From NCBI RefSeq assembly GCF_000334895.1, contig NZ_BAFM01000010.1, forward strand, positions 62,001 through 126,000: a stretch of DNA of 64,000 nt. Reading direction: 5' to 3'. The notes under the pieces are model-generated. The model did no database searches and had not been told where the DNA came from. It saw only the letters and a list, made by a program, of their open reading frames with translations. Below are positions 1 to 64,000 of this stretch, in pieces. The position numbers and the translations under genes were made by a program. Each line of letters opens with the position of its first letter. Position 1 is the first letter of the stretch. The DNA is from Halococcus agarilyticus (GTDB taxonomy: Archaea > Halobacteriota > Halobacteria > Halobacteriales > Halococcaceae).

Positions 1-562
1 TGAGGGCATCTCGTCCCGTCTGTAGTGTGTGGTCGCAACTCTCCCGTATAGCTTTCCTCTCCGATGCAGGGTAGTCTTCGACAACATCTCTCACGTCGTC
101 TAGCGTCGTTTTCACATCGCCCTGGATCGCTTCTACCGTGGTTCGAGTATCGTCGGTGAGTTCGAGGTTTGTCAGAAAGCACTCGTAGGTACTGTGTTCC
201 AGTAACCCTCGCGCGACAACCCCGGCACCGATGCGTTCCGCAGTTTCGTTCCGCGTGCGGAGGTGGTCGTAGACCGCTCCCCCGGAAGAAGGATGGTATT
301 CGCCCGACAGACAGGACCCGAACCGCTCCAGATGCTGCTGTTTTCTGTCCGCGAGAACAGCGAACAACTCCCGTGCTCGATCGTCGGGTTCGCTGAATGT
401 CCACTGAGAGTACAGCGACTTCGCACCGTAGAGACCGTTACACGCCAATTCGATGGCTCCTCGCTCGTCGGATGGGGATTCGAGAAGTGCTAATAGCCAC
501 TGCTCCGAGTGATACAGGTCGAACGCCATCTCGTTAGCGGTCCGAATTTCGGTCAAATCCAC
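1..562 (-). CDS. Hypothetical helical protein, C-terminus beyond window
   Basis: An open minus-strand frame runs from a GTG at 562 off the left edge, giving 187 codons without a stop; a second in-frame ATG lies at 529. The product is predicted to be almost entirely alpha-helical, with charged, Glu/Arg-rich heptad-like stretches, for example RTANEMAFDLYHSEQWLLAL near the start and ADRKQQHLERF near residue 85. I do not recognise the family. A ferritin-like or four-helix bundle is conceivable from the Glu and His spacing, but no metal motif is clear. An AT-rich promoter sits just upstream, which favours the GTG start and a leaderless transcript. Confidence 0.6.
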   Translation of the reverse strand, partial: MDLTEIRTANEMAFDLYHSEQWLLALLESPSDERGAIELACNGLYGAKSLYSQWTFSEPDDRARELFAVLADRKQQHLERFGSCLSGEYHPSSGGAVYDHLRTRNETAERIGAGVVARGLLEHSTYECFLTNLELTDDTRTTVEAIQGDVKTTLDDVRDVVEDYPASERKAIRESCDHTLQTGRDAL

Positions 563-570
563 AAGTAGAT

Positions 571-597
571 AGTATTAACATCATATAATATTATTTT
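571..597 (-). promoter_or_regulatory. AT-rich TATA region of the 562 minus-strand gene
   Basis: This is a block of A and T in otherwise GC-rich DNA. On the minus strand it reads AATAATATTATATGATG and ends roughly 15 bases before the GTG at 562. The spacing suits an archaeal TATA box with a leaderless or nearly leaderless mRNA. Confidence 0.5.
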
Positions 598-665
598 GGC
601 GATTTCTATGCTGGATCGAGCGGACACGGCACCACGTCGAAAGTCGCTCGCTCGCATCACTCTCG

Positions 666-980
666 TTACGCGTCACAGCTGTAGAGCCAGTCGACGAGCT
701 CCATTATCACCGCTTCAAACACAGATGTCGTATCCCCCGTCGCTGGGATAGTGTTCAGATACGCAGGGCTGTAACTCGCCTTGTGAACCCAGTTATGGAT
801 CGTCGACCGCGCACGAGTAACGCCGAATATTTCGAGAATCGATACGGTATTCGAAAGCGAAAGACCGGCGAGATGCAACTGAATTCCCAGCTTCAGCAAC
901 AGCCGTGGCGTTGCTTCTCGCTCCACAAACTCTACGTCGATTTCGCCCAAACAACCGCCGAGGCCGGTGGAATTTGGCAT
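666..980 (-). pseudogene. Truncated IS6-type (ISH) transposase, N-terminal part
   Basis: The 104-residue frame begins like haloarchaeal IS6/IS240-type transposases: it keeps the segment EIDVEFVEREATPRLLLKLG and the helix-turn-helix stretch LSLSNTVSILEIFGVTRARS, ending at HNWVHKA. After about residue 67 the match stops, and an unrelated 37-residue tail runs to the stop codon. The catalytic DDE region of about 140 residues, which normally follows, is absent. The fragment therefore cannot transpose. It marks an old insertion and lies next to a second mobile-element relic. Confidence 0.75.
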
Positions 981-1029
981 GAAGCACTGAAATCACTCCG
1001 CGCCCCACGTTTCAGCCGTATCTGAACAC

Positions 1030-1500
1030 TATCGATTAAAACCCGTAAGCGAGAACTGTGGTCACGGAGTGAACCTGCCTCGGGGTCAAGCCCCGAGACT
1101 TCCCGCTTCGGCGTCGGAACTTGCACCCTCCGAAGAAGGCACAGTGGTTCCAGACTCCACGGGCGTTCTTCCACGTTGACGAGACGCTTCGCGTCTCGTT
1201 CGCACACCAGAACGCTTCGCGTTCTGGGGACGCTGGAAAGATTCGGAGCGTCCCGCCCCTATCTTTCGGGATGGGCGTTCCGGAACGCGCCACGCCGAAC
1301 GCCGGGGGTTTGTTCAGCCTCCCGTACTTACGTTCTGGCGGGCCATGTGGCCTATCACGTCCGAACAGAGGTTCGGACGAATCATAAAGCTTACGCGATT
1401 CACCCTCGCGGTCAAGCCGCGAGGCATTCTCGCTGTCTTTTCTGTAGAGGTCGCCACAAGAAAAACGCAAATGTTGAAAATCACTCTCCTCGGTGATCGA
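1030..1500. mobile_element. IS200/IS605-like non-coding relic with subterminal hairpins
   Basis: About 470 bases carry two hairpins with the same loop. The first is CTCGGGG (1079-1085), loop TCAAG, CCCCGAG (1091-1097). The second is CCTCGCGG (1404-1411), loop TCAAG, CCGCGAGG (1417-1424). Between them are further perfect stems at 1181-1197, 1207-1227 (CCAGAACG/CGTTCTGG) and 1359-1378 (GTCCGAAC/GTTCGGAC). Subterminal hairpins of this sort are recognised by IS200/IS605 transposases, and the right ends of TnpB-coding IS1341-type elements look similar. No intact tnpA or tnpB is present. The overlapping reading frames (for instance 1036-1470 minus) have no family resemblance I can defend. A MITE or a left-over omega-RNA region are both possible. 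Confidence 0.5.
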
Positions 1501-1535
1501 TAAGAGGCACTATTGACCGTAATCTCCGATTGCGA

Positions 1536-1925
1536 TTACTGGGCAACCGGCGCGATCGCGTCCTCGACGGCCTGTTTGACTTGGAGCGCGGCGGTCGCGG
1601 CGAGCTGGTGGGCGACTTCGTCGCGATCTTCGTCGGGGATGCCGTCGACGAGCTCCTCGGCGTCGGGCGTGAAGCCCGCGCTCACGGCCGGGCCGACGGG
1701 CGGCTGGACCGCGATCGTTCCTTCGGGACCGTCGGAGCCGGCGACGATCTGTGCGCCGACGACGTACTCGTCGGGGAGGAACTCGCGGGTCCGGGCCGCA
1801 ACCGTATCGAGTCCGGCGCGGAGCTCGCGACGCTCGTCGGCCGAGAGATCGGGGACGTCGGCGTCCGCGCGCTGGCCCGCGCCGATCGCGTCCGGCCGGC
1901 CCGCGTAGGGCGTGTTTCCGTTCAT
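1536..1925 (-). CDS. DUF5811 family protein
   Basis: This 129-residue acidic protein is conserved across haloarchaea. It starts MNGNTPYAG, has a central segment FLPDEYVVGAQI, and carries a Pro-rich loop IAVQPPVGPAVSAGF before a C-terminal amphipathic helix AATAALQVKQAVEDAI. It looks soluble, with no signal peptide or membrane segment. Its function is unknown. It is followed on the minus strand by nothing recognisable before the mobile-element relic, and preceded 45 bases upstream by the arginine decarboxylase gene, so co-transcription is plausible. Confidence 0.75.
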   Translation of the reverse strand: MNGNTPYAGRPDAIGAGQRADADVPDLSADERRELRAGLDTVAARTREFLPDEYVVGAQIVAGSDGPEGTIAVQPPVGPAVSAGFTPDAEELVDGIPDEDRDEVAHQLAATAALQVKQAVEDAIAPVAQ

Positions 1926-1970
1926 GAGAAGGACAGGAACGGTACGAGCGCCCCAGTCAAAAACCTCCCG

Positions 1971-2525
1971 CTACAGGATCGGCTCGCTCTCGCCGTAGAC
2001 CGCGAGCACGATCGCCGTCACGAACCGTCCCGAACCGTTCTCGTCGGCTATCCTGTCGGCGGTTTCGATCACGATTGCCTCGTCGTCGAACGACCACTCG
2101 CGGAGATCCCGACCCGCCGCCAACCCCGCTGTGACCGTCTCACGGACGCTCGCCGGATCGACACCCGATGCCTCGTAGAAGATCCCGCGACCCGCCTCCG
2201 TGACCGACCAGCCGAGTCCGGCAGTGGCCACGGCCGCGTCCGCCGGCTCCACGTCGTCGGCCGCGGCGCTGCCCGTCACGCTGGCCGCTCCATCACCGGC
2301 GCGCGCTTCGACCGTGGCACGCGCCTCGACCACGGTGAGACGCTCACCGACCGGACCGAGATCGGACGCGGTATCGTGGCGTTCGATGTCGCTACCGGCG
2401 GGGATCATCGAGGAGACCGAGACGAGGTTGTAGTTGTGAACGCCCGCGTCGGCGAGCGCCGTGTCGTACGACGCCATCGCCGTCGGGCCCCGACCCGTGC
2501 CGGCGACGATTCTGATGGTGCTCAT
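1971..2525 (-). CDS. pdaD: Pyruvoyl-dependent arginine decarboxylase
   Basis: The 184-residue protein matches PdaD, which removes CO2 from arginine to give agmatine. Agmatine is needed in archaea for polyamines and for agmatidine in tRNA-Ile2. The proenzyme cleaves itself before a serine in the segment NLVSVSSMIPAG (about residues 33-44), leaving the pyruvoyl group on the new N-terminus of the larger chain. The N-terminal IRIVAGTGRGPT and the C-terminal AIVLAVYGE are also typical, and the length is normal. It sits 91 bases downstream of pan on the same strand. Confidence 0.9.
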   Translation of the reverse strand: MSTIRIVAGTGRGPTAMASYDTALADAGVHNYNLVSVSSMIPAGSDIERHDTASDLGPVGERLTVVEARATVEARAGDGAASVTGSAAADDVEPADAAVATAGLGWSVTEAGRGIFYEASGVDPASVRETVTAGLAAGRDLREWSFDDEAIVIETADRIADENGSGRFVTAIVLAVYGESEPIL

Positions 2526-2616
2526 GGTCGGACGGAGTGGCGCGGGGGCGAGAAGGGTTGTGATTTCGGGACGGTGCTCTCGACTCGGCTCGGTCTGGCC
2601 GTTCTCCAGTCCGCTG

Positions 2617-3834
2617 TCAGTGGAACGCGATCGGCTCGGCCGCGGTGTCCTCGTCCGTGACCTTCTCTAGGGCCGCCTCGAAGTCGTCCATCTCGACCTC
2701 GGTGCGCTCCTCGCGGATCGCGAACATCCCGGCCTCGGTCGCGAGACTTTCGATCTCCGCGCCGCTTCGTCCCGCGGTCAGTTCGGCGAGTTCGGCGAAG
2801 TCGACGTCGTCGGCGAGGGTCGTCCCGCGGGTGTGGATCTGGAAGATCTGCTCGCGACCCTCCGCGTCGGGCTCGGGGACCTCGATGAGCCGGTCGAACC
2901 GCCCGGGGCGGAGGATGGCGGGATCGAGCATGTCGAAGCGGTTCGTCGCGGCGATGATCGAGACGTCGCCGCGCTCGTCGAACCCGTCCATCTCGTTCAG
3001 CAGCTGCATCATCGTGCGCTGGACCTCGGCGTCGCCCGACGTTTTGGAGTCGGTGCGTTTGGCGGCGACCGCGTCGAGCTCGTCGATGAAGATCACCGCG
3101 GGCTCGTGTTCGTTCGCGAGTTCGAACAGATCGCGAACGAGGCGCGCTCCCTCGCCGATGAACTTCCGGACGAGTTCGGAGCCCGCCATCTTGATGAACG
3201 TCGCGTCCGTTCCATTGGCGACTGCCTTCGCGAGCATCGTCTTGCCCGTTCCGGGCGGACCGTGGAGCAACACGCCCGTCGGCGGCTCGATCCCCACCGT
3301 ATCGAACCGTTCGGGGTCGAGCAGCGGGAGCTCGACGGCCTCGCGCACCTCGCGGATCTGGTCGTCGATCCCGCCGATGTCGCCGTAGCTCACTTCCGGG
3401 CGGGTCTCGACCTGCATCGCCTGGGCGCGCGCGTCGGTCTCGCTTGAGAGGGTCTGCTGGACGCTGAAGGAGTCGTTGACGGCAACCCGATCGCCGTTGT
3501 CGACCTCCTCTTCGAGCGTCGGCGAGATCTCGGTCAGCACCTCCTGGTTGTTGCCGTGCTGGCGCACGATCGCGCCCTCGTCGGTCAGCTCCTCGACCGT
3601 GGCGACGTACAGCGAGGAAGTCTTGAGCGTCTCGTTCTCCCGCTGGAGCCGTCCCGCCTCGCTCTCGAGTTCCTCGTGGCGCGCCTCGGCCTCGTCGAGG
3701 CGTTCGGCGAGCTCGTCGTGGACCTGCGCGATCTCCGCCAGATGCTCGTCGAGCGCCGCCACCCGCTCGTCGTCCGAGAGCTCGGGGTCGAGATCGAGCC
3801 GGGGCCGGTCGGGGAGGGAGGGGCTGTGGGACAT
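2617..3834 (-). CDS. pan: Proteasome-activating nucleotidase PAN
   Basis: This 405-residue AAA+ ATPase unfolds substrates and feeds them into the archaeal 20S proteasome. The order is an N-terminal coiled coil (about residues 20-75, Glu-rich), an OB-fold region (about 75-130), then the AAA module with Walker A GPPGTGKT (192-199), Walker B FIDELDA (249-255) and arginine fingers around RPGRFDR. The usual C-terminal HbYX signal that opens the proteasome gate is here A-F-H, so the penultimate aromatic residue is Phe rather than Tyr. Start ATG at 3834; no upstream alternative is needed. It stands alone between pepF and pdaD. Confidence 0.95.
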   Translation of the reverse strand: MSHSPSLPDRPRLDLDPELSDDERVAALDEHLAEIAQVHDELAERLDEAEARHEELESEAGRLQRENETLKTSSLYVATVEELTDEGAIVRQHGNNQEVLTEISPTLEEEVDNGDRVAVNDSFSVQQTLSSETDARAQAMQVETRPEVSYGDIGGIDDQIREVREAVELPLLDPERFDTVGIEPPTGVLLHGPPGTGKTMLAKAVANGTDATFIKMAGSELVRKFIGEGARLVRDLFELANEHEPAVIFIDELDAVAAKRTDSKTSGDAEVQRTMMQLLNEMDGFDERGDVSIIAATNRFDMLDPAILRPGRFDRLIEVPEPDAEGREQIFQIHTRGTTLADDVDFAELAELTAGRSGAEIESLATEAGMFAIREERTEVEMDDFEAALEKVTDEDTAAEPIAFH

Positions 3835-3897
3835 TCGGTGCCCGCTGGTAGGGGCCGTGTGTTAAAAGTCCCTTTGGGTTCGGGAGAATTATGGGGC

Positions 3898-5688
3898 TCA
3901 GGCGAGACGCTCGAACTCGGCGAGCGAAGCGTCGTAGGCTGCGAGCGCCGATTCGATCGGGTCGGCGGTCGTCATGTCGACGCCGGCCTCCCGGAGGAGA
4001 TCGATCGGATAGCCGTGTGAACCCGATTCGAGGAACTCCCGGTAGGGCTTCGCGGCTGCCTCGCCCTCCTCCTGAATGCCCTCGGCGAGCGCGACCGCCG
4101 CCGAGATCCCGGTCGCGTACTGGTAGACGTAGAACGACCGATAGAAGTGGGGGATCCGCATCCACTCGCGGGCGATCCGGTCGTCGACCGCACTCGTCGC
4201 GTAGTACTCCTCCTTCAGCCCGCGATAGAGGTCGTCGAGTCGATCCGGCGTGAGCGCCTCGCCGTCCTCCACGAGCCGGTGGGTCTCCTTCTCGAACTCC
4301 GCGAACATCGTCTGGCGAAAGAGCGTCGACCGGAAGCGTTCGAGGTACTCGTTCAGCACGTGCCGGCGGAAGGTGTCGTCCTCGACGGTGTCGAGCAGGT
4401 GGTTCGTCAGGAGCGCCTCGTTGACCGTGGAGGCGACCTCGGCGACGAAAATCTCGTAGCCTCCATACACATAGGGCTGGGTCTCGCTGGCGAGCTGGGT
4501 GTGCAGCGAGTGGCCGAGTTCGTGGGCCAGCGTGTACATCGAGTCGATGTCGTCCTGGTAGTTCATCAGGATGTACGGCTGGGAGTCGTACGTGCCGCCG
4601 GAGTAGGCTCCCGACTGCTTGCCGACGCTCTCGTAGACGTCGACCCACCGGGAATCGAGCCCCTCCGCGAGCCGGTTCTGATAGTCGTCGCCGAGCGGCG
4701 CGACCGCCTCGATGACGTGTTCTTCGGCCTCCTCGTAGGGCACTTCGGGACTCTCGTCGTCGGCCAGCGGCATGTAAACGTCCCACATTTGAAGCTCGTC
4801 GACACCGAGCGCCTCTCCTTTGAGATCCGCGTGGCGCTGCAACAGATCGAGATTTTCATGTACTGTGTCGATCAGGGTGTCGTACACCGAGACCGGGATG
4901 TTCGCGCCGTCGAGCGACGCCTCGCGTGCGGTGTCGTAGTTGCGGGCCTCGGCGAGCTTGACGTCCGCTTTCACGCTGTTGTGGTGGGCCGTCCCCACTG
5001 CGTTGCGGACCCCGGTCCACTCGTCGTAGAACTGCTCGTAGACCTCCCGGCGGAAGTCGCGGTCGGGGCGTTTCTGGAGAGTGGTGAAGTTGCTCAGCGA
5101 GATCTCGACCGGCTCACCGTCTGCATCCTCGACCGCGGGGAAATCCATGTCGGCGTTCGTCAGGAGGCTGTAGACCTCGCTCGCCCCGCCCGTGACCTCG
5201 CTGAGATCCGCGAGGAGCTCCTCGATCTCGGCCGAGCGGGTATGGGGTTTCATCCGGAGCACGTCGTCGAAGTAGTGCTCGTAGGTCGCGAGTTCGGATT
5301 CTTCCTCGATCATCGCATCGAGCTCCTCGCGTGTGCAGTTCTGGAGTTCGGGTTCGATGAAACTCGCTGCGCTCCGTGCGTCGGTGGCAAGTGTACTCGC
5401 CCGCGAGGCGAGCGCCTGATAGTGCTGGTCGGCGGTGTCCTCGTCGCTGCGGAGCTTGGCGTAGGTGGCGACGTTCGCGACCTCGCGCATGAGCTCCTCG
5501 CGGGTTTCGAGGGTCGCGAGCAGGGTCGCGGCGCTCTCGGTCGTCCGGCCCTCGTAGGCCGCGAGATCGTCGAGGCGCGCCTCGATCGCGTCGAAGGCGT
5601 CCTCCCACGCCTCGTCCGAGGCGAAGAGGTCGTCGAGATCCCACGTGTACTCGGTCTCGATCTCGCCGCGTTCGGGAACCGAACTCAT
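3898..5688 (-). CDS. pepF: Oligoendopeptidase F (M3B metallopeptidase)
   Basis: The protein is a cytosolic zinc peptidase that degrades short peptides, a plausible finishing step for proteasome products made with PAN next door. The zinc motif HELGH lies in YTLAHELGHSLHTQ about two thirds along, with the third ligand Glu in the EIFVAEVAST segment downstream. I chose the ATG at 5688 (596 residues, protein beginning MSSVPERGEIETEY) because the frame extension upstream to 5862 is Arg-rich and non-family in character. The length is typical of PepF. Confidence 0.92.
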   Translation of the reverse strand: MSSVPERGEIETEYTWDLDDLFASDEAWEDAFDAIEARLDDLAAYEGRTTESAATLLATLETREELMREVANVATYAKLRSDEDTADQHYQALASRASTLATDARSAASFIEPELQNCTREELDAMIEEESELATYEHYFDDVLRMKPHTRSAEIEELLADLSEVTGGASEVYSLLTNADMDFPAVEDADGEPVEISLSNFTTLQKRPDRDFRREVYEQFYDEWTGVRNAVGTAHHNSVKADVKLAEARNYDTAREASLDGANIPVSVYDTLIDTVHENLDLLQRHADLKGEALGVDELQMWDVYMPLADDESPEVPYEEAEEHVIEAVAPLGDDYQNRLAEGLDSRWVDVYESVGKQSGAYSGGTYDSQPYILMNYQDDIDSMYTLAHELGHSLHTQLASETQPYVYGGYEIFVAEVASTVNEALLTNHLLDTVEDDTFRRHVLNEYLERFRSTLFRQTMFAEFEKETHRLVEDGEALTPDRLDDLYRGLKEEYYATSAVDDRIAREWMRIPHFYRSFYVYQYATGISAAVALAEGIQEEGEAAAKPYREFLESGSHGYPIDLLREAGVDMTTADPIESALAAYDASLAEFERLA

Positions 5689-5918
5689 GGGCAAGCGTTG
5701 CGAGGGCACCGAAGTAAGCCTTCTCACACCGGAGCCGGTGGCGCAACAACGGCCGAAACGCTCCCCACGAAAGGCGGGCCGACGGAGCAGGGGTTCGGGG
5801 ACCGAACGCGGCGATCGACGGCGTGTCTCGGTCGAGATCGCTCGCCAACCGTCAGCAATCATATGTGAACTATCGAATCCGAACCGCGCGGGACGACTGA
5901 TACTGCGGATGGAGTGGG

Positions 5919-6629
5919 TCAGAGAAGCGTTCCGACGACCGCCGAGACGGTTTCGATGAACGACCCCCAGATCGAGACCCCCGTGAACACCGCGAGGAAC
6001 GTATCGAGCGCGAAGAACGCGAACAGCGCCACGCCGAAGAGATGGGCCTTCCGGACGTCGATCCGATGGGCGAACCGATGGAAGAAGAAGGCGTTGGCGA
6101 GGCTCACGGGGATGATCGCGACCATCTCACCGACCCAGATGGCCGCGGTCGCGCCGTACTGGGCCGCGAGGCCGATCGTCACGAGCTGGGTCTTGTCACC
6201 GAACTCGCCGGCGGCCATCAGCAGGAAGATCGGGACGAACCCGCCCAGCGACTCCGAGAGGTCGTGCCCGAACACCGTCGGTGCGTCGATGCTCGGCGCA
6301 ATGGCCGCGACGCCGCCGTCGGTCCGTCGAGCGACGCCCTCTGGACTATCCGCGTCGGGAATCGACCGATACAGCAACACGGCGAACAACAAGAACAGAC
6401 ACCCCGTCAGCACGTTGAGCACCGTCGGGGAAAGCGCGGTCTGTAGCGTCCGCCCGACGAGGATTTCGAGCGCGGTCCAGCCCGCGAACGCCAGGCCGGC
6501 GGCGCTCACGACGAGCCACGGCCGGAACTGCGTCGAGAGGCCGGCGATGATGTACTGCACCTTCTCGCCAGGCAACACCGCCAACTGGGCGACGAACGCG
6601 ATCACCGCGATCTCCAGCCATCCCGTCAC
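5919..6629 (-). CDS. TMEM165/GDT1 family cation (Mn2+/Ca2+) transporter
   Basis: This 236-residue membrane protein has six or seven predicted helices in two halves. The second half carries the family signature EFGDKTQ (about residue 140). The first half has a degenerate version, LPGEKVQ, near residue 19, where the Gly-Asp pair is replaced. Members export manganese or exchange calcium against protons. The GTG start at 6629 overlaps the stop of a short upstream ORF as GTGA, so translation is probably coupled. A DtxR/Idr-like palindrome upstream suggests metal-dependent control. The exact substrate cannot be read from sequence. Confidence 0.85.
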   Translation of the reverse strand: MTGWLEIAVIAFVAQLAVLPGEKVQYIIAGLSTQFRPWLVVSAAGLAFAGWTALEILVGRTLQTALSPTVLNVLTGCLFLLFAVLLYRSIPDADSPEGVARRTDGGVAAIAPSIDAPTVFGHDLSESLGGFVPIFLLMAAGEFGDKTQLVTIGLAAQYGATAAIWVGEMVAIIPVSLANAFFFHRFAHRIDVRKAHLFGVALFAFFALDTFLAVFTGVSIWGSFIETVSAVVGTLL

Positions 6630-6757
6630 GTCCCACTCACCTCGATCGACGGCGGGCCGGTCGACCCGACTCGGCGGCCACGGATCGTCTCGGTGCCGCC
6701 GATCCGTTCGAGGGAGCGGATCGCTCCGAGACCGTCCTCCATCCCGTCGCTCGTCAC
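6626..6757 (-). CDS. Small ORF coupled to the GDT1 transporter gene
   Basis: A 43-codon frame runs from GTG at 6757 (inner ATG at 6742) to a TGA at 6626-6628 that shares bases with the GTG start of the transporter. The peptide starts MTSDGMEDGLGAIRSLERIG and is hydrophilic, with no family I recognise. The four-base overlap is the usual sign of translational coupling in haloarchaea. The palindromic operator lies only eight bases before its start. It could be a genuine small protein or simply a leader ORF that tunes transporter expression. Confidence 0.4.
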   Translation of the reverse strand: MTSDGMEDGLGAIRSLERIGGTETIRGRRVGSTGPPSIEVSGT

Positions 6758-6764
6758 ACTCGAA

Positions 6765-6783
6765 TTAGATAGCTCTAACCTTT
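6765..6783. promoter_or_regulatory. DtxR/Idr-like palindromic operator
   Basis: The site TTAGATAGCTCTAACCTTT contains the palindrome TTAGATAGCTCTAA (inner bases imperfect) and matches 12 of 19 positions of the DtxR-box pattern TTAGGTTAGCCTAACCTAA. It lies 8 bases before the GTG at 6757, where a repressor would cover the start of a leaderless transcript. A metal-responsive DtxR-family regulator controlling a Mn/Ca transporter is the natural reading, but the binding protein is not in this window. Confidence 0.45.
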
Positions 6784-7054
6784 TGTAGTTTGTCCACTAA
6801 ATCGTCTCCCGCCCGACGATTGTTCGCTTCAGCAACCGATGCGCGGTCGCGACGTTCCGCGGCCGGGTTCGGAGCCGAACAGTGATCCCACTACGCAACA
6901 GCGTCGGTTCTTCGAGACCGATCCGTGATGAGGGTGGGGAACCCACTGACACCGCCGATCCGACCACGGAACGATTCACGGGGCAAACCCACCGATCCGG
7001 CTGGTTTCGACGAACTCGTCGTCGCTCGGCCGAACGGAGCAGCTGTGGGTGCGA
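6784..7054. other. Intergenic region between GDT1 promoter and wtpC
   Basis: About 270 bases with no frame that resembles a gene. The first part includes AT-rich bases (6780-6800) that probably hold the TATA element for the 6757 ORF. The remainder is GC-rich and featureless to me. Confidence 0.5.
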
Positions 7055-8098
7055 CTACTCGCCTGCGCCGATGACGTGGATCGCGTCGCTCGGCAGGGAG
7101 AGTCGGACCCGTTCGCCGTCAGCCAGTTCCAGGCGATCGTAGACGGGCGACGACAGCGTGACCCGAATCACGTCGTCGACACCCTCGGGAGCGACGTCGA
7201 CGAGATAGCCGTCGCCCTCGAACACCACGCGTCGAACCCGTCCGAAGAGCGTGTTCCGTCGTTCCCGCACACCGCTCTCGACGACAGTGACGTACTCCGG
7301 CCGGATACAGAACTGGACCGTTTCGCCGATCTCGCACCCGTGATCGGGAGCGCCGAGTTCGAGGCCGCCCCATTCGAGGACGGGGCTGCCGTCCGCCTCG
7401 GCGACCCGTACCCGAAACAGGTTCGTGCTCCCGGTGAACGACGCGACGAACGGCGTCGCGGGGCGGGCGAACACCTCGCCTGGCGTGTCGCACTGCTGGA
7501 TCCTCCCCTCGGCCATCACGGCGAGCCGGTCGCCGATCGCCGTGGCCTCGTGCTGGTCGTGGGTGACGTAGAGCACCGGGATCGAGAGCGACGCGAGGAG
7601 GGGCCGAAGCTCGTCCCGGAGCCGGCGCTTGATCGGCGCGTCGAGGTTGGCGAGCGGCTCGTCGAGCAGCAGTGCGTCGGGGTCGGCGGCGAGCGAGCGC
7701 GCGAGCGCGACGCGCTGGCGCTCGCCGCCCGACAGCGTCGCCGCCCGCTGGTCGAGCACGTCGGCGACCTCGAGCCTGGCGGCGAGCTCCTCGACGTTCC
7801 CCGCCGACGCCGCGGCGTACGCGACGTTCTCCCGGGCGGTCATGTGCGGGAAGAGCGCGCCGTCCTGAAAGACGAGCACCGTTCCGCGCTCCTCTGGCGG
7901 GCGACCCGCGAGATCCGCGCCGTTCAGCGTGACCGTTCCGGCGTCGGGCTCGACGACTCCCGCGACCGCCGAGAGGAGCGTCGTCTTTCCACACCCCGAC
8001 GGGCCGAGCACCGAGAGCACCTCCGCGTCGACCGCGAGATCGATCGGTCCGAGCTCGAACGCGCCGTAGGACTTCTTCACCCCGTTGATCGTGAGCAT
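7055..8098 (-). CDS. wtpC: Tungstate/molybdate ABC transporter, ATPase subunit
   Basis: This 347-residue cytoplasmic ATPase energises the import system encoded by the two following genes upstream on the minus strand. Walker A is GPSGCGKT (about residues 32-39), the signature is LSGGERQRVALARSL, Walker B is ALLLDEP, and the switch histidine lies in YVTHDQHEA. A C-terminal domain of about 110 residues with TOBE-like character follows (EIGETVQFCIRPEYV). The start overlaps nothing: one base separates it from the permease stop at 8100. The cluster order ATPase-permease-binding protein matches wtp/mod operons; sulfate cannot be excluded from this subunit alone. Confidence 0.85.
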   Translation of the reverse strand: MLTINGVKKSYGAFELGPIDLAVDAEVLSVLGPSGCGKTTLLSAVAGVVEPDAGTVTLNGADLAGRPPEERGTVLVFQDGALFPHMTARENVAYAAASAGNVEELAARLEVADVLDQRAATLSGGERQRVALARSLAADPDALLLDEPLANLDAPIKRRLRDELRPLLASLSIPVLYVTHDQHEATAIGDRLAVMAEGRIQQCDTPGEVFARPATPFVASFTGSTNLFRVRVAEADGSPVLEWGGLELGAPDHGCEIGETVQFCIRPEYVTVVESGVRERRNTLFGRVRRVVFEGDGYLVDVAPEGVDDVIRVTLSSPVYDRLELADGERVRLSLPSDAIHVIGAGE

Positions 8099-8099
8099 C

Positions 8100-8909
8100 T
8101 CACTCCCACGGGTTCGACGCGACGGTGTTGAGCACCACGAGCGCGGCGATCGAGACGGCGACGAGTACGATCGCCACGGGGTAGGCGCTGTCGAGCCCCC
8201 CTTCGAGGAACGCGTCCCAGACCGCGACCGGCATCGTCTGTGGGTAGTACGCCACCATCACGGTCGCGCCGAACTCCCCCATCGCCCGCGCGAACGCGAG
8301 CGTCACGCCGGCGAGAACACCGGGCGCGGCGAGCGGGAGCGTCACCCGGCGCGCGGTCGTCCACCGTCCCTTCCCGAGCGACCGCGAGGCGTGTTCGAGG
8401 GTTCGATCGACGCCCTCGAAGGCCGCCTTGCCGGTGACGACCACGAACGGAGAAGCGACGAAGGTTTGGGCGAGCACCACCCCAGCGAGCGACCGCGTGA
8501 GCGGCATTCCCGCGGTGATGGCGAACGCACCGATCGGCGCGTTCGGCCCGACAACGGTGAGCAACACGATCCCGCTCACCGTCGGCGGCAACACCAGCGG
8601 CAGGATCACGACCGCGAGAACCCCACTCTTCCAGCGCGCCTCGCTCCGCGCGAGCCAGTACGCGAGCGGCAGCCCGAACACCGTGGCGAGGGTCGTGCTG
8701 ATCGACGCCGACAGCAGCGAGGTGGTCGCCGCGCTCACGACCGCCGGGTCGGAAAGCGCGTCGAGGAGCGCCGTCTCGGGAACCGAGAGGAACAGCGACA
8801 CCAGCGGCGCGAGGTAGTAGAGACACAGCACGCCGCCGAGCACCAGCGCCACCGTGAGCCAGTCGAAACCCCCGATCGCCGTGCGAGATCGATCGGAGCG
8901 CGTCGCCAT
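8100..8909 (-). CDS. wtpB: Tungstate/molybdate ABC transporter, permease
   Basis: This 269-residue permease has about six membrane helices. The cytoplasmic coupling loop, EAA-like, is in the segment ASRSLGKGRWTTARRVTLPL (about residues 170-190), followed by ARAMGEFGATVMVA, which is characteristic of molybdate/tungstate/sulfate permeases (ModB/WtpB/CysT group). It forms the channel with WtpC and receives oxyanion from WtpA. It lies one base from the binding-protein gene and one base from the ATPase gene, so the three are certainly one transcript. Confidence 0.88.
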   Translation of the reverse strand: MATRSDRSRTAIGGFDWLTVALVLGGVLCLYYLAPLVSLFLSVPETALLDALSDPAVVSAATTSLLSASISTTLATVFGLPLAYWLARSEARWKSGVLAVVILPLVLPPTVSGIVLLTVVGPNAPIGAFAITAGMPLTRSLAGVVLAQTFVASPFVVVTGKAAFEGVDRTLEHASRSLGKGRWTTARRVTLPLAAPGVLAGVTLAFARAMGEFGATVMVAYYPQTMPVAVWDAFLEGGLDSAYPVAIVLVAVSIAALVVLNTVASNPWE

Positions 8910-8910
8910 C

Positions 8911-9987
8911 TCAGACCGGTCCCCTGTCGGCGACCGCCGACGATCGGTCCGCGAGACGACCGTTCTGCCGTGACGGCGACTGGCTCTCCTTTGCCCGGTC
9001 GGTCGTCCGTTTTACGCGCTGCGGGACGTTCCCATCGTAGGTCGGGAACCCCTCGCGGCGGACGAACCCGTGGTCGTCGAGATACGTTCCCGTACTCTGT
9101 GCGGCGAACACCGACAGCGCAGCGTCGCTCGTCCTGCGCACCGTCGAGCCGTAGCTGATTGGTCCGCCCGCGATCTCGTGGCCAGTCGGCAGCGAGTACG
9201 AAACGGTCGAGTACCACTCCTCCTCGTGGGCTGGCTCGCTGAGGTCGATCCGATCGGGCAGGGCCACGTACTCGTAGTCGCGCTCGACCGCCATGCTCCG
9301 GTAGGCGATCGCGGCGTCGATCGCGCCGGTCTCGAACCCGCTGATCAGCGCCGTCTCGGGGTAGATCTGGTTTCGCTTCAGGATCTTCCCCCCGAGGTTC
9401 GACGCGCCGTCGTAGTACCGCGAGGCGAGTTCGAGCACAAACAGCGCCCGATAGCCGAGCGGGTCGTGGTCCGGGTCGGTTCGTCCGAGCCTGACGTCGC
9501 CGTTCACGAGCGGCTCGTACCAGCGCTCTTTTCCTGCGTTGGCGAGACGTTTGCCGCCCTCCGTCTCCGGATTGTACGCGATCACGACGGCGTTGCTCGT
9601 AAACGTCGAATACCACGGCGGCGAGAGCGGTTCGTCGAACAGCGCCGTGTCGGCGACGCTCACGATGTCCGGGTCGCGCTTGCCCTCGTCGATCAGTCGG
9701 GCGACGGTCGCCGACCCGTGGGACTCGATCCGCACTGGGACATCGAGGGTAGGTTCGAGCCCGTTCGCCAGGGCGTTCTGGAGGCTCCCCGCCGCGAGGA
9801 TCGTGACCGGCCCGGTGTCGCCATCGCCGTCGTCGCCGTCGACACCGCTCTCGCGGCCGCTGCCCACGCAGCCGGCCGCCCCTGCGAGCCCTACTGCTCC
9901 AACGCCCCCGAGGAACGCCCGCCGCGAACACGACCCCGGCGAGCGTTGTTCCGACGTGGACACAACACCGTTATTCGATCCGGACAT
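8911..9987 (-). CDS. wtpA: Tungstate/molybdate-binding lipoprotein (Tat-exported)
   Basis: The protein is the extracellular solute-binding component. Its N-terminus has a twin-arginine signal with lipobox, CSRRAFLGGVGAVG then GAAGC, so it is exported folded and lipid-anchored at the cysteine. An Asp/Gly linker follows, then a type II periplasmic-binding fold starting VTILAAGSLQNAL. ATG at 9987 gives 358 residues. A GTG at 9963 (protein starting MSTSEQRSPG) is an alternative and would leave more room for the divergent promoter. The last 30 residues are Arg/Ser-rich and unusual. The divergent ModE/TOBE-like gene starts only 27 bases away. Confidence 0.88.
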   Translation of the reverse strand: MSGSNNGVVSTSEQRSPGSCSRRAFLGGVGAVGLAGAAGCVGSGRESGVDGDDGDGDTGPVTILAAGSLQNALANGLEPTLDVPVRIESHGSATVARLIDEGKRDPDIVSVADTALFDEPLSPPWYSTFTSNAVVIAYNPETEGGKRLANAGKERWYEPLVNGDVRLGRTDPDHDPLGYRALFVLELASRYYDGASNLGGKILKRNQIYPETALISGFETGAIDAAIAYRSMAVERDYEYVALPDRIDLSEPAHEEEWYSTVSYSLPTGHEIAGGPISYGSTVRRTSDAALSVFAAQSTGTYLDDHGFVRREGFPTYDGNVPQRVKRTTDRAKESQSPSRQNGRLADRSSAVADRGPV

Positions 9988-10014
9988 AAAGCTCTTGCTC
10001 GCGGGTAGTAATGG

Positions 10015-10716
10015 ATGGGTATGGACGCGGGATTCGAGGCGCGCCTCCGGGCCGACGGCGTGTCGTTCGAGGCGCGGGATGCGGCACTGTTGCGCGCCGT
10101 CGACGAGCATCACTCGCTCAACGCCGCTGCAGACGCGCTCGAACGGTCGTTCTCGCGGGCGCACGCCCGGATCACGGCCCTGGAGGAGGAGTTCGGCCCG
10201 CTCGTCGAGCGCCAGCGCGGCGGGGTCGGCGGCGGCGGCAGCGAACTCACCGACGACGCCCGCGACCTGCTCGCGCGGTTCGAACGTCTCCGAGCGGCGT
10301 ACGCCGGTACCGCCAGCGTCGCGGAGACGGTTCTCGACGGGCGGATCACGGAACGCGACGGCGAGCTGGCGACCGTCGAGACCGCCGCCGGAACGGTGCG
10401 CGCGCTCGCCCCCGAGGCCGCAGAGCGGGTCGAAGTGACCCTCCGGGCCGACGCGGTCACGCTCCACGTACCCGACGACGTACCGGCGTCGGGCGAGATG
10501 AGCGCACGCAATCGGCTCCGTGGCGAAGCCGTCGATCTCGTCCCTGGCGAGACGATCGTTCGCGTCGGCGTCGACGTCGGTGCCGACGCCCCGCTCACGG
10601 TGCTCGTGACACACGACGCCCTCGGGGCGCTCGATCTCGCGGTCGGCGACCCGGTCGTGGCGTCGTTCAAGGCGACCGCGACACGCGCGACGGCTGCGGA
10701 ACGCGCCGACGAGTAG
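10015..10716 (+). CDS. ModE-like HTH/TOBE regulator of the wtp operon
   Basis: This 233-residue protein has an N-terminal winged-helix of the LysR/ModE type (LNAAADALERSFSRAHARIT, about residues 38-57) followed by two oxyanion-binding TOBE/Mop-like segments (roughly 95-145 and 160-225). It is divergent from wtpA, with starts only 27 bases apart, so the two promoters overlap each other's coding start. It should sense molybdate or tungstate and repress the transporter. ATG codons at 10015 and 10021 are both in frame; either could be used. A glycine run (GGVGGGGS) breaks the wing region. Confidence 0.8.
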   Translation: MGMDAGFEARLRADGVSFEARDAALLRAVDEHHSLNAAADALERSFSRAHARITALEEEFGPLVERQRGGVGGGGSELTDDARDLLARFERLRAAYAGTASVAETVLDGRITERDGELATVETAAGTVRALAPEAAERVEVTLRADAVTLHVPDDVPASGEMSARNRLRGEAVDLVPGETIVRVGVDVGADAPLTVLVTHDALGALDLAVGDPVVASFKATATRATAAERADE

Positions 10717-10763
10717 CGTCTCTCGGCGATGGGACTTTTGTCCACCATCCCCCTGTGGCGTGC

Positions 10764-12116
10764 ATGGACGACGCCGACCGCGCGCTGGGCCGCGCGTGGC
10801 GCGACGGGTATCCCTGGGAGTTCCTCACTCGACTGTGCGAGATCGACGACCGCCTCGGCGGCCACTCGGGCGAGCGCGAGGCCGCCGACCTCGTCGCCGC
10901 GGGTCTCGAACGCGCCGGAGCCGAGCCTTCGATCGAGACGTTCGGGATGCAGCGCTGGACGCGCGGCCGGACCGAGTTCGGTGTCAGCGTCCCCGCGGCG
11001 AACGATCTCGGTGGGGACGAACCGGTCGAGCGATCGTTCGAGGCGTTCGCGCTGCCGTACTCGCCGGGCGGCGACGTCCACGCACCCCTCGTCGACGTGG
11101 GTCACGGCACGCCCGACGAGATCGACGCCGCCGACGTCGCCGGGAGCGTGGCGCTCGCGAGCACCGACTCGCCGGCGGGCGAACGACGGGTCCACCGGAT
11201 GGAGAAGCTCGGCCACGCCGCGGCCGCCGGCGCGGCGGCGTTCGTCTTCCACAACCACCGCCCTGGCCAGCTCCCGCCCACCGGAGCGCTCCGGTTCGAT
11301 CACGCGGCCGCGATCCCCGGGATCGGCGTGAGCCACGAAACAGGTGAATGGCTCACGGAGTACGCCGACCGCGGCGCGGACGCAGCCATCTCCGTGGAGG
11401 CGACGACCGAGCGAGGCGAGAGCCGGAACGTCGTCGGCCGTCTGGGGCCCGACACCGACGAGGAGATCGTCCTGCTCGCTCACTACGACGCCCACGACGT
11501 CGCGGAGGGTGCGCTCGACAACGGCTGTGGGATCACGGTCGCGGTCGCCGCCGCCGGGATCCTCGCGGATCTCGATCTCGACTGCGGGGTTCGGGTGGCG
11601 GGGGTGAGCTGCGAAGAGCTCGGCCTGATGGGCAGTGCGGCGCTCGCGGAATCGCTCGATCTCGATCGCGTGCGGGCGGTCGTCAACGTCGACGGGGCCG
11701 GACGGTACCGCGATCTCCACGCGATCACCCATACCTCGGATGGGGTGGCGAGCGTGGCCGAGCGCGTGAGTGACGACACCGGGCAGCCGATCTCGGTGAG
11801 CGACCGTCCCCATCCCTACAGCGACCACTGGCCGTTCCTCCGCGAGGGGGTACCGGCGCTTCAGCTCCACAGTCACCGCGCGGACGAAAGCGGCCGCTGG
11901 GAGCGCGGCTGGACGCACACCCGAGCTGACACTCGCGACAAAGTCGACGTCCGGAACCTCCGCGAGCACGCGATGCTCGCCGCCCTCCTCGTCCACGAGA
12001 TCACGACTACCGATCCCGGTTCCGTCGACACCGACGCCCTCCGCGAGCGACTCCGCGAGGACGGTGCGGAGCCGGGGATGCGCGCGGCGGGCGTCTGGCC
12101 CGACGACTGGGCGTGA
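10764..12116 (+). CDS. M28 family zinc aminopeptidase
   Basis: This 450-residue protein has the M28 layout: an N-terminal region (IDDRLGGHSGEREAAD), a PA-type inserted domain (about 100-200, AAAGAAAFVFHNHRPG) and the di-zinc peptidase core. Zinc ligands are visible as H and D in LAHYDAHD, D in ALDNGCGI, the catalytic Glu pair in SCEELGLMGS, D in VNVDGAG and H in YSDHWPF. It removes N-terminal amino acids from peptides. No signal peptide is seen, so it is probably cytosolic. The gene stands alone, 47 bases after the ModE-like gene. Confidence 0.88.
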   Translation: MDDADRALGRAWRDGYPWEFLTRLCEIDDRLGGHSGEREAADLVAAGLERAGAEPSIETFGMQRWTRGRTEFGVSVPAANDLGGDEPVERSFEAFALPYSPGGDVHAPLVDVGHGTPDEIDAADVAGSVALASTDSPAGERRVHRMEKLGHAAAAGAAAFVFHNHRPGQLPPTGALRFDHAAAIPGIGVSHETGEWLTEYADRGADAAISVEATTERGESRNVVGRLGPDTDEEIVLLAHYDAHDVAEGALDNGCGITVAVAAAGILADLDLDCGVRVAGVSCEELGLMGSAALAESLDLDRVRAVVNVDGAGRYRDLHAITHTSDGVASVAERVSDDTGQPISVSDRPHPYSDHWPFLREGVPALQLHSHRADESGRWERGWTHTRADTRDKVDVRNLREHAMLAALLVHEITTTDPGSVDTDALRERLREDGAEPGMRAAGVWPDDWA

Positions 12117-12128
12117 TCGGTGCTCGCC

Positions 12129-12323
12129 TCACCCGCGGAGCTTCTGGAGCGTGACCCATCCCGCCGCGAGGGCGGCGGCGAGCCCGATCGCGACGGCGAC
12201 CGGCTGGCCCGAGCCACCCCACTCCCAGCCGAGAAACGTGGACCCGACAATGGCGACGATCATCACCGCAACCCCGACGACGGTGCCGATCGTCGACGTG
12301 TCGCGCTCGAACACTGACGACAT
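12129..12323 (-). CDS. Small two-helix membrane protein
   Basis: The start ATG at 12323 gives 64 residues, beginning MSSVFERDTSTIG. Two hydrophobic helices (about residues 10-30 and 38-56) are separated by the short polar loop GWEWGGSGQP, and the C-terminus is basic (TLQKLRG). The upstream in-frame extension to 12407 is Arg-rich and unlikely to be coding. Function unknown; small proteins like this are common in haloarchaea. It converges with the M28 gene with 12 bases between stops. Confidence 0.6.
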   Translation of the reverse strand: MSSVFERDTSTIGTVVGVAVMIVAIVGSTFLGWEWGGSGQPVAVAIGLAAALAAGWVTLQKLRG

Positions 12324-12464
12324 AGCCGACAGTACGTGGTGACACGGGATAAACACGTGGACCGTTCGGCCACGGTTCGGGTGCGTGGCCCGCCGGGATC
12401 GTGACACCGTGGACGGAACCCACGGGATCGAGTGGAACCGGCCGGCCGTTTTTCGACCCTGTGT

Positions 12465-13292
12465 TCAGTCCCCAATGCCGTCTCGCACCGAGCCCGCGAC
12501 CCGTCCGGCCGTCACGGCTGCGATCCGGCGCTGCTCGAAGACTTCGCGTGCGCTCGCGGCGGCCTCGGTGTCGACGCGGAAATCGAGGTCAGGATAGGCG
12601 ACCTCGGTCAGCACGAGCGGCGCGGCGGGCGCGGGACCCACACCCTCGGGACCCGAAAGCGATGCAGGCGAGAGCACCCGATCGATCTTCGAGAGGGGTG
12701 CCACACCAGTCGCGATATTCTCGACGAGCGCGACGATCCGGCGGACGAGCTGGCGCGAGAAGCCGCCCGCCCGGAGCGTGAGAACGAGGAACTCCCCATC
12801 CGATTCGACCGCCGGAACGAGCGTGCGAACAGTTCCACCCTCGTCCGGCGTGAGGTTGTGAAAGTCGTGCTCGCCGGCGAGCATCGACAGCGCCTCGCGC
12901 GCGCGGTCGATGTCGACAGCGGGCGCGTGGAGGTGGTAGGTGTAGGTGCGGGCCGTGGCGTCATGGGTGGCGTGAAACCCCGCTGGTGCGTCTGCGGCCG
13001 CCCACGCCCGGATCGACGCCGGGAGCTCGCCGTTCAGCGCCGCCGGTGCCAGCCACTCTGGGGCCGCGAGCGCAATGGTTTGGGCGACCGCCGACACCCC
13101 ACGATCGGTCCGGCCCGCGGCGGCGTAGCCGTGCGGCTTGTCGCCGGTCGCATCGAGCACGTCCAGCTCACGAAGCGCATCGAACAGGGCGTCCTCGACG
13201 GTCGGAACGTCGGGCTGGCGCTGGAAGCCGTGATACGGCTGGCCGTCGTAGGCCACCCGGAACGCGCGCAGCTCTCGACCGTCGTCGGCCAT
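12465..13292 (-). CDS. truA: tRNA pseudouridine synthase A
   Basis: This 275-residue enzyme isomerises uridine to pseudouridine at positions 38-40 of tRNA anticodon arms. The catalytic Asp lies in AAAGRTDRGVSA (about residue 60); the segment DGQPYHGFQRQP near the N-terminus and GEHDFHNLT in the middle are also characteristic. Its ATG shares an A with the TGA of hisS (TGATG), so the two are translated together from one mRNA, linking tRNA charging and tRNA modification. Confidence 0.92.
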   Translation of the reverse strand: MADDGRELRAFRVAYDGQPYHGFQRQPDVPTVEDALFDALRELDVLDATGDKPHGYAAAGRTDRGVSAVAQTIALAAPEWLAPAALNGELPASIRAWAAADAPAGFHATHDATARTYTYHLHAPAVDIDRAREALSMLAGEHDFHNLTPDEGGTVRTLVPAVESDGEFLVLTLRAGGFSRQLVRRIVALVENIATGVAPLSKIDRVLSPASLSGPEGVGPAPAAPLVLTEVAYPDLDFRVDTEAAASAREVFEQRRIAAVTAGRVAGSVRDGIGD

Positions 13293-14596
13293 CAGGCGAG
13301 ATCGTCGTCCGTCGGCCGCTCGCGCTCGCCGGGGAACCCCTCGACCGGCACCTGGGTCTGGTCGCCCGATTCCATGTCCTTCACCGTGACCTGGCCCTCC
13401 GCGAGGTCCTGCTCGCCCACGATCACCACGGTCTCGGCGTTGATCGAGTCGGCGTACTCCAGCTGCGCGCCGAAGCTTCGGCCGGCGACGTCGGTCTCGA
13501 CGACGTGGCCCTGCGCCCGGAGATCGCGAACGACCCGGGCGGCCGTCGGGCGGGTATCGCCGACCTGGAGGACGTAGTAGTCGGTCGCGATCGTCTCCTC
13601 GGGCCAGACGCCCGCGCGCTGGCAGAGCAGCGCGAGCGGCGCGAGTCCCGGCGCGACGCCGACCGCGGGCATCGGCTGGCCGCCGAACCCCTCGATCAGG
13701 TCGTCGTACCGGCCGCCGCCGAACACCGACCGACTCACCTCGCCTGTGGAGTCGAAACACTCGAAGACGACTCCCGTGTAGTAATCCAGCCCGCGGGCGG
13801 TGTCGAGCGAGAGCGTGCAGTACTCGCGCGCGCCGAGGTCGTCGGCGGCGTCGAGCACGTTCCGAAGGTTCGTCACTGCACTTTCGACCTGTTCCGAGCC
13901 AGCGAACGCCACCAGCTCGTCGAGGTCGTCTTCAGGAGTGTCGAGCAAGCTGTCGAACTCCTCCGCCTGACCATCCGAGAGCCCGGCGTCCGTCAGGAGG
14001 CCGTGGTACTCGGCAGGTTCGAGCTTTGCGCGCTTGTCGACCGCCCGGATCGCGGCCCCGGTGTCGACCTCGCTTTCGAACGATGCGAGCAACCCACCGA
14101 GCACGTCGCGGTGGCTCACCCGGAAGTCGAAGTCCTCGCTCGTGAGCCCCAGTTCGGTGAGCGCGTCGGCGGCGTAGGCGAGCACCTCGGCGTCGGCCGC
14201 CGGCTCGGCCGACCCGAAGACGTCGACGTTGGTCTGGTAGAACTCGCGGAACCGGCCCTGTTGGACCTGCTCGTACCGCCAGAACGGCCGGGTCGAGAAC
14301 CACTTGACGGGTTTCGAGAGCTCCTGCTGTTTTTCGACCACCATTCGGGCGACGGTGGGCGTGAGTTCGGGCGTCATCGCCACGTCGCGGCCGCCCTGGT
14401 CGGTGAAGGAGTAGAGCTCCTCGACGATCTCCGCGCCGCTCTTGTCGACGTACATCTCGGTGCGTTCGAGGGCGGGCGTCCCGACCTCGCGGAACCCGTA
14501 GCGTGTAGCGGTCGCTTCGAGCGTGTCGATGACGGTCCGCCGCGAACTCATCTCGCCCGGGTAGAAGTCGCGAAACCCCTTGGTGCGGTCGTACAT
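13292..14596 (-). CDS. hisS: Histidyl-tRNA synthetase
   Basis: This 434-residue class II synthetase has motif 1 around VGTPALERTEMY, motif 2 (FRYEQVQQGRFREFYQ, written here as FWRYEQVQQGRFREFYQTN) and motif 3 in GVAPGLAPLA. The histidine-specific segments LDYYTG and GGRYDDL are also present. The C-terminal anticodon-binding domain (about 335-420) follows. It attaches histidine to tRNA-His. The short acidic tail is typical of halophiles. truA follows, with a one-base overlap. Confidence 0.95.
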   Translation of the reverse strand: MYDRTKGFRDFYPGEMSSRRTVIDTLEATATRYGFREVGTPALERTEMYVDKSGAEIVEELYSFTDQGGRDVAMTPELTPTVARMVVEKQQELSKPVKWFSTRPFWRYEQVQQGRFREFYQTNVDVFGSAEPAADAEVLAYAADALTELGLTSEDFDFRVSHRDVLGGLLASFESEVDTGAAIRAVDKRAKLEPAEYHGLLTDAGLSDGQAEEFDSLLDTPEDDLDELVAFAGSEQVESAVTNLRNVLDAADDLGAREYCTLSLDTARGLDYYTGVVFECFDSTGEVSRSVFGGGRYDDLIEGFGGQPMPAVGVAPGLAPLALLCQRAGVWPEETIATDYYVLQVGDTRPTAARVVRDLRAQGHVVETDVAGRSFGAQLEYADSINAETVVIVGEQDLAEGQVTVKDMESGDQTQVPVEGFPGERERPTDDDLA

Positions 14597-14663
14597 ACCG
14601 GCGAGTGGCGAGCCCGTGGTTGAAGCCTTTCGGTCCTTTCGGTGGTTCGCTTTTGGCGTGGTT

Positions 14664-15020
14664 CTATCGGCGCTTGATGTCGAAGCTCTGCTGGTCGGGC
14701 TTGAGTTCCTGGAGGAGCTGGCGCATCTGGTCCTCGTCGATCTTGTCGCCGAGCCGACCGCTCCGCGCGAGCGCGATCACCTGCTGTTCGACCTGCTCGC
14801 CGAAGTCGGGTTTCGACATCTTGACCGAGTTGAGCCGCTTGCGCGCGCCGTCGGTGAGATGCTGGCGGAGCTGGGCCTTCTTCTGGGCCTCGGCCTGTTC
14901 CTGCTGGGCCTGCATCGCCTCCTCGCGGTCGCCGCCCTCCCCGCCCTGCTGTTCTTGAAGCTGTTCGAGTTTCTCCTGGCGGAGCTCTTCGAGTTCGTCG
15001 TCGTCGGGTGAGCCGCTCAT
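14664..15020 (-). CDS. PDCD5-family DNA-binding protein
   Basis: This 118-residue protein has a long N-terminal Glu/Gln-rich helix ([11 protein letters not shown] through about residue 50) followed by the compact three-helix core with [15 protein letters not shown] and [16 protein letters not shown], ending DIKRR. These are hallmarks of archaeal PDCD5/MTH1615-like proteins, which bind nucleic acid weakly and are usually encoded near ribosomal or translation genes. The role is not firmly known. hisS lies 67 bases downstream in the same direction, so they may share a transcript. Confidence 0.88.
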
Positions 15021-15136
15021 ACGTCACAGTACGGCTACCCGAACAAAAACCCGGCGGACGCCGCAGCACGATTTCCGCTTTCCCGTCGCCCGTTCCGACC
15101 CAAATTCACGAATTCACGTGAATCCGTGAGTTTCAC

Positions 15137-16561
15137 TCACCGATTCAGGGTGTGGATCGCCCTCCCCTGGGCGTTCTCGACGGCCTCCATCACAGCCTCG
15201 CCGAGCGTCGGGTGGGTGTGGATGGTCGCAGCCACGTCCTCTAAGGTCGCGCCCATCTCGATCGCCAATCCGAATTCGGCGATCATCTCGGAAGCCTCCG
15301 GCGCGACGATCTGCGCGCCGAGAACGAACCCCGCGTCGTCGTCGGCGACGACCCGGACGAACCCCTCGCTCTCGCCGAGCGTGAGCGCGCGGCCGCTCGC
15401 CTGCATCGGCATCTCGCCGACGACCGGCGAGAACCCGGCCTCTTCGGCCTCTGCCTCGGTCATTCCCACGGTGCCGATCTCGGGATCGGTGAAGACGGCG
15501 GCGGGCACGCTCTGATAATCGAGCGCGGCTGGTTCGCCCGCGATGACCTCGGTGGCGACCTCACCTTCTTTCATTCCCTTGTGCGCGAGCATCGGTTCGC
15601 CCGCGACGTCGCCGACCGCGAAGACGTGCTCGACGTCGGTTCGCGCGCGGTCGTCGGTGTCGAGGAACCCGCCCTCGCCTGGTTCGAGACCCAACGCATC
15701 GAGGTTCAGCGTGTCGGTCACGGGTTCGCGCCCGACCGCGACCAGCGCCTTCTCCGCACCGAACTCCGCGACCTCGCCGTCCTCGTCCTCCGTCATGACG
15801 GTGATCCCGTCGCCCGATTCCTCCCACTCGCTTGCGGACTCGCCGAAGTAGAAGTCGATCCCTAACTCTTCGGCCCGGCTCTTGACGACGCGCGCGACGT
15901 CGTCCTCGTAGGCCGGGAGCGCCGAGTCGAGCATCTCCACCACGGTGACGTCGGTGCCGAGTTTGGCGAACACGGTGGAGAGCTCCATCCCGATGTAGCC
16001 CGCGCCGACGACCACGAGGCTCTCGGGCACGGCGTCGAGCGCGAGCGCGTCGCGCGAGGAGATGACGTGCTCGCCGTCGAACCCGAAGTTCGGGACCTCG
16101 ATCGGGCGCGAGCCGGTGGCGACGATGGCGTGTTCGAAATCGATGGATTCGGAACCCTGACCATCGCCGTCATGGGCGACCCGCACCGTGTTCTCGCCCG
16201 CGAACTCCGCGCGCCCCTCGACGAGGTTCACGCCGTTGGCCTTGCAGAGCTTCTCGACGCCGCCCGTGAGCTGGTCGACGATCTCGTCCTTCCAGCCCAC
16301 CATCGCGCTCAGGTCCACGGCAGGATCGGCGTGGATGCCCATGTCCTCGGCGTGGCCCGCGTCGTGGGCGACGTCGGTCGCCGAGATCAGCGCCTTCGAG
16401 GGGATGCAGCCGTGGTTCAGGCAGGTGCCGCCGTAGGCGTCTTTCTCGACCAGCGTGACGTCGAGGTCCAGCTGGCCGGCGCGGATGGCGGCGACGTAGC
16501 CGCCAGGCCCCGCGCCGATGATCAGTACGTCGGTTCCGGTTGTCACGTCGCCAACGACCAT
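15137..16561 (-). CDS. lpdA: Dihydrolipoyl dehydrogenase (E3)
   Basis: This 474-residue FAD enzyme reoxidises the dihydrolipoyl arm of the 2-oxoacid dehydrogenase complex, passing electrons to NAD. It shows the FAD site GAGPGGYVAAIRA, the redox disulfide in GGTCLNHGCIPSK, the NAD site GAGYIGMELS, and the C-terminal His-Glu pair in HTHPTLGEAVMEA. ATG at 16561 (protein MVVGDVTTG) is preferred to a longer Arg-rich extension. In haloarchaeal oxoacid dehydrogenase clusters E3 usually follows E2 directly; here two plus-strand genes stand between them. Confidence 0.93.
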   Translation of the reverse strand: MVVGDVTTGTDVLIIGAGPGGYVAAIRAGQLDLDVTLVEKDAYGGTCLNHGCIPSKALISATDVAHDAGHAEDMGIHADPAVDLSAMVGWKDEIVDQLTGGVEKLCKANGVNLVEGRAEFAGENTVRVAHDGDGQGSESIDFEHAIVATGSRPIEVPNFGFDGEHVISSRDALALDAVPESLVVVGAGYIGMELSTVFAKLGTDVTVVEMLDSALPAYEDDVARVVKSRAEELGIDFYFGESASEWEESGDGITVMTEDEDGEVAEFGAEKALVAVGREPVTDTLNLDALGLEPGEGGFLDTDDRARTDVEHVFAVGDVAGEPMLAHKGMKEGEVATEVIAGEPAALDYQSVPAAVFTDPEIGTVGMTEAEAEEAGFSPVVGEMPMQASGRALTLGESEGFVRVVADDDAGFVLGAQIVAPEASEMIAEFGLAIEMGATLEDVAATIHTHPTLGEAVMEAVENAQGRAIHTLNR

Positions 16562-16677
16562 GCACGGCAACACTCGCCGCCGCGTGAAAAACCAGGCGGG
16601 TTTCGCCCGCGGCCGACGCTTCTGCCTGCAAAAGCAAGCCGTCGAACGAAGACGGCTCCGGTGTGGATACCGTTCGT

Positions 16678-17754
16678 ATGAGCGAGAGCACACCGGAGAG
16701 CGGAACGACCGGTTCCAGCGTCGACCGCTCCACGGGCAGTGCCGGACAGTCCGACGTGGTGGTCATCACCGGGGCCACGTCGGGAATCGGTCGCGCGACG
16801 GCGCGGGAGTTCGGCGAAGACGGGGCTTGCGTGGGGCTGCTCGCGCGCGGCGAGGACGGGCTCAGCGCGGCGAAAGCCGAGGTCGAGGAGGCGGGCGGCG
16901 AGGCGCTCGCGATCCCGACCGACGTCAGCGAGTACGAGGAAGTCGAGGCGGCGGCCGACGAGATCGAGGCGGCGTTCGGCCCGATCGACGTCTGGATCAA
17001 CAACGCGATGACCACGGTCTACTCCTCGTTTCTCGACCTCGATCCCGACGAGTTCGAGCGCGTGACCGACGTGACGTACATCGGCGCGGTCAACGGCTCG
17101 CGCGCCGCACTCTCGCGGATGACCGAGCGCGACGAGGGCAAACTGGTCCAGGTCGGTTCCGCCCTCTCGTATCGGGGGATCCCGCTCCAGTCGGCGTACT
17201 GCGGCTCGAAGTTCGCGATGCGCGGAATGAACGAGTCGCTTCGAACCGAGCTCCTCGCCGACGACTCCGACGTGGACATCACGATGGTCCAGCTCCCGGG
17301 GCTCAACACCCCGCAGTTCGAGCACTGCCGGTCGCATCTGGAGGATCACCCACAGCCCGTGCCGCCGATCTACCAGCCCGAGGTCGCCGCCGACGGGATC
17401 CACTGGGCGGCCTACAACCGGCGACGCGAGCTCTACATCGGTCGCGCCACCCTCAAGACGATCTGGGGCAACAAGTTCGTGCCGTGGTTCGTCGATCGGT
17501 ATCTCGCGTGGACCGCGGTCGACGGCCAGAGATCGGACCTTCCCTACGATCCCGACCGACCCGAGAACCTCTACGAGCCCGTCGACGGCGATCCAGGCGC
17601 TCGCGGTCCCTTCAGCGGCCAGGCCACGAACGTGAGCCAGCAGCTCTGGCTCGCCAAACACCGCCGGCATCTCGGTGTCGCGCTCTCGGCGATCGTCGGG
17701 CTGCTCGCGCTGGTCGGACTGAGTGCGGGCAGTGACGGAAGTGAGAACGGATGA
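16678..17754 (+). CDS. Short-chain dehydrogenase/reductase with C-terminal membrane helix
   Basis: This 358-residue classical SDR has the nucleotide-binding motif TGATSGIG (about residues 28-35), an INNA motif in place of NNAG, and the active-site Ser and Tyr-Lys in VGSALSYRG and YCGSK. The substrate is unknown. The extension beyond about residue 240 is longer than in simple SDRs and ends in a hydrophobic helix (VALSAIVGLLALVGLS), which may tether it to the membrane. Start ATG at 16678 is preferred to the GTG at 16663. The stop overlaps the next gene by four bases (ATGA). It breaks up the oxoacid dehydrogenase cluster. Confidence 0.85.
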   Translation: MSESTPESGTTGSSVDRSTGSAGQSDVVVITGATSGIGRATAREFGEDGACVGLLARGEDGLSAAKAEVEEAGGEALAIPTDVSEYEEVEAAADEIEAAFGPIDVWINNAMTTVYSSFLDLDPDEFERVTDVTYIGAVNGSRAALSRMTERDEGKLVQVGSALSYRGIPLQSAYCGSKFAMRGMNESLRTELLADDSDVDITMVQLPGLNTPQFEHCRSHLEDHPQPVPPIYQPEVAADGIHWAAYNRRRELYIGRATLKTIWGNKFVPWFVDRYLAWTAVDGQRSDLPYDPDRPENLYEPVDGDPGARGPFSGQATNVSQQLWLAKHRRHLGVALSAIVGLLALVGLSAGSDGSENG

Positions 17755-18086
17755 GAACCGTCGCCGTCGTCCGTGCGCTCTACGGAGCTGTCCTGCTGGT
17801 CGCGCCAGACGTGTTCGTCCGGCGGGTCACCGGCGAGCCGGCGGGCCGGGGCGTCTCGATCGTCGGGCGACTGCTCGGCGCACGCCATCTCGGCCAGGCG
17901 CTCACCGCCGGACGGTCGGGGAGTCGCGCGTGGCTGCTCGTGGGCACGCTCGCCGACATCGCTCACGGGCTCACCATGGTCGCCGTCGCGCTCGTGAGCA
18001 GCGATCACCGTCGCCTCGCGGCGCTCGACGCGCTCGTGGCGAGTGCGTGGGCGCTCACCGGGCTGTGGGCGGTCGAACGCGAGTAA
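17751..18086 (+). CDS. Small membrane protein coupled to the SDR
   Basis: The 111-residue protein has about four hydrophobic helices (for example ALYGAVLLVAPDVF and AWLLVGTLADIAHGLTMVAVA). It begins inside the stop codon of the SDR gene (ATGA), so the two are translated together. The family is not one I recognise; the size and topology resemble DUF4267-like membrane proteins. It may anchor or assist the dehydrogenase. It converges with pdhC. Confidence 0.65.
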   Translation: MRTVAVVRALYGAVLLVAPDVFVRRVTGEPAGRGVSIVGRLLGARHLGQALTAGRSGSRAWLLVGTLADIAHGLTMVAVALVSSDHRRLAALDALVASAWALTGLWAVERE

Positions 18087-18110
18087 GGGAAAAACAGCGA
18101 ACGTCGGACG

Positions 18111-19703
18111 CTATTCGAGCAGTAGTCGGTTCGGGTGTTCGAGGTACTCCTCGACTCTGTTCGTGAACTGCGCGGCGATCGCACCGTCGAGCACGCGGTG
18201 ATCGAAGGAGAGCGAGACCGTCATCACGTGGCGTGGAACCACGTCACCGTCCACGACGCGTGGCTTCTCCTTGATCGCGCCGAGCGCGAGGATCGCCACC
18301 TCGGGATGGTTGACGATCGGGGTGGCGTACTCGCCGCCGATCGCGCCGACGTTGGTGATCGTGAACGTCCCGCCCTGCATCTCCTCGCGCGCGATCGAGC
18401 GCTCGCGGGCCTTCTCGACCAGCTCGTTCATCTCCGAAGCGAGTTGGAGCAGGCTCTTGTCGCCGGCGTCGTCGACGACGGGTACCATCAGTCCAGCGTC
18501 GGTCGCGGTCGCCACGCCGACGTTGTAATACTTCTTCTGAACGATCTCTTCGGCCTCCTCGTCGAGCATCGCGTTCACCATCGGGAACTCCCGGAGCGCG
18601 GCGACGCAGGCTTTCATGATGAACGGCATGTACGACAGCGAGATGCCGCGCTCGGCCGCGACCGCCTTCAGCTCCCCGCGGGTCTCGACCAGCTCGGTGA
18701 CGTCGACCTCGTCGTGGTGAGTGACGTGGGGCGCGGTGAACTTCGAGGCCTCCATCTGCTGGCCGATGGTCCGGCGCATCCCGCGATACGGGATCCGTTC
18801 CTCCTGTGCTCCCGACTCGCCCGCCGCGACCGCGGCCGTGTCGGCGGCCTGGGCTTCCTGCTGGGCCTCGGCGTACGCCTCGACCGCTTCCGGTGAGACG
18901 AACGCCTCGCCGTCGCGCTCCTCGTCGGTCGGTACGTCGTCGATGTCGACGCCCGCCTCCTCGGCGAGCCGCCGCGTCGCGGGCGCGGCGAGGGTGCGGT
19001 CGCGGTTCGCCCCCGAGGGTGCGGACGCCTGGGCGGCACTCGTCTCGCCAGCGCCGGCAGCCGCTCCACCGGTTTCGGCTGCCGTGCCGGTCTCGTCCGA
19101 CACGTCCGAGACGGCCGACGTGACGTCCTCACCGCCCGTTCCGTCATCCCCAGTAGCTCCGCCCGTTCCGCTCGCGCCGCCCTCGGCGGCCGCACGGACG
19201 TCGTGCTCGCTCACTCGCCCACCGGGACCCGAGCCCTCGACGGTCGCGATGTCGATCCCCTGCTCGCGCGCGAGCCGACGGGCGCTCGGCGCGGCGAAGA
19301 CCCGTCCATCGGCGGTCGACGCTTCGCCGTCCTGGCCCGTCCCCGTGCCCGCCGCGCTCGCTTCGCTCTCCGCTCCGTCGGCGTCGGGATCGGTTTCGGT
19401 CGCGGTGTCGGTACGGCTCTCGGCCGGCTCTTCCTGGCTCGTCGCGCCCGGATCGTCGTCTTCGCCCTCCACGGCGAACGTGATGATGACGTTGCCGACG
19501 GGCACCATCTCGCCCTCCTCGGCGAGGATCTCCTTCACGCTGCCGTTCACCGGCGAGGGGACCTCCACGACGGCTTTGTCGGTCTCGACCTCCGCGACCG
19601 CCTGGTCCTCCTCTACTGCGTCGCCTGTCTCGACCAGCCACGAGACGATCTCGCCCTCGGCGACGCCCTCGCCGACGTCGGGCAGCTTGAACTCACGGAC
19701 CAT
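18111..19703 (-). CDS. 2-oxoacid dehydrogenase E2 (dihydrolipoamide acyltransferase)
   Basis: This 530-residue core subunit carries one lipoyl domain at the N-terminus (lipoylated Lys in VETDKAVVEV, about residue 44), an Ala/Gly/Thr/Glu-rich linker, then two segments that resemble peripheral-subunit-binding domains (AAPSARRLAREQGIDI near 140 and AAPATRRLAEEAGVDI near 235), and the catalytic domain with SFDHRVLDGA at the C-terminus (catalytic His and Asp). One base separates it from the E1beta stop. Haloarchaeal complexes of this kind are not the main pyruvate route, which uses a ferredoxin oxidoreductase; branched-chain 2-oxoacids are likelier substrates. Confidence 0.92.
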   Translation of the reverse strand: MVREFKLPDVGEGVAEGEIVSWLVETGDAVEEDQAVAEVETDKAVVEVPSPVNGSVKEILAEEGEMVPVGNVIITFAVEGEDDDPGATSQEEPAESRTDTATETDPDADGAESEASAAGTGTGQDGEASTADGRVFAAPSARRLAREQGIDIATVEGSGPGGRVSEHDVRAAAEGGASGTGGATGDDGTGGEDVTSAVSDVSDETGTAAETGGAAAGAGETSAAQASAPSGANRDRTLAAPATRRLAEEAGVDIDDVPTDEERDGEAFVSPEAVEAYAEAQQEAQAADTAAVAAGESGAQEERIPYRGMRRTIGQQMEASKFTAPHVTHHDEVDVTELVETRGELKAVAAERGISLSYMPFIMKACVAALREFPMVNAMLDEEAEEIVQKKYYNVGVATATDAGLMVPVVDDAGDKSLLQLASEMNELVEKARERSIAREEMQGGTFTITNVGAIGGEYATPIVNHPEVAILALGAIKEKPRVVDGDVVPRHVMTVSLSFDHRVLDGAIAAQFTNRVEEYLEHPNRLLLE

Positions 19704-19704
19704 T

Positions 19705-20718
19705 TCAGAACTCCGCGGCCTCCCGGATCCCGTCGGTGATCCGTGCCGCCTCGGGGAGGTAGTAGTCCTCCAGCGCGTACAGCGGGAACGGGGTGTCGAA
19801 GCCCGTGACGCGCTCGATCGGGGCCTCCTGATACATGAGCGCCTCCTCCTGGATGGTCGAGGTGATCTCGCCAGCGAGACCCCCTGTCTTGGGGGCCTCG
19901 TGGACCACTGCCGCCCGTCCCGTCTTCTTGAACGATTCGAGGATGGTCTCTTCGTCGAGCGGCGAAAGAGTACGAAGATCGACCACTTCCGTGTCGATCC
20001 CCTCTTCGGCGAGGTCCTCTGCTGCTTCGATAGTCGGGCGGGTCATCGCGCCCCACGTGAACACCGAGACGTCAGTCCCCTCCCGGCGGACGGCAGCCTC
20101 GCCGAGCGGCACGGTGTAGGACTCGTCGGGGACCTCCTCGCGGAACGCGCGGTAGATGAGTTTGGGTTCGAGGAACATCACGGGGTCGGGATCCCGGATC
20201 GCCGACGCAAGCATCCCCTTGGCGTCGTACGGTGTCGACGGGATCGCGACCTTGAGGCCCGGCTCGTGAACGAAGAACGCTTCTTTGGATTCGGAGTGGT
20301 GTTCGGGCGCGCGGATCCCACCGCCGTACGGCGCACGAATCACCATCGGGCAGGTGTACCGACCCCGCGAGCGGGTCCGGAGCCGGGCGGCGTGGCTCAC
20401 GATCTGGTCGAATCCCGGGTAGATGAACCCGAGGAACTGGATCTCGGGCACCGGCCGGAGCCCGTACGCCGACATCCCGACCGCCGTCCCGATGATCCCC
20501 GATTCGGCGAGCGGCGTGTCGATCACGCGGTCGTCGCCGAACTCGTCGTAGAGACCCTGCGTGGCGCGGAACACACCTCCATTTTTGCCGACGTCCTCGC
20601 CCATCACGAGCACGTCGTCGTCCCGCTCCATCTCGCCGTACAGCCCATCCCGGACGGCCTGCACGAGCGTGAGATTTTGACTCTCCCCCTCCGCCTCGGC
20701 CTGTTGTGCTTCGCTCAT
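19705..20718 (-). CDS. 2-oxoacid dehydrogenase E1 beta
   Basis: This 337-residue subunit pairs with E1alpha to decarboxylate the 2-oxoacid using thiamine diphosphate. Typical segments are VLVMGEDVGKNGGVF (with the Glu that activates thiamine diphosphate), DTPLAESGIIGTAVG and the C-terminal transketolase-type domain with EVVDLRTLSPLD. ATG at 20718 is chosen. It lies nine bases after the stop of E1alpha. Confidence 0.93.
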   Translation of the reverse strand: MSEAQQAEAEGESQNLTLVQAVRDGLYGEMERDDDVLVMGEDVGKNGGVFRATQGLYDEFGDDRVIDTPLAESGIIGTAVGMSAYGLRPVPEIQFLGFIYPGFDQIVSHAARLRTRSRGRYTCPMVIRAPYGGGIRAPEHHSESKEAFFVHEPGLKVAIPSTPYDAKGMLASAIRDPDPVMFLEPKLIYRAFREEVPDESYTVPLGEAAVRREGTDVSVFTWGAMTRPTIEAAEDLAEEGIDTEVVDLRTLSPLDEETILESFKKTGRAAVVHEAPKTGGLAGEITSTIQEEALMYQEAPIERVTGFDTPFPLYALEDYYLPEAARITDGIREAAEF

Positions 20719-20726
20719 AGTTGTCG

Positions 20727-21830
20727 TTATTCGAGAAGTTCGTCGTCGCCGTGGGTGTCGCGCAGCCGTTCGAGATAGCGTCGCTGCTCTTCGAGGCGTT
20801 TGGGCATGTCCGCGTAGACGTGCGCGAACATCTCCTCGGGATCGGGCCGGTCGTACGCCTCGGCGGCATCGATCGCGTCGGCCACTTCGTCCTCGATCTC
20901 GCTCTCGATCGCGTCGATCCGCTCGTCGTCGAGATGTCCCTCGTTCACGAGGTAGGTTTCGAGGCGGGGGATCGGGTCCTTCGCCTTCCACTTCTCGACC
21001 TCCTCGTCGTCGCGATAGACCGAGGGATCGTCGGCGGTGGTGTGCGCGCCGAAGCGGTACTGGACCGCCTCGATCATCGTCGGCCGGAGCTGGTCCTCGT
21101 CGGGATCCTTCGCCTTCTCGATCGCGCGCCGCGTCACCTCGTACACCGCGAGCGGGTCCATCCCGTCGACCTGAATCCCCTCGAACCCGTAGGCGTCGGC
21201 CTTCTGGGCCAGGGTGGCGCTTGCGGACTGGCGTTCCCGGGGAACCGAGATCGCCCACTGGTTGTTGTTACAGAAGAAAACGTTCGGGGTGTCGAACACC
21301 CCGGCGAAGTTGAGCGCCTCGTGGAAGTCACCCTCGCTCGTCGCGCCGTCGCCGAAATAACAGAGGAACGCCTTGTTCTCGCCCTTGAGCTTCGAGGCCC
21401 ACGCCGCGCCGGTGGCATGGGGGATCTGTGTGGCGATCGGCACTGCGGGCGTGAAGATGTTGGCGTCGTCTTCCTCGTAGCCGACCTCGTGGCCCATCCA
21501 GTAGAGCAGGGTACGCTCCAGGGAGAACCCCCGAATCATCGATGCGCCGTGCTCGCGGTAGCTCGGGAACAGCCAGTCCTCCTCGGCGAGCGCGTGGGCG
21601 CTGCCGACCTGTGCGCCTTCCTGACCCGACAGCGGGGGGTAGGTCCCCATCCGGCCCTGGCGCTGGAGGGAAACGGCGCGCTGGTCGAAGTGGCGAACCA
21701 AGCGCATCTCGCGATACATCCCCACGAGGGTCTCCTCGTCGAGGTCGGGCGGCTCCACGCCGTCTCGCACCTCGCCGTCCTCGTCGAGGATCCCGAAGCG
21801 CTCGCCGGGGTCGCGCTGTAGCGTGCTCAC
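20727..21830 (-). CDS. 2-oxoacid dehydrogenase E1 alpha
   Basis: This 367-residue subunit contains the thiamine diphosphate motif, from [15 protein letters not shown] to [11 protein letters not shown]. The regulatory loop region [14 protein letters not shown] follows. I choose the GTG at 21830 because the resulting N-terminus [12 protein letters not shown] matches the haloarchaeal family; a GTG at 21842 is possible. A TATA-like element lies about 50 bases upstream, giving a short leader. It is the first gene of the E1alpha-E1beta-E2 transcript. Confidence 0.92.
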
Positions 21831-21875
21831 GGGCAAAGCCACCTCGCTGACATACCAACCGACTCGGCCGCCTCG

Positions 21876-21898
21876 GTTATATCCCTTTTGTAAATGAC
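21876..21898 (-). promoter_or_regulatory. Promoter of the 2-oxoacid dehydrogenase operon
   Basis: On the minus strand the stretch reads TTTACAAAAGGGATATAACC. The box GATATAAC lies about 50 bases before the GTG at 21830, predicting a start near 21850 and a leader of about 20 bases. Just upstream (21906-21925) is an imperfect inverted repeat, GGCTGCCAA/TTGCCAGCC, which could be an operator; this is a guess. Confidence 0.5.
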
Positions 21899-22055
21899 TT
21901 TCCGTGGCTGCCAATCTTGCCAGCCACGTCCGGATAGTTGCTGTTCGTCCGATTTTCGGGCGGGAAAACGACGATCGTTGTTGCCGATCGCGCTCGCTGC
22001 GATCGAGTATCGCCACTCCCGGGCGCGCTCGATCGTGGGCGTTCTGTTCGGATGC

Positions 22056-23006
22056 TCACACCGACCGCGAGGCAGCGCGCGCCGTCGTCCGCGCTTCCTC
22101 GACCGACCGACCCTCTCGAATCACTGCGTCGACGAACAGCTCGCCCGCCTTGTACGACGATCGCACCATCGGGCCGCTGGCACAGTAGAGGAAGTCGAGG
22201 TCGTCCTCGGCGACCGCCCGCCACGTCTCGAACTTGTCGGGGTGGACGTACGAGCCGACCTCCAGATGGCTTCGCGAGGGCTGGAGGTACTGGCCGAGGG
22301 TGACGATGTCGACGTCGGCCTCCCGGAGGTCGGCCAGGGTCTGGTACACCTCGTGGTCGTACTCGCCGAGGCCGAGCATGATCGAGGTCTTGGTGTGGAT
22401 GTCTGACTCGCGTTCGACCTGTTCGAGCACGGAAAGGGACTGCTCGTAGTTCGCGCGGCGGTCCCGGACGGGCCACTGGAGGCGTTCGACGGTCTCGATG
22501 TTGTGGGCGATTACGTCCGGCTCCGCATCGATGATCTGACGCACGCAGTCGGGATCGCCCTGGAAATCGGGGATCAACACCTCGACGAGGATCTCGGGAT
22601 CGCGCTGCTTGATCGCCTCGATGGTCCGGGCGAAGTGGGCCGCACCCTGGTCGTCGAGGTCGTCGCGGTCGACCGACGTGAGAACGACGTAGTCGAGCCC
22701 GATCTCGGCGACGGCGTCGGCGACGTTTGCCGGCTCATCAGGGTCGAGTGGCTCCATTCCCCCAGTCTCGACATCACAGAAGTTACAGCCGCGCGAGCAC
22801 CGCTCGCCCATCAGCATGAAGGTCGCGGTGCCGGGACCGCTGCCGGCTCCGTCCCCGCCGGACCAGCACTCGCCCATGTTGGGGCAGTTCGCCTCCTCGC
22901 AGACGGTGTGGAGGTCGCGCTCGCGGAGCGTGCGCTTGATCTCGGTGAACCGCTCCCCCGAGGGCGGTCGGGTCCTGAGCCAGTCGGGCTTGCGCGCGCG
23001 ACTCAT
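22056..23006 (-). CDS. lipA: Lipoyl synthase
   Basis: This 316-residue radical-SAM enzyme inserts two sulfurs into an octanoyl group to make the lipoyl cofactor used by the E2 next door. The auxiliary cluster ligands are in CEEANCPNMGECW (CX4CX5C), the radical-SAM ligands in CSRGCNFC (CX3CX2C), and the C-terminal RSSYKAGE carries the serine ligand. ATG at 23006 is chosen over a longer frame. It lies upstream of the E1alpha promoter, transcribed in the same direction. Confidence 0.95.
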   Translation of the reverse strand: MSRARKPDWLRTRPPSGERFTEIKRTLRERDLHTVCEEANCPNMGECWSGGDGAGSGPGTATFMLMGERCSRGCNFCDVETGGMEPLDPDEPANVADAVAEIGLDYVVLTSVDRDDLDDQGAAHFARTIEAIKQRDPEILVEVLIPDFQGDPDCVRQIIDAEPDVIAHNIETVERLQWPVRDRRANYEQSLSVLEQVERESDIHTKTSIMLGLGEYDHEVYQTLADLREADVDIVTLGQYLQPSRSHLEVGSYVHPDKFETWRAVAEDDLDFLYCASGPMVRSSYKAGELFVDAVIREGRSVEEARTTARAASRSV

Positions 23007-23161
23007 TGTCCGCTCTCGGGGCCGCGCCGGCAAAAGCGTGGGGTTCGGCGAAGCACACGCTCGCCGTGTGGGCTGTGCAACCACACCAGCACCAGCGATT
23101 TCGATGCGGTGTTCTCGGGGGAAATTTAATCAACGGTAGCGCACACAGCTACTGCAACGCC

Positions 23162-24574
23162 ATGTTCGATCTCTCGCCCGAGGAGATAACTGAGGGTTCG
23201 CTGGGACGTGCGCTTCTCACGCTCGCTGCCCCGTTGCTGGTCCAGAACCTCGTCCAGGTGGTCCAGCAGGTGGTCGATCTGTTCTGGCTCGGACGGCTGA
23301 GTTCGGTCGCGGTCGCCGCGGTCGGGCTCGCGCTCCCGGTGGTCGCGCTGCTGTTCGCGTTCGTCATCACCGCTCCGTTCGTCGGCACGCAGGTGCTCGT
23401 TTCCCAGCGGATCGGCGGCGAGGACGTCCCCGCAGCACGACGGACCGCCGCCACGGGTCTCGGCCTCGCGCTCGTGCTCGGGATCGCCGGCGGCCTCACC
23501 CTCAGGGTGGGTGCGGGCCCGCTGACCGATCTCCTCACACTCACTCGCGGTGGAGCCGGCGGCGCGGTGGCGCGGTCCACGACCGTCTATCTCGGGGTGC
23601 TCGCGCTTGGGCTCCCCTTCGCCGCCGCGAGCGACGCGGTCGAGGGGGCGTTCATCGGGTGGGGTGACTCGCGCGCGCCGCTGTACATCTCGATCGCCAC
23701 GGTCGGCACGAACCTCGCGCTCGATCCCGTCCTGATCTTCGGATGGGGACCCGCACCCGCACTCGGGATTCGCGGCGCGGGTCTCGCCACGATCGCGGGC
23801 TACGCTGTGGGGTTCGCACTCGCGGTGGCGCTCGCCCTCGCCGGCCGCAACGGCGGGATGTACTCGCGCGCGGCCGCGGCGTTCGATCGCGACGAGCTCC
23901 GCGAACTCCTGGACGTCGGCGCGCCGGTCGCGGGCCAGGGCGCGGTCAGACAGGTCGTCCGGGTGCTGATCGTCGCGGTCGCGTTCGCCGCCGGCGGTGC
24001 GGCGGGGCTCGCGGCGTACACCGTCGGCGCACGGATCGCCTCGATCGCGTTCATTCCGGCGATCGGGCTCCAGCAGGCCACCCAGAGCGTCGTCGGGCAG
24101 AACCTCGGGGCCGAACTGCCGGACCGGGCGCGGCGCGCGACCTACCTCGGAGTGGCGATCGCGGCCGTGGGGCTCGCGGTCATCGGACTGGCCCAGTGGC
24201 TCGTTCCGACTGCTGTCGCCACCGCGCTCGCCCCCGACCTCACCGACCGCGCGCTCGCGTTCTCGGTCGAGTACCTCCGGATCCTCGCCTACGGCTACCC
24301 CGCGATCGGTGCGGCATACATTTTCGAGGCGGGGTTCAACGGCGCACGGCGCACCCGCACCAGCTTCGTCGCGACGGTCCTCCAGTTCTGGGCCGTTCGC
24401 CTCCCGATCGCGGCTGGGGCCGGCGTACTGCTGGGCGTCGGCGTGGTCGCGGTGTTCTGGGCGGTCACGATCTCGAACATCGTGGCCGCGGTCGGGCTCG
24501 CGCTCTACTACCGCTACGAGACGTCGAGCGGCATGCTTCAGCGCGCGACCGAACGCGCCATCGCCGCGGACTGA
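23162..24574 (+). CDS. MATE family multidrug/metabolite exporter
   Basis: This 470-residue protein has about twelve membrane helices arranged as two similar halves, with the MATE pattern beginning LAAPLLVQNLVQVVQQVVDLFWLGRL and IGLQQATQSVVGQNLGA in the second half. MATE proteins export organic cations or other compounds using Na+ or H+ gradients. The upstream in-frame extension to 23006 overlaps the start of lipA and is not family-like, so the ATG at 23162 is used. It is divergent from lipA across about 155 bases. Confidence 0.9.
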   Translation: MFDLSPEEITEGSLGRALLTLAAPLLVQNLVQVVQQVVDLFWLGRLSSVAVAAVGLALPVVALLFAFVITAPFVGTQVLVSQRIGGEDVPAARRTAATGLGLALVLGIAGGLTLRVGAGPLTDLLTLTRGGAGGAVARSTTVYLGVLALGLPFAAASDAVEGAFIGWGDSRAPLYISIATVGTNLALDPVLIFGWGPAPALGIRGAGLATIAGYAVGFALAVALALAGRNGGMYSRAAAAFDRDELRELLDVGAPVAGQGAVRQVVRVLIVAVAFAAGGAAGLAAYTVGARIASIAFIPAIGLQQATQSVVGQNLGAELPDRARRATYLGVAIAAVGLAVIGLAQWLVPTAVATALAPDLTDRALAFSVEYLRILAYGYPAIGAAYIFEAGFNGARRTRTSFVATVLQFWAVRLPIAAGAGVLLGVGVVAVFWAVTISNIVAAVGLALYYRYETSSGMLQRATERAIAAD

Positions 24575-24618
24575 CCGTCGGCGGACCACTGAAGACGCCG
24601 GGCGACGATGTTCCTCCC

Positions 24619-25059
24619 ATGAGCGCGCCGGCAGCATCCACGGGGCGGCTTCGACGGGGGTGGGACTACTACCGCCGCTACACGAAACGACGAACCGGCG
24701 TCCACGCGGCGGCAGCAGCCGCCCTGACGGCGTTCGGGCTGCTGGCCACCGTTCACCCCGGATTCATCGCCGTCGCGATCGCGTCGTACCTCCTCCCACC
24801 GATCTACCTCTATCTCACCGGCGATGACCTCGCTAGCGACGAACGAACGGCGACCCGCACCGATCGGGAGGCTCGACGCAGCGCTGTCGGGGATGCCGAC
24901 GTGGATGCGGACGGGAGCGATGGCGACGCTGATGCCGATGCGGACGGCATCGATACCGACACCGATACGGATGGTGTGGATACCGACACCGATGCAGACG
25001 GCACGGACACGGATACGGACTCCGACGGTGCCGACACCGATTCGGACTCGGACGGGTAG
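24619..25059 (+). CDS. Membrane protein with Asp-rich repeat tail
   Basis: The 146-residue protein has a basic N-terminus (RRGWDYYRRYTKRR), two hydrophobic segments (about 30-46 and 48-66, separated by HPG) and then a tail of about 70 residues made mostly of Asp with Gly, Thr, Ala and Ser. The tail repeats DTDTDTDG-like units about six times and is encoded by near-identical GATACCGACACC-type triplets. Such extreme acidity would keep the tail soluble in saturated KCl; it could bind cations. Function unknown. Repeat number probably varies between strains by slippage. Confidence 0.6.
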   Translation: MSAPAASTGRLRRGWDYYRRYTKRRTGVHAAAAAALTAFGLLATVHPGFIAVAIASYLLPPIYLYLTGDDLASDERTATRTDREARRSAVGDADVDADGSDGDADADADGIDTDTDTDGVDTDTDADGTDTDTDSDGADTDSDSDG

Positions 25060-25201
25060 TCACCTCTCGCCCTGAACGGCTCTTCTGACTACCGTTGCGG
25101 GTGTTTCCAGCTGCGTCACCGAGCCGGGCCGAGCGCCCGAGCGACGGGTAAGGAAACGCCTTTGGCCGCCCCACTCTCACCGTCGAGGCACGTGATTACC
25201 T

Positions 25202-25288
25202 CCGTCGTTTCGCGCCGCTCACGACGTGTCTCTGGAGACTGCTGGAGGCCATCGCCGTGAACGCCGTCGTTTCGCTCCGCTCACGACG
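25202..25288. repeat. Paired palindromic 24-bp repeat before the helicase gene
   Basis: The sequence CGTCGTTTCGCGCCGCTCACGACG (25202-25225) recurs as CGTCGTTTCGCTCCGCTCACGACG (25265-25288), with one mismatch in 24. Each unit is itself bounded by the inverted hexamers CGTCGT/ACGACG and contains the GAGCG-AAACG core typical of short haloarchaeal interspersed hairpin sequences. No gene occupies this stretch. Confidence 0.65.
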
Positions 25289-25292
25289 GGCT

Positions 25293-25324
25293 CATGCGAA
25301 GCACCCCAGGAGGTGCTTCGCATG
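25293..25324 (+). promoter_or_regulatory. Perfect hairpin covering the helicase ribosome binding site and start codon
   Basis: A 13-bp perfect stem (25293-25305 with 25312-25324) closes a six-base loop CCAGGA. The Shine-Dalgarno-like GGAGGTG (25309-25315) lies in the loop and 3' arm, and the start ATG (25322-25324) is paired at the base of the stem. Folding would hide both signals from the ribosome, so it may act as a translational switch. A second, out-of-frame ATG sits in the 5' arm at 25294. Confidence 0.55.
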
Positions 25325-27652
25325 AACGTCGCCGAGACCGTCCCCGCGTTCGCCGACGCGTTCGCCTTCGAGTCGTTCAACCGGATGCAGCGCGAGGCGC
25401 TGCCGGCGATTCTGGAGGGCGACGAGAACGTGGTCGCGAGCGCGCCCACCGCCAGCGGGAAGACCGCACTCGCCGAGCTCGCGATCTGCAGATGTCTCGA
25501 TGCGGGCGACACCGCCCTCTTCATCGCGCCGCTGCGCGCGCTCACCAACGAGAAGGAGTCGGAGTGGGAGCGCTTCGAGGACCTCGGCTACTCGGTGTAC
25601 GTCGTCACCGGCGAGCGCGACCTCAGCCCCCGCCGAGCCGAGCGCGCGGACATCCTCGTGATGACGCCCGAGAAGGTCGATTCGGCGACACGGAAGCACG
25701 ACTCCCCCAGATACGGGTTCATCACCGACGTCGCGTGCTGTGTCATCGACGAGGTCCACCTCCTCGACTCCGAGCGCCGCGGCAGCGTGCTCGAAGTCAC
25801 GATCTCGCGGCTCCGGCGGCTCTCGGCACCCAGAATCGTCGCACTCTCGGCCACGATGCCGAACGTCGACGAGGTCGCCGAGTGGCTCGACGCTCCTCCC
25901 GAATCGACGTTCGACTTCGGCGAGGAGTATCGTCCTGTCGAGCTCGAAGCCGACGTTCGGACCTACACCCACGGCGAGAACGCCTTCGCCGACAAGTACC
26001 GCCGGCTGTACCGCGCGCTCGATCTCGCCGAGGAGCACATCCGCGACGACGGCCAGGCGCTCGTCTTCGTCGCCTCCCGCCAGGATACCGTCCGTGCGGC
26101 CGAGAAGGCCCGGGACGAACTCGCCTCGCGGGACGTCCCGATCGGCGCGCGCGGCGACTACGATTTTCATACCGAGACCCAAGTTTTGGAGAACCAGACG
26201 CTCCGGAACTCGGCGCTCGATGGCGTTGCCTTCCACCACGCCGGCCTCTCGAAATCCGACAAGGATCACGTCGAGGAGTGGTTCCGGCAGGGGAAGATAC
26301 AACTCCTCTTCTCGACCTCGACGCTCGCGTGGGGCGTCAACCTCCCCGCTCGGTGTGTCGTGATTCGGGATACGAAATACCACGACCCCCTGGAGGGCGA
26401 GGTCGACATGAGTCCGCTCGACGTGCTCCAGATGCTCGGACGGGCGGGCCGGCCAGGCTACGACGACGCGGGCTACGCGCACGTGGTCTGTGACGGGAGC
26501 GACGCCGAGAAGTATCGTCGTCTGCTCCGCGACGGGAAGGAGATCGAATCGCATCTCACCGCGGACCTCGACACCCACCTCAACGCCGAGATCGCGATGG
26601 GCACGATCGGGGACGTCGGCGACGTGATGGACTGGCTCGAAACCACGTTCGCGTTCGTCCGGGCGCAGAGCAGCTCGAACCCCGACGCGGTCGACGACTT
26701 GCGCGAGGCGGTCCGCGAGACGCTCGCCGAACTCCGGGAGCGTGGGTTCGTCGCGACCGACGGCCTCCGGGTGTCGGCCACACCGTTGGGAACGCTCGCT
26801 TCTGCCTACTACCTCCGGCTCCCGACCGCGAGCCGGTTCGAGGAGCTGGCGGGGGCGGATCCCAGCACCGACGAAATCCTCGCGACCGTCGCCGCCAGTG
26901 CGGAGTTCGACAGCGTGAACGCACGCCAGGCCGAGCGCGACGCGATCGACGACGTGCTCGGCTCCCGTGGAAAGGATCTCGACTCGGGAACCCGCAAGGT
27001 GCTCGCGATCCTCGACGCCAGCACGACCGGTTCGACCCCCACCGAGCTTCGGAGCGACGCGTGGGTCATCCGGCAGAACGCGCTCCGGCTGCTCGCGGCG
27101 CTGCGGGCGTTCCTCGATCGGTTCGGTGGGCCACGCGAGGCGAACCGCGCGAGCCGCGTGGCTGCGCGCGTCGAGAACGGCGTGAGCGAGGCTGCCGCCG
27201 CGCTCACCGCGATCGACGGCGTCGGGCCGGGCCGGGCGAGCAAACTCGCCGGGGAGGGCATCGAGACGCCTTCCGACGTGGTCGCCGCCGGCACCGCGGG
27301 GCTGGTCGACGCCGGACTGAGCGAGGGCGTCGCCGAACGCGTCGTCGAGAGCGCGCGCGAACTCCCCCGGATCGAGATCGAGTGGGGCGAGTTCCCCGAA
27401 CGGATCGCGCGTGGCGAGAACGACCCCCGCGAGGTCACGATTACGAACCACGCCGGCGGCGCGCGCGCCGGTCTCCGGGTGACGGTGAACGACGTCGAGA
27501 TGACCGCGACCGACTCCTATCTCGGCAGCGAGACGGTGCCCGTGCCGGTGTTCGGCGGCGACCCCGATACACTCACCTTCGCTGTCGAGGTGATCTTCCC
27601 CGAACTCCCGCTCGAACCGGTCACCGAAACCAGAACTGTGTGGGTCGACTGA
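25322..27652 (+). CDS. Hel308/Ski2-like ATP-dependent DNA helicase
   Basis: This 776-residue superfamily 2 helicase has the Q-like FNRMQREALP, Walker A APTASGKTAL (about residue 46), DEVH box in VIDEVHLLDSERRG, motif III LSATMPN, and motifs V-VI in STLAWGVNLPARCVVI and QMLGRAGRPGYD. A helix-hairpin-helix stretch (AIDGVGPGRASKLA) and a C-terminal extension with a beta-rich fold follow (about 690-776). Hel308 proteins unwind lagging-strand forks during repair. This one differs in its C-terminal extension, so it may be a haloarchaeal paralogue rather than Hel308 itself. The start lies within a strong hairpin. Confidence 0.85.
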   Translation: MNVAETVPAFADAFAFESFNRMQREALPAILEGDENVVASAPTASGKTALAELAICRCLDAGDTALFIAPLRALTNEKESEWERFEDLGYSVYVVTGERDLSPRRAERADILVMTPEKVDSATRKHDSPRYGFITDVACCVIDEVHLLDSERRGSVLEVTISRLRRLSAPRIVALSATMPNVDEVAEWLDAPPESTFDFGEEYRPVELEADVRTYTHGENAFADKYRRLYRALDLAEEHIRDDGQALVFVASRQDTVRAAEKARDELASRDVPIGARGDYDFHTETQVLENQTLRNSALDGVAFHHAGLSKSDKDHVEEWFRQGKIQLLFSTSTLAWGVNLPARCVVIRDTKYHDPLEGEVDMSPLDVLQMLGRAGRPGYDDAGYAHVVCDGSDAEKYRRLLRDGKEIESHLTADLDTHLNAEIAMGTIGDVGDVMDWLETTFAFVRAQSSSNPDAVDDLREAVRETLAELRERGFVATDGLRVSATPLGTLASAYYLRLPTASRFEELAGADPSTDEILATVAASAEFDSVNARQAERDAIDDVLGSRGKDLDSGTRKVLAILDASTTGSTPTELRSDAWVIRQNALRLLAALRAFLDRFGGPREANRASRVAARVENGVSEAAAALTAIDGVGPGRASKLAGEGIETPSDVVAAGTAGLVDAGLSEGVAERVVESARELPRIEIEWGEFPERIARGENDPREVTITNHAGGARAGLRVTVNDVEMTATDSYLGSETVPVPVFGGDPDTLTFAVEVIFPELPLEPVTETRTVWVD

Positions 27653-28187
27653 TCCTCGGCGTCACGTCGTGACCTCTCGTGGTGTGCTCCCCTCGATCGC
27701 GGACTCGTCCGATAGCGGCGGTGGCCCGAGAGAACCGGGTGTCGGGTGATCCGAGCCGCTATACGGCTGCTGTGCGGTTGCGTGTGGGTGGCGCGCGGCG
27801 AGCGCGCTGCGGTGTGTGAGCGCGCTCGCGCGCGAGGGATGAACGACAGGCGGCGCGAACGAAGTGAGCAGCGAGGGACGCTTCGCGTCCCTCGGGCAGC
27901 CGACGCGAAGCGCCGGCGACGCCGCCGAACGCGCGAACGGGGAGCAAAGCGCCCCGTGAGCGAAGCGAGCGGAGCGAGCGAAGTGAATCGGCTGGGGAGG
28001 CCCGTGGCCCGGGTGCGGTCTGCGGGGCGGTGGCGGTTTTCATTTGTGTCGGCACTCTTGGTTCGTGTCCCGTTCCAATCTACCCAACCTAGTCATGAAC
28101 GAACACTTCGATATCAACTCGCGGTTCGTCTCCCGTTTTGGGATTCGTCATGCAAGCAGCCTACTCCGAGTTCCTGCGGAAACGGGG
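27653..28187. other. Intergenic region downstream of the helicase gene
   Basis: More than 500 bases lie between the helicase stop and the next small gene. The region 27776-28028 holds a hairpin-rich repeat (described separately). The flanks, 27653-27775 and 28029-28187, show no gene-like frame to me. Confidence 0.6.
27776..28028 (+). repeat. Hairpin-rich interspersed repeat, copy A
   Basis: The stretch contains GGTGGCGCGCGG (27787-27798), the AGGGATGA block (27834-27842), GAACGAAGTGAGC (27857-27869), the 9-bp stem CGAGGGACG/CGTCCCTCG (27872-27894), GAGCGAAGCGAGCG near 27958, and TCGGCTGGGGAGG (27988-28000). The first, second and last blocks recur, in the same order and inverted in the window, at 36156-36248. 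It encodes no recognisable protein in any frame and looks like a mobile non-coding element or structured RNA. Confidence 0.6.
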
Positions 28188-28391
28188 CTACTCAGCCGCG
28201 ATGCTGTTGTAGAAGACATACAAAGCATACACCGCGACGAAGACGGCCGCCACACCCACTATCGCACCGATCCCGGCAGTGGGGGTTCCGGTGAGCAGGT
28301 AGCCAGCGACCAGCACGAACAGCACCAGCCCGACGAGCACGCCGAGCTGTCGGAGTACGTCGAGCTTCCCGCTATACCTGTCCAACTCCAT
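28188..28391 (-). CDS. Small two-helix membrane protein
   Basis: This 67-residue protein begins MELDRYSGKLDVLRQLG, then has two long hydrophobic helices (LVGLVLFVLVAGYLL and VGVAAVFVAVYALYVF) joined by a short loop TGTPTAGIGA. Family unknown; similar short proteins are common in haloarchaea. It lies 72 bases downstream of the HAD phosphatase gene on the same strand and may share its message. Confidence 0.65.
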   Translation of the reverse strand: MELDRYSGKLDVLRQLGVLVGLVLFVLVAGYLLTGTPTAGIGAIVGVAAVFVAVYALYVFYNSIAAE

Positions 28392-28463
28392 ACGCCGTTT
28401 CGTGTCCCTGGTAACAAAAATCCACGTCTCTCTCGTTGTGAGTTATCACGGTCTCGCTCCCGA

Positions 28464-29126
28464 TTACCGCGCGAGCAGTGCCGCCCGGAGTTCCTGGGGC
28501 CCGTCGACGACGCTATCCGCCGCCGCGAGGTCGAGTTCCTTCGCGTTCGCACCGCGGTAGCCAATGCAGGTCATCCCGACCGCCGTGGCCGACGCCACGC
28601 CGTGGGTCGAATCCTCGACCGCGACGCAGTCGGTGGGATCGAGCGCGAGTTCGTTGGCCGCATGGCGGTAGACGTCGGGTTCGGGCTTGCCAGGCCCGTC
28701 GATGTCTTCGGCCGAGACGGTCGCGTCGAAGCCCGTCAGTTCGAACCGATCGCACACCAGGTCGATCCACTCGGGCGGCGAGGAGGAGACGATCGCGAGG
28801 CGCGTCCCTCGATCCCGGAGCGTGCCACAGAGATCGCGAAAGCCGTCCATGAGCGCGGCGCGCTCGGTGTAGACCTCGCGGGCGGCCGCCTCGTAGATCC
28901 CGAGGAACTCCTCGCGGTCGACGGTCACGCCGTACTCGTCGTCGAGGTAGTCGTAGACCTCGCGGTAGTTCATTCCGGTGATCTCCGCGGCCTGGAGGTC
29001 GGGGACGCCCGCCGCGGGGAAGATGCGCTCCTCCTCGATCTCGGCCCAGTAGCGCTCGGAGTCGACGATCACGCCGTCCATGTCGAACAGTACGGCTTCG
29101 TCGACACTCGACCTGTCAGCACTCAT
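28464..29126 (-). CDS. HAD-superfamily phosphatase (beta-phosphoglucomutase-like)
   Basis: This 220-residue protein has the HAD motif I DMDGVIVDSE (about residues 15-24), motif II Ser in IVSSSPPEW, and motif III-IV Lys and Asp in GKPEPDVY and AVEDSTHG. A helical cap lies between motifs I and II. It is a Mg-dependent phosphatase or phosphomutase of the type I cap group; the substrate is unclear. ATG at 29126 is chosen, as the extension upstream is not family-like. Confidence 0.88.
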   Translation of the reverse strand: MSADRSSVDEAVLFDMDGVIVDSERYWAEIEEERIFPAAGVPDLQAAEITGMNYREVYDYLDDEYGVTVDREEFLGIYEAAAREVYTERAALMDGFRDLCGTLRDRGTRLAIVSSSPPEWIDLVCDRFELTGFDATVSAEDIDGPGKPEPDVYRHAANELALDPTDCVAVEDSTHGVASATAVGMTCIGYRGANAKELDLAAADSVVDGPQELRAALLAR

Positions 29127-29299
29127 TGCTTGCTCGAACACCCAGCCCAGCAAATGAACTCCGGTTCGATTCCGTTTCCGCTCCTCCATCGCGCTTCCTT
29201 CGAAATGCGAACCCCGATCGGGCTCTGACAGCGGGGAGTGACTGCTGGTAACCGAGAAAACATCGAAAGACAAACAACTCGTCGTTCCACACTTGCTCC

Positions 29300-30145
29300 A
29301 TGCCGACTGCCGAGACGAACGGGATCCAAACGTACTACGAAGAATACGGCGACGGTCCGCCGGTTGTATTTCTTCACGGTGCGTGGGGTGACCACCGTCT
29401 CTGGGCCGAGCAAGTCCGCTCGCTCGCCACGGACTACCGAATCATCGTGTACGACCTCCGGGGACACGGCCGAACCGGTGGCTCCGAGCTCGATTCCTAC
29501 ACGATGCGATCGTACGTCGAGGATCTCAATGCGCTCGTTACGACCCTCGACCTCGACAGGCCAGCGATCTGTGGGCGGTCAATGGGCGGAATGGTTGCGC
29601 TGGCATATGCCGCTGCATATCCGGATACTATCGGTGCTCTCTGTACGTTGGGAGCGGAAACGCCGGAAGCTCAGACGCGCGGTGAGTGGGTCGAGCGACG
29701 GGCGCTACCGAAACTCATCGATGTACTGTCGACGGTCGTCGACCGCGACCGGCTCATGGCAGTGATGCACCGGATCGACGAATGGCGATACGACCCGAGA
29801 GGCGCTGGCGATATGGAGGAGATCGAGCGCATTCTGCGAAGTCATGCGGAAGAATTTCCAAAACCTTCGGCAGATGAGTCGACGAAAATCCGCAAAGCAG
29901 TGGAGTCATACCCTTCGGAGTCTATCGATTACTCGTCGATCCTCGTTCCGTCATTGATTCTCTATGGGGAATACGAGATACCGCTGATTCGCCGTCATGC
30001 GAAATACATGGAGAACGTCATTCCCCACGCCGAAGCGAGTCGAATACCGAACGCCGGTCACGTTTCCACCGTCGATAGTCCCGAGTTCGTCGTCGAGTCG
30101 CTTCGTGAACTCCTCGCTTCCTCGCTCGAACGCGTATCCGGATAA
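29300..30145 (+). CDS. Alpha/beta hydrolase
   Basis: This 281-residue protein has the alpha/beta hydrolase order: oxyanion segment FLHGAWGD (about 24-31), nucleophile elbow GRSMGGM (Ser about 93), acidic residue near LYGEYEIP and catalytic His in NAGHVSTVDSPE (about 260). It resembles 3-oxoadipate enol-lactonase or esterase-like members; the substrate is unknown. Third codon positions are noticeably more A/T-rich than in its neighbours (for example around 29860-29990), which suggests a later arrival. Start ATG at 29300. Confidence 0.85.
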   Translation: MPTAETNGIQTYYEEYGDGPPVVFLHGAWGDHRLWAEQVRSLATDYRIIVYDLRGHGRTGGSELDSYTMRSYVEDLNALVTTLDLDRPAICGRSMGGMVALAYAAAYPDTIGALCTLGAETPEAQTRGEWVERRALPKLIDVLSTVVDRDRLMAVMHRIDEWRYDPRGAGDMEEIERILRSHAEEFPKPSADESTKIRKAVESYPSESIDYSSILVPSLILYGEYEIPLIRRHAKYMENVIPHAEASRIPNAGHVSTVDSPEFVVESLRELLASSLERVSG

Positions 30146-30265
30146 GCGCCATCTCGCGACGTTGGCGATTGCGTCCATGAGCACACTATTCACAGCCAGA
30201 CAAGGCGCTTCCCGTTCGTTTCCGTCGGCGAAGGTTTACACCCGAAGCCGTGACCATCCCGGGCC

Positions 30266-31003
30266 ATGTCCGACGGCATCCGGGTGTTCGCCGGCGACTG
30301 CACGATCACCGCCGAGGGCGACCGTGCCCACGAGCAGCGCGGCGACGTCGTGGTGGTGGTCAAACCCGACGACACGGTGTTGGTCCACGATCGCGACGGC
30401 TATCAGCCCGTGGCGTGGCTCACCCGCCCCGAGACGCTCGCGTACGACGGGACGAGTACCGAGGAGTTCTCGCTCACCGCGATCGACGGCGATTCGCGCC
30501 TCCGGGTCGTCGCCAACGATCGGTACGGGCTCGCGCGCTACCCCGCCTCCGCTGCCGGCGCGCCGGTCGGGGACTGTCCCGACTGTGCGGAGGCGCTCGT
30601 CCGCGCGGACGGCGCGGTGACGTGTCTCGACTGCGAGGCACGGTACGGCCTGGCGGCGGGCGCGGACGTGCTCGACGACCGCTGCGAGGCGTGTGGCCTC
30701 CCGACGATGCGCGCCGAGCGCGGGCGCGCGTTCACGCTCTGTGTCGATCGGGAGTGCGAGTCGCTCGACGGCGCAGTGAAAGCGGCGTTCGACCGCGCGT
30801 GGGACTGCCCCGACTGTGGCGGCGATCTCCGGGTGATTCGGGAGGGCGGGCTCCTCGCCGGCTGCGACAACTACCCCGACTGCGAGACCGCCTTTTCCTT
30901 CCCGACCGGCATCGTCGACGGCGAATGCGGCTGTGGGCTGCCCAAATTTTCGACCCCGAGTGGAACGCGGTGTCTCGACGCGACCTGCGAGCGCGCCGGC
31001 TGA
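30266..31003 (+). CDS. NucS N-terminal-like domain fused to zinc ribbons
   Basis: The 245-residue protein begins with about 95 residues resembling the N-terminal DNA-binding domain of the NucS (EndoMS) mismatch endonuclease: RVFAGDCTITAEGDR and VVVVKPDDTVLVHDRDGYQPVAWL. Three or four cysteine ribbons follow: CPDCAEAL...CLDCEA, CEACGLP...C, CPDCGGDL...CDNYPDC, of the topoisomerase I C-terminal type, and a last CGCG. The NucS catalytic domain is missing. It presumably binds DNA or RNA in a repair role, but no activity can be claimed. Confidence 0.75.
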   Translation: MSDGIRVFAGDCTITAEGDRAHEQRGDVVVVVKPDDTVLVHDRDGYQPVAWLTRPETLAYDGTSTEEFSLTAIDGDSRLRVVANDRYGLARYPASAAGAPVGDCPDCAEALVRADGAVTCLDCEARYGLAAGADVLDDRCEACGLPTMRAERGRAFTLCVDRECESLDGAVKAAFDRAWDCPDCGGDLRVIREGGLLAGCDNYPDCETAFSFPTGIVDGECGCGLPKFSTPSGTRCLDATCERAG

Positions 31004-31079
31004 GTGCAGTTCGGCCCTGTCGACGCGCCCGGACCGGTGGACCACAGCCCCTATGTCCGCCCACGGCGCGACACCTGGT

Positions 31080-32156
31080 ATGGAGGGACGGCTCGATGGC
31101 GACGTCGTGATGGTCGGGGGCGACGCTCGCCAGCGCTTTTACGATTCCAGTGGGTACGGCCGACCCACGGGCGATGGGGTTGCGCTCGCGCCGGTCGAGG
31201 CCGCTCACCTGCTCTTTCGCGGCGATCTCGACGCGGTCGACGGGATGGGGTTTCGTGAGTTCCTCGGCGTCGAAGACTGCGTCGTCCGATTTCTGGTCTA
31301 CAAGGACTTCCGCGAGCGCGGATTCTACCTCTCGCCCGCGCGCGAGGGCTGGATCGACGTGGGCGACAGCGACGTCGCGTCCGACGCCATCCCTGACAGC
31401 CACGGCGGTGACGCCGACGCCCAGGCCGGTCCCGATCTGATCGTCTACCCGCAGGGCAAAGGGCCGTGGGACGACGCGATCGCCTACCGGATCCGGGTCG
31501 TCGGCGAGCGCGAGTCGATCCGGGCGTCGAGCCTCGGACACTGCGTCCTCGCGGTCGTCGACGAGGAGAGCGAGATCACCTACCTCGACACCACCCGTCC
31601 CGCCGTCGACGGATCGACGGCGTACGACGCACCGACCGACGTTGTGGGTGATCTCCTCGCGGATCGTGCGGTCCTCTGGGACCCGCCCGACGAACTCTAC
31701 GGGGCGGCCTTTTACGGTCAACGCCTCGCCGGCCGCGGGGCCGAGGACGGTCCGCTCCAGCTCTCCCTCGTCGAGACCGCCTTTCTCCTCGGCGAGGGCG
31801 CGATCGATCTCGGCGTCGATCTCACCAGGGTCGTCGACCGGGGTCGACGGGTCGAGGGCGATCGATTCGACCGCCGGCTTGCGGTGTATACGGCGCTCCG
31901 CGAGGCCGGCGTCGTCCCGAAGACCGGGTTCAAGTTCGGCGCGGACTTCCGGACCTACGCCGACGTCGAGAGCGTCGACGACCTCGGTCACTCCGAGCGG
32001 CTCGTCCGGGCGCTACCCGCCGATCACGCGTTCGCGCCGCGCGAACTCTCGCTCGACGTCCGCCTGGCCGGCGGGGTCCACAAGCGGATGACGTTCGCGC
32101 TGACGACCCCGACCGGTGACGTCGACTGGCTCGCCGTCGAGCGGCTCACGCCCTGA
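31080..32156 (+). CDS. endA: tRNA-splicing endonuclease EndA
   Basis: This 358-residue protein has two fused copies of the endonuclease fold, as in haloarchaeal EndA. It cuts introns from tRNA and spacers from rRNA at bulge-helix-bulge motifs. The first half (FLVYKDFRERGFYLSPAR) is a degenerate structural copy. The C-terminal half keeps the catalytic triad region: Tyr in FRTYADV, His in LGHSERLVRA, Lys in GGVHKRMTFAL. ATG at 31080 is chosen; a start at 31053 cannot be excluded. It abuts the methyltransferase gene tail to tail. Confidence 0.9.
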   Translation: MEGRLDGDVVMVGGDARQRFYDSSGYGRPTGDGVALAPVEAAHLLFRGDLDAVDGMGFREFLGVEDCVVRFLVYKDFRERGFYLSPAREGWIDVGDSDVASDAIPDSHGGDADAQAGPDLIVYPQGKGPWDDAIAYRIRVVGERESIRASSLGHCVLAVVDEESEITYLDTTRPAVDGSTAYDAPTDVVGDLLADRAVLWDPPDELYGAAFYGQRLAGRGAEDGPLQLSLVETAFLLGEGAIDLGVDLTRVVDRGRRVEGDRFDRRLAVYTALREAGVVPKTGFKFGADFRTYADVESVDDLGHSERLVRALPADHAFAPRELSLDVRLAGGVHKRMTFALTTPTGDVDWLAVERLTP

Positions 32157-32861
32157 CTACTTCGGGACGTACACCAGCGGGGCGTGGTGCCACGCCCACC
32201 GCACGTCCGGTCGGTCGGCGATCGTGAACGCGCTCCGCGGCCACGTGCCGAGCGTCTCGTAGATCCGCTCGCGTGAGAGTACGCTGTCGCCGTCCAGCAG
32301 CGCGCCGAACCGCTCGGTGTACTGGTCGGGATCGAACACGAACGGGTGGTCCACGTTGGCGTGCGGGTCGTCGGCCGCGACTAGGCAAAAGTCGCGGGCC
32401 GCACGGTTCATGTAGTTGCACACGAGTGCGCCGCCTGGTGCGACCGCCGCATAGAGGTTTTCCAGTGTCCGCTCCACGTCCCGCACGTACTGGAGCGTAA
32501 AGTACGAGAAGACGATGCCGAACTCGCGATCGGGGTCGAACGTCGGGAGCGTCGCTTGCTCGAAACGGACGTTTTCGACGCCCTCCCGCTCGGCGCGGTC
32601 GCGGTTCCGCTCGACGACCGGGGCGGCTGTGTCGTAGCCGACGACCGTCTCCGCGAGGCGGTCGGCCGCCGTGAAGGTCGTGACGCCGGCTCCACAGCCC
32701 ACGTCCGCGACGCCTGGCGGTGCGTCGAACCGATCGACGAACTCGGGCAACACGTCCGCTGCGTGGTGGCTGCTCGGGCTCGCTTCCTCGCGTTTCTCCT
32801 CGTCGGCGTCGGTCCAGTACGCGTCCCAGTCGAAGGCGTCTCCGGTGGCTCCGCTACTCAT
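32157..32861 (-). CDS. Class I SAM-dependent methyltransferase
   Basis: This 234-residue protein has the SAM motif VADVGCGAGVTTF (about residues 49-61), the acidic VVGYDTAAP at strand 2, and FGIVFSYFTLQYV before the later strands. Its substrate is unknown. Its ATG lies inside the stop of the upstream Nudix-like gene (ATGA), so it is translationally coupled with it. It is convergent with endA, with no bases between the two stops. Confidence 0.85.
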   Translation of the reverse strand: MSSGATGDAFDWDAYWTDADEEKREEASPSSHHAADVLPEFVDRFDAPPGVADVGCGAGVTTFTAADRLAETVVGYDTAAPVVERNRDRAEREGVENVRFEQATLPTFDPDREFGIVFSYFTLQYVRDVERTLENLYAAVAPGGALVCNYMNRAARDFCLVAADDPHANVDHPFVFDPDQYTERFGALLDGDSVLSRERIYETLGTWPRSAFTIADRPDVRWAWHHAPLVYVPK

Positions 32862-33412
32862 GCGTTCGTCCCCACGAACCGTTCGATGTCGGCGTAGACT
32901 CCCTTCGCGTTGTCGTCGAGCCACGTCGGCATCGCGTCGATCCACCGGAGTTCCCACGGGTTGTCCTCACACAGCCCGTTGAGGGACGCGTCGGGATCGG
33001 CGAACGATCCGCCGAAGACGACGTGGTGGGTCCGTGATCGAGCTTCGCCGTCCACGCGGTGTTCGACCTCACGGACACACCGCACGTCGTCGAGGGTCAC
33101 TCCGATGCCGGCCATTCCTTCTACTCGTTCCCGGCCGACTGCCGCCCAGTCACCGTCCGGCTCAACCGTCTCGTTCGGCAGGATCGCGTGGTTCTCCTCA
33201 GGTTGGACGACGACCAGCACTCGTCCGTCTGGATCGGCTATCCCGACGATAACCCGTCCTGCGGCGTCGGTTTCACAGTGGTCCGCGCCGTCGTGTTCGT
33301 AAGTCTGGTGCTCGAACGCGACGCCATCGCGTTCCGCGAGTGCTTCGGGGTCCATTGTGATCTGGCCGTCACCGTCCGTGCTGTCTGCTGTGTCGATTGC
33401 GTGTTCGTGCAT
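32858..33412 (-). CDS. Nudix-like protein, copy 1
   Basis: This 184-residue protein resembles haloarchaeal Nudix-hydrolase-like proteins (beta strand RVIVGIADPDGRVLVVV, then LPNETVEPDGDWAAVGRERVEGMAG). The Nudix box is degenerate: only part of the expected Glu residues is present, so catalysis is doubtful. The neighbour 33466-34002 has the same architecture. ATG at 33412 is chosen. It overlaps the methyltransferase start (ATGA). Confidence 0.7.
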   Translation of the reverse strand: MHEHAIDTADSTDGDGQITMDPEALAERDGVAFEHQTYEHDGADHCETDAAGRVIVGIADPDGRVLVVVQPEENHAILPNETVEPDGDWAAVGRERVEGMAGIGVTLDDVRCVREVEHRVDGEARSRTHHVVFGGSFADPDASLNGLCEDNPWELRWIDAMPTWLDDNAKGVYADIERFVGTNA

Positions 33413-33465
33413 GTCTGTGATGATCGCTGTTCGCGCCGTTCGAACCGTCCTCTCTCCGGCATCGA

Positions 33466-34002
33466 TCACAGGAACCGCTCGACATCGGCACGGCGGCCGG
33501 TCCCGTCCGCTTCGAGCCATCCCGGCACCGTCTCGACCCATCGAAACTCCCAGTCCGCCTCGTCGAAGCCGTCCGTCACCGTATCGTCGGCGATGGATCC
33601 TTCGACGACAACGTGGTGCGTTTGTGATTGCTTCTCGCCGTCAACGACGTGTTCTACCTCGCGGACTGCCCGCGCGCCGTCGAGTGTCGTGTCGGTACCG
33701 GTCATCTCCTCGATCAGCCACCGACCGACCGCTGCCCAGTCGCCACCTGGATCGACCGCCTCGTTCGGCAGGACCGCGAACTCGTCCTCGGGGTTGACGA
33801 CGAGGAGCAACCGTCCATCGGCGTCCGTGATACCGACGACGACCCGTCCCACGGCGTCGGTTTCACAGTGCTCTACGTCGTCGCGCTCGTACGTTCGTTG
33901 TTCGGACGCCACCCCACTCCGCTCGGCCACCGCTGTTGGATCCATTATCGTCCACCTGTCATCCCTCTCTCCGTCCACCGTGTCGGCTGTGTGTCCTGTC
34001 AT
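33466..34002 (-). CDS. Nudix-like protein, copy 2
   Basis: This 178-residue paralogue of the next gene downstream shares its whole plan, including the CETDAVGRVVVGITDADGR strand, NEAVDPGGDWAAVGRWLIEEMTG helix and the Trp-rich C-terminus WEFRWVETVPGWLE. Its Nudix box is also incomplete. Divergence between the copies is high, so the duplication is old. It is the first gene of a minus-strand trio with the methyltransferase and lies back to back with trpS. Confidence 0.7.
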   Translation of the reverse strand: MTGHTADTVDGERDDRWTIMDPTAVAERSGVASEQRTYERDDVEHCETDAVGRVVVGITDADGRLLLVVNPEDEFAVLPNEAVDPGGDWAAVGRWLIEEMTGTDTTLDGARAVREVEHVVDGEKQSQTHHVVVEGSIADDTVTDGFDEADWEFRWVETVPGWLEADGTGRRADVERFL

Positions 34003-34233
34003 GCTCGTGGCTGTCGCTACTCGCCGCTCGATACGTCACCGCTAAATCGACGCCACCGTGGCTCTTCGGTGGCTTCTCGTCGTATTAGCTGCTCCGACAA
34101 AAACTTGTCGACTATCGGAATTTTACTCTTCGCTTACTACTTCGAACGCCGTGGATTTAGTTCTTTCCCCGATGTGTGGACGGTTGCGGGGAACGAACCC
34201 TTTTTGCGCGAACCTGCCCGATCCCGAGACGAA

Positions 34234-36021
34234 ATGGCCGACGATCACCGCGACGGGGACGACGCCTCGTCCGAGCGCTTGGGCGAGGGCGAGCGCTTCC
34301 GGCGCGACGACCGTGAGTCCCGGCAGAGCGTGGCGGACGCATCGGCGCTCCGCTCCGACGGCGTCCGCGCGAGCAAAGCGAGGTGCGAACGGAGTGAGCA
34401 CCTCGATGCGAACGGCGAGGTACGAGCCGTGAGCGAAGCGAGCGCGGGCTCGTCAGAGCTTCGCTCTGACGGTGGAACCGCCACCGGAGCCGACGAGACG
34501 ACGCTCGACCCGTGGGGTTCCTCGACGGTCGCGGACTACCGAAACCTGTTCGAGGAGTTCGGGATCGAGGCGTTCGACGACCTCCTTCCCACGGTTCCGG
34601 CCCCACACTACCTGATGCGCCGGGGGGTCATCTTCGGCCACCGTGACTACGACCGCGTGCTGGCGGCACTCGACGCGGGTGAGCCTGCCGCCGCACTCTC
34701 GGGGTTCATGCCGACCGGCGATCCTCACATCGGTCACAAGCTCGTCTTCGACGAACTGGTCTGGCACCAGGAGCGCGGCGCGGACAGCTATGGACTGATC
34801 GCCGATCTCGAAGCCCACAGCGCACGCGGGCTCGACTGGGACGAGATCGACGAGCACGCCCGTGATTACCTCCTCTCGCTCGTCGCGCTCGGGTTCGATC
34901 CCGATGAGGGCGAGCTCTACCGCCAGTCAGACAACCGCCCGCTTCAGGACCTCGCCTTCGAGCTCGGCGTCGAGACCAACCTCTCCGAACTGGAAAGCAT
35001 CTACGGGTTCGGCGGCGAGACCGACGTCTCACATATGCAGTCGGTCGTGACCCAGATGGCGGACATCCTCTACCCCCAACTCGACGAACCGAAACCCACG
35101 GTGATCCCGGTCGGGCCGGATCAGGATCCCCACGTTCGCCTCGCACGCGACCTCGCGGCGCGGATGCGCTTCTTCGGCGTGACGGCGGCGTACGCGAGCT
35201 TCGAGGCCGATCGCGAGGAACGCCACCTCATCGCCGCGGCCTACGAGGCACTCTCGTCGAACGCCGAACCTGGGGCTGAGGACGACCCCGATCCGGTCCG
35301 GTGTGTCGAGGCCGCCGAGTGGCTCGCGGAGCGAGCCGAGGCCGACGCTGACGACGCTGACTTGGATGCCACTACCCGTGAGAGTGCCATCGAGAAGCTC
35401 CGCGCCGCCGGCAAGGAGCCGCTCAGGCCACGGACGCGATTCCTCGATCGCAACGCGACCGACGAGGCGTTCGAAGCGCTCATCGAGGCGATCGACGGCG
35501 AGAAACGCGTCTACGACGAACACATCGATAGCTTCGATCTCGCACTCGATGCGGCCGACGACCTCGCGCGCGAGGTCGAACTCGACCACGGCGGCTACGG
35601 CTTTCTCGCGCCGTCGTCGATCTACCACCGCTTCATGACTGGGCTGACTGGAGGAAAAATGAGTTCGTCGATCCCGGCGAGCCATATCAGCCTGCTCGAC
35701 GACCCCGAAACGGGCTACGACAAGGTAAAATCCGCGACGACGGGCGGACGCGAGACGGCCGAACGCCAGCGCGAACTCGGTGGCGAGGCCGACGAATGTC
35801 CGGTGTACGAGCTCTACGCCTACCTCCTCGCTGCGGACGACGACGAGTTCGCCACAGAGGTCTACGAAGAGTGTGTCGGTGGCGAACGGCTGTGTGGCGG
35901 GTGCAAGGAACAGGCCGCCGAACTGATGGCCGAGTTCCTCGAAGAACACCAGGAGAAACGAGCGGAGGCCGAAGAGGTCCTCGACGGTCTCGACATCGAC
36001 CTCGATACCGAGCGAGCCTGA
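34234..36021 (+). CDS. trpS: Tryptophanyl-tRNA synthetase with N-terminal repeat insert
   Basis: This 595-residue class I synthetase charges tRNA-Trp. The HIGH-type motif is GDPHIGH (about residue 167) and the KMSKS-type motif GKMSSS (about residue 475). The C-terminal region carries C-x2-C-like CGGCKEQ. The first 90 residues are unusually long; within them about 45 residues (SDGVRASKARCERSEHL through GSSELRSDGG) are encoded by a hairpin-rich sequence like the interspersed repeats elsewhere in this window. The core enzyme after about residue 92 looks intact. ATG at 34234. Confidence 0.93.
   Translation: MADDHRDGDDASSERLGEGERFRRDDRESRQSVADASALRSDGVRASKARCERSEHLDANGEVRAVSEASAGSSELRSDGGTATGADETTLDPWGSSTVADYRNLFEEFGIEAFDDLLPTVPAPHYLMRRGVIFGHRDYDRVLAALDAGEPAAALSGFMPTGDPHIGHKLVFDELVWHQERGADSYGLIADLEAHSARGLDWDEIDEHARDYLLSLVALGFDPDEGELYRQSDNRPLQDLAFELGVETNLSELESIYGFGGETDVSHMQSVVTQMADILYPQLDEPKPTVIPVGPDQDPHVRLARDLAARMRFFGVTAAYASFEADREERHLIAAAYEALSSNAEPGAEDDPDPVRCVEAAEWLAERAEADADDADLDATTRESAIEKLRAAGKEPLRPRTRFLDRNATDEAFEALIEAIDGEKRVYDEHIDSFDLALDAADDLAREVELDHGGYGFLAPSSIYHRFMTGLTGGKMSSSIPASHISLLDDPETGYDKVKSATTGGRETAERQRELGGEADECPVYELYAYLLAADDDEFATEVYEECVGGERLCGGCKEQAAELMAEFLEEHQEKRAEAEEVLDGLDIDLDTERA
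34340..34472 (+). repeat. Repeat-like insert inside the trpS reading frame
   Basis: The stretch has the stems GAGGTGC/GCACCTC (34380-34404) and CGTCAGAGC/GCTCTGACG (34451-34471) and the GAACGGAGTGAGC word. It shares the 17-mer CGTGAGCGAAGCGAGCG (34428-34444) exactly with copy A of the interspersed repeat (27955-27971). It keeps the reading frame open and is translated as a Ser/Glu/Arg/Ala-rich segment. Confidence 0.65.
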
Positions 36022-36279
36022 CAGCTCTCGGGGGACGAGATCGACGCTCCTCGCTGTCGACGAACGGATTTGCGTGCTCTCGTCACAGAATCTAGTGACG
36101 ACGGCCGACTCGTCGAAACCAAATCACGACACAAATGAGAGCCGCAGGCCACACACCTCCCCAGCCGACTCCCTCGTTCGCTCACTCCATTCGCTTCACT
36201 CGGTCATCCCTCGCGCGAGTCGCGCCTTCGGCGCTCCCGCGCGCCACCGCCCGCAGGCGATCGAGCTCTCGATGACAGT
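36022..36279. other. Intergenic region between trpS and the FNR-like gene
   Basis: About 260 bases with no gene-like frame. The part from about 36150 to 36255 is the second repeat copy (separate entry); 36022-36149 is slightly more AT-rich and shows nothing further. Confidence 0.55.
36150..36255 (-). repeat. Hairpin-rich interspersed repeat, copy B (inverted)
   Basis: On the minus strand this shorter copy has GGTGGCGCGCGG (plus 36237-36248), GCGCGAGGGATGA (plus about 36204-36216) and TCGGCTGGGGAGG (plus 36156-36168) in the same order as copy A at 27787-28000. The central hairpin cluster of copy A is missing, so the copies differ in length (about 93 against 214 bases between shared outer blocks). 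Confidence 0.6.
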
Positions 36280-37338
36280 TCATCCGTAGCTCTCCTCTTC
36301 GTAGTAGAGATCGGGGACGCCGAGCGGTTCGATCACCTCCCGGACGCTGTTGCACATCGCGCCGATGCCACAGACGTACACCTCGGCGTTTTCGGGGTCG
36401 ATCCGCGCGTCGATGTCTTCGGCAGGCTCGCTGCCGACGAACTCCGTGGTGTCGGGCGGCAGTGTGTCGGTATCGACGCAATCGGGATCGAGATACTTCA
36501 GGAGGGTGTGCTGGACGTACTCGGTCTCGCCGTCCCAGTCGCCCATGTACTCCTCCCGGCTGCACGTCATCACCGGATGGAAGTTGTCGTGCTCGTCGGC
36601 GAGGTCGAGAAACGCCTCGCGGTACGGCAGGTCGTCCTCCCACGACGAGCCGAGGAACAGCCAGACGTCGCGTTTCTCGCCCTCGTACTCGTCGAGGCCT
36701 TCCTCGAAGACGTAGTCGATCATGCTCTTGAACGGGGCCGCGCCGGTCCCGGTGGCGACGAACACGAGGTCGCGCTCGGAGGGGTCCTGGAGCATGAACT
36801 CGTCGCCGTAGGGGCCGCGAACGAAGATGTCGTCGCCCTCGACGGTGCGATCACAGAGGTCGGGCGTGAGCTCCCCGTCGGGCACACGTCGGATACAGAG
36901 TTCGAGCACCTCACGGTTCGGCGAACTCGCAATGGAGTAGACTCGCGGTGCCTCCTCCTCGTAGCTGATCCGCACGTACTGGCCCGGCACGAACTCGAAC
37001 GGCTCCTCGGGCCGGAAGCGGAGTCGGAGCAACGACGGGTACGATCGCTCGGCCCGCTCACGGAGCGCCTCGACCTTCGACGCCATCGTTTCGGCGAGAT
37101 GATCCTTGCCCGTCGCCGCGAGCCGCTCGATGGCGTCGTCCCACGCGTCGGCGTCGGTCACGTCGCCCGGTGGCTCGTCGCCGAGGGTCTCGACGAGCAT
37201 CTCGCGGTCGGCGTCGAGCGCCGCCTCGATCTCGTCGTCGCGCTCGCGATCCATCGCTGTCGTGGACGTCACGACCGCGTGCTGGTTCTCGATCTCCGCC
37301 TCGTCCGCCTGTGCCTGGGAGAGACGTTTCGGGGCCAT
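36280..37338 (-). CDS. FAD-dependent oxidoreductase of the ferredoxin-NADP reductase type
   Basis: This 352-residue protein has an N-terminal Glu/Asp-rich extension (about 1-95), then an FAD domain with PRVYSIASSP (the RxYS flavin motif) and an NAD(P) domain with VFVATGTGAAPF and the C-terminal VCGIGAMCNSV. This is the FNR module; the partner is unknown. It could pass electrons between NAD(P)H and ferredoxin, or serve a reductive system. The N-terminal extension is not found in simple FNRs. It is a single gene. Confidence 0.85.
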   Translation of the reverse strand: MAPKRLSQAQADEAEIENQHAVVTSTTAMDRERDDEIEAALDADREMLVETLGDEPPGDVTDADAWDDAIERLAATGKDHLAETMASKVEALRERAERSYPSLLRLRFRPEEPFEFVPGQYVRISYEEEAPRVYSIASSPNREVLELCIRRVPDGELTPDLCDRTVEGDDIFVRGPYGDEFMLQDPSERDLVFVATGTGAAPFKSMIDYVFEEGLDEYEGEKRDVWLFLGSSWEDDLPYREAFLDLADEHDNFHPVMTCSREEYMGDWDGETEYVQHTLLKYLDPDCVDTDTLPPDTTEFVGSEPAEDIDARIDPENAEVYVCGIGAMCNSVREVIEPLGVPDLYYEEESYG

Positions 37339-37643
37339 CTGTCGTTTGTCGGGTCGCGCCCGTCCCTGTTAGCTCTTCTGTGGAGACGATCGGGACCACT
37401 CGGCCGTGATCCGCGTTCTCTCGACCCGGAAGACTTTTGCCGGAGAGCGAGTCACTCGCTGACATGGTAGCCGAACCTCGCGTCGGACGCCTCGGAGACC
37501 GACCATCGACTGCGATCCGGCGGTTCGGCGTTCGCTTTTTCTTCGCGAGCTAACGGGCGGTGGACCTCGTAGCGGTTTGCGGGCGAACCCGCTCGGTCGG
37601 CATCGGAACCGTTAGTTGAACGACCCTCGGTACACCTCACATC
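37339..37643. other. Intergenic region between FNR-like gene and pheS
   Basis: Slightly over 300 bases, divergent on both sides. I see the T-rich stretch GCTTTTTCTTCGCG (about 37533-37546) and the small hairpin GCGAGTCACTCGC (37448-37460), but no gene, riboswitch or tRNA. Confidence 0.5.
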
Positions 37644-39143
37644 ATGCAACTCCCCGAAGCCCAGGTCGCGGTGCTCGAAGCCGCGAGCGCGAACGACGCA
37701 CAGTCGATCGACCATCTCGCCGAGGAAACCGATCTCGAACCGGCCACCGTCGCCGGTGCGGCGTTCGCCCTCGAAGAGGAGGGTCTCGTCGGCGTTACCG
37801 AACGTACTGAGACCTCGGCGACGCTCACAGATGAAGGCCGTGAGTATCTCGAAAACGGCCTCCCCGAGACCGAACTCTTCAGAGCCGTTCAGGAGACCGG
37901 TAGCGAGACCGACCTCGGGAGCGCGATCGACGCGGCGGGCCTCGACGGCCCGCAGGTCGACATCGCGCTCTCGAACTACGCCCGAAAGGGATATGGCTCG
38001 GTCGAAAGCGGAACGATCACCGCCGACGCGGACGCCGATCCCGACGCCGACCCCGAGCGCCGCGTGCTCGCGACGCTCGCCGACAAGGAATCAGTCGCGG
38101 ACGAGTCGGTGCTCGATCGGCTCGCGAGTCGAAACCTGATCGAGCGCCACGAGACCACCTATCGGGAAGTCTGGCTCACCGACGACGGGATCACCGCGCT
38201 GATGGAGGGCGTCGAGACCGCCGATACGGTGGGCCAGATCACCTCCGAACTCCTCACCACCGGCGAGTGGGAGGATGTCGAGTTCGCCGAGTACAACGTC
38301 GCAGCCGACGCCGAGGCGGCTCACGGCGGCCGGACCCACGTCCTCCGGCGGACCGCCGAACGCGTGAAGGACGTGCTCGTCGGCATGGGGTTCGAGGAGA
38401 TGGCCGGCCCGCACGTCGACGCCGACTTCTGGATCCACGACTGTCTGTTCATGCCGCAGGATCACCCCGCCAGAACCCACTGGGGCCGCTTCGAGATGGA
38501 CCAGCCGACCGCGATCGACGACCTCCCCGAGGATCTCGTCGATCGCGTCCGCGAGGCCCATCGAGACGGCGTCGGTCCCGACAGTGACGGGTATCACTCG
38601 CCGTGGGACGTCGAGTTCGCGCGCGAACTCGCGCTCCGTGGTCACACCACGTCGTTGTCGTCACGGTATCTCTCGGGCTTCGAAGTCGGCGAGCTAGAGC
38701 CGCCACAGCGCTTCTTCAGCGTGGAGAAGGTGTACCGCAACGACACTCTCGACGCGACCCATCTCCTCGAGTTCTTCCAGATCGAGGGCCTGGTGATGGC
38801 CGAGAACCTCTCGGTGCGCGACCTGATGGGCACGTTCAGGGAGTTCTACGAGCAGTTCGGGATCACCGATCTGGAGTTCAAGCCGACGTACAACCCCTAC
38901 ACCGAGCCGAGCTTCGAACTGTTCGGCGAGCATCCCGTGACGGGTGAGATCGTCGAAATCGGCAACTCCGGACTCTTTCGCCCGGAGATGCTCGAACCGC
39001 TCGGGGTCGACTGCGACGTGATGGCGTGGGGGCTCGCGCTCGAACGCCTCCTGATGCTCACCCACGGGTTCGAGGACATTCGAGATGTCCACGGCACGCT
39101 GGTCGATCTCGACTTCCTCCGGAACGCGGAGGTGGTGTACTGA
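37644..39143 (+). CDS. pheS: Phenylalanyl-tRNA synthetase alpha subunit
   Basis: This 499-residue class II subunit has an N-terminal winged-helix tRNA-binding region (about residues 1-185), then the catalytic core with motif 1 (GFEEMAGPHVDADFWIHDCLF), motif 2 (FSVEKVYRNDTLDATHLLEFFQ) and motif 3 (VMAWGLALERLLML). It makes phenylalanyl-AMP and charges tRNA-Phe with PheT. It overlaps pheT by one base (TGATG). Its start ATG at 37644 is the first gene of a two-gene operon. Confidence 0.95.
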   Translation: MQLPEAQVAVLEAASANDAQSIDHLAEETDLEPATVAGAAFALEEEGLVGVTERTETSATLTDEGREYLENGLPETELFRAVQETGSETDLGSAIDAAGLDGPQVDIALSNYARKGYGSVESGTITADADADPDADPERRVLATLADKESVADESVLDRLASRNLIERHETTYREVWLTDDGITALMEGVETADTVGQITSELLTTGEWEDVEFAEYNVAADAEAAHGGRTHVLRRTAERVKDVLVGMGFEEMAGPHVDADFWIHDCLFMPQDHPARTHWGRFEMDQPTAIDDLPEDLVDRVREAHRDGVGPDSDGYHSPWDVEFARELALRGHTTSLSSRYLSGFEVGELEPPQRFFSVEKVYRNDTLDATHLLEFFQIEGLVMAENLSVRDLMGTFREFYEQFGITDLEFKPTYNPYTEPSFELFGEHPVTGEIVEIGNSGLFRPEMLEPLGVDCDVMAWGLALERLLMLTHGFEDIRDVHGTLVDLDFLRNAEVVY

Positions 39144-40876
39144 TGGCCGTCGTCGACGTCGATCCCGACGAACTCCGACGGTTCACCGGCCACGACGAGA
39201 AGTCGAACGAGGAACTCCGTGAGGACCTGTTCGAACTCGGCCTCGAATACGAGGGCGAGACCGACGAGGGGCTCATGCAGCTGGAGTTCGAGGCCGACCG
39301 GCTCGACCGCCTCTCGGTCGAGGGGATCGCGCGCTCGCTCCGCTACCAGTACGGCGACGACCGGGGGGTGTACGTCCCGCGAACCAACGACGCCGACTGG
39401 ACGATCGAGGTCGATCCCTCGACGCCCGACGAGCGGCCGTACGTCACCGGCGCGGTGATCCGGGGCCTCGATCTCGACGGGGCGGGCCTTGACTCGCTGA
39501 TCCAACTCCAGGAGAAACTCCACGCCACGATGGGTCGCGGGCGCGCGAAGGGGGCCATCGGGATCCACGACCTCACCATGCTGAAGGGCCAATCCCTCGC
39601 CGAGGGCGCGGACAACTCGATCACGTATCGCGGGATCGATCCCGAGCAAGACAGCTTCGTCCCGCTCGATAGCCACGCCGAACTCACGCCCGCCGAAGTG
39701 CTCACCGACCATCCGACCGGCGAGACCTACGCCGACCTGATCGCCGAGTACGAGCGCTACCCCGCGATCTACGACGATCTCGGGCTCTTTTCGTTCCCAC
39801 CGGTGATCAACGGTCGCCGAACCGAGGTGAACACCGAGAGCCGGGAGCTGTTCGTCGAACTCACGGGGACCGACCAGTGGACCATCGATCGAATGTGCGC
39901 GATCGTCTGCTACGCGCTCGACGCCCGCGGCGCGACGGTCGAGCGCGTGACCGTCGAGTACCCCGATCACACGCTCGATCGGCCCGATTTCGAGATTTCC
40001 GAGAAGACCGTCCCCCACGAGCGGATCGAGCGCTCCCTCGGCGTCCCGCTCGACGAGCACGAGGTGGTGGACCTCCTCGAACGCTCGGGCCTCGACGCCG
40101 AGACGTCGGACGGTGGCGGTGGGGACGGCGAAAGCAACGGAGGCCGGGTCTACGACGTGTCGATTCCCCCCTACCGTGTCGACGTGCTCCATCCGGTCGA
40201 CGTGATCGACGACATCGGCCGCGCGTACGGGTTCAACGAACTGGAGCCGCAGTACCCCGACGTGAGCACCGTCGGCGGTCGCCACGAGCGCTCGCGCCGG
40301 GAACGCGCCATCCGGGACACCCTCGTGGGCCTCGGGTTCGAGGACCTGCTCGACTTCCACCTCATCGGCGAGGCCGAGAACTTCGATCGGATGGGCCTCT
40401 CCCCGGACGACGACGCGTTCGGCGCGGTCGAACCGACGACCATCGCGGAGCCGTACAGCCAGGAGTACGGGATGGTCCGGACGTGGGCGCTGCCCTCGCT
40501 CGTGATGGTTCTGGAGAACAACACCCACCGACGCTACCCCCAGGATCTCGCCGAGGTCGGCCTCGCCGCCCACGTCGATAGCGAGGAGAACACGAACGTC
40601 GCTGAGGAACGCCACGTCGCTGGCGTGCTCGCGCGGACCGACGCCTCCTACGAGGACGCGAAGGGGAGGCTGAACGCGCTCGCGCGCGCGTTCGATGTCG
40701 AACTCGCGACGCCCGCGATCGACCATCCGTCGTTCATCGACGGTCGCGCCGCGAGCGTGGTGCTCGACGGTGAGCAGGCGGGTGTTATCGGCGAACTCCA
40801 TCCGGAAGTCCTGGTCGAGCACGGTCTCGAACTGCCCGTAGCAGCGTTCGAGTTCCGTGCCGACGCGCTCCGGTAA
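39143..40876 (+). CDS. pheT: Phenylalanyl-tRNA synthetase beta subunit
   Basis: This 577-residue archaeal-type beta subunit lacks the bacterial tRNA-binding extension. It contains B1-like and B5 domains and the catalytic-like core domain (DVIDDIGRAYGFNELEP then TLVGLGFEDLLDFHLIGEA), ending with a SAM-free domain (VIGELHPEVLVEHGLELPVAAFE). A Gly/Asp-rich loop DGGGGDGESNGG (about residues 322-333) is a halophile-style insertion. It is translated from an ATG overlapping the pheS stop. Confidence 0.94.
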   Translation: MAVVDVDPDELRRFTGHDEKSNEELREDLFELGLEYEGETDEGLMQLEFEADRLDRLSVEGIARSLRYQYGDDRGVYVPRTNDADWTIEVDPSTPDERPYVTGAVIRGLDLDGAGLDSLIQLQEKLHATMGRGRAKGAIGIHDLTMLKGQSLAEGADNSITYRGIDPEQDSFVPLDSHAELTPAEVLTDHPTGETYADLIAEYERYPAIYDDLGLFSFPPVINGRRTEVNTESRELFVELTGTDQWTIDRMCAIVCYALDARGATVERVTVEYPDHTLDRPDFEISEKTVPHERIERSLGVPLDEHEVVDLLERSGLDAETSDGGGGDGESNGGRVYDVSIPPYRVDVLHPVDVIDDIGRAYGFNELEPQYPDVSTVGGRHERSRRERAIRDTLVGLGFEDLLDFHLIGEAENFDRMGLSPDDDAFGAVEPTTIAEPYSQEYGMVRTWALPSLVMVLENNTHRRYPQDLAEVGLAAHVDSEENTNVAEERHVAGVLARTDASYEDAKGRLNALARAFDVELATPAIDHPSFIDGRAASVVLDGEQAGVIGELHPEVLVEHGLELPVAAFEFRADALR

Positions 40877-40882
40877 CCCTCG

Positions 40883-41935
40883 TTATCCGAGATCAGCCCC
40901 GACCGCCTCCTCGACGCTCTCGAACCCATCGCGCTCCAGCAGTTCAAGCAGTCCGTGATTGATGTCGCGCGCGAGCGACGGCCCCTGATAGACGAGTCCG
41001 GTGTAGAGCTGCACCAGCGACGCGCCCGCGCGGAGCTTCCGGTAGGCTCCGGCCGCGCTCGACACGCCGCCGACCCCGATCACCGGGACGTCGGTCCGCT
41101 CGGCGACGAACGCGACGGCTCGCGTTGCACGCGCTTCGAGTGGTTTCCCCGACAGGCCCCCCTCCTCGACACGGCTCGGGCTCCGGAGCGACGCCGATCG
41201 CTCGGTCGTGGTGTTCGTCGCGATCACACCGTCGAGACCCATCTCGTCGACCACCGCGAGCGCTTCCTCGACGGCACCGTCGGTGAGATCGGGCGAGAGC
41301 TTCACCAACAGCGGATCCGCGCCCGCGTCCTGGAGGGTTCCGAAGATGTGTTCGAGGTGGTCGCGGTGCTGGAGGTCGCGCAGGCCCGGCGTGTTCGGAC
41401 TCGATACGTTCACCACGAAGTAGTCGCCCGCGGCACAGCGTTCGTAGGAGTAGCGGTAGTCATCGGCGGCCGCTTCGAGCGGCGTCGCCTTCGACTTCCC
41501 GATGTTGACGCCCGTGGGCACGTCCACGCGTGCGCGCGCAAGTCGATCGCCGATTCGGTCCGCACCGTGGTTGTTGAACCCCATTCGGTTGACGAGCGCG
41601 CCGTCCTCGGCCAGTCGGAAGAGGCGCGGGCGCGGGTTACCGTCCTGTGGTTCGGCGGTAACGCCACCGACCTCGACGTGGCCGAAGCCGAGCCGGCCGA
41701 GCGCCCGCGGGATCTCGGCGTTCTTGTCGAAGCCGGCGGCGACGCCGACCGGGTTCGGGAAGTCGAGACCGAACGCGGGAGTGGCGAGTCGCTCGTCGTC
41801 GACGCCGTAGCGTGCGGCGAGCGCCCGTTCGATCTGGGTGTGTTGGGTGGCTTCGAGCAGCCTGTGCACGGCGCTGTGGGCGGATTCGGCTGGCAGGCGG
41901 AACAACAGCGGCTTCAATGTGTCGTAGAAGTGCAT
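40883..41935 (-). CDS. pyrD: Dihydroorotate dehydrogenase (class 2, quinone type)
   Basis: This 350-residue FMN enzyme oxidises dihydroorotate to orotate in pyrimidine synthesis and passes electrons to a quinone. The N-terminal helix (LKPLLFRLPAESAHSAVHRLL) is the membrane-associating part of class 2 enzymes. GFDKNAEIPRALG, NRMGFNNHGAD, the catalytic NVSSPNTPGLRD loop (Ser rather than Cys) and GVGGVSS are typical. ATG at 41935 is chosen over a much longer frame. It converges with pheT. Confidence 0.93.
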   Translation of the reverse strand: MHFYDTLKPLLFRLPAESAHSAVHRLLEATQHTQIERALAARYGVDDERLATPAFGLDFPNPVGVAAGFDKNAEIPRALGRLGFGHVEVGGVTAEPQDGNPRPRLFRLAEDGALVNRMGFNNHGADRIGDRLARARVDVPTGVNIGKSKATPLEAAADDYRYSYERCAAGDYFVVNVSSPNTPGLRDLQHRDHLEHIFGTLQDAGADPLLVKLSPDLTDGAVEEALAVVDEMGLDGVIATNTTTERSASLRSPSRVEEGGLSGKPLEARATRAVAFVAERTDVPVIGVGGVSSAAGAYRKLRAGASLVQLYTGLVYQGPSLARDINHGLLELLERDGFESVEEAVGADLG

Positions 41936-41975
41936 CGTGCTCTCTGAACCGGCCGACCAGTCGTCAGCCCATGGT

Positions 41976-42173
41976 TTAGAAGTCGTGCTCGACCTCGTCC
42001 TGATCTGCCTTCTGGATGATGATCTTGTCCTCGCGCACCCGGACGAACACCTCGTCGCCGATCGCCATCCCCGCGACCGCCAGTTCGTCCTCGTGGAGGT
42101 TGACGTGGACGTTGTGGTACTCGCCGCTCTCGTCTTTCGCCCCGCTGGGACTGAGCTTCTTTTTCCGTACCAT
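41976..42173 (-). CDS. AbrB/MazE-like small DNA-binding protein
   Basis: This 65-residue protein starts MVRKKKLSPSGAKDESGEYHNVHVNLHEDELAVAG and has the swapped-hairpin AbrB pattern: a beta hairpin with VNLHEDELAVAGMAIGDEVFVRVREDKIIIQKA. It may regulate genes or act as an antitoxin-like partner, but no toxin gene is adjacent. A TATA-like CTTAAGTGTAT lies about 35-45 bases upstream on its strand (42207-42217). pyrD follows 40 bases downstream, so they may be co-transcribed. Confidence 0.8.
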   Translation of the reverse strand: MVRKKKLSPSGAKDESGEYHNVHVNLHEDELAVAGMAIGDEVFVRVREDKIIIQKADQDEVEHDF

Positions 42174-42399
42174 CCCGGTGTCTTATCCGGTCGTTCGATA
42201 CAGGATACACTTAAGCTTACGGTCCGACGACCGCCGCTCGTCCCGATCGTCCGGAAGTTCGGAGCGTACCCGAACACACTCTCGACTAGCTCCGATTCCA
42301 CTCGTCGGTCGATGGTTCTCTCTCGTCTATCGTCGTGCGATGTACCCTCGAAATATCAGAGAAATGTTGATTACGGGCGAAACCGCCCCCTATCGCGGG

Positions 42400-42412
42400 G
42401 ATATATTTATAG
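42400..42412 (+). promoter_or_regulatory. TATA box of the MC1 gene
   Basis: The stretch GATATATTTATAG is a strong archaeal TATA element. It ends about 38 bases before the ATG at 42451, predicting a leader of about 10-15 bases. It is among the most T/A-rich sequences in the window and fits high expression of a chromatin protein. Confidence 0.75.
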
Positions 42413-42450
42413 TGTGGCATGTGCTGGGTCAGCACGGAGTGGTGTAAATC

Positions 42451-42765
42451 ATGGCACGAGATACGGACGACAAGCGAAACTTCGCGCTCCGGGGAGACGG
42501 CGACGACGAGACGAGCGTCTTCTCGGGGCGGACGCCACGCCAGGCGGCACTGAAGGCTGCCAGGCGGCTCGATGCCGCCGACGGCGAGGAGAACGCGAGC
42601 CGCGAGGAGCTCCGGCTCCGCGAAAAGGGGACACACAAGGTCCATATCTACGAGGGATGGGCGTGGAACGAGGAGGCCCCGTCGGACAAACCCGACTGGA
42701 TGCCCGAGACGATCACCGAGGCCAACGTCTCGAAACAGGGGATCGAACACCTCGAAGCGCTCTGA
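42451..42765 (+). CDS. MC1 family chromosomal protein
   Basis: This 104-residue protein shows the MC1 signature throughout: KRNFALRGDGDDETSVFSG, TPRQAALKAARRLD, LRLREKGTHKVHIYEGWAW and TEANVSKQGIEHLEAL. MC1 binds and bends DNA as a monomer and helps compact the archaeal nucleoid; haloarchaeal forms are acidic. It stands alone with its own strong promoter, immediately upstream of the rRNA operon leader. Confidence 0.93.
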   Translation: MARDTDDKRNFALRGDGDDETSVFSGRTPRQAALKAARRLDAADGEENASREELRLREKGTHKVHIYEGWAWNEEAPSDKPDWMPETITEANVSKQGIEHLEAL

Positions 42766-43080
42766 GGGCACGCCCGGCGAGATCCGTACTGGTTTCAATC
42801 CGGCAGTTCGAGGAGTGAGTGCGCGGCCAGACACCCGACTCGACCGGACGCGCACGCGTGGGATGAGGAGTCGGCCTCCAGCCGCGCGACACCGTTCTTC
42901 GATTTTCCACACGACACGTGAACCCCTCGCTCACATCGACCACCGATTCTCGGGACGATCTCGCTAGATCTTCGGGGCCATTGTTTCGGTACCAGAAGAT
43001 TTTTCTGCTAATTCGGCGATGAACTCTCCCCGGGAGCTGGTCGCAGGAACCGAGTCACCAGAACACAAAGCGGCCTTGAG

Positions 43081-43100
43081 TCGACGGGTTTATCCGTCAA
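43081..43100 (+). promoter_or_regulatory. rRNA promoter a
   Basis: TCGACGGGTTTATCCGTCAA, with the TTTAT core of haloarchaeal rRNA promoters. It is followed by TCGAATGGAATGCGAACG, a block repeated, with changes, after the second promoter. Confidence 0.65.
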
Positions 43101-43160
43101 CCGCGATTCGAATGGAATGCGAACGGCCGGTCGGAGACGACCGCCGGCCCGAAGACGATC

Positions 43161-43184
43161 CGACGCCCTTAAGTGGTACAGGGC
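43161..43184 (+). promoter_or_regulatory. rRNA promoter b
   Basis: The stretch contains CGACGCCCTTAAGTGGTACA, with the CTTAAGTG core, starting 80 bases after promoter a. It is followed by a second copy of the GGATGGAATGC block. A similar core reappears in the 16S-23S spacer. Confidence 0.7.
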
Positions 43185-43277
43185 ACTCGGATGGAATGCA
43201 GAAAGCGAACGACACGGGAGGCCGTTCGACTCGGTCTCCGCTGCGGGCTTCCGGGGCGATTTGGAATCGCTCCCTGG

Positions 43278-43306
43278 CACCCTTCGAAGGGTTTATCCCC
43301 TCGAAC
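43278..43306 (+). promoter_or_regulatory. rRNA promoter c
   Basis: The stretch contains ACCCTTCGAAGGGTTTATCC, with the TTCGAAGGGTTTAT core typical of the promoter nearest to haloarchaeal 16S rRNA genes. It lies about 200 bases before the mature 16S start. Confidence 0.7.
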
Positions 43307-43418
43307 GGTGTACGATGAAGTCCGAAGGAAATGAGGATTCCGCCCCTGCGGTCCGCCGTCAAGACGGGATCTGATGTCAGCCCTGATAGTTCGGTGACAC
43401 CCGGTTCGGTCCGCGGTG

Positions 43419-43434
43419 TCGCCGAGTGCGAACC
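43419..43434 (+). other. 16S processing stem, 5' arm
   Basis: TCGCCGAGTGCGAACC pairs with GGTTCGCACACGGCGA at 45005-45020. The helix has 15 pairs with a single A-A mismatch and would enclose the whole 16S gene. In haloarchaea such long stems present the cut sites for the splicing endonuclease. I could not place a canonical bulge-helix-bulge here. Confidence 0.7.
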
Positions 43435-43493
43435 CGATAGGTGAACACATACCTTGTGTTCCCGCCTAAACCCCCCGAGCACGAGCTCGGGAC

Positions 43494-44967
<1,474 letters not shown>

Positions 44968-45004
44968 ACAGAACGGGATCGGGCCGACGGCCCGACCCAC
45001 ACAC

Positions 45005-45020
45005 GGTTCGCACACGGCGA
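45005..45020 (+). other. 16S processing stem, 3' arm
   Basis: GGTTCGCACACGGCGA pairs with TCGCCGAGTGCGAACC at 43419-43434, enclosing the 16S gene. Just before it lies the hairpin GGGCC/GGCCC (44981-44993). Confidence 0.7.
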
Positions 45021-45094
45021 CTCGCGGTGCCGACCGGGCACCGACGAACTATCGGGGCTGATATCTGTCCGACCAGCCTTCCTTCGTGGAAGGC

Positions 45095-45166
45095 GGGCCC
45101 ATAGCTCAGTGGGAGAGTGCCTCCTTTGCAAGGAGGATGCCCTGGGTTCGAATCCCAGTGGGTCCA
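45095..45166 (+). tRNA. tRNA-Ala (anticodon TGC)
   Basis: This 72-base tRNA has acceptor stem GGGCCCA/TGGGTCC, D-arm with AGCTCAGTGGGAGAG, anticodon stem CCTCC/GGAGG with loop TTTGCAA (anticodon TGC), and T-arm CTGGGTTCGAATCCCAG. The CCA end is not encoded. It lies in the 16S-23S spacer, its usual place in archaeal rRNA operons, and reads Ala codons. Confidence 0.97.
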
Positions 45167-45187
45167 TGCGTCGACTCGATCCGAACC

Positions 45188-45207
45188 GCGGCCCTTAAGT
45201 GGGTCTC
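45188..45207 (+). promoter_or_regulatory. Possible internal promoter in the 16S-23S spacer
   Basis: GCGGCCCTTAAGTGGGTCTC resembles rRNA promoter b (CCCTTAAGTGG in both). Haloarchaeal operons can have an extra promoter in this spacer that boosts 23S transcription. It lies 190 bases before the 23S gene. Confidence 0.5.
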
Positions 45208-45316
45208 GGTGGTACGATCGAGTCCGACCGAACCGATGCACCACCCCGTGTGAGCGCGGGTGGGAAGGGTCAATACACGCACCACTCCACACCTGGGCGT
45301 GTAGATGAGACCGTGT

Positions 45317-45348
45317 GTACGTGCGATCCAGGCGTCCACTGGACCCGT
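45317..45348 (+). other. 23S bulge-helix-bulge, 5' strand
   Basis: GTACGTGCGATCCAG (45317-45331) pairs with 48332-48346; GCGT (45332-45335) pairs with GCGC (48325-48328), leaving the bulge CCA (45336-45338); CTGGACCCGT (45339-45348) pairs with 48315-48324. This is a textbook EndA substrate, cut within the 3-base bulge. Confidence 0.85.
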
Positions 45349-45379
45349 TCAGCGGGTTCATGGATTCTGTAGACGACCG

Positions 45380-48290
<2,911 letters not shown>

Positions 48291-48314
48291 AACGCATTGA
48301 ATCCGTCCTGCTGG

Positions 48315-48346
48315 ACGGGTCCAGGCGCTATCTGGATCGCACGTAC
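48315..48346 (+). other. 23S bulge-helix-bulge, 3' strand
   Basis: ACGGGTCCAG (48315-48324) and GCGC (48325-48328) pair with the 5' strand; the bulge is TAT (48329-48331); CTGGATCGCACGTAC (48332-48346) completes the 15-bp outer helix. EndA encoded at 31080-32156 should cleave both bulges and release pre-23S RNA, which is usually circularised in archaea. Confidence 0.85.
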
Positions 48347-48367
48347 CATAGCCATACGCTGGCCTCA

Positions 48368-48407
48368 CCGATCGTCGGCTGCACGCGGTTCGATTCCGCG
48401 GATCGGC
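48368..48407 (+). other. tRNA-like processing hairpin before 5S rRNA
   Basis: The stem CCGATC (48368-48373)/GATCGG (48401-48406) mimics a short acceptor, and CGCGG (48384-48388), loop TTCGATT, CCGCG (48396-48400) mimics a T-arm. Between them are only ten bases, so no D or anticodon arm exists. In Haloferax the 5' end of 5S rRNA is made by tRNase Z cutting behind such a half-tRNA shape; the 5S start at about 48408 is right where this enzyme would cut. Confidence 0.7.
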
Positions 48408-48527
48408 ATTGAGGCGGCCATAGCGGCGGGGCAAACTCCCGTACCCATCCCGAACACGGCAGATAAGCCCGCCAGCGTTCCAGCGAGTACTGGAGTGCGC
48501 GAGCCTCTGGGAAAACTGCCTCGCAAG
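48408..48527 (+). rRNA. rrf: 5S ribosomal RNA
   Basis: The sequence from about TTGAGGCGGCCATAGCGG to CTGCCTCG contains the conserved CCCGTACCCATCCCGAACACGG and CAGCGTTCC blocks and closes with the terminal helix GAGGCGG/CTGCCTC. The ends are approximate. It follows the 23S gene after about 120 bases and precedes tRNA-Cys. Confidence 0.92.
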
Positions 48528-48651
48528 AGGGGCCAAGTACGAGCCCAGGAACGCAATCGGTAGTACACGCTGGGTCCGTCCCGGTGGAACCCGAGACCGT
48601 TCCGTTACAACGGCTCGCAACTAGTGGTTCGCCGCCTCTCCATTCATACCT

Positions 48652-48672
48652 GAGGCACCGTTTCGGTGCCTC
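48652..48672 (+). terminator. Hairpin between 5S and tRNA-Cys
   Basis: GAGGCACCG, loop TTT, CGGTGCCTC is a perfect 9-bp stem downstream of 5S. No long T-run follows, so it is more likely an RNA stability or processing hairpin than a full terminator. The next gene, tRNA-Cys, lies 80 bases away. Confidence 0.4.
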
Positions 48673-48752
48673 GACTCATCATTCCTCGCGGAGTGGCAAC
48701 GCTCGGTAGCAATCGCTACCGTTATCCCTTCGAGTTCAGTAGTACCGACCGT

Positions 48753-48828
48753 GCCAAGGTGGCAGAGTCCGGCCTAACGCAGCGGCCTGCAGAGCCGCCC
48801 ATCGCCGGTTCAAATCCGGCCCTTGGCT
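48753..48828 (+). tRNA. tRNA-Cys (anticodon GCA)
   Basis: This 76-base tRNA has acceptor GCCAAGG/CCTTGGC with discriminator U, anticodon stem GCGGC/GCCGC with loop CTGCAGA (anticodon GCA), and T-arm GCCGGTTCAAATCCGGC. It closes the rRNA operon, its usual position in haloarchaea. CCA is not encoded. Confidence 0.96.
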
Positions 48829-49603
48829 TCCATCGAAGATCCGTGCTGTCCGATCTCGGGTACGAGGACTGTTCTGTAACAGTATAGTGAGTTCCATCGA
48901 CGATGTCGTCGGCCCGAATGCCGGTTTGAGCGAAAGCGATCGACGCTCTCTCCTGAAGTAGTCACATGTAACGACACACCCGATCATCGGGTTGGTCCAG
49001 TAACTCCCACTCGATGGTCGAATCGACCTCGAAGCATCAACCGAGTTACTGCAGATGTGGATCGGCTTGAATCGGTTTCATCGCCGGATCACCGCGACGT
49101 CCAAACAGCAAATTCTGCCCAATTCGACCGTTGAATCCGTGGTTTGCTCCGCTGAGCGAACTCGTCGTCCCGAAGACATGATGCTCCTGCAGCTGTCTCT
49201 TTCTGTCCGTGTCTTCTCCCTTGACTCGCGACGCGATTGTCGTGCCGCCATCGATATTTTCCATGGGTCTGTGTGATTGATTCTGACTGCTTTGATTCAT
49301 CGAGACGTGCAGCGGCATCGTTGTTGGTATCTTTTCCGATCGGATCGCTGCCGCCTGAACGACGTGCGCCTTAACACCCTAAGTGCGTTCAGACACCGTC
49401 GTGTGTATCGGCCCTGAAGTGATCGTTGGCCGCGCTCGTTGTGGGCCTGATCGGGGGGAACTACTGTCCTCTCCATCCTTCGTTCCCGAACACCGGCACG
49501 CCTTCGGTGTGGCCCGAACTCTCGAATCATCGAGCACTCGCACACGGCGCTCCCGTCCCTGTGGGATCGCCGTTTCGAACGTGCCGGCAAAACCGGTGGA
49601 CGG
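48829..49603. other. Intergenic region after the rRNA operon
   Basis: About 775 bases without a gene I can support. Frames such as 49046-49318 (minus) or 49383-49709 (plus) are low in the acidic residues that mark haloarchaeal proteins. I see an inverted repeat CAGTAACTC (48998-49006)/GAGTTACTG (49043-49051) with a 36-base loop, and the sequence is less GC-rich than its flanks. Confidence 0.6.
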
Positions 49604-49981
49604 TTACTGTGTGGCGATGGCTTCGATTTCGACGCCGACTCCCTTCGGGAGGTTCGCCACCTCGAAGGCGCTCCTCGCGGGCGGCTCGTCGTCGAAGAAC
49701 TCCCCGTAGGTCTCGTTCATCTCGTCGAAGTCGTCGATGTCGTCGAGAAGGATCGTCGTCTTGAGCACGTCGCCCATGTCGAGCCCGTCCTCGGCAAGGA
49801 CCGCCTCGACGTTCGCGAGTGCCCGCTTGGTCTGGGTCGCGACGGACTCGTCGGCGAGCGACTCCCCCTCGGGCGTGAACGGGATCTGGCCCGCGGTGAA
49901 GACGAGGTCGTCGTTCGTGGTTGCCTGGCTGTACGCGCCGACCGCTGCCGGTGCGTCCTCGGTGCTGATGATGCGCTTCAC
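49604..49981 (-). CDS. ridA: RidA family enamine/imine deaminase
   Basis: This 125-residue protein hydrolyses reactive 2-aminoacrylate and related imines released by amino-acid dehydratases. Typical segments are IISTEDAPAAVGAYSQA, TAGQIPFTPEG, TKRALANVEAVLAEDG and the active-site Arg/Glu stretch PPARSAFEVANLPKGVGVEIEAIA. GTG at 49981 gives the family's usual N-terminus MKRIIST. A frame extending further upstream overlaps the thrC relic and is not the real start. RidA often accompanies threonine or isoleucine genes, which is consistent with the relic beside it. Confidence 0.92.
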   Translation of the reverse strand: MKRIISTEDAPAAVGAYSQATTNDDLVFTAGQIPFTPEGESLADESVATQTKRALANVEAVLAEDGLDMGDVLKTTILLDDIDDFDEMNETYGEFFDDEPPARSAFEVANLPKGVGVEIEAIATQ

Positions 49982-50081
49982 GCGCCCATCCTCATGCGCG
50001 TCCGGCTTAACGCTTCTGGAGCGTCGACGAGCCACCGAGGTGGGCGTCGGACGTCGAGCAGCGCTCTCGATAGTGGATGTG

Positions 50082-50482
50082 TCAGTCGTCGGCCGCGGCG
50101 GGCTGGACCTCGCCGTAGAGTTCACTGACCTCCTCGATCCGCGAGTCGACACGGTAGGCGTCGCCGGTGGCCTGTCTCGCACTCTCGGTCTGGATCCCGA
50201 CCATCTTCGAAGCGTCCTCGACGCAGTCGAGCTCGTGGAACTCGCGGAACCCCTTCCACGCGCCCGCGATCGTACAGCCGTCGTCCATCGAGAACACGAA
50301 CCAGTCGGGACCTCGCCCCGAACCGCCGACTGTTCGGCGAGTTCGAGGCCCACCATGCGCTTGCCCTCGGCGCTTTCGTGCTCGGGGCAGGTGTAGACGA
50401 TGCGGGCGGGATCGTACTCGGTGCCACACAGCGTACACTCGAGCGAGTGATGTGCTCCATCGCCACACTCACCGTGTTCCAT
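50082..50482 (-). pseudogene. Threonine synthase relic (internal deletion and frameshift)
   Basis: The start (MEHGECGDGAHHSLECTLCG with TCPEHESAEG) looks like the N-terminal zinc segment of haloarchaeal threonine synthases. After KRMVGLELAEQ the frame shifts by one base, near 50310, and the message continues as DWFVFSMDDGCTIAGAWKGF...MVGIQTESARQATGDA, which matches the PLP-domain region of ThrC. The N-terminal two thirds of the enzyme, including the PLP lysine, are missing. The gene cannot encode a working enzyme. It lies between ridA and cofH. Confidence 0.7.
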
Positions 50483-50580
50483 CCCTCAGATAAATCCCGT
50501 TGCTCAGATCCGCTCCGTGGGGGACGACACGACTCGGGGACGACGCGTAGCTTTATCAGGCGCGACGCGCTGGTCGACGT

Positions 50581-51942
50581 ATGGCAGACTCCGCCCGCAG
50601 CGCCGTCCCGGAGGACGCGGACGCGTTCGAGTTCGACCACGTGCCCGAGACCGATCAGGCGTTCGAGAACGCGCTCGCGAAGGCACGCGACGGCGAGCGC
50701 CTCTCTGTCGAGGACGGTGTGGCGCTCATCACGACGGGCTCCGACGTCGCGGGGATCGACCCCGACCGGAAGGAGCGGGTGCTGGAGGCCGCCGACCGTC
50801 GCCGGGCCGACGTCGTCGGCGAGGAGGTCACGTTCGTGGCGAACCTGAACAACAACGTCACCACGGCGTGCAACACCGGCTGTCTGTTCTGTAACTTCAA
50901 GGACACCGCCGCGAACTTCGAGACCGGCTCGGACGTCGATCACGCCGGCTTCACGAAGACGCTCGACGAGTCGCGCGAGGTCGTCCGCGACGCGGTCGAA
51001 CGGGGGGTCTCCGAGGTCACGTCCGTCTCGGGGCTCCATCCAGGGCTCGCGCTCGACGACGAACACCACGAGATCCTCGAGTCGTTCGACAGCCCGGCGA
51101 GCGACGTGAACTACAAACCACCCGACAGGTATGAGACGCCGCCAGGCACCTACGTCGAGCAGATGCGGGCGATGTCGGTCGGGGACGTCCACCTCCACTC
51201 GATGACGCCCGAGGAGGCCTACCACGCGATTCGTGGCACCGACCGGAGCTACGAAACTGTCTACCGCCGACTCGCAGACGCCGGCCTCGACTCGGCTCCC
51301 GGGACGGCCGCCGAGATCCTCGTCGACGAGGTGCGCGACGTCATCTGTCCCGGCAAGATCGGTACTGAAGAATGGGTCGCGGCGATGGAGGGCGCGGTCG
51401 CGGCGGGGCTGCCCGTCACGGCGACGATGATGTACGGCCACGTCGAGAACGAGCGCCACCGTGTGCTGCATCTCGACCGCATCCGACGGCTCCAGGACCG
51501 CACCGGCGCGATCACGGAGTTCGTGCCCCTCTCGTTCATCCACCAGCAGACGCCGCTGTACGAGCGTGGGATCGTCTCGGGCGGCGCGAGTGACGCCGAG
51601 GACGAACTCCTGATCGCCGTCTCGCGCCTGTTCCTCGACAACATTGATCACATCCAGTCGAGCTGGGTGAAGTTCGGCGACGAGAAGGGGCTGAAACTCC
51701 TGAACTGCGGCGCGGACGACTTCATGGGGACGATCCTCTCCGAGGAGATCACGAAGCGCGCCGGCGGGGGCTACGGCGAGTTCCGGTCGTTCGCCGACTA
51801 CGTCGAGATGATCTCGGCCATCGGCCGAGTGCCGGTCGAGCGCTCGATGGATTATGAAGAACGCCGACGGATCGATCCCGACGCCGATCGGATCGGCCCA
51901 GTTCTGGGGCCGCGCGCCGACGGGACGCCGCTGCTCTCCTGA
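50581..51942 (+). CDS. cofH: CofH, subunit 2 of F0 synthase (F420 synthesis)
   Basis: This 453-residue radical-SAM protein transfers the hydroxybenzyl group of tyrosine to 5-amino-6-ribitylaminouracil, the first committed reaction of the F420 deazaflavin ring. The cluster ligands are CNTGCLFCNF (CX3CX2C, about residue 101). Downstream segments VSGLHPGLALDDEHHEILES, EAYHAIRGTDRSYE, PGKIGTEEW and FIHQQTPLYERG are family-typical. Start ATG at 50581. It makes the cofactor that NpdG at 59647 uses. Confidence 0.93.
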   Translation: MADSARSAVPEDADAFEFDHVPETDQAFENALAKARDGERLSVEDGVALITTGSDVAGIDPDRKERVLEAADRRRADVVGEEVTFVANLNNNVTTACNTGCLFCNFKDTAANFETGSDVDHAGFTKTLDESREVVRDAVERGVSEVTSVSGLHPGLALDDEHHEILESFDSPASDVNYKPPDRYETPPGTYVEQMRAMSVGDVHLHSMTPEEAYHAIRGTDRSYETVYRRLADAGLDSAPGTAAEILVDEVRDVICPGKIGTEEWVAAMEGAVAAGLPVTATMMYGHVENERHRVLHLDRIRRLQDRTGAITEFVPLSFIHQQTPLYERGIVSGGASDAEDELLIAVSRLFLDNIDHIQSSWVKFGDEKGLKLLNCGADDFMGTILSEEITKRAGGGYGEFRSFADYVEMISAIGRVPVERSMDYEERRRIDPDADRIGPVLGPRADGTPLLS

Positions 51943-52066
51943 TCGCCGTTCGCCGTTCTTCGAACCCGCGACATCGGGTCCGTTCGCTGTACTCGGCGTT
52001 CGCCCGCACGGTGCTCCACCACGATTCATGTGCGTCCGGGGTCCATCCCTTCCGTGGTGAACTAGG

Positions 52067-52756
52067 ATGACCGACGATACGAACGAACCTGACGATACCG
52101 AGAGCGGCGTGCACAGCTCGGCCATCGACCTACCGACCGTGACGACGGACGACCTCGCGGATACGTCGATGCCCTCCGAACGAATCGGCTGTATCGTGCT
52201 CGCTGCGGGCACGAGCAGCCGATTCGGGGACGAGAACAAGCTCCTCGCCGGGATCGAGGGCGGGGCCCTGGTGCGGCGCGCAGTAGCGTCGGCGCTCGCG
52301 ACCGTCGACGAGGTCGTGGTCGTGGTCGGCCACGAGGCGAGCGCGGTCCGCGAGGCGCTCTCGGGGCTCGACGTCGGGTTCGTGACGAACGAGGACTACG
52401 AGCGGGGCCAGAGTACGTCGGTCCGTGCGGGCGTGACGGCCGCGCGCGAGCGGGACTGGGACGCAGCGGTCTTCGCGCTCGGGGACATGCCGCACGTCGA
52501 TCCCGACTCGATCGAGCGACTGCTGAAAGCGTACGCGGCCGACCACGGGTCGATCCTCGCAGCGTCGTACGACCGAAAGCGCGGCAACCCCACCCTGTTC
52601 GACGCGACTCACTTCGACGCGCTCGCGGCGATCGAGGGCGACACCGGTGGTCGGGAGTTGATCGTCGGCAGCGACGACGCGGCCCTCGTCGCAACCGACG
52701 ATCCGGGGACCGTCCGCGACGTCGATCGGCGCGACGACGTCGATCGGCTCGGGTGA
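52067..52756 (+). CDS. MobA-like nucleotidyltransferase
   Basis: This protein has the nucleotide-binding signature CIVLAAGTSSRFGDENKLL (about residues 42-60), then GDMPHVDPDSIERLL with the metal-binding Asp, and GNPTLFD. It belongs to the MobA-like (MocA) NTP transferases, which typically add a nucleotide to molybdopterin. ATG at 52067 gives 229 residues; an ATG at 52169 would remove a 34-residue acidic extension. Both are possible. It sits downstream of cofH in the same direction after 120 bases. Confidence 0.82.
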   Translation: MTDDTNEPDDTESGVHSSAIDLPTVTTDDLADTSMPSERIGCIVLAAGTSSRFGDENKLLAGIEGGALVRRAVASALATVDEVVVVVGHEASAVREALSGLDVGFVTNEDYERGQSTSVRAGVTAARERDWDAAVFALGDMPHVDPDSIERLLKAYAADHGSILAASYDRKRGNPTLFDATHFDALAAIEGDTGGRELIVGSDDAALVATDDPGTVRDVDRRDDVDRLG

Positions 52757-52976
52757 ACCAGCCGATCGTCGATCCCGTCGGCCCGAACGGTTGCCGGGTC
52801 AGCGCTCGCTCTCGACCCCCGGGACCGCGCGAGGAACGACCCGTCACCCGGTTCCGACATCACCTCGTGATCGCGGGCGACGACCGCGCCGTTCCGGATC
52901 ACGGTGTCGGCCTCCACACCGCAGCGTGTGTGCGATCCGTTAGTCATATACGCACATCCCGCATAACGGCGGTCGA
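52757..52976. other. Intergenic region before rdfA
   Basis: About 220 bases, with no gene and no clear promoter beyond AT-rich bases near 52945-52965 (TTAGTCATATACGC), which probably hold the rdfA TATA box. Confidence 0.5.
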
Positions 52977-53624
52977 ATGAGTACAGCATCGTCCTGCAAG
53001 GTCGAGCGCAACGCCGAGCGCTACGAACTCACCGCCCCGTCGACCCACGACTCCGTCGACGACTATCTACTCTCCCGGTGGCTGGGGCAGGACGAGCGGG
53101 CCGCGGAGGGGTATCGATCGCTGACGGAGTGGTTCAACAAGCGACTGCTCCGGGCCAGCTACGACGCCCACGGCCGGGAGACGCTCGCGACCCAGCTCGA
53201 CGCGGATCACGCGATCCTGACCGGCGACGACGACCTCGAACGCGGGGAGCTGCTCGACGTCCTCGCCGCGACGGGCATCGACGGCGAGGCGCTCCGCGAC
53301 GACATGATCTCGTGGGGGACGATGCGCAACCACCTCAACGACTGTCTCGGTGGCGAGAAGGCGGCTCCCGAAGCCCGGACCGACTGGGAGCGCGAGAGCG
53401 TGCGGATCGCCCGCGATCGGACGGCGGATCGGGTTCGCGAGGCGCTCGGGGCGCTCGCGTCGAAGGGCGACCTCGCTGACGGCGAGTCCTCCACGGTCGA
53501 GGTCCAGGTCCAGCTGACCTGCGGGGAGTGTCCGCGCCGCGTGCCACTCGACACGGCACTCGACCGGGGGTACGTCTGCGCCGAGCACCACCACGATCGC
53601 GTGGCGAGCGGGGGCACACGATGA
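52977..53624 (+). CDS. rdfA: RdfA (rod-determining factor A)-like protein
   Basis: This 215-residue haloarchaeal protein matches RdfA: it has a helical N-terminus (YELTAPSTHDSVDDYLLSRWLG), a core with STRWLGxx-type helices and SLTEWFNKRLLR, HLNDCLGGEKA, and a C-terminal Cys/His segment CGECPRRVPLDTALDRGYVC. In Haloferax volcanii RdfA is required for rod-shaped cells. It overlaps the next gene by four bases (ATGA), as its homologue does beside an SMC-like gene there. How it acts is not known. Confidence 0.8.
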   Translation: MSTASSCKVERNAERYELTAPSTHDSVDDYLLSRWLGQDERAAEGYRSLTEWFNKRLLRASYDAHGRETLATQLDADHAILTGDDDLERGELLDVLAATGIDGEALRDDMISWGTMRNHLNDCLGGEKAAPEARTDWERESVRIARDRTADRVREALGALASKGDLADGESSTVEVQVQLTCGECPRRVPLDTALDRGYVCAEHHHDRVASGGTR

Positions 53625-55405
53625 CGTGGCACCTCGATATCGAGAACATCGCCGGCATCCGTCACGGGACGGCGACGCTCGAACCGGGCCTCGACGCGAT
53701 CCGCGGCACGAACTGGGGGGGCAAATCGAGCTTCATCCGGGCGCTCGAAACCGCACTCGGGGTGGCGTCGCCGCTGACTGAGGGAGCGGACCGCGGCCAC
53801 GTGGAACTCGACGCCGACGGCGAATCGGTCGCGGTCGATCTCGTCCGCGACGGACGGACCGTCCGGCGGGAGGGGACGCCGTACCTCACCGGCGAGTACG
53901 ACCGCAAGCGCGCGCGGCTGTTCGCCTGCCTCGACGAGCGCAACCCGGTCCGCCGGGCGGTCGACGCCGGCGAGAACTTAGAGGGCGTCCTGCTCCAGCC
54001 TCTCGCCATCCAGAACATCGACGAGGAGATCGGGAGCCTGAAACACGAACGCGAGCAGGTCGAGGGGGAGATCGCCCGGGCGAACGAGGCCGCGGATCGG
54101 ATCCCGTCCGTCCGCGACGAGATCGAGGGGCTCGAAGCCGAGATCGAGGACGCGAACGAGCGGATGAGCCAGCTCTCGACCGACGACGATGGCTCGGACG
54201 AGCGCGACCGGCTGAGCGGGCTCCGCGCCGAACGCGATCAGGTCGCCTCGCGGATCGACCGCTTCGAGAACACCGTCGAACGCACCGAGGCGACCCTTGC
54301 GGACAAGCAGGAAGAACTCGAAGCGCTCACGGTGCCCGAGGAGTCGTCGGTCGAGGACGACCTCGCCGACGCGCGCGAGGAGCTCCAGTCGGTGAAGAAC
54401 GACCTCGACCTCCTCCAGTCGCTCTACTCGGCCAACCAACGCGTGCTCGAAGAGGATCGCCTCGGCCTCGTCACCGACGTCGATCACCAGCTCACCGACG
54501 ACACGGTGGCGTGCTGGGTCTGTGACAGCGAGACGTCGCGCGGCGAGATGGATGCGCGAGTCGACGCACTCGGCGAGCGCGCCACGGAGCTCCGCTCCGA
54601 GATCGAGACCCATCGGGACACCGTCGACCGGCTCGAAGCCCGCGCCGAGGAGTTCGACCAGACCAGGCGACGCGAGCGCGACCTGGAGGAGGCGATCGCG
54701 GACCACGAGTCGACCGTCGCCGACCGCCGTGATCGGCTCGCGGAGCTTCGGACGCGGCGCGACGAGCTCGACGACGAGATCGAGGAACTCTCGGCCGAAG
54801 TTTCGGCGACCACCGACGAGCTCACCGACCTCGAAAGCGAGGTCAAGTACCGCGAGATGGAGCTCGAGGAGTACCGCGACGAGCTGGCGACGCTCGAAAC
54901 GCGCGCCGACCGCGCCGACGACCTCGAAGCCGAACGCGAGCGCCTTTCGACCGAGATCGCGGACCTCCGCAACCGGAAGGCCGCGGTGAAACGCCGCACG
55001 CGCGAGGCGTTCGACGACGCGATCGGCGAGATCGTCCCCCGGTTCGAGACCGGGTTCGAGACCGCCCGCCTCACGCCGAACTTCGACCTCGTGGTCGCCA
55101 GGAACGGCCGGGAAGCACAGTTGAGCGCGCTGAGCGAGGGCGAGCGCGAACTCCTCGGGCTCGTCGCCGCGCTCGCGGGCCACGCCGCCTTCGAGGTCGG
55201 CGACACCGTCCCCTGCCTCCTCGTCGACGGCGTGAGCAGCCTCGCGGACGAGAACCTCCACACCCTCGTGGAGTACCTCCGCGATCGGACGACGTACATC
55301 GTCTTCACCGTCCACCCGGAGTACACGGCGTTCGAGGGCAACGAGATCACGATCGACGACTGGACCGTCGTCTCGGACGAGCGGTCGGCCACGGCACCGC
55401 AGTAA
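53621..55405 (+). CDS. Archaea-specific SMC-like ATPase
   Basis: This 594-residue protein has an N-terminal ATPase half (Walker A GTNWGGKSS, about residues 31-39), two long coiled coils (about 140-290 and 330-490) around a zinc-hook CWVCDSE (about residue 302), and a C-terminal half with the signature LSEGERELLGL and Walker B-type VPCLLVDGV. The plan is that of Rad50/SbcC and the Sph subfamily, but it is short. It is coupled to rdfA, so a link to cell shape or DNA organisation is probable. The Walker A is unusual in having Trp-Gly-Gly. Confidence 0.85.
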   Translation: MTWHLDIENIAGIRHGTATLEPGLDAIRGTNWGGKSSFIRALETALGVASPLTEGADRGHVELDADGESVAVDLVRDGRTVRREGTPYLTGEYDRKRARLFACLDERNPVRRAVDAGENLEGVLLQPLAIQNIDEEIGSLKHEREQVEGEIARANEAADRIPSVRDEIEGLEAEIEDANERMSQLSTDDDGSDERDRLSGLRAERDQVASRIDRFENTVERTEATLADKQEELEALTVPEESSVEDDLADAREELQSVKNDLDLLQSLYSANQRVLEEDRLGLVTDVDHQLTDDTVACWVCDSETSRGEMDARVDALGERATELRSEIETHRDTVDRLEARAEEFDQTRRRERDLEEAIADHESTVADRRDRLAELRTRRDELDDEIEELSAEVSATTDELTDLESEVKYREMELEEYRDELATLETRADRADDLEAERERLSTEIADLRNRKAAVKRRTREAFDDAIGEIVPRFETGFETARLTPNFDLVVARNGREAQLSALSEGERELLGLVAALAGHAAFEVGDTVPCLLVDGVSSLADENLHTLVEYLRDRTTYIVFTVHPEYTAFEGNEITIDDWTVVSDERSATAPQ

Positions 55406-55774
55406 CTCGCCGCCGGCCGTCGATTCCTCCTCTCTGATCGGTCGGACTACTCCACCCGTCGCACGGCGCGTCCGAGCACGAGCTTGGCGACCGTCCCGGA
55501 CTCGATCGTCGCCACTTACTCCCCGTTCGTCGTCCGTTCGCCCCGTCCCGGGAACCGGCCCGTCGGCGTTCGCCTCACCTCGCTGCCGATCACCGCCGAG
55601 ACGGTGCGTCGGGCGCTCGACGCGAACGACGACCGACCCCTTCCGGGGAGAACTGATCGGCCGCCGACGACCTCCTCGATGGCGAATCGGTCGACCGTCG
55701 CACATCGCGGCGGTAGTGTCGAACGAAACGGAATCGGCTCACGGGTCGGTGCCTGGCCCGCGCTCGCGAACCGA
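55406..55774. other. Intergenic region between SMC-like gene and the ThDP enzyme
   Basis: About 370 bases between convergent genes. Plus-strand frames around 55484-55780 read open but lack the acidic composition of their neighbours. On the minus strand a 22-codon frame ending at 55449 (VATIESGTVAKLVLGRAVRR) has gene-like composition and might be the last remnant of a lost gene; I claim nothing more. Confidence 0.5.
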
Positions 55775-57370
55775 TCACTCCACCGGCACTTCGACGAGCG
55801 CGATCTCGTCGGCGGGGACGACGCGGTCGAGAACGGCGTCGAGTTCGTCCCAGGTCTCGGGTCGGTAGCCCTCGATCCCGAAGCTCTCGGCGAAGGTGAC
55901 GAAGTCCGGATTGGTGAGGCGAGTGCCGGTGCTCTCGCCGCGATGCTCGGCCTGCTTCTCCGAGATCAGGCCGTAGTCGTCGTCGTTGTAGAGGAGGATC
56001 GTGAACGAGCAGTCGAGCCTGGTCGCGGTCTCGATCTCGGCGGCGTTCATCAGGAAGCCGCCGTCGCCGGTGGCGGCCACCACGTTGCCGTCGATCGCGA
56101 GATCGGCGGCGACCGCACCGGGGACCGCGATCCCCATGGTCGCCAGCCCGTTGGAGATGATGCAGGTGTTCGGCTCGTAGGTCGGGTAGTCCTGAGCGAT
56201 CGCCATCTTGTGACTGCCCGTGTCCGAGAGCAGGACGTCCTCGTCGGCCATCGCGTCCCGAAGGAGGGGAAGCGAACGCCGGACGGTGAAGGCGTCGTCG
56301 CCGTCGGGGCGATCGAACTTGTCGGCGACGACGTCCTCGCGGATACCGGCGTACCACTCGGGATCGGTGCCGATGGGCTCGTCGTGACCCTGGATCGCGC
56401 GCAGGCCCGCGGAGACGTCACACACGATCTCGACGGTCGGGTTGTAGTGTTCGTACACCTCGGCGGGCTCGAAGTCGAGGTGGACGATCCGCTTGTCACT
56501 TGCAGGGTTCCAGTTCGCGGGATCGTGCTCGGCGATGTCGTAGCCCACCGCGAGCACCGCGTCGGCCTTCCTGATGGCGTCGGCGATCCGCGTGCCGCCG
56601 CCCGACTCGGCTTCGTACTGGAGCGAAAACAGCGAGTGATCGTCGGCGTCCGAGACGGCTCCCTTCCCCATGTAGGTGCCGACGACGGGGATGTCGGTTT
56701 CGTCGACGAACGACCGGAGGCGTTCGGACGCGCGGGTCCGGATCGCCCCGTTGCCCGCGAGCACGATCGGCCGGTCGGCGTCGCCCAGCAGCTCGACGGC
56801 GCGCTCGACTGCCGTCTCGTCGGGGCTCGGCCGTCGGATCTTGCTCCGGCGTTCGAGGGGTGCGACGTCGGTTTCGGTTCCCGCGACGTCCTCGGGGAAT
56901 TCGAGGTGAGTCGCGCCGGGCTTCTCGTGTTCGGCGACCTTGAACGCCTTGCGGACCGACTCGTGGACGATCTCGGGGTCCGAGAGCTGGGCGTTCCACT
57001 TCGTGATCGGTTCGAACATGTCGACGATGTCGAGCTTCTGATGGCTCTCCTTGTGGAGGCGTTCGAGCCCACCCTGACCGGTGATCGACACCACGGGGCT
57101 CTTGTCGAGCTGGGCGTCGGCGACGCCCGTCATGAGGTTGGTCGCACCCGGTCCGAGCGTCCCGAGACAGACGCCCGCCTCGCCGGTGAGTCGACCGTGG
57201 ACGTCGGCCATGAACGCCGCGCCCTGCTCGTGGCGGACGGGGATGAACTCGATCGACGAGTCCCGGAGCGAGAAGAGGAGCTCCTCCAGCTCCTCTCCGG
57301 GCAGGCCGAAGACGTGATCGGTCCCTTCGACTTCGAGACACTCGACGAGGAGGTCGGCTGCGGTTTGCAT
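55775..57370 (-). CDS. ThDP enzyme, acetolactate synthase large-subunit type
   Basis: This 531-residue protein has the thiamine-activating Glu in RHEQGAAFMADVHGRLTG (about residue 46), the middle domain (VLAGNGAIRTRA) and the C-terminal ThDP motif GDGGFLMNAAEIETA with NDDDYGL. It is closer to the catabolic AlsS-like or acetolactate-synthase-like group; no regulatory IlvN subunit gene is present, so it is not clearly the biosynthetic enzyme. Pyruvate, glyoxylate or another 2-oxoacid may be its substrate. ATG at 57370 is chosen. Confidence 0.85.
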   Translation of the reverse strand: MQTAADLLVECLEVEGTDHVFGLPGEELEELLFSLRDSSIEFIPVRHEQGAAFMADVHGRLTGEAGVCLGTLGPGATNLMTGVADAQLDKSPVVSITGQGGLERLHKESHQKLDIVDMFEPITKWNAQLSDPEIVHESVRKAFKVAEHEKPGATHLEFPEDVAGTETDVAPLERRSKIRRPSPDETAVERAVELLGDADRPIVLAGNGAIRTRASERLRSFVDETDIPVVGTYMGKGAVSDADDHSLFSLQYEAESGGGTRIADAIRKADAVLAVGYDIAEHDPANWNPASDKRIVHLDFEPAEVYEHYNPTVEIVCDVSAGLRAIQGHDEPIGTDPEWYAGIREDVVADKFDRPDGDDAFTVRRSLPLLRDAMADEDVLLSDTGSHKMAIAQDYPTYEPNTCIISNGLATMGIAVPGAVAADLAIDGNVVAATGDGGFLMNAAEIETATRLDCSFTILLYNDDDYGLISEKQAEHRGESTGTRLTNPDFVTFAESFGIEGYRPETWDELDAVLDRVVPADEIALVEVPVE

Positions 57371-57563
57371 GCGCCAGGCTACACCCAGCGGGTACATTAG
57401 CCCGTCGCTGTCGTGGGGGCCACATCATCGACGCTCCCACCGTTCGGGCGTCGACGTAGCGCTGACGTAGCGCCGACCCGTGCCGGTCGTGGGGGTCACT
57501 GGAGTCGGATACTCCCGCCTCATCCAAACAATTAAACGGGCCGATGTGATGTGTCAGGATGAC

Positions 57564-59027
57564 ATGACGGACGGTACTGGATCGGCGTCGGGGGGTAGCG
57601 ACGGGGGCGGCGGGGCGAACGATTCGGTGTTCGCGCGGTTCTTCGGGTTCGCCGAACACGGCACCGACCTCAGGACCGAGGTGCTTGCGGGGATCACGAC
57701 CTTCCTCACGATGTCGTACATCGTGGTCGTGAACCCCTCGATCATGACGGACCAGCCCGGCGACGACGGGTTCCAGGACGGGATCGCGATCCAGGGCTAC
57801 TCCCCGGACGAGGTCGAGCAGATGCTCGCGGTCGTCACGATCCTCGCGGCGGCGGTCGCGATCTTCGTGATGGCCTTCTACGCGAACCGGCCGTTCGGCC
57901 AGGCACCGGGGCTCGGGCTCAACGCCTTCTTCGCCTTCACGGTGGTCGGCGCGCTCGGCATCCCGTGGGAGACGGCGCTCGCGGCGGTGGTCACCGAGGG
58001 CGTCCTCTTCGTCCTCTTGACCGCGGTCGGCGCGCGCGAGTACGTCATCAGACTGTTCCCCGAACCGGTGAAGTTCTCGGTCGGCACCGGGATCGGCCTC
58101 TTCCTCGCGATCATCGGGCTCCAGGAGATGGGCGTGGTCGTCGACGACCCCGCGACGCTCGTGACGCTCGGCAGCGTCGCGTCGGACCCCGCCGCACTCC
58201 TCGCGGTGCTCGGCTTCTTCCTGACCATCGTGCTCTACGCCCGTGGGATCCGCGGCTCGATCGTCTTCGGGGTCGTCCTCACCACCGTCGTCGGCTACCT
58301 CGCCACTACCGCTGGATTCGCCGAGCCGGGTGTGCTCTTCCCCGAGTCGCTGCCGAGCCCCCAGTACGACATCACGCCGCTCGTGGGTGCGTTCGTCGAG
58401 GGCTTCGGGAACGTCGACGCGTTCGCGTTCTCGCTCGTGGTGTTCACGTTCTTCTTCGTCGACTTCTTCGACACGGCGGGCACGCTGGTTGGCGTCGGTC
58501 AGGCCGGCGGCTTCCTCGACGAGGACGGCGACCTGCCCGACATCGACAAGCCGCTGATGGCCGACGCGATCGGCACCACCGTCGGCGGTGTTCTGGGCAC
58601 GTCGACGGTCACGACCTACGTCGAGTCGGCGACCGGCGTCGAGGAGGGCGGCCGGACCGGGATGACGGCGCTCGTGGTCGGCCTCCTCTTCCTCCTGGCG
58701 CTGATCGTCGTCCCGCTCGCGGCCGCGATCCCCCTCTACGCCTCCCACATCGCGCTGGTGGTGGTCGCGCTCCTGATGCTCCGGAACGTGGTCGAGATCC
58801 AGTGGGACGACATCGCCCACGCGATCCCCGCGGGGCTCACGATCCTCGTGATGCCGCTGACGTACTCGATCGCGTACGGGATCGCGGCGGGGATCATCGC
58901 GTACCCGCTCGTGAAGACCGCGGTCGGCGAACTCGACGACATCAGTGTGGGCCAGTGGCTGCTCGCGGGTGCGTTCGTGGTCTACTTCTTCGTGCGCACG
59001 AGCGGTACGCTCCAGGGCGCGGTGTAG
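57564..59027 (+). CDS. NCS2 family purine/uracil permease
   Basis: This 487-residue protein has about 12-14 helices and belongs to the AzgA-like branch (ARFFGFAEHGTDLRTEVLAGITTFLTMSY near the start; EPVKFSVGTGIGLFLAIIGLQ; FFFVDFFDTAGTLVGVGQ; SATGVEEGGRTGMTA). Such proteins import hypoxanthine, adenine or guanine with protons. The Gly/Ser-rich acidic N-terminus is typical of halophiles. ATG at 57564 is preferred; a TATA-like AATTAAACG lies about 35 bases upstream (57528-57538). The amidohydrolase at 60403 could be a partner in purine use, but this is only suggestive. Confidence 0.9.
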   Translation: MTDGTGSASGGSDGGGGANDSVFARFFGFAEHGTDLRTEVLAGITTFLTMSYIVVVNPSIMTDQPGDDGFQDGIAIQGYSPDEVEQMLAVVTILAAAVAIFVMAFYANRPFGQAPGLGLNAFFAFTVVGALGIPWETALAAVVTEGVLFVLLTAVGAREYVIRLFPEPVKFSVGTGIGLFLAIIGLQEMGVVVDDPATLVTLGSVASDPAALLAVLGFFLTIVLYARGIRGSIVFGVVLTTVVGYLATTAGFAEPGVLFPESLPSPQYDITPLVGAFVEGFGNVDAFAFSLVVFTFFFVDFFDTAGTLVGVGQAGGFLDEDGDLPDIDKPLMADAIGTTVGGVLGTSTVTTYVESATGVEEGGRTGMTALVVGLLFLLALIVVPLAAAIPLYASHIALVVVALLMLRNVVEIQWDDIAHAIPAGLTILVMPLTYSIAYGIAAGIIAYPLVKTAVGELDDISVGQWLLAGAFVVYFFVRTSGTLQGAV

Positions 59028-59060
59028 ACGTCCGGTTCGCCGCATCCGTCGTGTTTCCGT

Positions 59061-59120
59061 CCCTCGACCCCCGACCTCGCCGATCTCCTCGGCGAGGCCG
59101 ACAGGGTGGTGTCGCTGTGA
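59061..59120 (+). pseudogene. Remnant of a DsrH/TusB-like gene end
   Basis: Nineteen codons, PSTPDLADLLGEADRVVSL, then a stop, are in the register of a protein C-terminus. The stop overlaps the GTG of the next frame as GTGA. The pattern fits the last residues of the small DsrH/TusB-like proteins that precede DsrE genes. Everything upstream of 59061 in that gene is gone. Confidence 0.45.
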
Positions 59121-59580
59121 AGCGCGCCGTCGCCGTCCTCCTCACACGCGCGCCCTACGGCCGAGTCCACGTCCCCGAGGGACTGCGCGCGGCCCGCGGG
59201 GTCGCCGCCGGGTTCGACCGTCACGACGTCACCGAAGATGGGGTGTACGCTCCGGGAAGCGGTCGACCGTGCGGCGCTCAACATGCCCGACCACATCGAG
59301 GACCTCCTCGCCGAGAACGGCCGGATGGTCGCCGACCGCGAGGAGTACGCGGACGGGGACCGGTTTCCCGACACGACCGCGACGATCCACGGCGACTACG
59401 GCGAAGCACTCGCCGAGCAGTCTCTCACCGACGAGAGCGCGGTGTCCTACGAGGGCACCGCGAGCGCCTACGACGGCGAGCCAGGCATCCGCGAGGGCTA
59501 CACCAACGAACGGGTGTTCTACGCGCCGACCGCGGCTGTGTCTCGGCGGCGTGCTCGAAGCACTCCTTCGGTTGGAGTGA
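59117..59580 (+). pseudogene. DsrE-family sulfur-relay protein, frameshifted
   Basis: Frame one reads KRAVAVLLTRAPYGRVHVPEGLRAARG and TEDGVYA, a good match to haloarchaeal DsrE proteins. Near 59250 the register shifts by one base and continues as REAVDRAALNMPDHIEDLLAENGRMVADREEYA, which is the proper DsrE continuation. Then it runs into an unrelated acidic stretch (YEGTASAYDGEPGIREGYTN) and shifts again before CLGGVLEALLRLE. At least two frame changes make it inactive unless the assembly is wrong. A segment in the middle (the strand before EDGVYA) is also lost. Confidence 0.6.
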
Positions 59581-59646
59581 ACCCGCCCGATCCGGCCATA
59601 CTGCCGGAGACGGTACGCTTTTGCCACCGTCGGGCGAGGCTCGGGT

Positions 59647-60315
59647 ATGCGAGTCGCACTACTCGGCGGTACCGGCGACATCGGCGAAGGAATGGCGCTT
59701 CGATGGGCACGCGACACCGACCACGAGATCGTGATCGGCTCCCGGAACGCCGAGAGGGGCGAGTCCCGCGCAGCGGACTACCGCGATCGCCTGGCCGATC
59801 GCGGCGTCGATACCGACGTTTCGGGAACCGACAACGCGAGCGCCGCCGCGGGGAGTCGGGTCGTCGTGGCGAGCGTTCCACCGGCGTACGCCGCCGACAC
59901 GATCGAGGCCGTGTGCGACGACCTCGCGGACGAGGCGATCGTCGTCAGCCCCGCGGTGGCGATGGCGCGCGACGGGACCGGCTTTCACTACGACACGCCG
60001 GACGCTGGCAGCGTCGCGGAGGCGGTCGCGGCCGCCGCCCCCGAGGGAACCCCGGTCGTGAGCGCGTTCCAGAACCTCGCGGCCGGCGCGCTCACCGATC
60101 TCGACCGCGAGCTCGATCTCGATGTCGTGGTCTCTGGCGACGACGCCGACGCGAAGGGTGTCGTCGTGGGGCTCGCGGAGGAGATCGACGGGCTGCGTGC
60201 GCTCGACGCCGGCGCGCTCGCGAACAGCGCCGAGATCGAGAGCATCACGCCGCTGCTGATCAACCTCGCGATGAACAACGACGGGCTGCACGACCTCGGC
60301 GTCCGGTTCCAGTAG
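59647..60315 (+). CDS. npdG: F420H2:NADP+ oxidoreductase
   Basis: This 222-residue protein has an NADP-binding Rossmann start RVALLGGTGDIGEGMALRWA with GSRNAERGE selecting the phosphate, then VVASVPPAYAADTIEAV, and the C-terminal SAEIESITPLLINLAMNN that closes the F420 pocket. It moves hydride between reduced F420 and NADP. The length is typical. It starts at the ATG at 59647 after the DsrE relic. Confidence 0.93.
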   Translation: MRVALLGGTGDIGEGMALRWARDTDHEIVIGSRNAERGESRAADYRDRLADRGVDTDVSGTDNASAAAGSRVVVASVPPAYAADTIEAVCDDLADEAIVVSPAVAMARDGTGFHYDTPDAGSVAEAVAAAAPEGTPVVSAFQNLAAGALTDLDRELDLDVVVSGDDADAKGVVVGLAEEIDGLRALDAGALANSAEIESITPLLINLAMNNDGLHDLGVRFQ

Positions 60316-60402
60316 CTGCTGTCGGAACTCGAACGACTTTTTCGAACGACCGAACCACGGGAGCGTCGCCTACCGCCGCATCGGTTCGATCGTCGCGGCC
60401 GG

Positions 60403-61722
60403 TCATGGAACCGGCTCATCGACGACCGCGTCGAGGTCGAGGTCCACGGCACGAGCCTCCTCGCGGATCGCGTGGGCGTCGGCGACCGTGAGTTCGCCGC
60501 CCTCGTAGAGCACCTCGCCGTCGACCATCGTGAACGCGACGTCGTCGCCGTGGGCCGCGAACACGAGGTGTGAGAGCACGTCGTGCAGCGGCGTCGCACG
60601 CGTCAGGTCGGTCGTGAGTCCGACGATGTCGGCCTTCCACCCCTCCGCGAGTTTGCCGACCTCCTCGAACCCGGCGGCGTCCGCACCGTTGATCGTCGCC
60701 ATCTCGAACACCGTCTCGGCGGGCGTGCTCGTGGGATCGAGCGCGTCGACCTTCTGGAGCAGGCTCGCCTGGCGCATCTCGGTGAACGGGTCGAGGGTGT
60801 TGTTGCAGGGCGGCCCGTCGTTGCCGAGCGCGACGTTGATCCCGCGATCGAGGTAGTCCGGGATCGGCGCGATCCCCGAGGCGAGCTTCATGTTCGAGGA
60901 CGGGCAGTAGGTGACGTGGGTGCCGGTTGCGGCGAGCACCTCGCGCTCGGTCTCGTCGGTGTGGACACAGTGGGCGAGCACGACGTCCTCGCCGGTGATT
61001 CCGACCTCGTCGAGCCAGTGGATGTTGCGGTGGCCGGTCTCGCGCTCGACGGTCGCGATCTCGTCTTCGTTCTCGCTGGCGTGGGTGTGGATCCGGACGC
61101 CGTCGTAGCGGTCGGCGAGCTCGCGCGTGCCGCGGAGACACTCCTCCGTGCAGCTCACCGCGAATCGGGGCGTCACCGCGTATCTGATCCGGTCGTCGAA
61201 CGCACCGTGATACTCCCGGATGAGTCGCTCGCTCTCGTCGAGGCCGGCGTCGGTCTCTTCGAGGAGTCCGTCGGGCGACTCCTGATCCATGAGGACCTTC
61301 CCGAGCCGCCCGCGGATCCCCAGCTCGCCGGCGGCCTCGAACGCGCGGCCGGCATGCGAGACCGAGAGGTGATCGATACACGTCGTCGTTCCGCTCTCGA
61401 TGAGTTCGAGGTAGCCGAGCTTCGCGGCGGCCTCCATCTGATCGCCGTCGAGGGTCGCCTCCATCGGGAGGATGTACTCGAACAGCCAGTCCAGCAGCGC
61501 GGTGTCGTCCGCGATCCCTCGCCCCAAACTCTGGACCGAGTGGACGTGGCCGCCGACCAGCCCCGGTGCGAGCACGTCGTACGCCGCGGTCGGGTGGTCG
61601 GGGTAGCGATCCTCCAGCTCCGCTGCGTTGCCGACGGCCTCGATCCGGTCGCCCTCGACGACGACCGCACCGTCGTGGATGACTGTCCGCGCGTCGGCGA
61701 CGACGGTGCCAGCCAGTAGCAT
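60403..61722 (-). CDS. Amidohydrolase (S-adenosylhomocysteine/methylthioadenosine deaminase-like)
   Basis: This 439-residue protein has metal ligands in GGHVHSVQSLGRGI (HxH, about residues 58-60), HTHASENEDE, LAHCVHTDE and GNDGPPCNN (Asp). The layout DWLFEYILPMEATL and CPSSNMKLASGIAPIPDYL matches deaminases that act on adenosyl or guanine-type compounds. Either SAH/MTA or a purine base could be the substrate; the nearby purine permease makes a nucleobase reading possible. It has no partner gene in its own direction. Confidence 0.85.
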   Translation of the reverse strand: MLLAGTVVADARTVIHDGAVVVEGDRIEAVGNAAELEDRYPDHPTAAYDVLAPGLVGGHVHSVQSLGRGIADDTALLDWLFEYILPMEATLDGDQMEAAAKLGYLELIESGTTTCIDHLSVSHAGRAFEAAGELGIRGRLGKVLMDQESPDGLLEETDAGLDESERLIREYHGAFDDRIRYAVTPRFAVSCTEECLRGTRELADRYDGVRIHTHASENEDEIATVERETGHRNIHWLDEVGITGEDVVLAHCVHTDETEREVLAATGTHVTYCPSSNMKLASGIAPIPDYLDRGINVALGNDGPPCNNTLDPFTEMRQASLLQKVDALDPTSTPAETVFEMATINGADAAGFEEVGKLAEGWKADIVGLTTDLTRATPLHDVLSHLVFAAHGDDVAFTMVDGEVLYEGGELTVADAHAIREEARAVDLDLDAVVDEPVP

Positions 61723-61860
61723 AACCGAGTACCGGTCGCTGGGCGACGAGTAAAAAGGTTGCTAGCCGGCAGTCGACGCACTTCTTGGCCAGTTGTGGTG
61801 GTCGAACGGGGACGAACGCCACGGCTCGTGGTGAGTGTTAACACAGCGTGGCCGCCCCGT
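61723..61860. other. Short intergenic region upstream of the amidohydrolase
   Basis: About 140 bases with AT-rich GTAAAAAGGTTGC (61750-61762), probably the TATA region of the amidohydrolase gene. No gene. Confidence 0.45.
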
Positions 61861-62640
61861 TCAGCCGTGGCCGAGCAGCACGACACCGCTTCCGAGCAGG
61901 ATCACGCCGCCACAGGTGCCGAGCACCACCGGAATACCCGGCCCCGCCGTTGCCGACCGACAGTGCGACGACCGTCGTGAACGCGACCGGGCCGACGGTC
62001 TGCCCGAGCCGGAGCATGCTGGTTCGGACGCTCATCATGCCCGCACGGAGCCGGCCAGGCACGAGGCCGATCACGGTGCTGTCGAGCGAGGGCGTGATGA
62101 GCCCGACGCCCACGCCGAACCCGAGGAGACAGACGACCACGACCGGGAGCGACGGCTGGAGTGCGAACCCGAGCAGCGAGACGCCGTACCACGCGAACCC
62201 GATCGCGACCAAGACTGGTGGATCGTAGCGCCCGGCGAGCCGACCGTACTGGGTGTTGACCGCCGCGCTGTCGGTCGCGAGCGCGGCGAGGAACAGGCTG
62301 ATCCACCCGCTCGTCAGGCCGTAGGCGTCGCCCAGCACGAACGGCATCGCGGTCAGCACGCCGTAGAACACGAAGAAGTGGGCGAACATGGTGGCGTGGG
62401 CCGCGACGGCGCGCGGGTACGACAGCACCTCGCGCATCCGCCGGAAGTGGGTCCGGATCGACTGTCGCCCGTCGATCGCCGGCTCGTCGAGGACGAACAG
62501 CGCGTAGCAACCCACGAGAACGGCGACGCCGAAGAACAGGAACGGGGCCTCCCACCGGATCGTCGCGAGCGCGCCGCCGTCGATCTCGATGGTGGTACTG
62601 CGGCGCGAGTCGTCGTAGTGGTCGACGATCAGCGTGCTCG
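61861..62640 (-). pseudogene. MFS transporter relic (C-terminal half, frameshifted end)
   Basis: About 200 residues of MFS helices 7-12 are readable from about 62570 down (RWEAPFLFFGVAVLVGCYALFVLDEP, MFAHFFVFYGVLTAMPFVLG, LLGFGVGVGLITPSLDSTVIG). The N-terminal half (six helices) is missing. Near 61945 a one-base insertion shifts the frame; the last helix (IPVVLGTCGGVILLGSGVVL then a TGA at 61861-61863) is read only after correction. Upstream of the first helix the sequence joins the 40-bp palindrome. Such a half cannot transport on its own. Confidence 0.7.
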
Positions 62641-62660
62641 CGAGCACGCTGATCGTCGAC
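62621..62660. repeat. Perfect 40-bp palindrome
   Basis: GTCGACGATCAGCGTGCTCG (62621-62640) is followed immediately by its exact reverse complement, 62641-62660. It sits precisely between the minus-strand MFS relic and the plus-strand M20 relic. Translated outward, both strands give STLIVD, so the two relics share their first residues only because of the palindrome. Confidence 0.9.
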
Positions 62661-62897
62661 GGGACGCTGTACGACCTCGGGGCGAGCACCGTCGCCGCGA
62701 CCGACCCCGAAGTCGACACCCCTTCGGACAACGTCGTCCCGGCAGTCGCGACGGTCTACGTCGACCGCCGGCTCACGCTTGGCGAGAACGAACGGACCGC
62801 CCATTCCGAGCTCGAGGACGTCGTGAGCACGGTCGTCGACGAGTACGGCGACGACGTCGCGCTCACGATCGACGAGTTCGCCGACGGCTACCGCTGA
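62641..62897 (+). pseudogene. M20 family peptidase relic
   Basis: Outward from the palindrome the plus strand reads STLIVDGTLYDLGAS, resembling the VDGxLYGRGASD element of M20 peptidases, then jumps to VDTPSDNVVPAVATVYVDRRLTLGE, the family's dimerisation-domain start. The metal-binding HxD segment, the central part and the C-terminal half are missing; it ends at a TGA after DEFADGYR. It is a deletion relic, about 80 residues of a normal 400. Confidence 0.55.
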
Positions 62898-63864
62898 CGC
62901 CGCGCTTCGACTCCGTCCGGATCACCGGAGGTCGTCGGTAGCCGTGTGACGACGGCGGGAAACGACCGGTTGTCGAATCTTCTCCGATCGGCTTTGGGAT
63001 GTCTCGTTCGTTGAATCCGACTCGTCGGGCGTTCGGGGTCGCCACCCGGGGACGTTCTCGAAACCAGACGGAACGATCGTCCGCCCTCCACGACGTCGTT
63101 CGCGTTCGGAACCATCGATCACCCGCCGTTCGACGGTGTCATCCTCCGTTTTTCTGCTCTCCCGTGTCGCGGATCTGCATACGGTCCGTTCATCTCTCGC
63201 CGGTTCTCCGTCCCCCGAGGCTGGCCGTATCCGACACACGGTCCGGAATTAACGCACTAAGGATGTATAACAACTCGGTCCGCTCCATCGACATCGACGG
63301 GGACAGTCGGACCGTGTTCTGGACACCGTACTGACAGATATCTTCGCTTGTCCGGTGATGTGGAAAGCAAAACAAACCTCCCGATTTGATCTCGGCTGCT
63401 AACGGCGAGACACCCTCAATTCCAATTGGAGAAAACCCGATAAATCAAGGAAAATTCACGATCTGGGGATATCGAAGACCAAGATACGGGTATCAAGCGG
63501 TTGTTTTTGTACCTATGGGTCCCATTGTATCGGGGATGTACAAGTACGACCGTCAACGTGTGTCCGTCGTTCGAACGAGGCTATCAACGTTCGAAGTGGC
63601 CTTCTCGTCGTGCCCATTCGCCTCTGACGACGAAATGAACGAGTCTGTATCTCCCCTGATCTGGCAAAATTCGGGAAGCTTGTTTTGAACGGGCTCCCCC
63701 TCGATCTCGAATCGTCGATGGAACAGCCGGTGCGAACACGCCGTCGGCTTCCGTTCGATCGTGACCGGCAGCGTCGCTTCGTCGGCAGTCGTCCGAGTGA
63801 TTCGGGTACGGGTCGTTCCGCCGAAAAGCAACGATTAAACGGCGGGCAATCCTCGCGCCCGATA
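62898..63864. other. Long intergenic region with an AT-rich island
   Basis: Almost 970 bases without a convincing gene. The part 63370-63560 is much more AT-rich than the rest and may be foreign. A 23-codon frame at 63263-63334 (MYNNSVRSIDIDGDSRTVFW) follows AT-rich GGAATTAACGC and might be a tiny gene. A weak minus-strand frame (63553-63831) is listed separately. The TATA for the last gene lies near 63832-63840 (CGATTAAACGG). Confidence 0.5.
63553..63831 (-). CDS. Doubtful hypothetical protein
   Basis: The 92-codon frame needs a TTG start at 63831. Its first 60 codons have a high third-position GC and read PVTIERKPTACSHRLFHRRF then EIEGEPV, gene-like and beta-strand-rich. The last 35 codons are A/T-rich and less convincing, and run into the foreign-looking island. 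It may be a decayed gene. I recognise no family. Confidence 0.25.
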   Translation of the reverse strand: MLFGGTTRTRITRTTADEATLPVTIERKPTACSHRLFHRRFEIEGEPVQNKLPEFCQIRGDTDSFISSSEANGHDEKATSNVDSLVRTTDTR

Positions 63865-64000
63865 TGCAACGACGGGCTGCGGCGGTCTACATCGTCTTCT
63901 TCGTGGTGGTCGCGATCGCGGCGTACTCGCTGACCACGGTCGCCGAGGAGCCGAGCGTCTCGGTCGAGGGCCAGAACTACACTCAGGGGGACACCCTCGA
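63865..64000 (+). CDS. Membrane protein, N-terminus only (truncated by window edge)
   Basis: The ATG at 63865 begins MQRRAAAVYIVFFVVVAIAA, a basic N-terminus followed by one hydrophobic helix, then TTVAEEPSVSVEGQNYTQGD to the edge. A TATA-like GATTAAACG lies about 30 bases upstream, so the message is probably leaderless. The sequence resembles haloarchaeal single-helix anchored extracytoplasmic proteins of unknown function. Confidence 0.75.

Follow-up and report, generated by a model that had tools for sequence, protein, structure and literature searches.

A hairpin over the start codon of a Brr2/ASCC3/Slh1-like helicase gene in Halococcus as the probable last link of a micro-ORF relay

We propose that the hairpin covering the ribosome binding site and start codon of a helicase gene in the window, by which we mean the whole 64-kb stretch of DNA that was analysed, is probably the last link of a relay of micro-ORFs that feeds the helicase by termination and reinitiation. 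Such a relay would explain why the stem lies inside an open reading frame, why the Shine-Dalgarno (SD) sequence and the start codon are in its 3' arm, and why the lengths of the leader units are all 2 mod 3. The hairpin, here called stem B (25292-25325, plus strand), has arms at 25292-25305 and 25312-25325 that are 100% complementary over 14 bp in the window DNA, with the loop CCAGGA; it is one pair longer than the 13 bp given in the earlier note, which had rightly recognized that it hides the SD and the start. The SD-like GGAGGTG (25309-25315, plus strand) lies 6 nt 5' of the helicase ATG (25322-25324), which is itself part of the 3' arm, and both are buried in the closed stem. The assignment of GGAGGTG is based on this position and on the 3' end of the 16S rRNA of the same genome (GGATCACCTCCT / CACCTCCT), with which it can pair as an anti-SD, the computed energy of the duplex being -15.1 kcal/mol.

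The fold over the helicase start is exceptionally strong by several measures. RNA from 25270 to 25350 folds at -36.9 kcal/mol (z = -3.9, with 0 of 200 shuffles as low), only 0.019% of the 36-nt stretches of the window fold as strongly as stem B, and among perfect hairpins of its kind stem B ranks second in the window by length. When the start regions of the 347 genes called in 464 kb of the genome are ranked by fold, that of the helicase is again second; these 464 kb include a 400-kb sample of stretches, and the gene calls are crude. That a local hairpin repeat landed at a start codon by chance is disfavored. The longest hairpin of the window is a 40-nt perfect palindrome with 18-bp arms at 62621-62660 (GTCGACGATCAGCGTGCTCGCGAGCACGCTGATCGTCGAC), which falls within ORFs on both strands, that on the minus strand being transporter-like. 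An intergenic cluster of GC-rich repeats of the GAGCGAAGCGAGCGGAGCGAGC type, with hairpins, lies downstream of the helicase at 27790-27990, and similar repeats, which are not uORFs, lie upstream of EF-2 in other Halococcus (L124, L128). The gene upstream of the leader encodes a C-terminal acidic D/T/S repeat (DADGIDTDTDTDGVDTDTD..., window 24900-25060).

The leader contains two micro-ORFs in tandem on the plus strand, each of 22 codons. Micro-ORF 1 (25192-25260, VITSVVSRRSRRVSGDCWRPSP-stop) ends in a TGA that overlaps the GTG of micro-ORF 2 (25257-25325, VNAVVSLRSRRAHAKHPRRCFA-stop), whose own TGA at 25323-25325 overlaps the helicase ATG to give ATGA, so that the distance from start to start is 65 nt twice over (GTG25192 to GTG25257 to ATG25322). 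GGAGGTG is thus within the upstream ORF, and the quality of the SD differs among species. Stem B forms the 3' half of micro-ORF 2, and a second stem of the unit, stem A (25265-25288, plus strand), pairs CGTCGT at 25265-25270 with ACGACG at 25283-25288. Micro-ORF 2 scores 88.8 bits against a covariance model that was built from these same units. The second reading frame of the unit is equally stop-free, the sequence being GC-rich; an open frame alone is therefore weak evidence for micro-ORFs, and we rejected it as such. The second ATG that the earlier note saw in the 5' arm (25294) proved not to be the relevant upstream start, since the micro-ORF that overlaps the helicase begins at GTG25257.

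In the mechanism that we put forward, a ribosome would enter leaderless at GTG25192, translate the 22 codons of micro-ORF 1, stop at the TGA overlapping GTG25257 and reinitiate on micro-ORF 2. Because stem B is within micro-ORF 2, the ribosome translating it would melt the SD/start hairpin and come to a stop at the TGA overlapping ATG25322, that is, on the helicase start itself, where the exposed GGAGGTG would aid reinitiation on the helicase by the same ribosome or small subunit. The closed stem would keep other ribosomes off the helicase start by preventing internal entry, and the output of helicase would then reflect the chance of passing all of the hops. The translational coupling assumed here is suggested by the layout of the leader together with published experiments in Haloferax. 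Specifically, in Haloferax volcanii a premature stop in the upstream gene left the overlapping downstream gene untranslated in nine of nine pairs, and SD motifs are used at overlapping gene pairs in haloarchaea (PMC6728339), while gaps near 20 nt almost abolish coupling in Haloferax (PMC10666635). As to what the relay is for, our guess is that it keeps the output of helicase low or makes it track translation.

The relay is present in the source genome, whose nearest named relatives are H. morrhuae and H. thailandensis, and in the nine further genomes of the genus with which it was compared. In all ten Halococcus leaders there is an unbroken chain of RTGA overlaps through one to three units of 18-22 codons, the stop/start overlap is 4 nt at every unit junction, and the units measure 65, 62, 59 or 53 nt, all of which are 2 mod 3. 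The hairpin-type units, 12 in number, align gap-free. On its fixed axis stem B has 9-14 of its 14 positions paired in the downstream units, compared with 2-9 on other axes, and most first units are without it. For both stems over the 12 units, 91.3% of cells pair (98.6% for stem A), and two-sided changes occur in 12 of 20 pairs, ten of them among the 14 of stem B and two in stem A. Two-sided cells number 43 over both stems, where shuffles give 14.2 and slid controls 4-9; some of the units compared, however, are paralogues from the same array and so not strictly orthologous, and these counts do not represent independent events. Compensatory change in homologous leaders, which the earlier note had named as a check, is accordingly found. 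The changes in stem A, for example GTC GTT ... TCA CGA to GTT GCC ... TCG CAA, couple one synonymous change with one amino acid change, and the half of the peptide encoded by stem B varies, whereas pairing and ends are kept; it is therefore structure and ends, not the peptide, that look constrained. Maintenance of a palindrome at the level of DNA could also produce two-sided changes. The three units of one genome, G004, resemble single downstream units of different species. At the helicase start of three Halococcus genomes stem B is weak (-9.7, -10.2, and -13.3 kcal/mol), so a strong hairpin is not indispensable: the overlap is universal in the genus and the strong hairpin is not.

The site at which the ribosome is proposed to enter is indicated by a BRE/TATA-like promoter element (25150-25165, plus strand, AAGGAAACGCCTTTGG), in which AAACGCCT begins at 25154, 38 nt before GTG25192. 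The spacing between this element and the first start codon is 37-38 nt in all ten Halococcus leaders, and most haloarchaeal loci encoding the helicase have an AAACGC[CA]T motif some 35-38 nt 5' of their first start codon; since spacings of 33-40 nt were searched, the range is partly by construction while the clustering at 35-38 is not. From this spacing the transcript probably starts at GTG25192, and micro-ORF 1 would then be leaderless. Among the 80 helicase loci compared, of which 12 had no promoter match and were left unclassified, we distinguish three arrangements. The helicase itself starts at promoter distance in Natrialbales, Halorussus, and others; an N-terminally extended helicase does so in Haloarcula and relatives; and in the third arrangement a short ORF stands at promoter distance and overlaps the helicase start by 4 nt, with Halococcus representing its multi-unit form. 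This short ORF has 17 codons in most Halorubrum, 19 in Haloferax, 12 in Halogranum, 15 in Halegenticoccus, 19 in Halobellus, and 9 in Halohasta, and it occurs in others too. Wherever a scored locus has a first ORF other than the helicase (27 loci, with first ORFs of 9 to 43 codons), that ORF or a chain of ORFs reaches the next start by a 4-nt overlap (27 of 27). Outside Halococcus the hairpin at the start following the uORF is weak, with a median of -9.7 kcal/mol compared with -5.9 for direct starts. Several Natrialbales loci that were at first labeled N-extended are really direct starts, the label having come from a GTG that immediately precedes the ATG.

The gene that the relay would feed (25322-27652, plus strand, 776 aa) was labeled Hel308-type in the earlier note, and we correct this annotation: it encodes a single-cassette Ski2-type helicase with a Sec63 unit that is Brr2/ASCC3/Slh1-like and not Hel308. 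Both Hel308 models fall below their cut-offs (NF040935, 246 bits versus 1200; PRK02362, 368 versus 887), and the closest solved proteins are ASCC3 (490 bits), Brr2 (487), and Slh1 (481), with Hel308 at 234. The Pfam matches are Sec63 and SNRNP200_wHTH, the Brr2 winged helix, and the 50 best fold matches listed for the predicted structure (pLDDT 81.8) are Brr2 or spliceosome entries, with Brr2 at the top. The 776 residues hold one helicase cassette, the eukaryotic two-cassette tandem being absent. The true Hel308 is a paralogue on contig C9 of the same genome (G000:C9), which even as a fragment scores 986 against the PRK02362 cut-off of 887.

The alternative that survives best, and which we regard as possible while rating it below the relay, is that the units are palindromic cassettes which arose at RTGA junctions by insertion or tandem duplication, are tolerated because coupling is kept, and do not regulate this gene. 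It differs from the relay in the purpose that it assigns to the units and not in the passage of ribosomes through them. The number of unit copies, which varies from one to three, is in keeping with it, as are similar units before SirR, rps19, and moeA genes, the existence of empty sites, and the occurrence of ATGAGTTCT at both ends of the filled rps19 copy. Against it, every one of the ten Halococcus genomes has kept the relay, and in other families a simpler uORF overlaps the start of this helicase, which means that uORFs occur at the gene with or without hairpin units.

The inserts at other junctions deserve description in their own right. Within the genus, all matches of more than 56 bits to the R1 covariance model of the units lie in the helicase leader. 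The best match elsewhere (47 bits) is an ORF of 20 codons which, through RTGA overlaps on either side, bridges a ferritin-like gene and the gene of a DtxR/SirR-like regulator, both names being read from sequence only (bridging micro-ORFs at G000:C1:137246-137651; homologues L166-L174; L153, L133). In other Halococcus this junction is bridged, again with RTGA overlaps, by a single ORF or two ORFs of 10-20 codons, and the source genome has a bridging ORF of 55 codons with a hairpin of -26.0 kcal/mol, the strongest start fold of the 347 genes. Another family has rpl2 and rps19 overlapping by ATGA in five species, whereas two species carry between the genes an insert of 62 or 59 nt, which creates a bridging ORF of 21 or 20 codons with an SD hairpin and repeated ATGAGTTC (L207/L212, G153:C1:178146-178211; L213, L219-L223); ATGAGTTCT stands at both ends of this insert, as a target-site duplication might, but the context of a start codon constrains part of the letters. 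In a third family, a pair of moeA-type genes overlaps in two species, while in four the pair is set apart by inserts of 80, 83, 131, and 191 nt, all 2 mod 3 and with RTGA at both ends (L279-L285, genus of G076). Filled and empty sites in close relatives are thus found at the rpl2-rps19 and moeA-moeA junctions, not at the helicase leader. That the inserts at both junctions preserve the overlaps speaks for the relay.

The inserts at these three junctions may represent one mobile family, local duplications or convergent designs, as the similarity among them is modest and partly forced by shared signals. Near-identical dispersed copies were absent from the model scan of the genus, and the scan of the class gave few real cases. 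The lower-scoring Halococcus matches, among them those preceding EF-2, are GC-rich repeats between genes and not relays, and the same applies to three of four class-level matches. In a scan of 97 genomes, the counts of the pattern CTCAYG..GGAGG..CRTGA are near those of the reversed-pattern control, which gives no evidence of abundance. Bridging micro-ORFs seemed to be enriched in the gaps of operons (8 against an expected 1.04), but we discarded this result; the gene calls are crude, and the shifted control needs no real stop codon, so that the expected value is biased low. Pattern matches picked by eye for their hairpins, which include the moeA case, also gave a start-covering SD hairpin before an ACR3-like arsenite permease, together with a 20-codon upstream micro-ORF (L265, G056:C4:68441; this genus is represented by one genome), and another before a MoxR-like AAA ATPase (L264, G047:C1:589033). 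In a gene like that of the nitrate reductase beta subunit (L209, G151:C1:318959-319025), 63 nt at the 3' end are repeated in tandem and in frame, and this repeat contains ATGAGCGACC and the GC-rich repeat motif. We offer, speculatively and with the odds against it in our own estimate, the idea of a haloarchaeal family of short insertion cassettes specialized for stop/start overlaps. Each cassette would begin with a copy of the junction (RTGA...), carry a micro-ORF in an insert of 2 mod 3, and end in a hairpin with its own SD and an anti-start arm; on entry or multiplication it would leave coupling unbroken and add a tunable, lossy hop, and before this helicase, whose relatives ASCC3/Slh1 split ribosomes, the relay could even feed back on ribosome recycling.

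A translational switch of the kind suggested in the earlier note, in which an RNA thermometer or a salt- or protein-controlled hairpin stands alone and melting allows de novo initiation at the SD, is unlikely. One part of that suggestion holds, in that the stem sequesters the SD and the ATG and pairing is maintained in most species. Melting by heat, salt or protein finds no support: the stem is within a micro-ORF whose stop overlaps the helicase start, an overlap conserved in all ten leaders of the genus, and the translating ribosome is the simplest melting agent. In addition, some Halococcus are without a strong hairpin, the SD had no effect and was not needed at the Haloferax 5'-UTR tested (PMC3986360), and a stem of -25 kcal/mol would presumably make a poor graded thermometer. 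A search of the leader region against Rfam gave no relevant family at E values up to 5. We think it very improbable that the element acts on DNA, as an operator palindrome or a transcription attenuator controlling the helicase promoter. It is a near-perfect DNA palindrome and attenuation would use hairpins too, but the arms differ strongly among units, unlike those of an operator, more than 100 bp separate the stem from the promoter element upstream of it, no U-tract follows, and unit lengths preserve the frame and the RTGA ends. Equally improbable is that the helicase really starts upstream and that the hairpin is ordinary coding sequence, for although its frame is open to an in-frame GTG25226 in this genome, that codon is not at leaderless distance from the promoter element, 6 of 10 Halococcus leaders have no in-frame start before the ATG or have one only at -9, and near the place of GTG25226 (-96) only one other leader has a start (-87, G005).

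The essence of the proposed relay is that it would be a variation on termination-reinitiation coupling, which is itself known. Since haloarchaeal transcripts are mostly leaderless and coupling needs overlaps, a relay would offer either a route to translational control or a way in which inserts are tolerated with the operon unbroken. Micro-ORFs of this size are below the usual limits of annotation and would be missed by standard gene calling. With one to three copies at one gene and filled and empty pairs at two junctions, one could measure directly in Haloferax how efficient each hop is and what the hairpin contributes. We found no description of micro-ORF relays or of overlap-preserving insertion cassettes in the openly licensed papers searched.

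Several known systems share parts of this design. Short palindromic inserts that keep reading frames open are familiar as the Rickettsia palindromic elements and as MITEs; the units described here differ in that they sit at start/stop overlaps with an SD and an anti-start arm, and they are known as insert-like sequence only. In the translational attenuation of ermC by its leader peptide, translation of an upstream ORF opens a structure over the downstream initiation region. Upstream translation likewise opens such a structure in the structure-dependent coupling of bacterial atpHA and others cited in PMC6728339, where local structure over the junction was also suggested for E. coli pairs. In contrast to atpHA and ermC, the micro-ORFs of the relay are serial, with overlapping stops and starts, the first is probably leaderless, and there is no known inducer or stalling peptide. 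In Haloferax volcanii, a survey of uORFs was confined to UTRs of 150-250 nt and lists 16 cases of 15-31 aa (Babski et al., 2016, PMC4983044); these are short leader ORFs like those described here, whereas most of our uORF leaders are shorter and the stop/start overlap is the distinguishing feature. Closest are the overlapping gene pairs of Haloferax volcanii (Huber et al., 2019, PMC6728339; Huber et al., 2023, PMC10666635), which have the same 4-nt ATGA/GTGA overlap, the SD in the upstream ORF and a haloarchaeal host; there, both partners are ordinary protein genes, whereas the helicase leader has tandem ORFs of 18-22 codons, strong hairpins that cover the start, and insert-like copies elsewhere.
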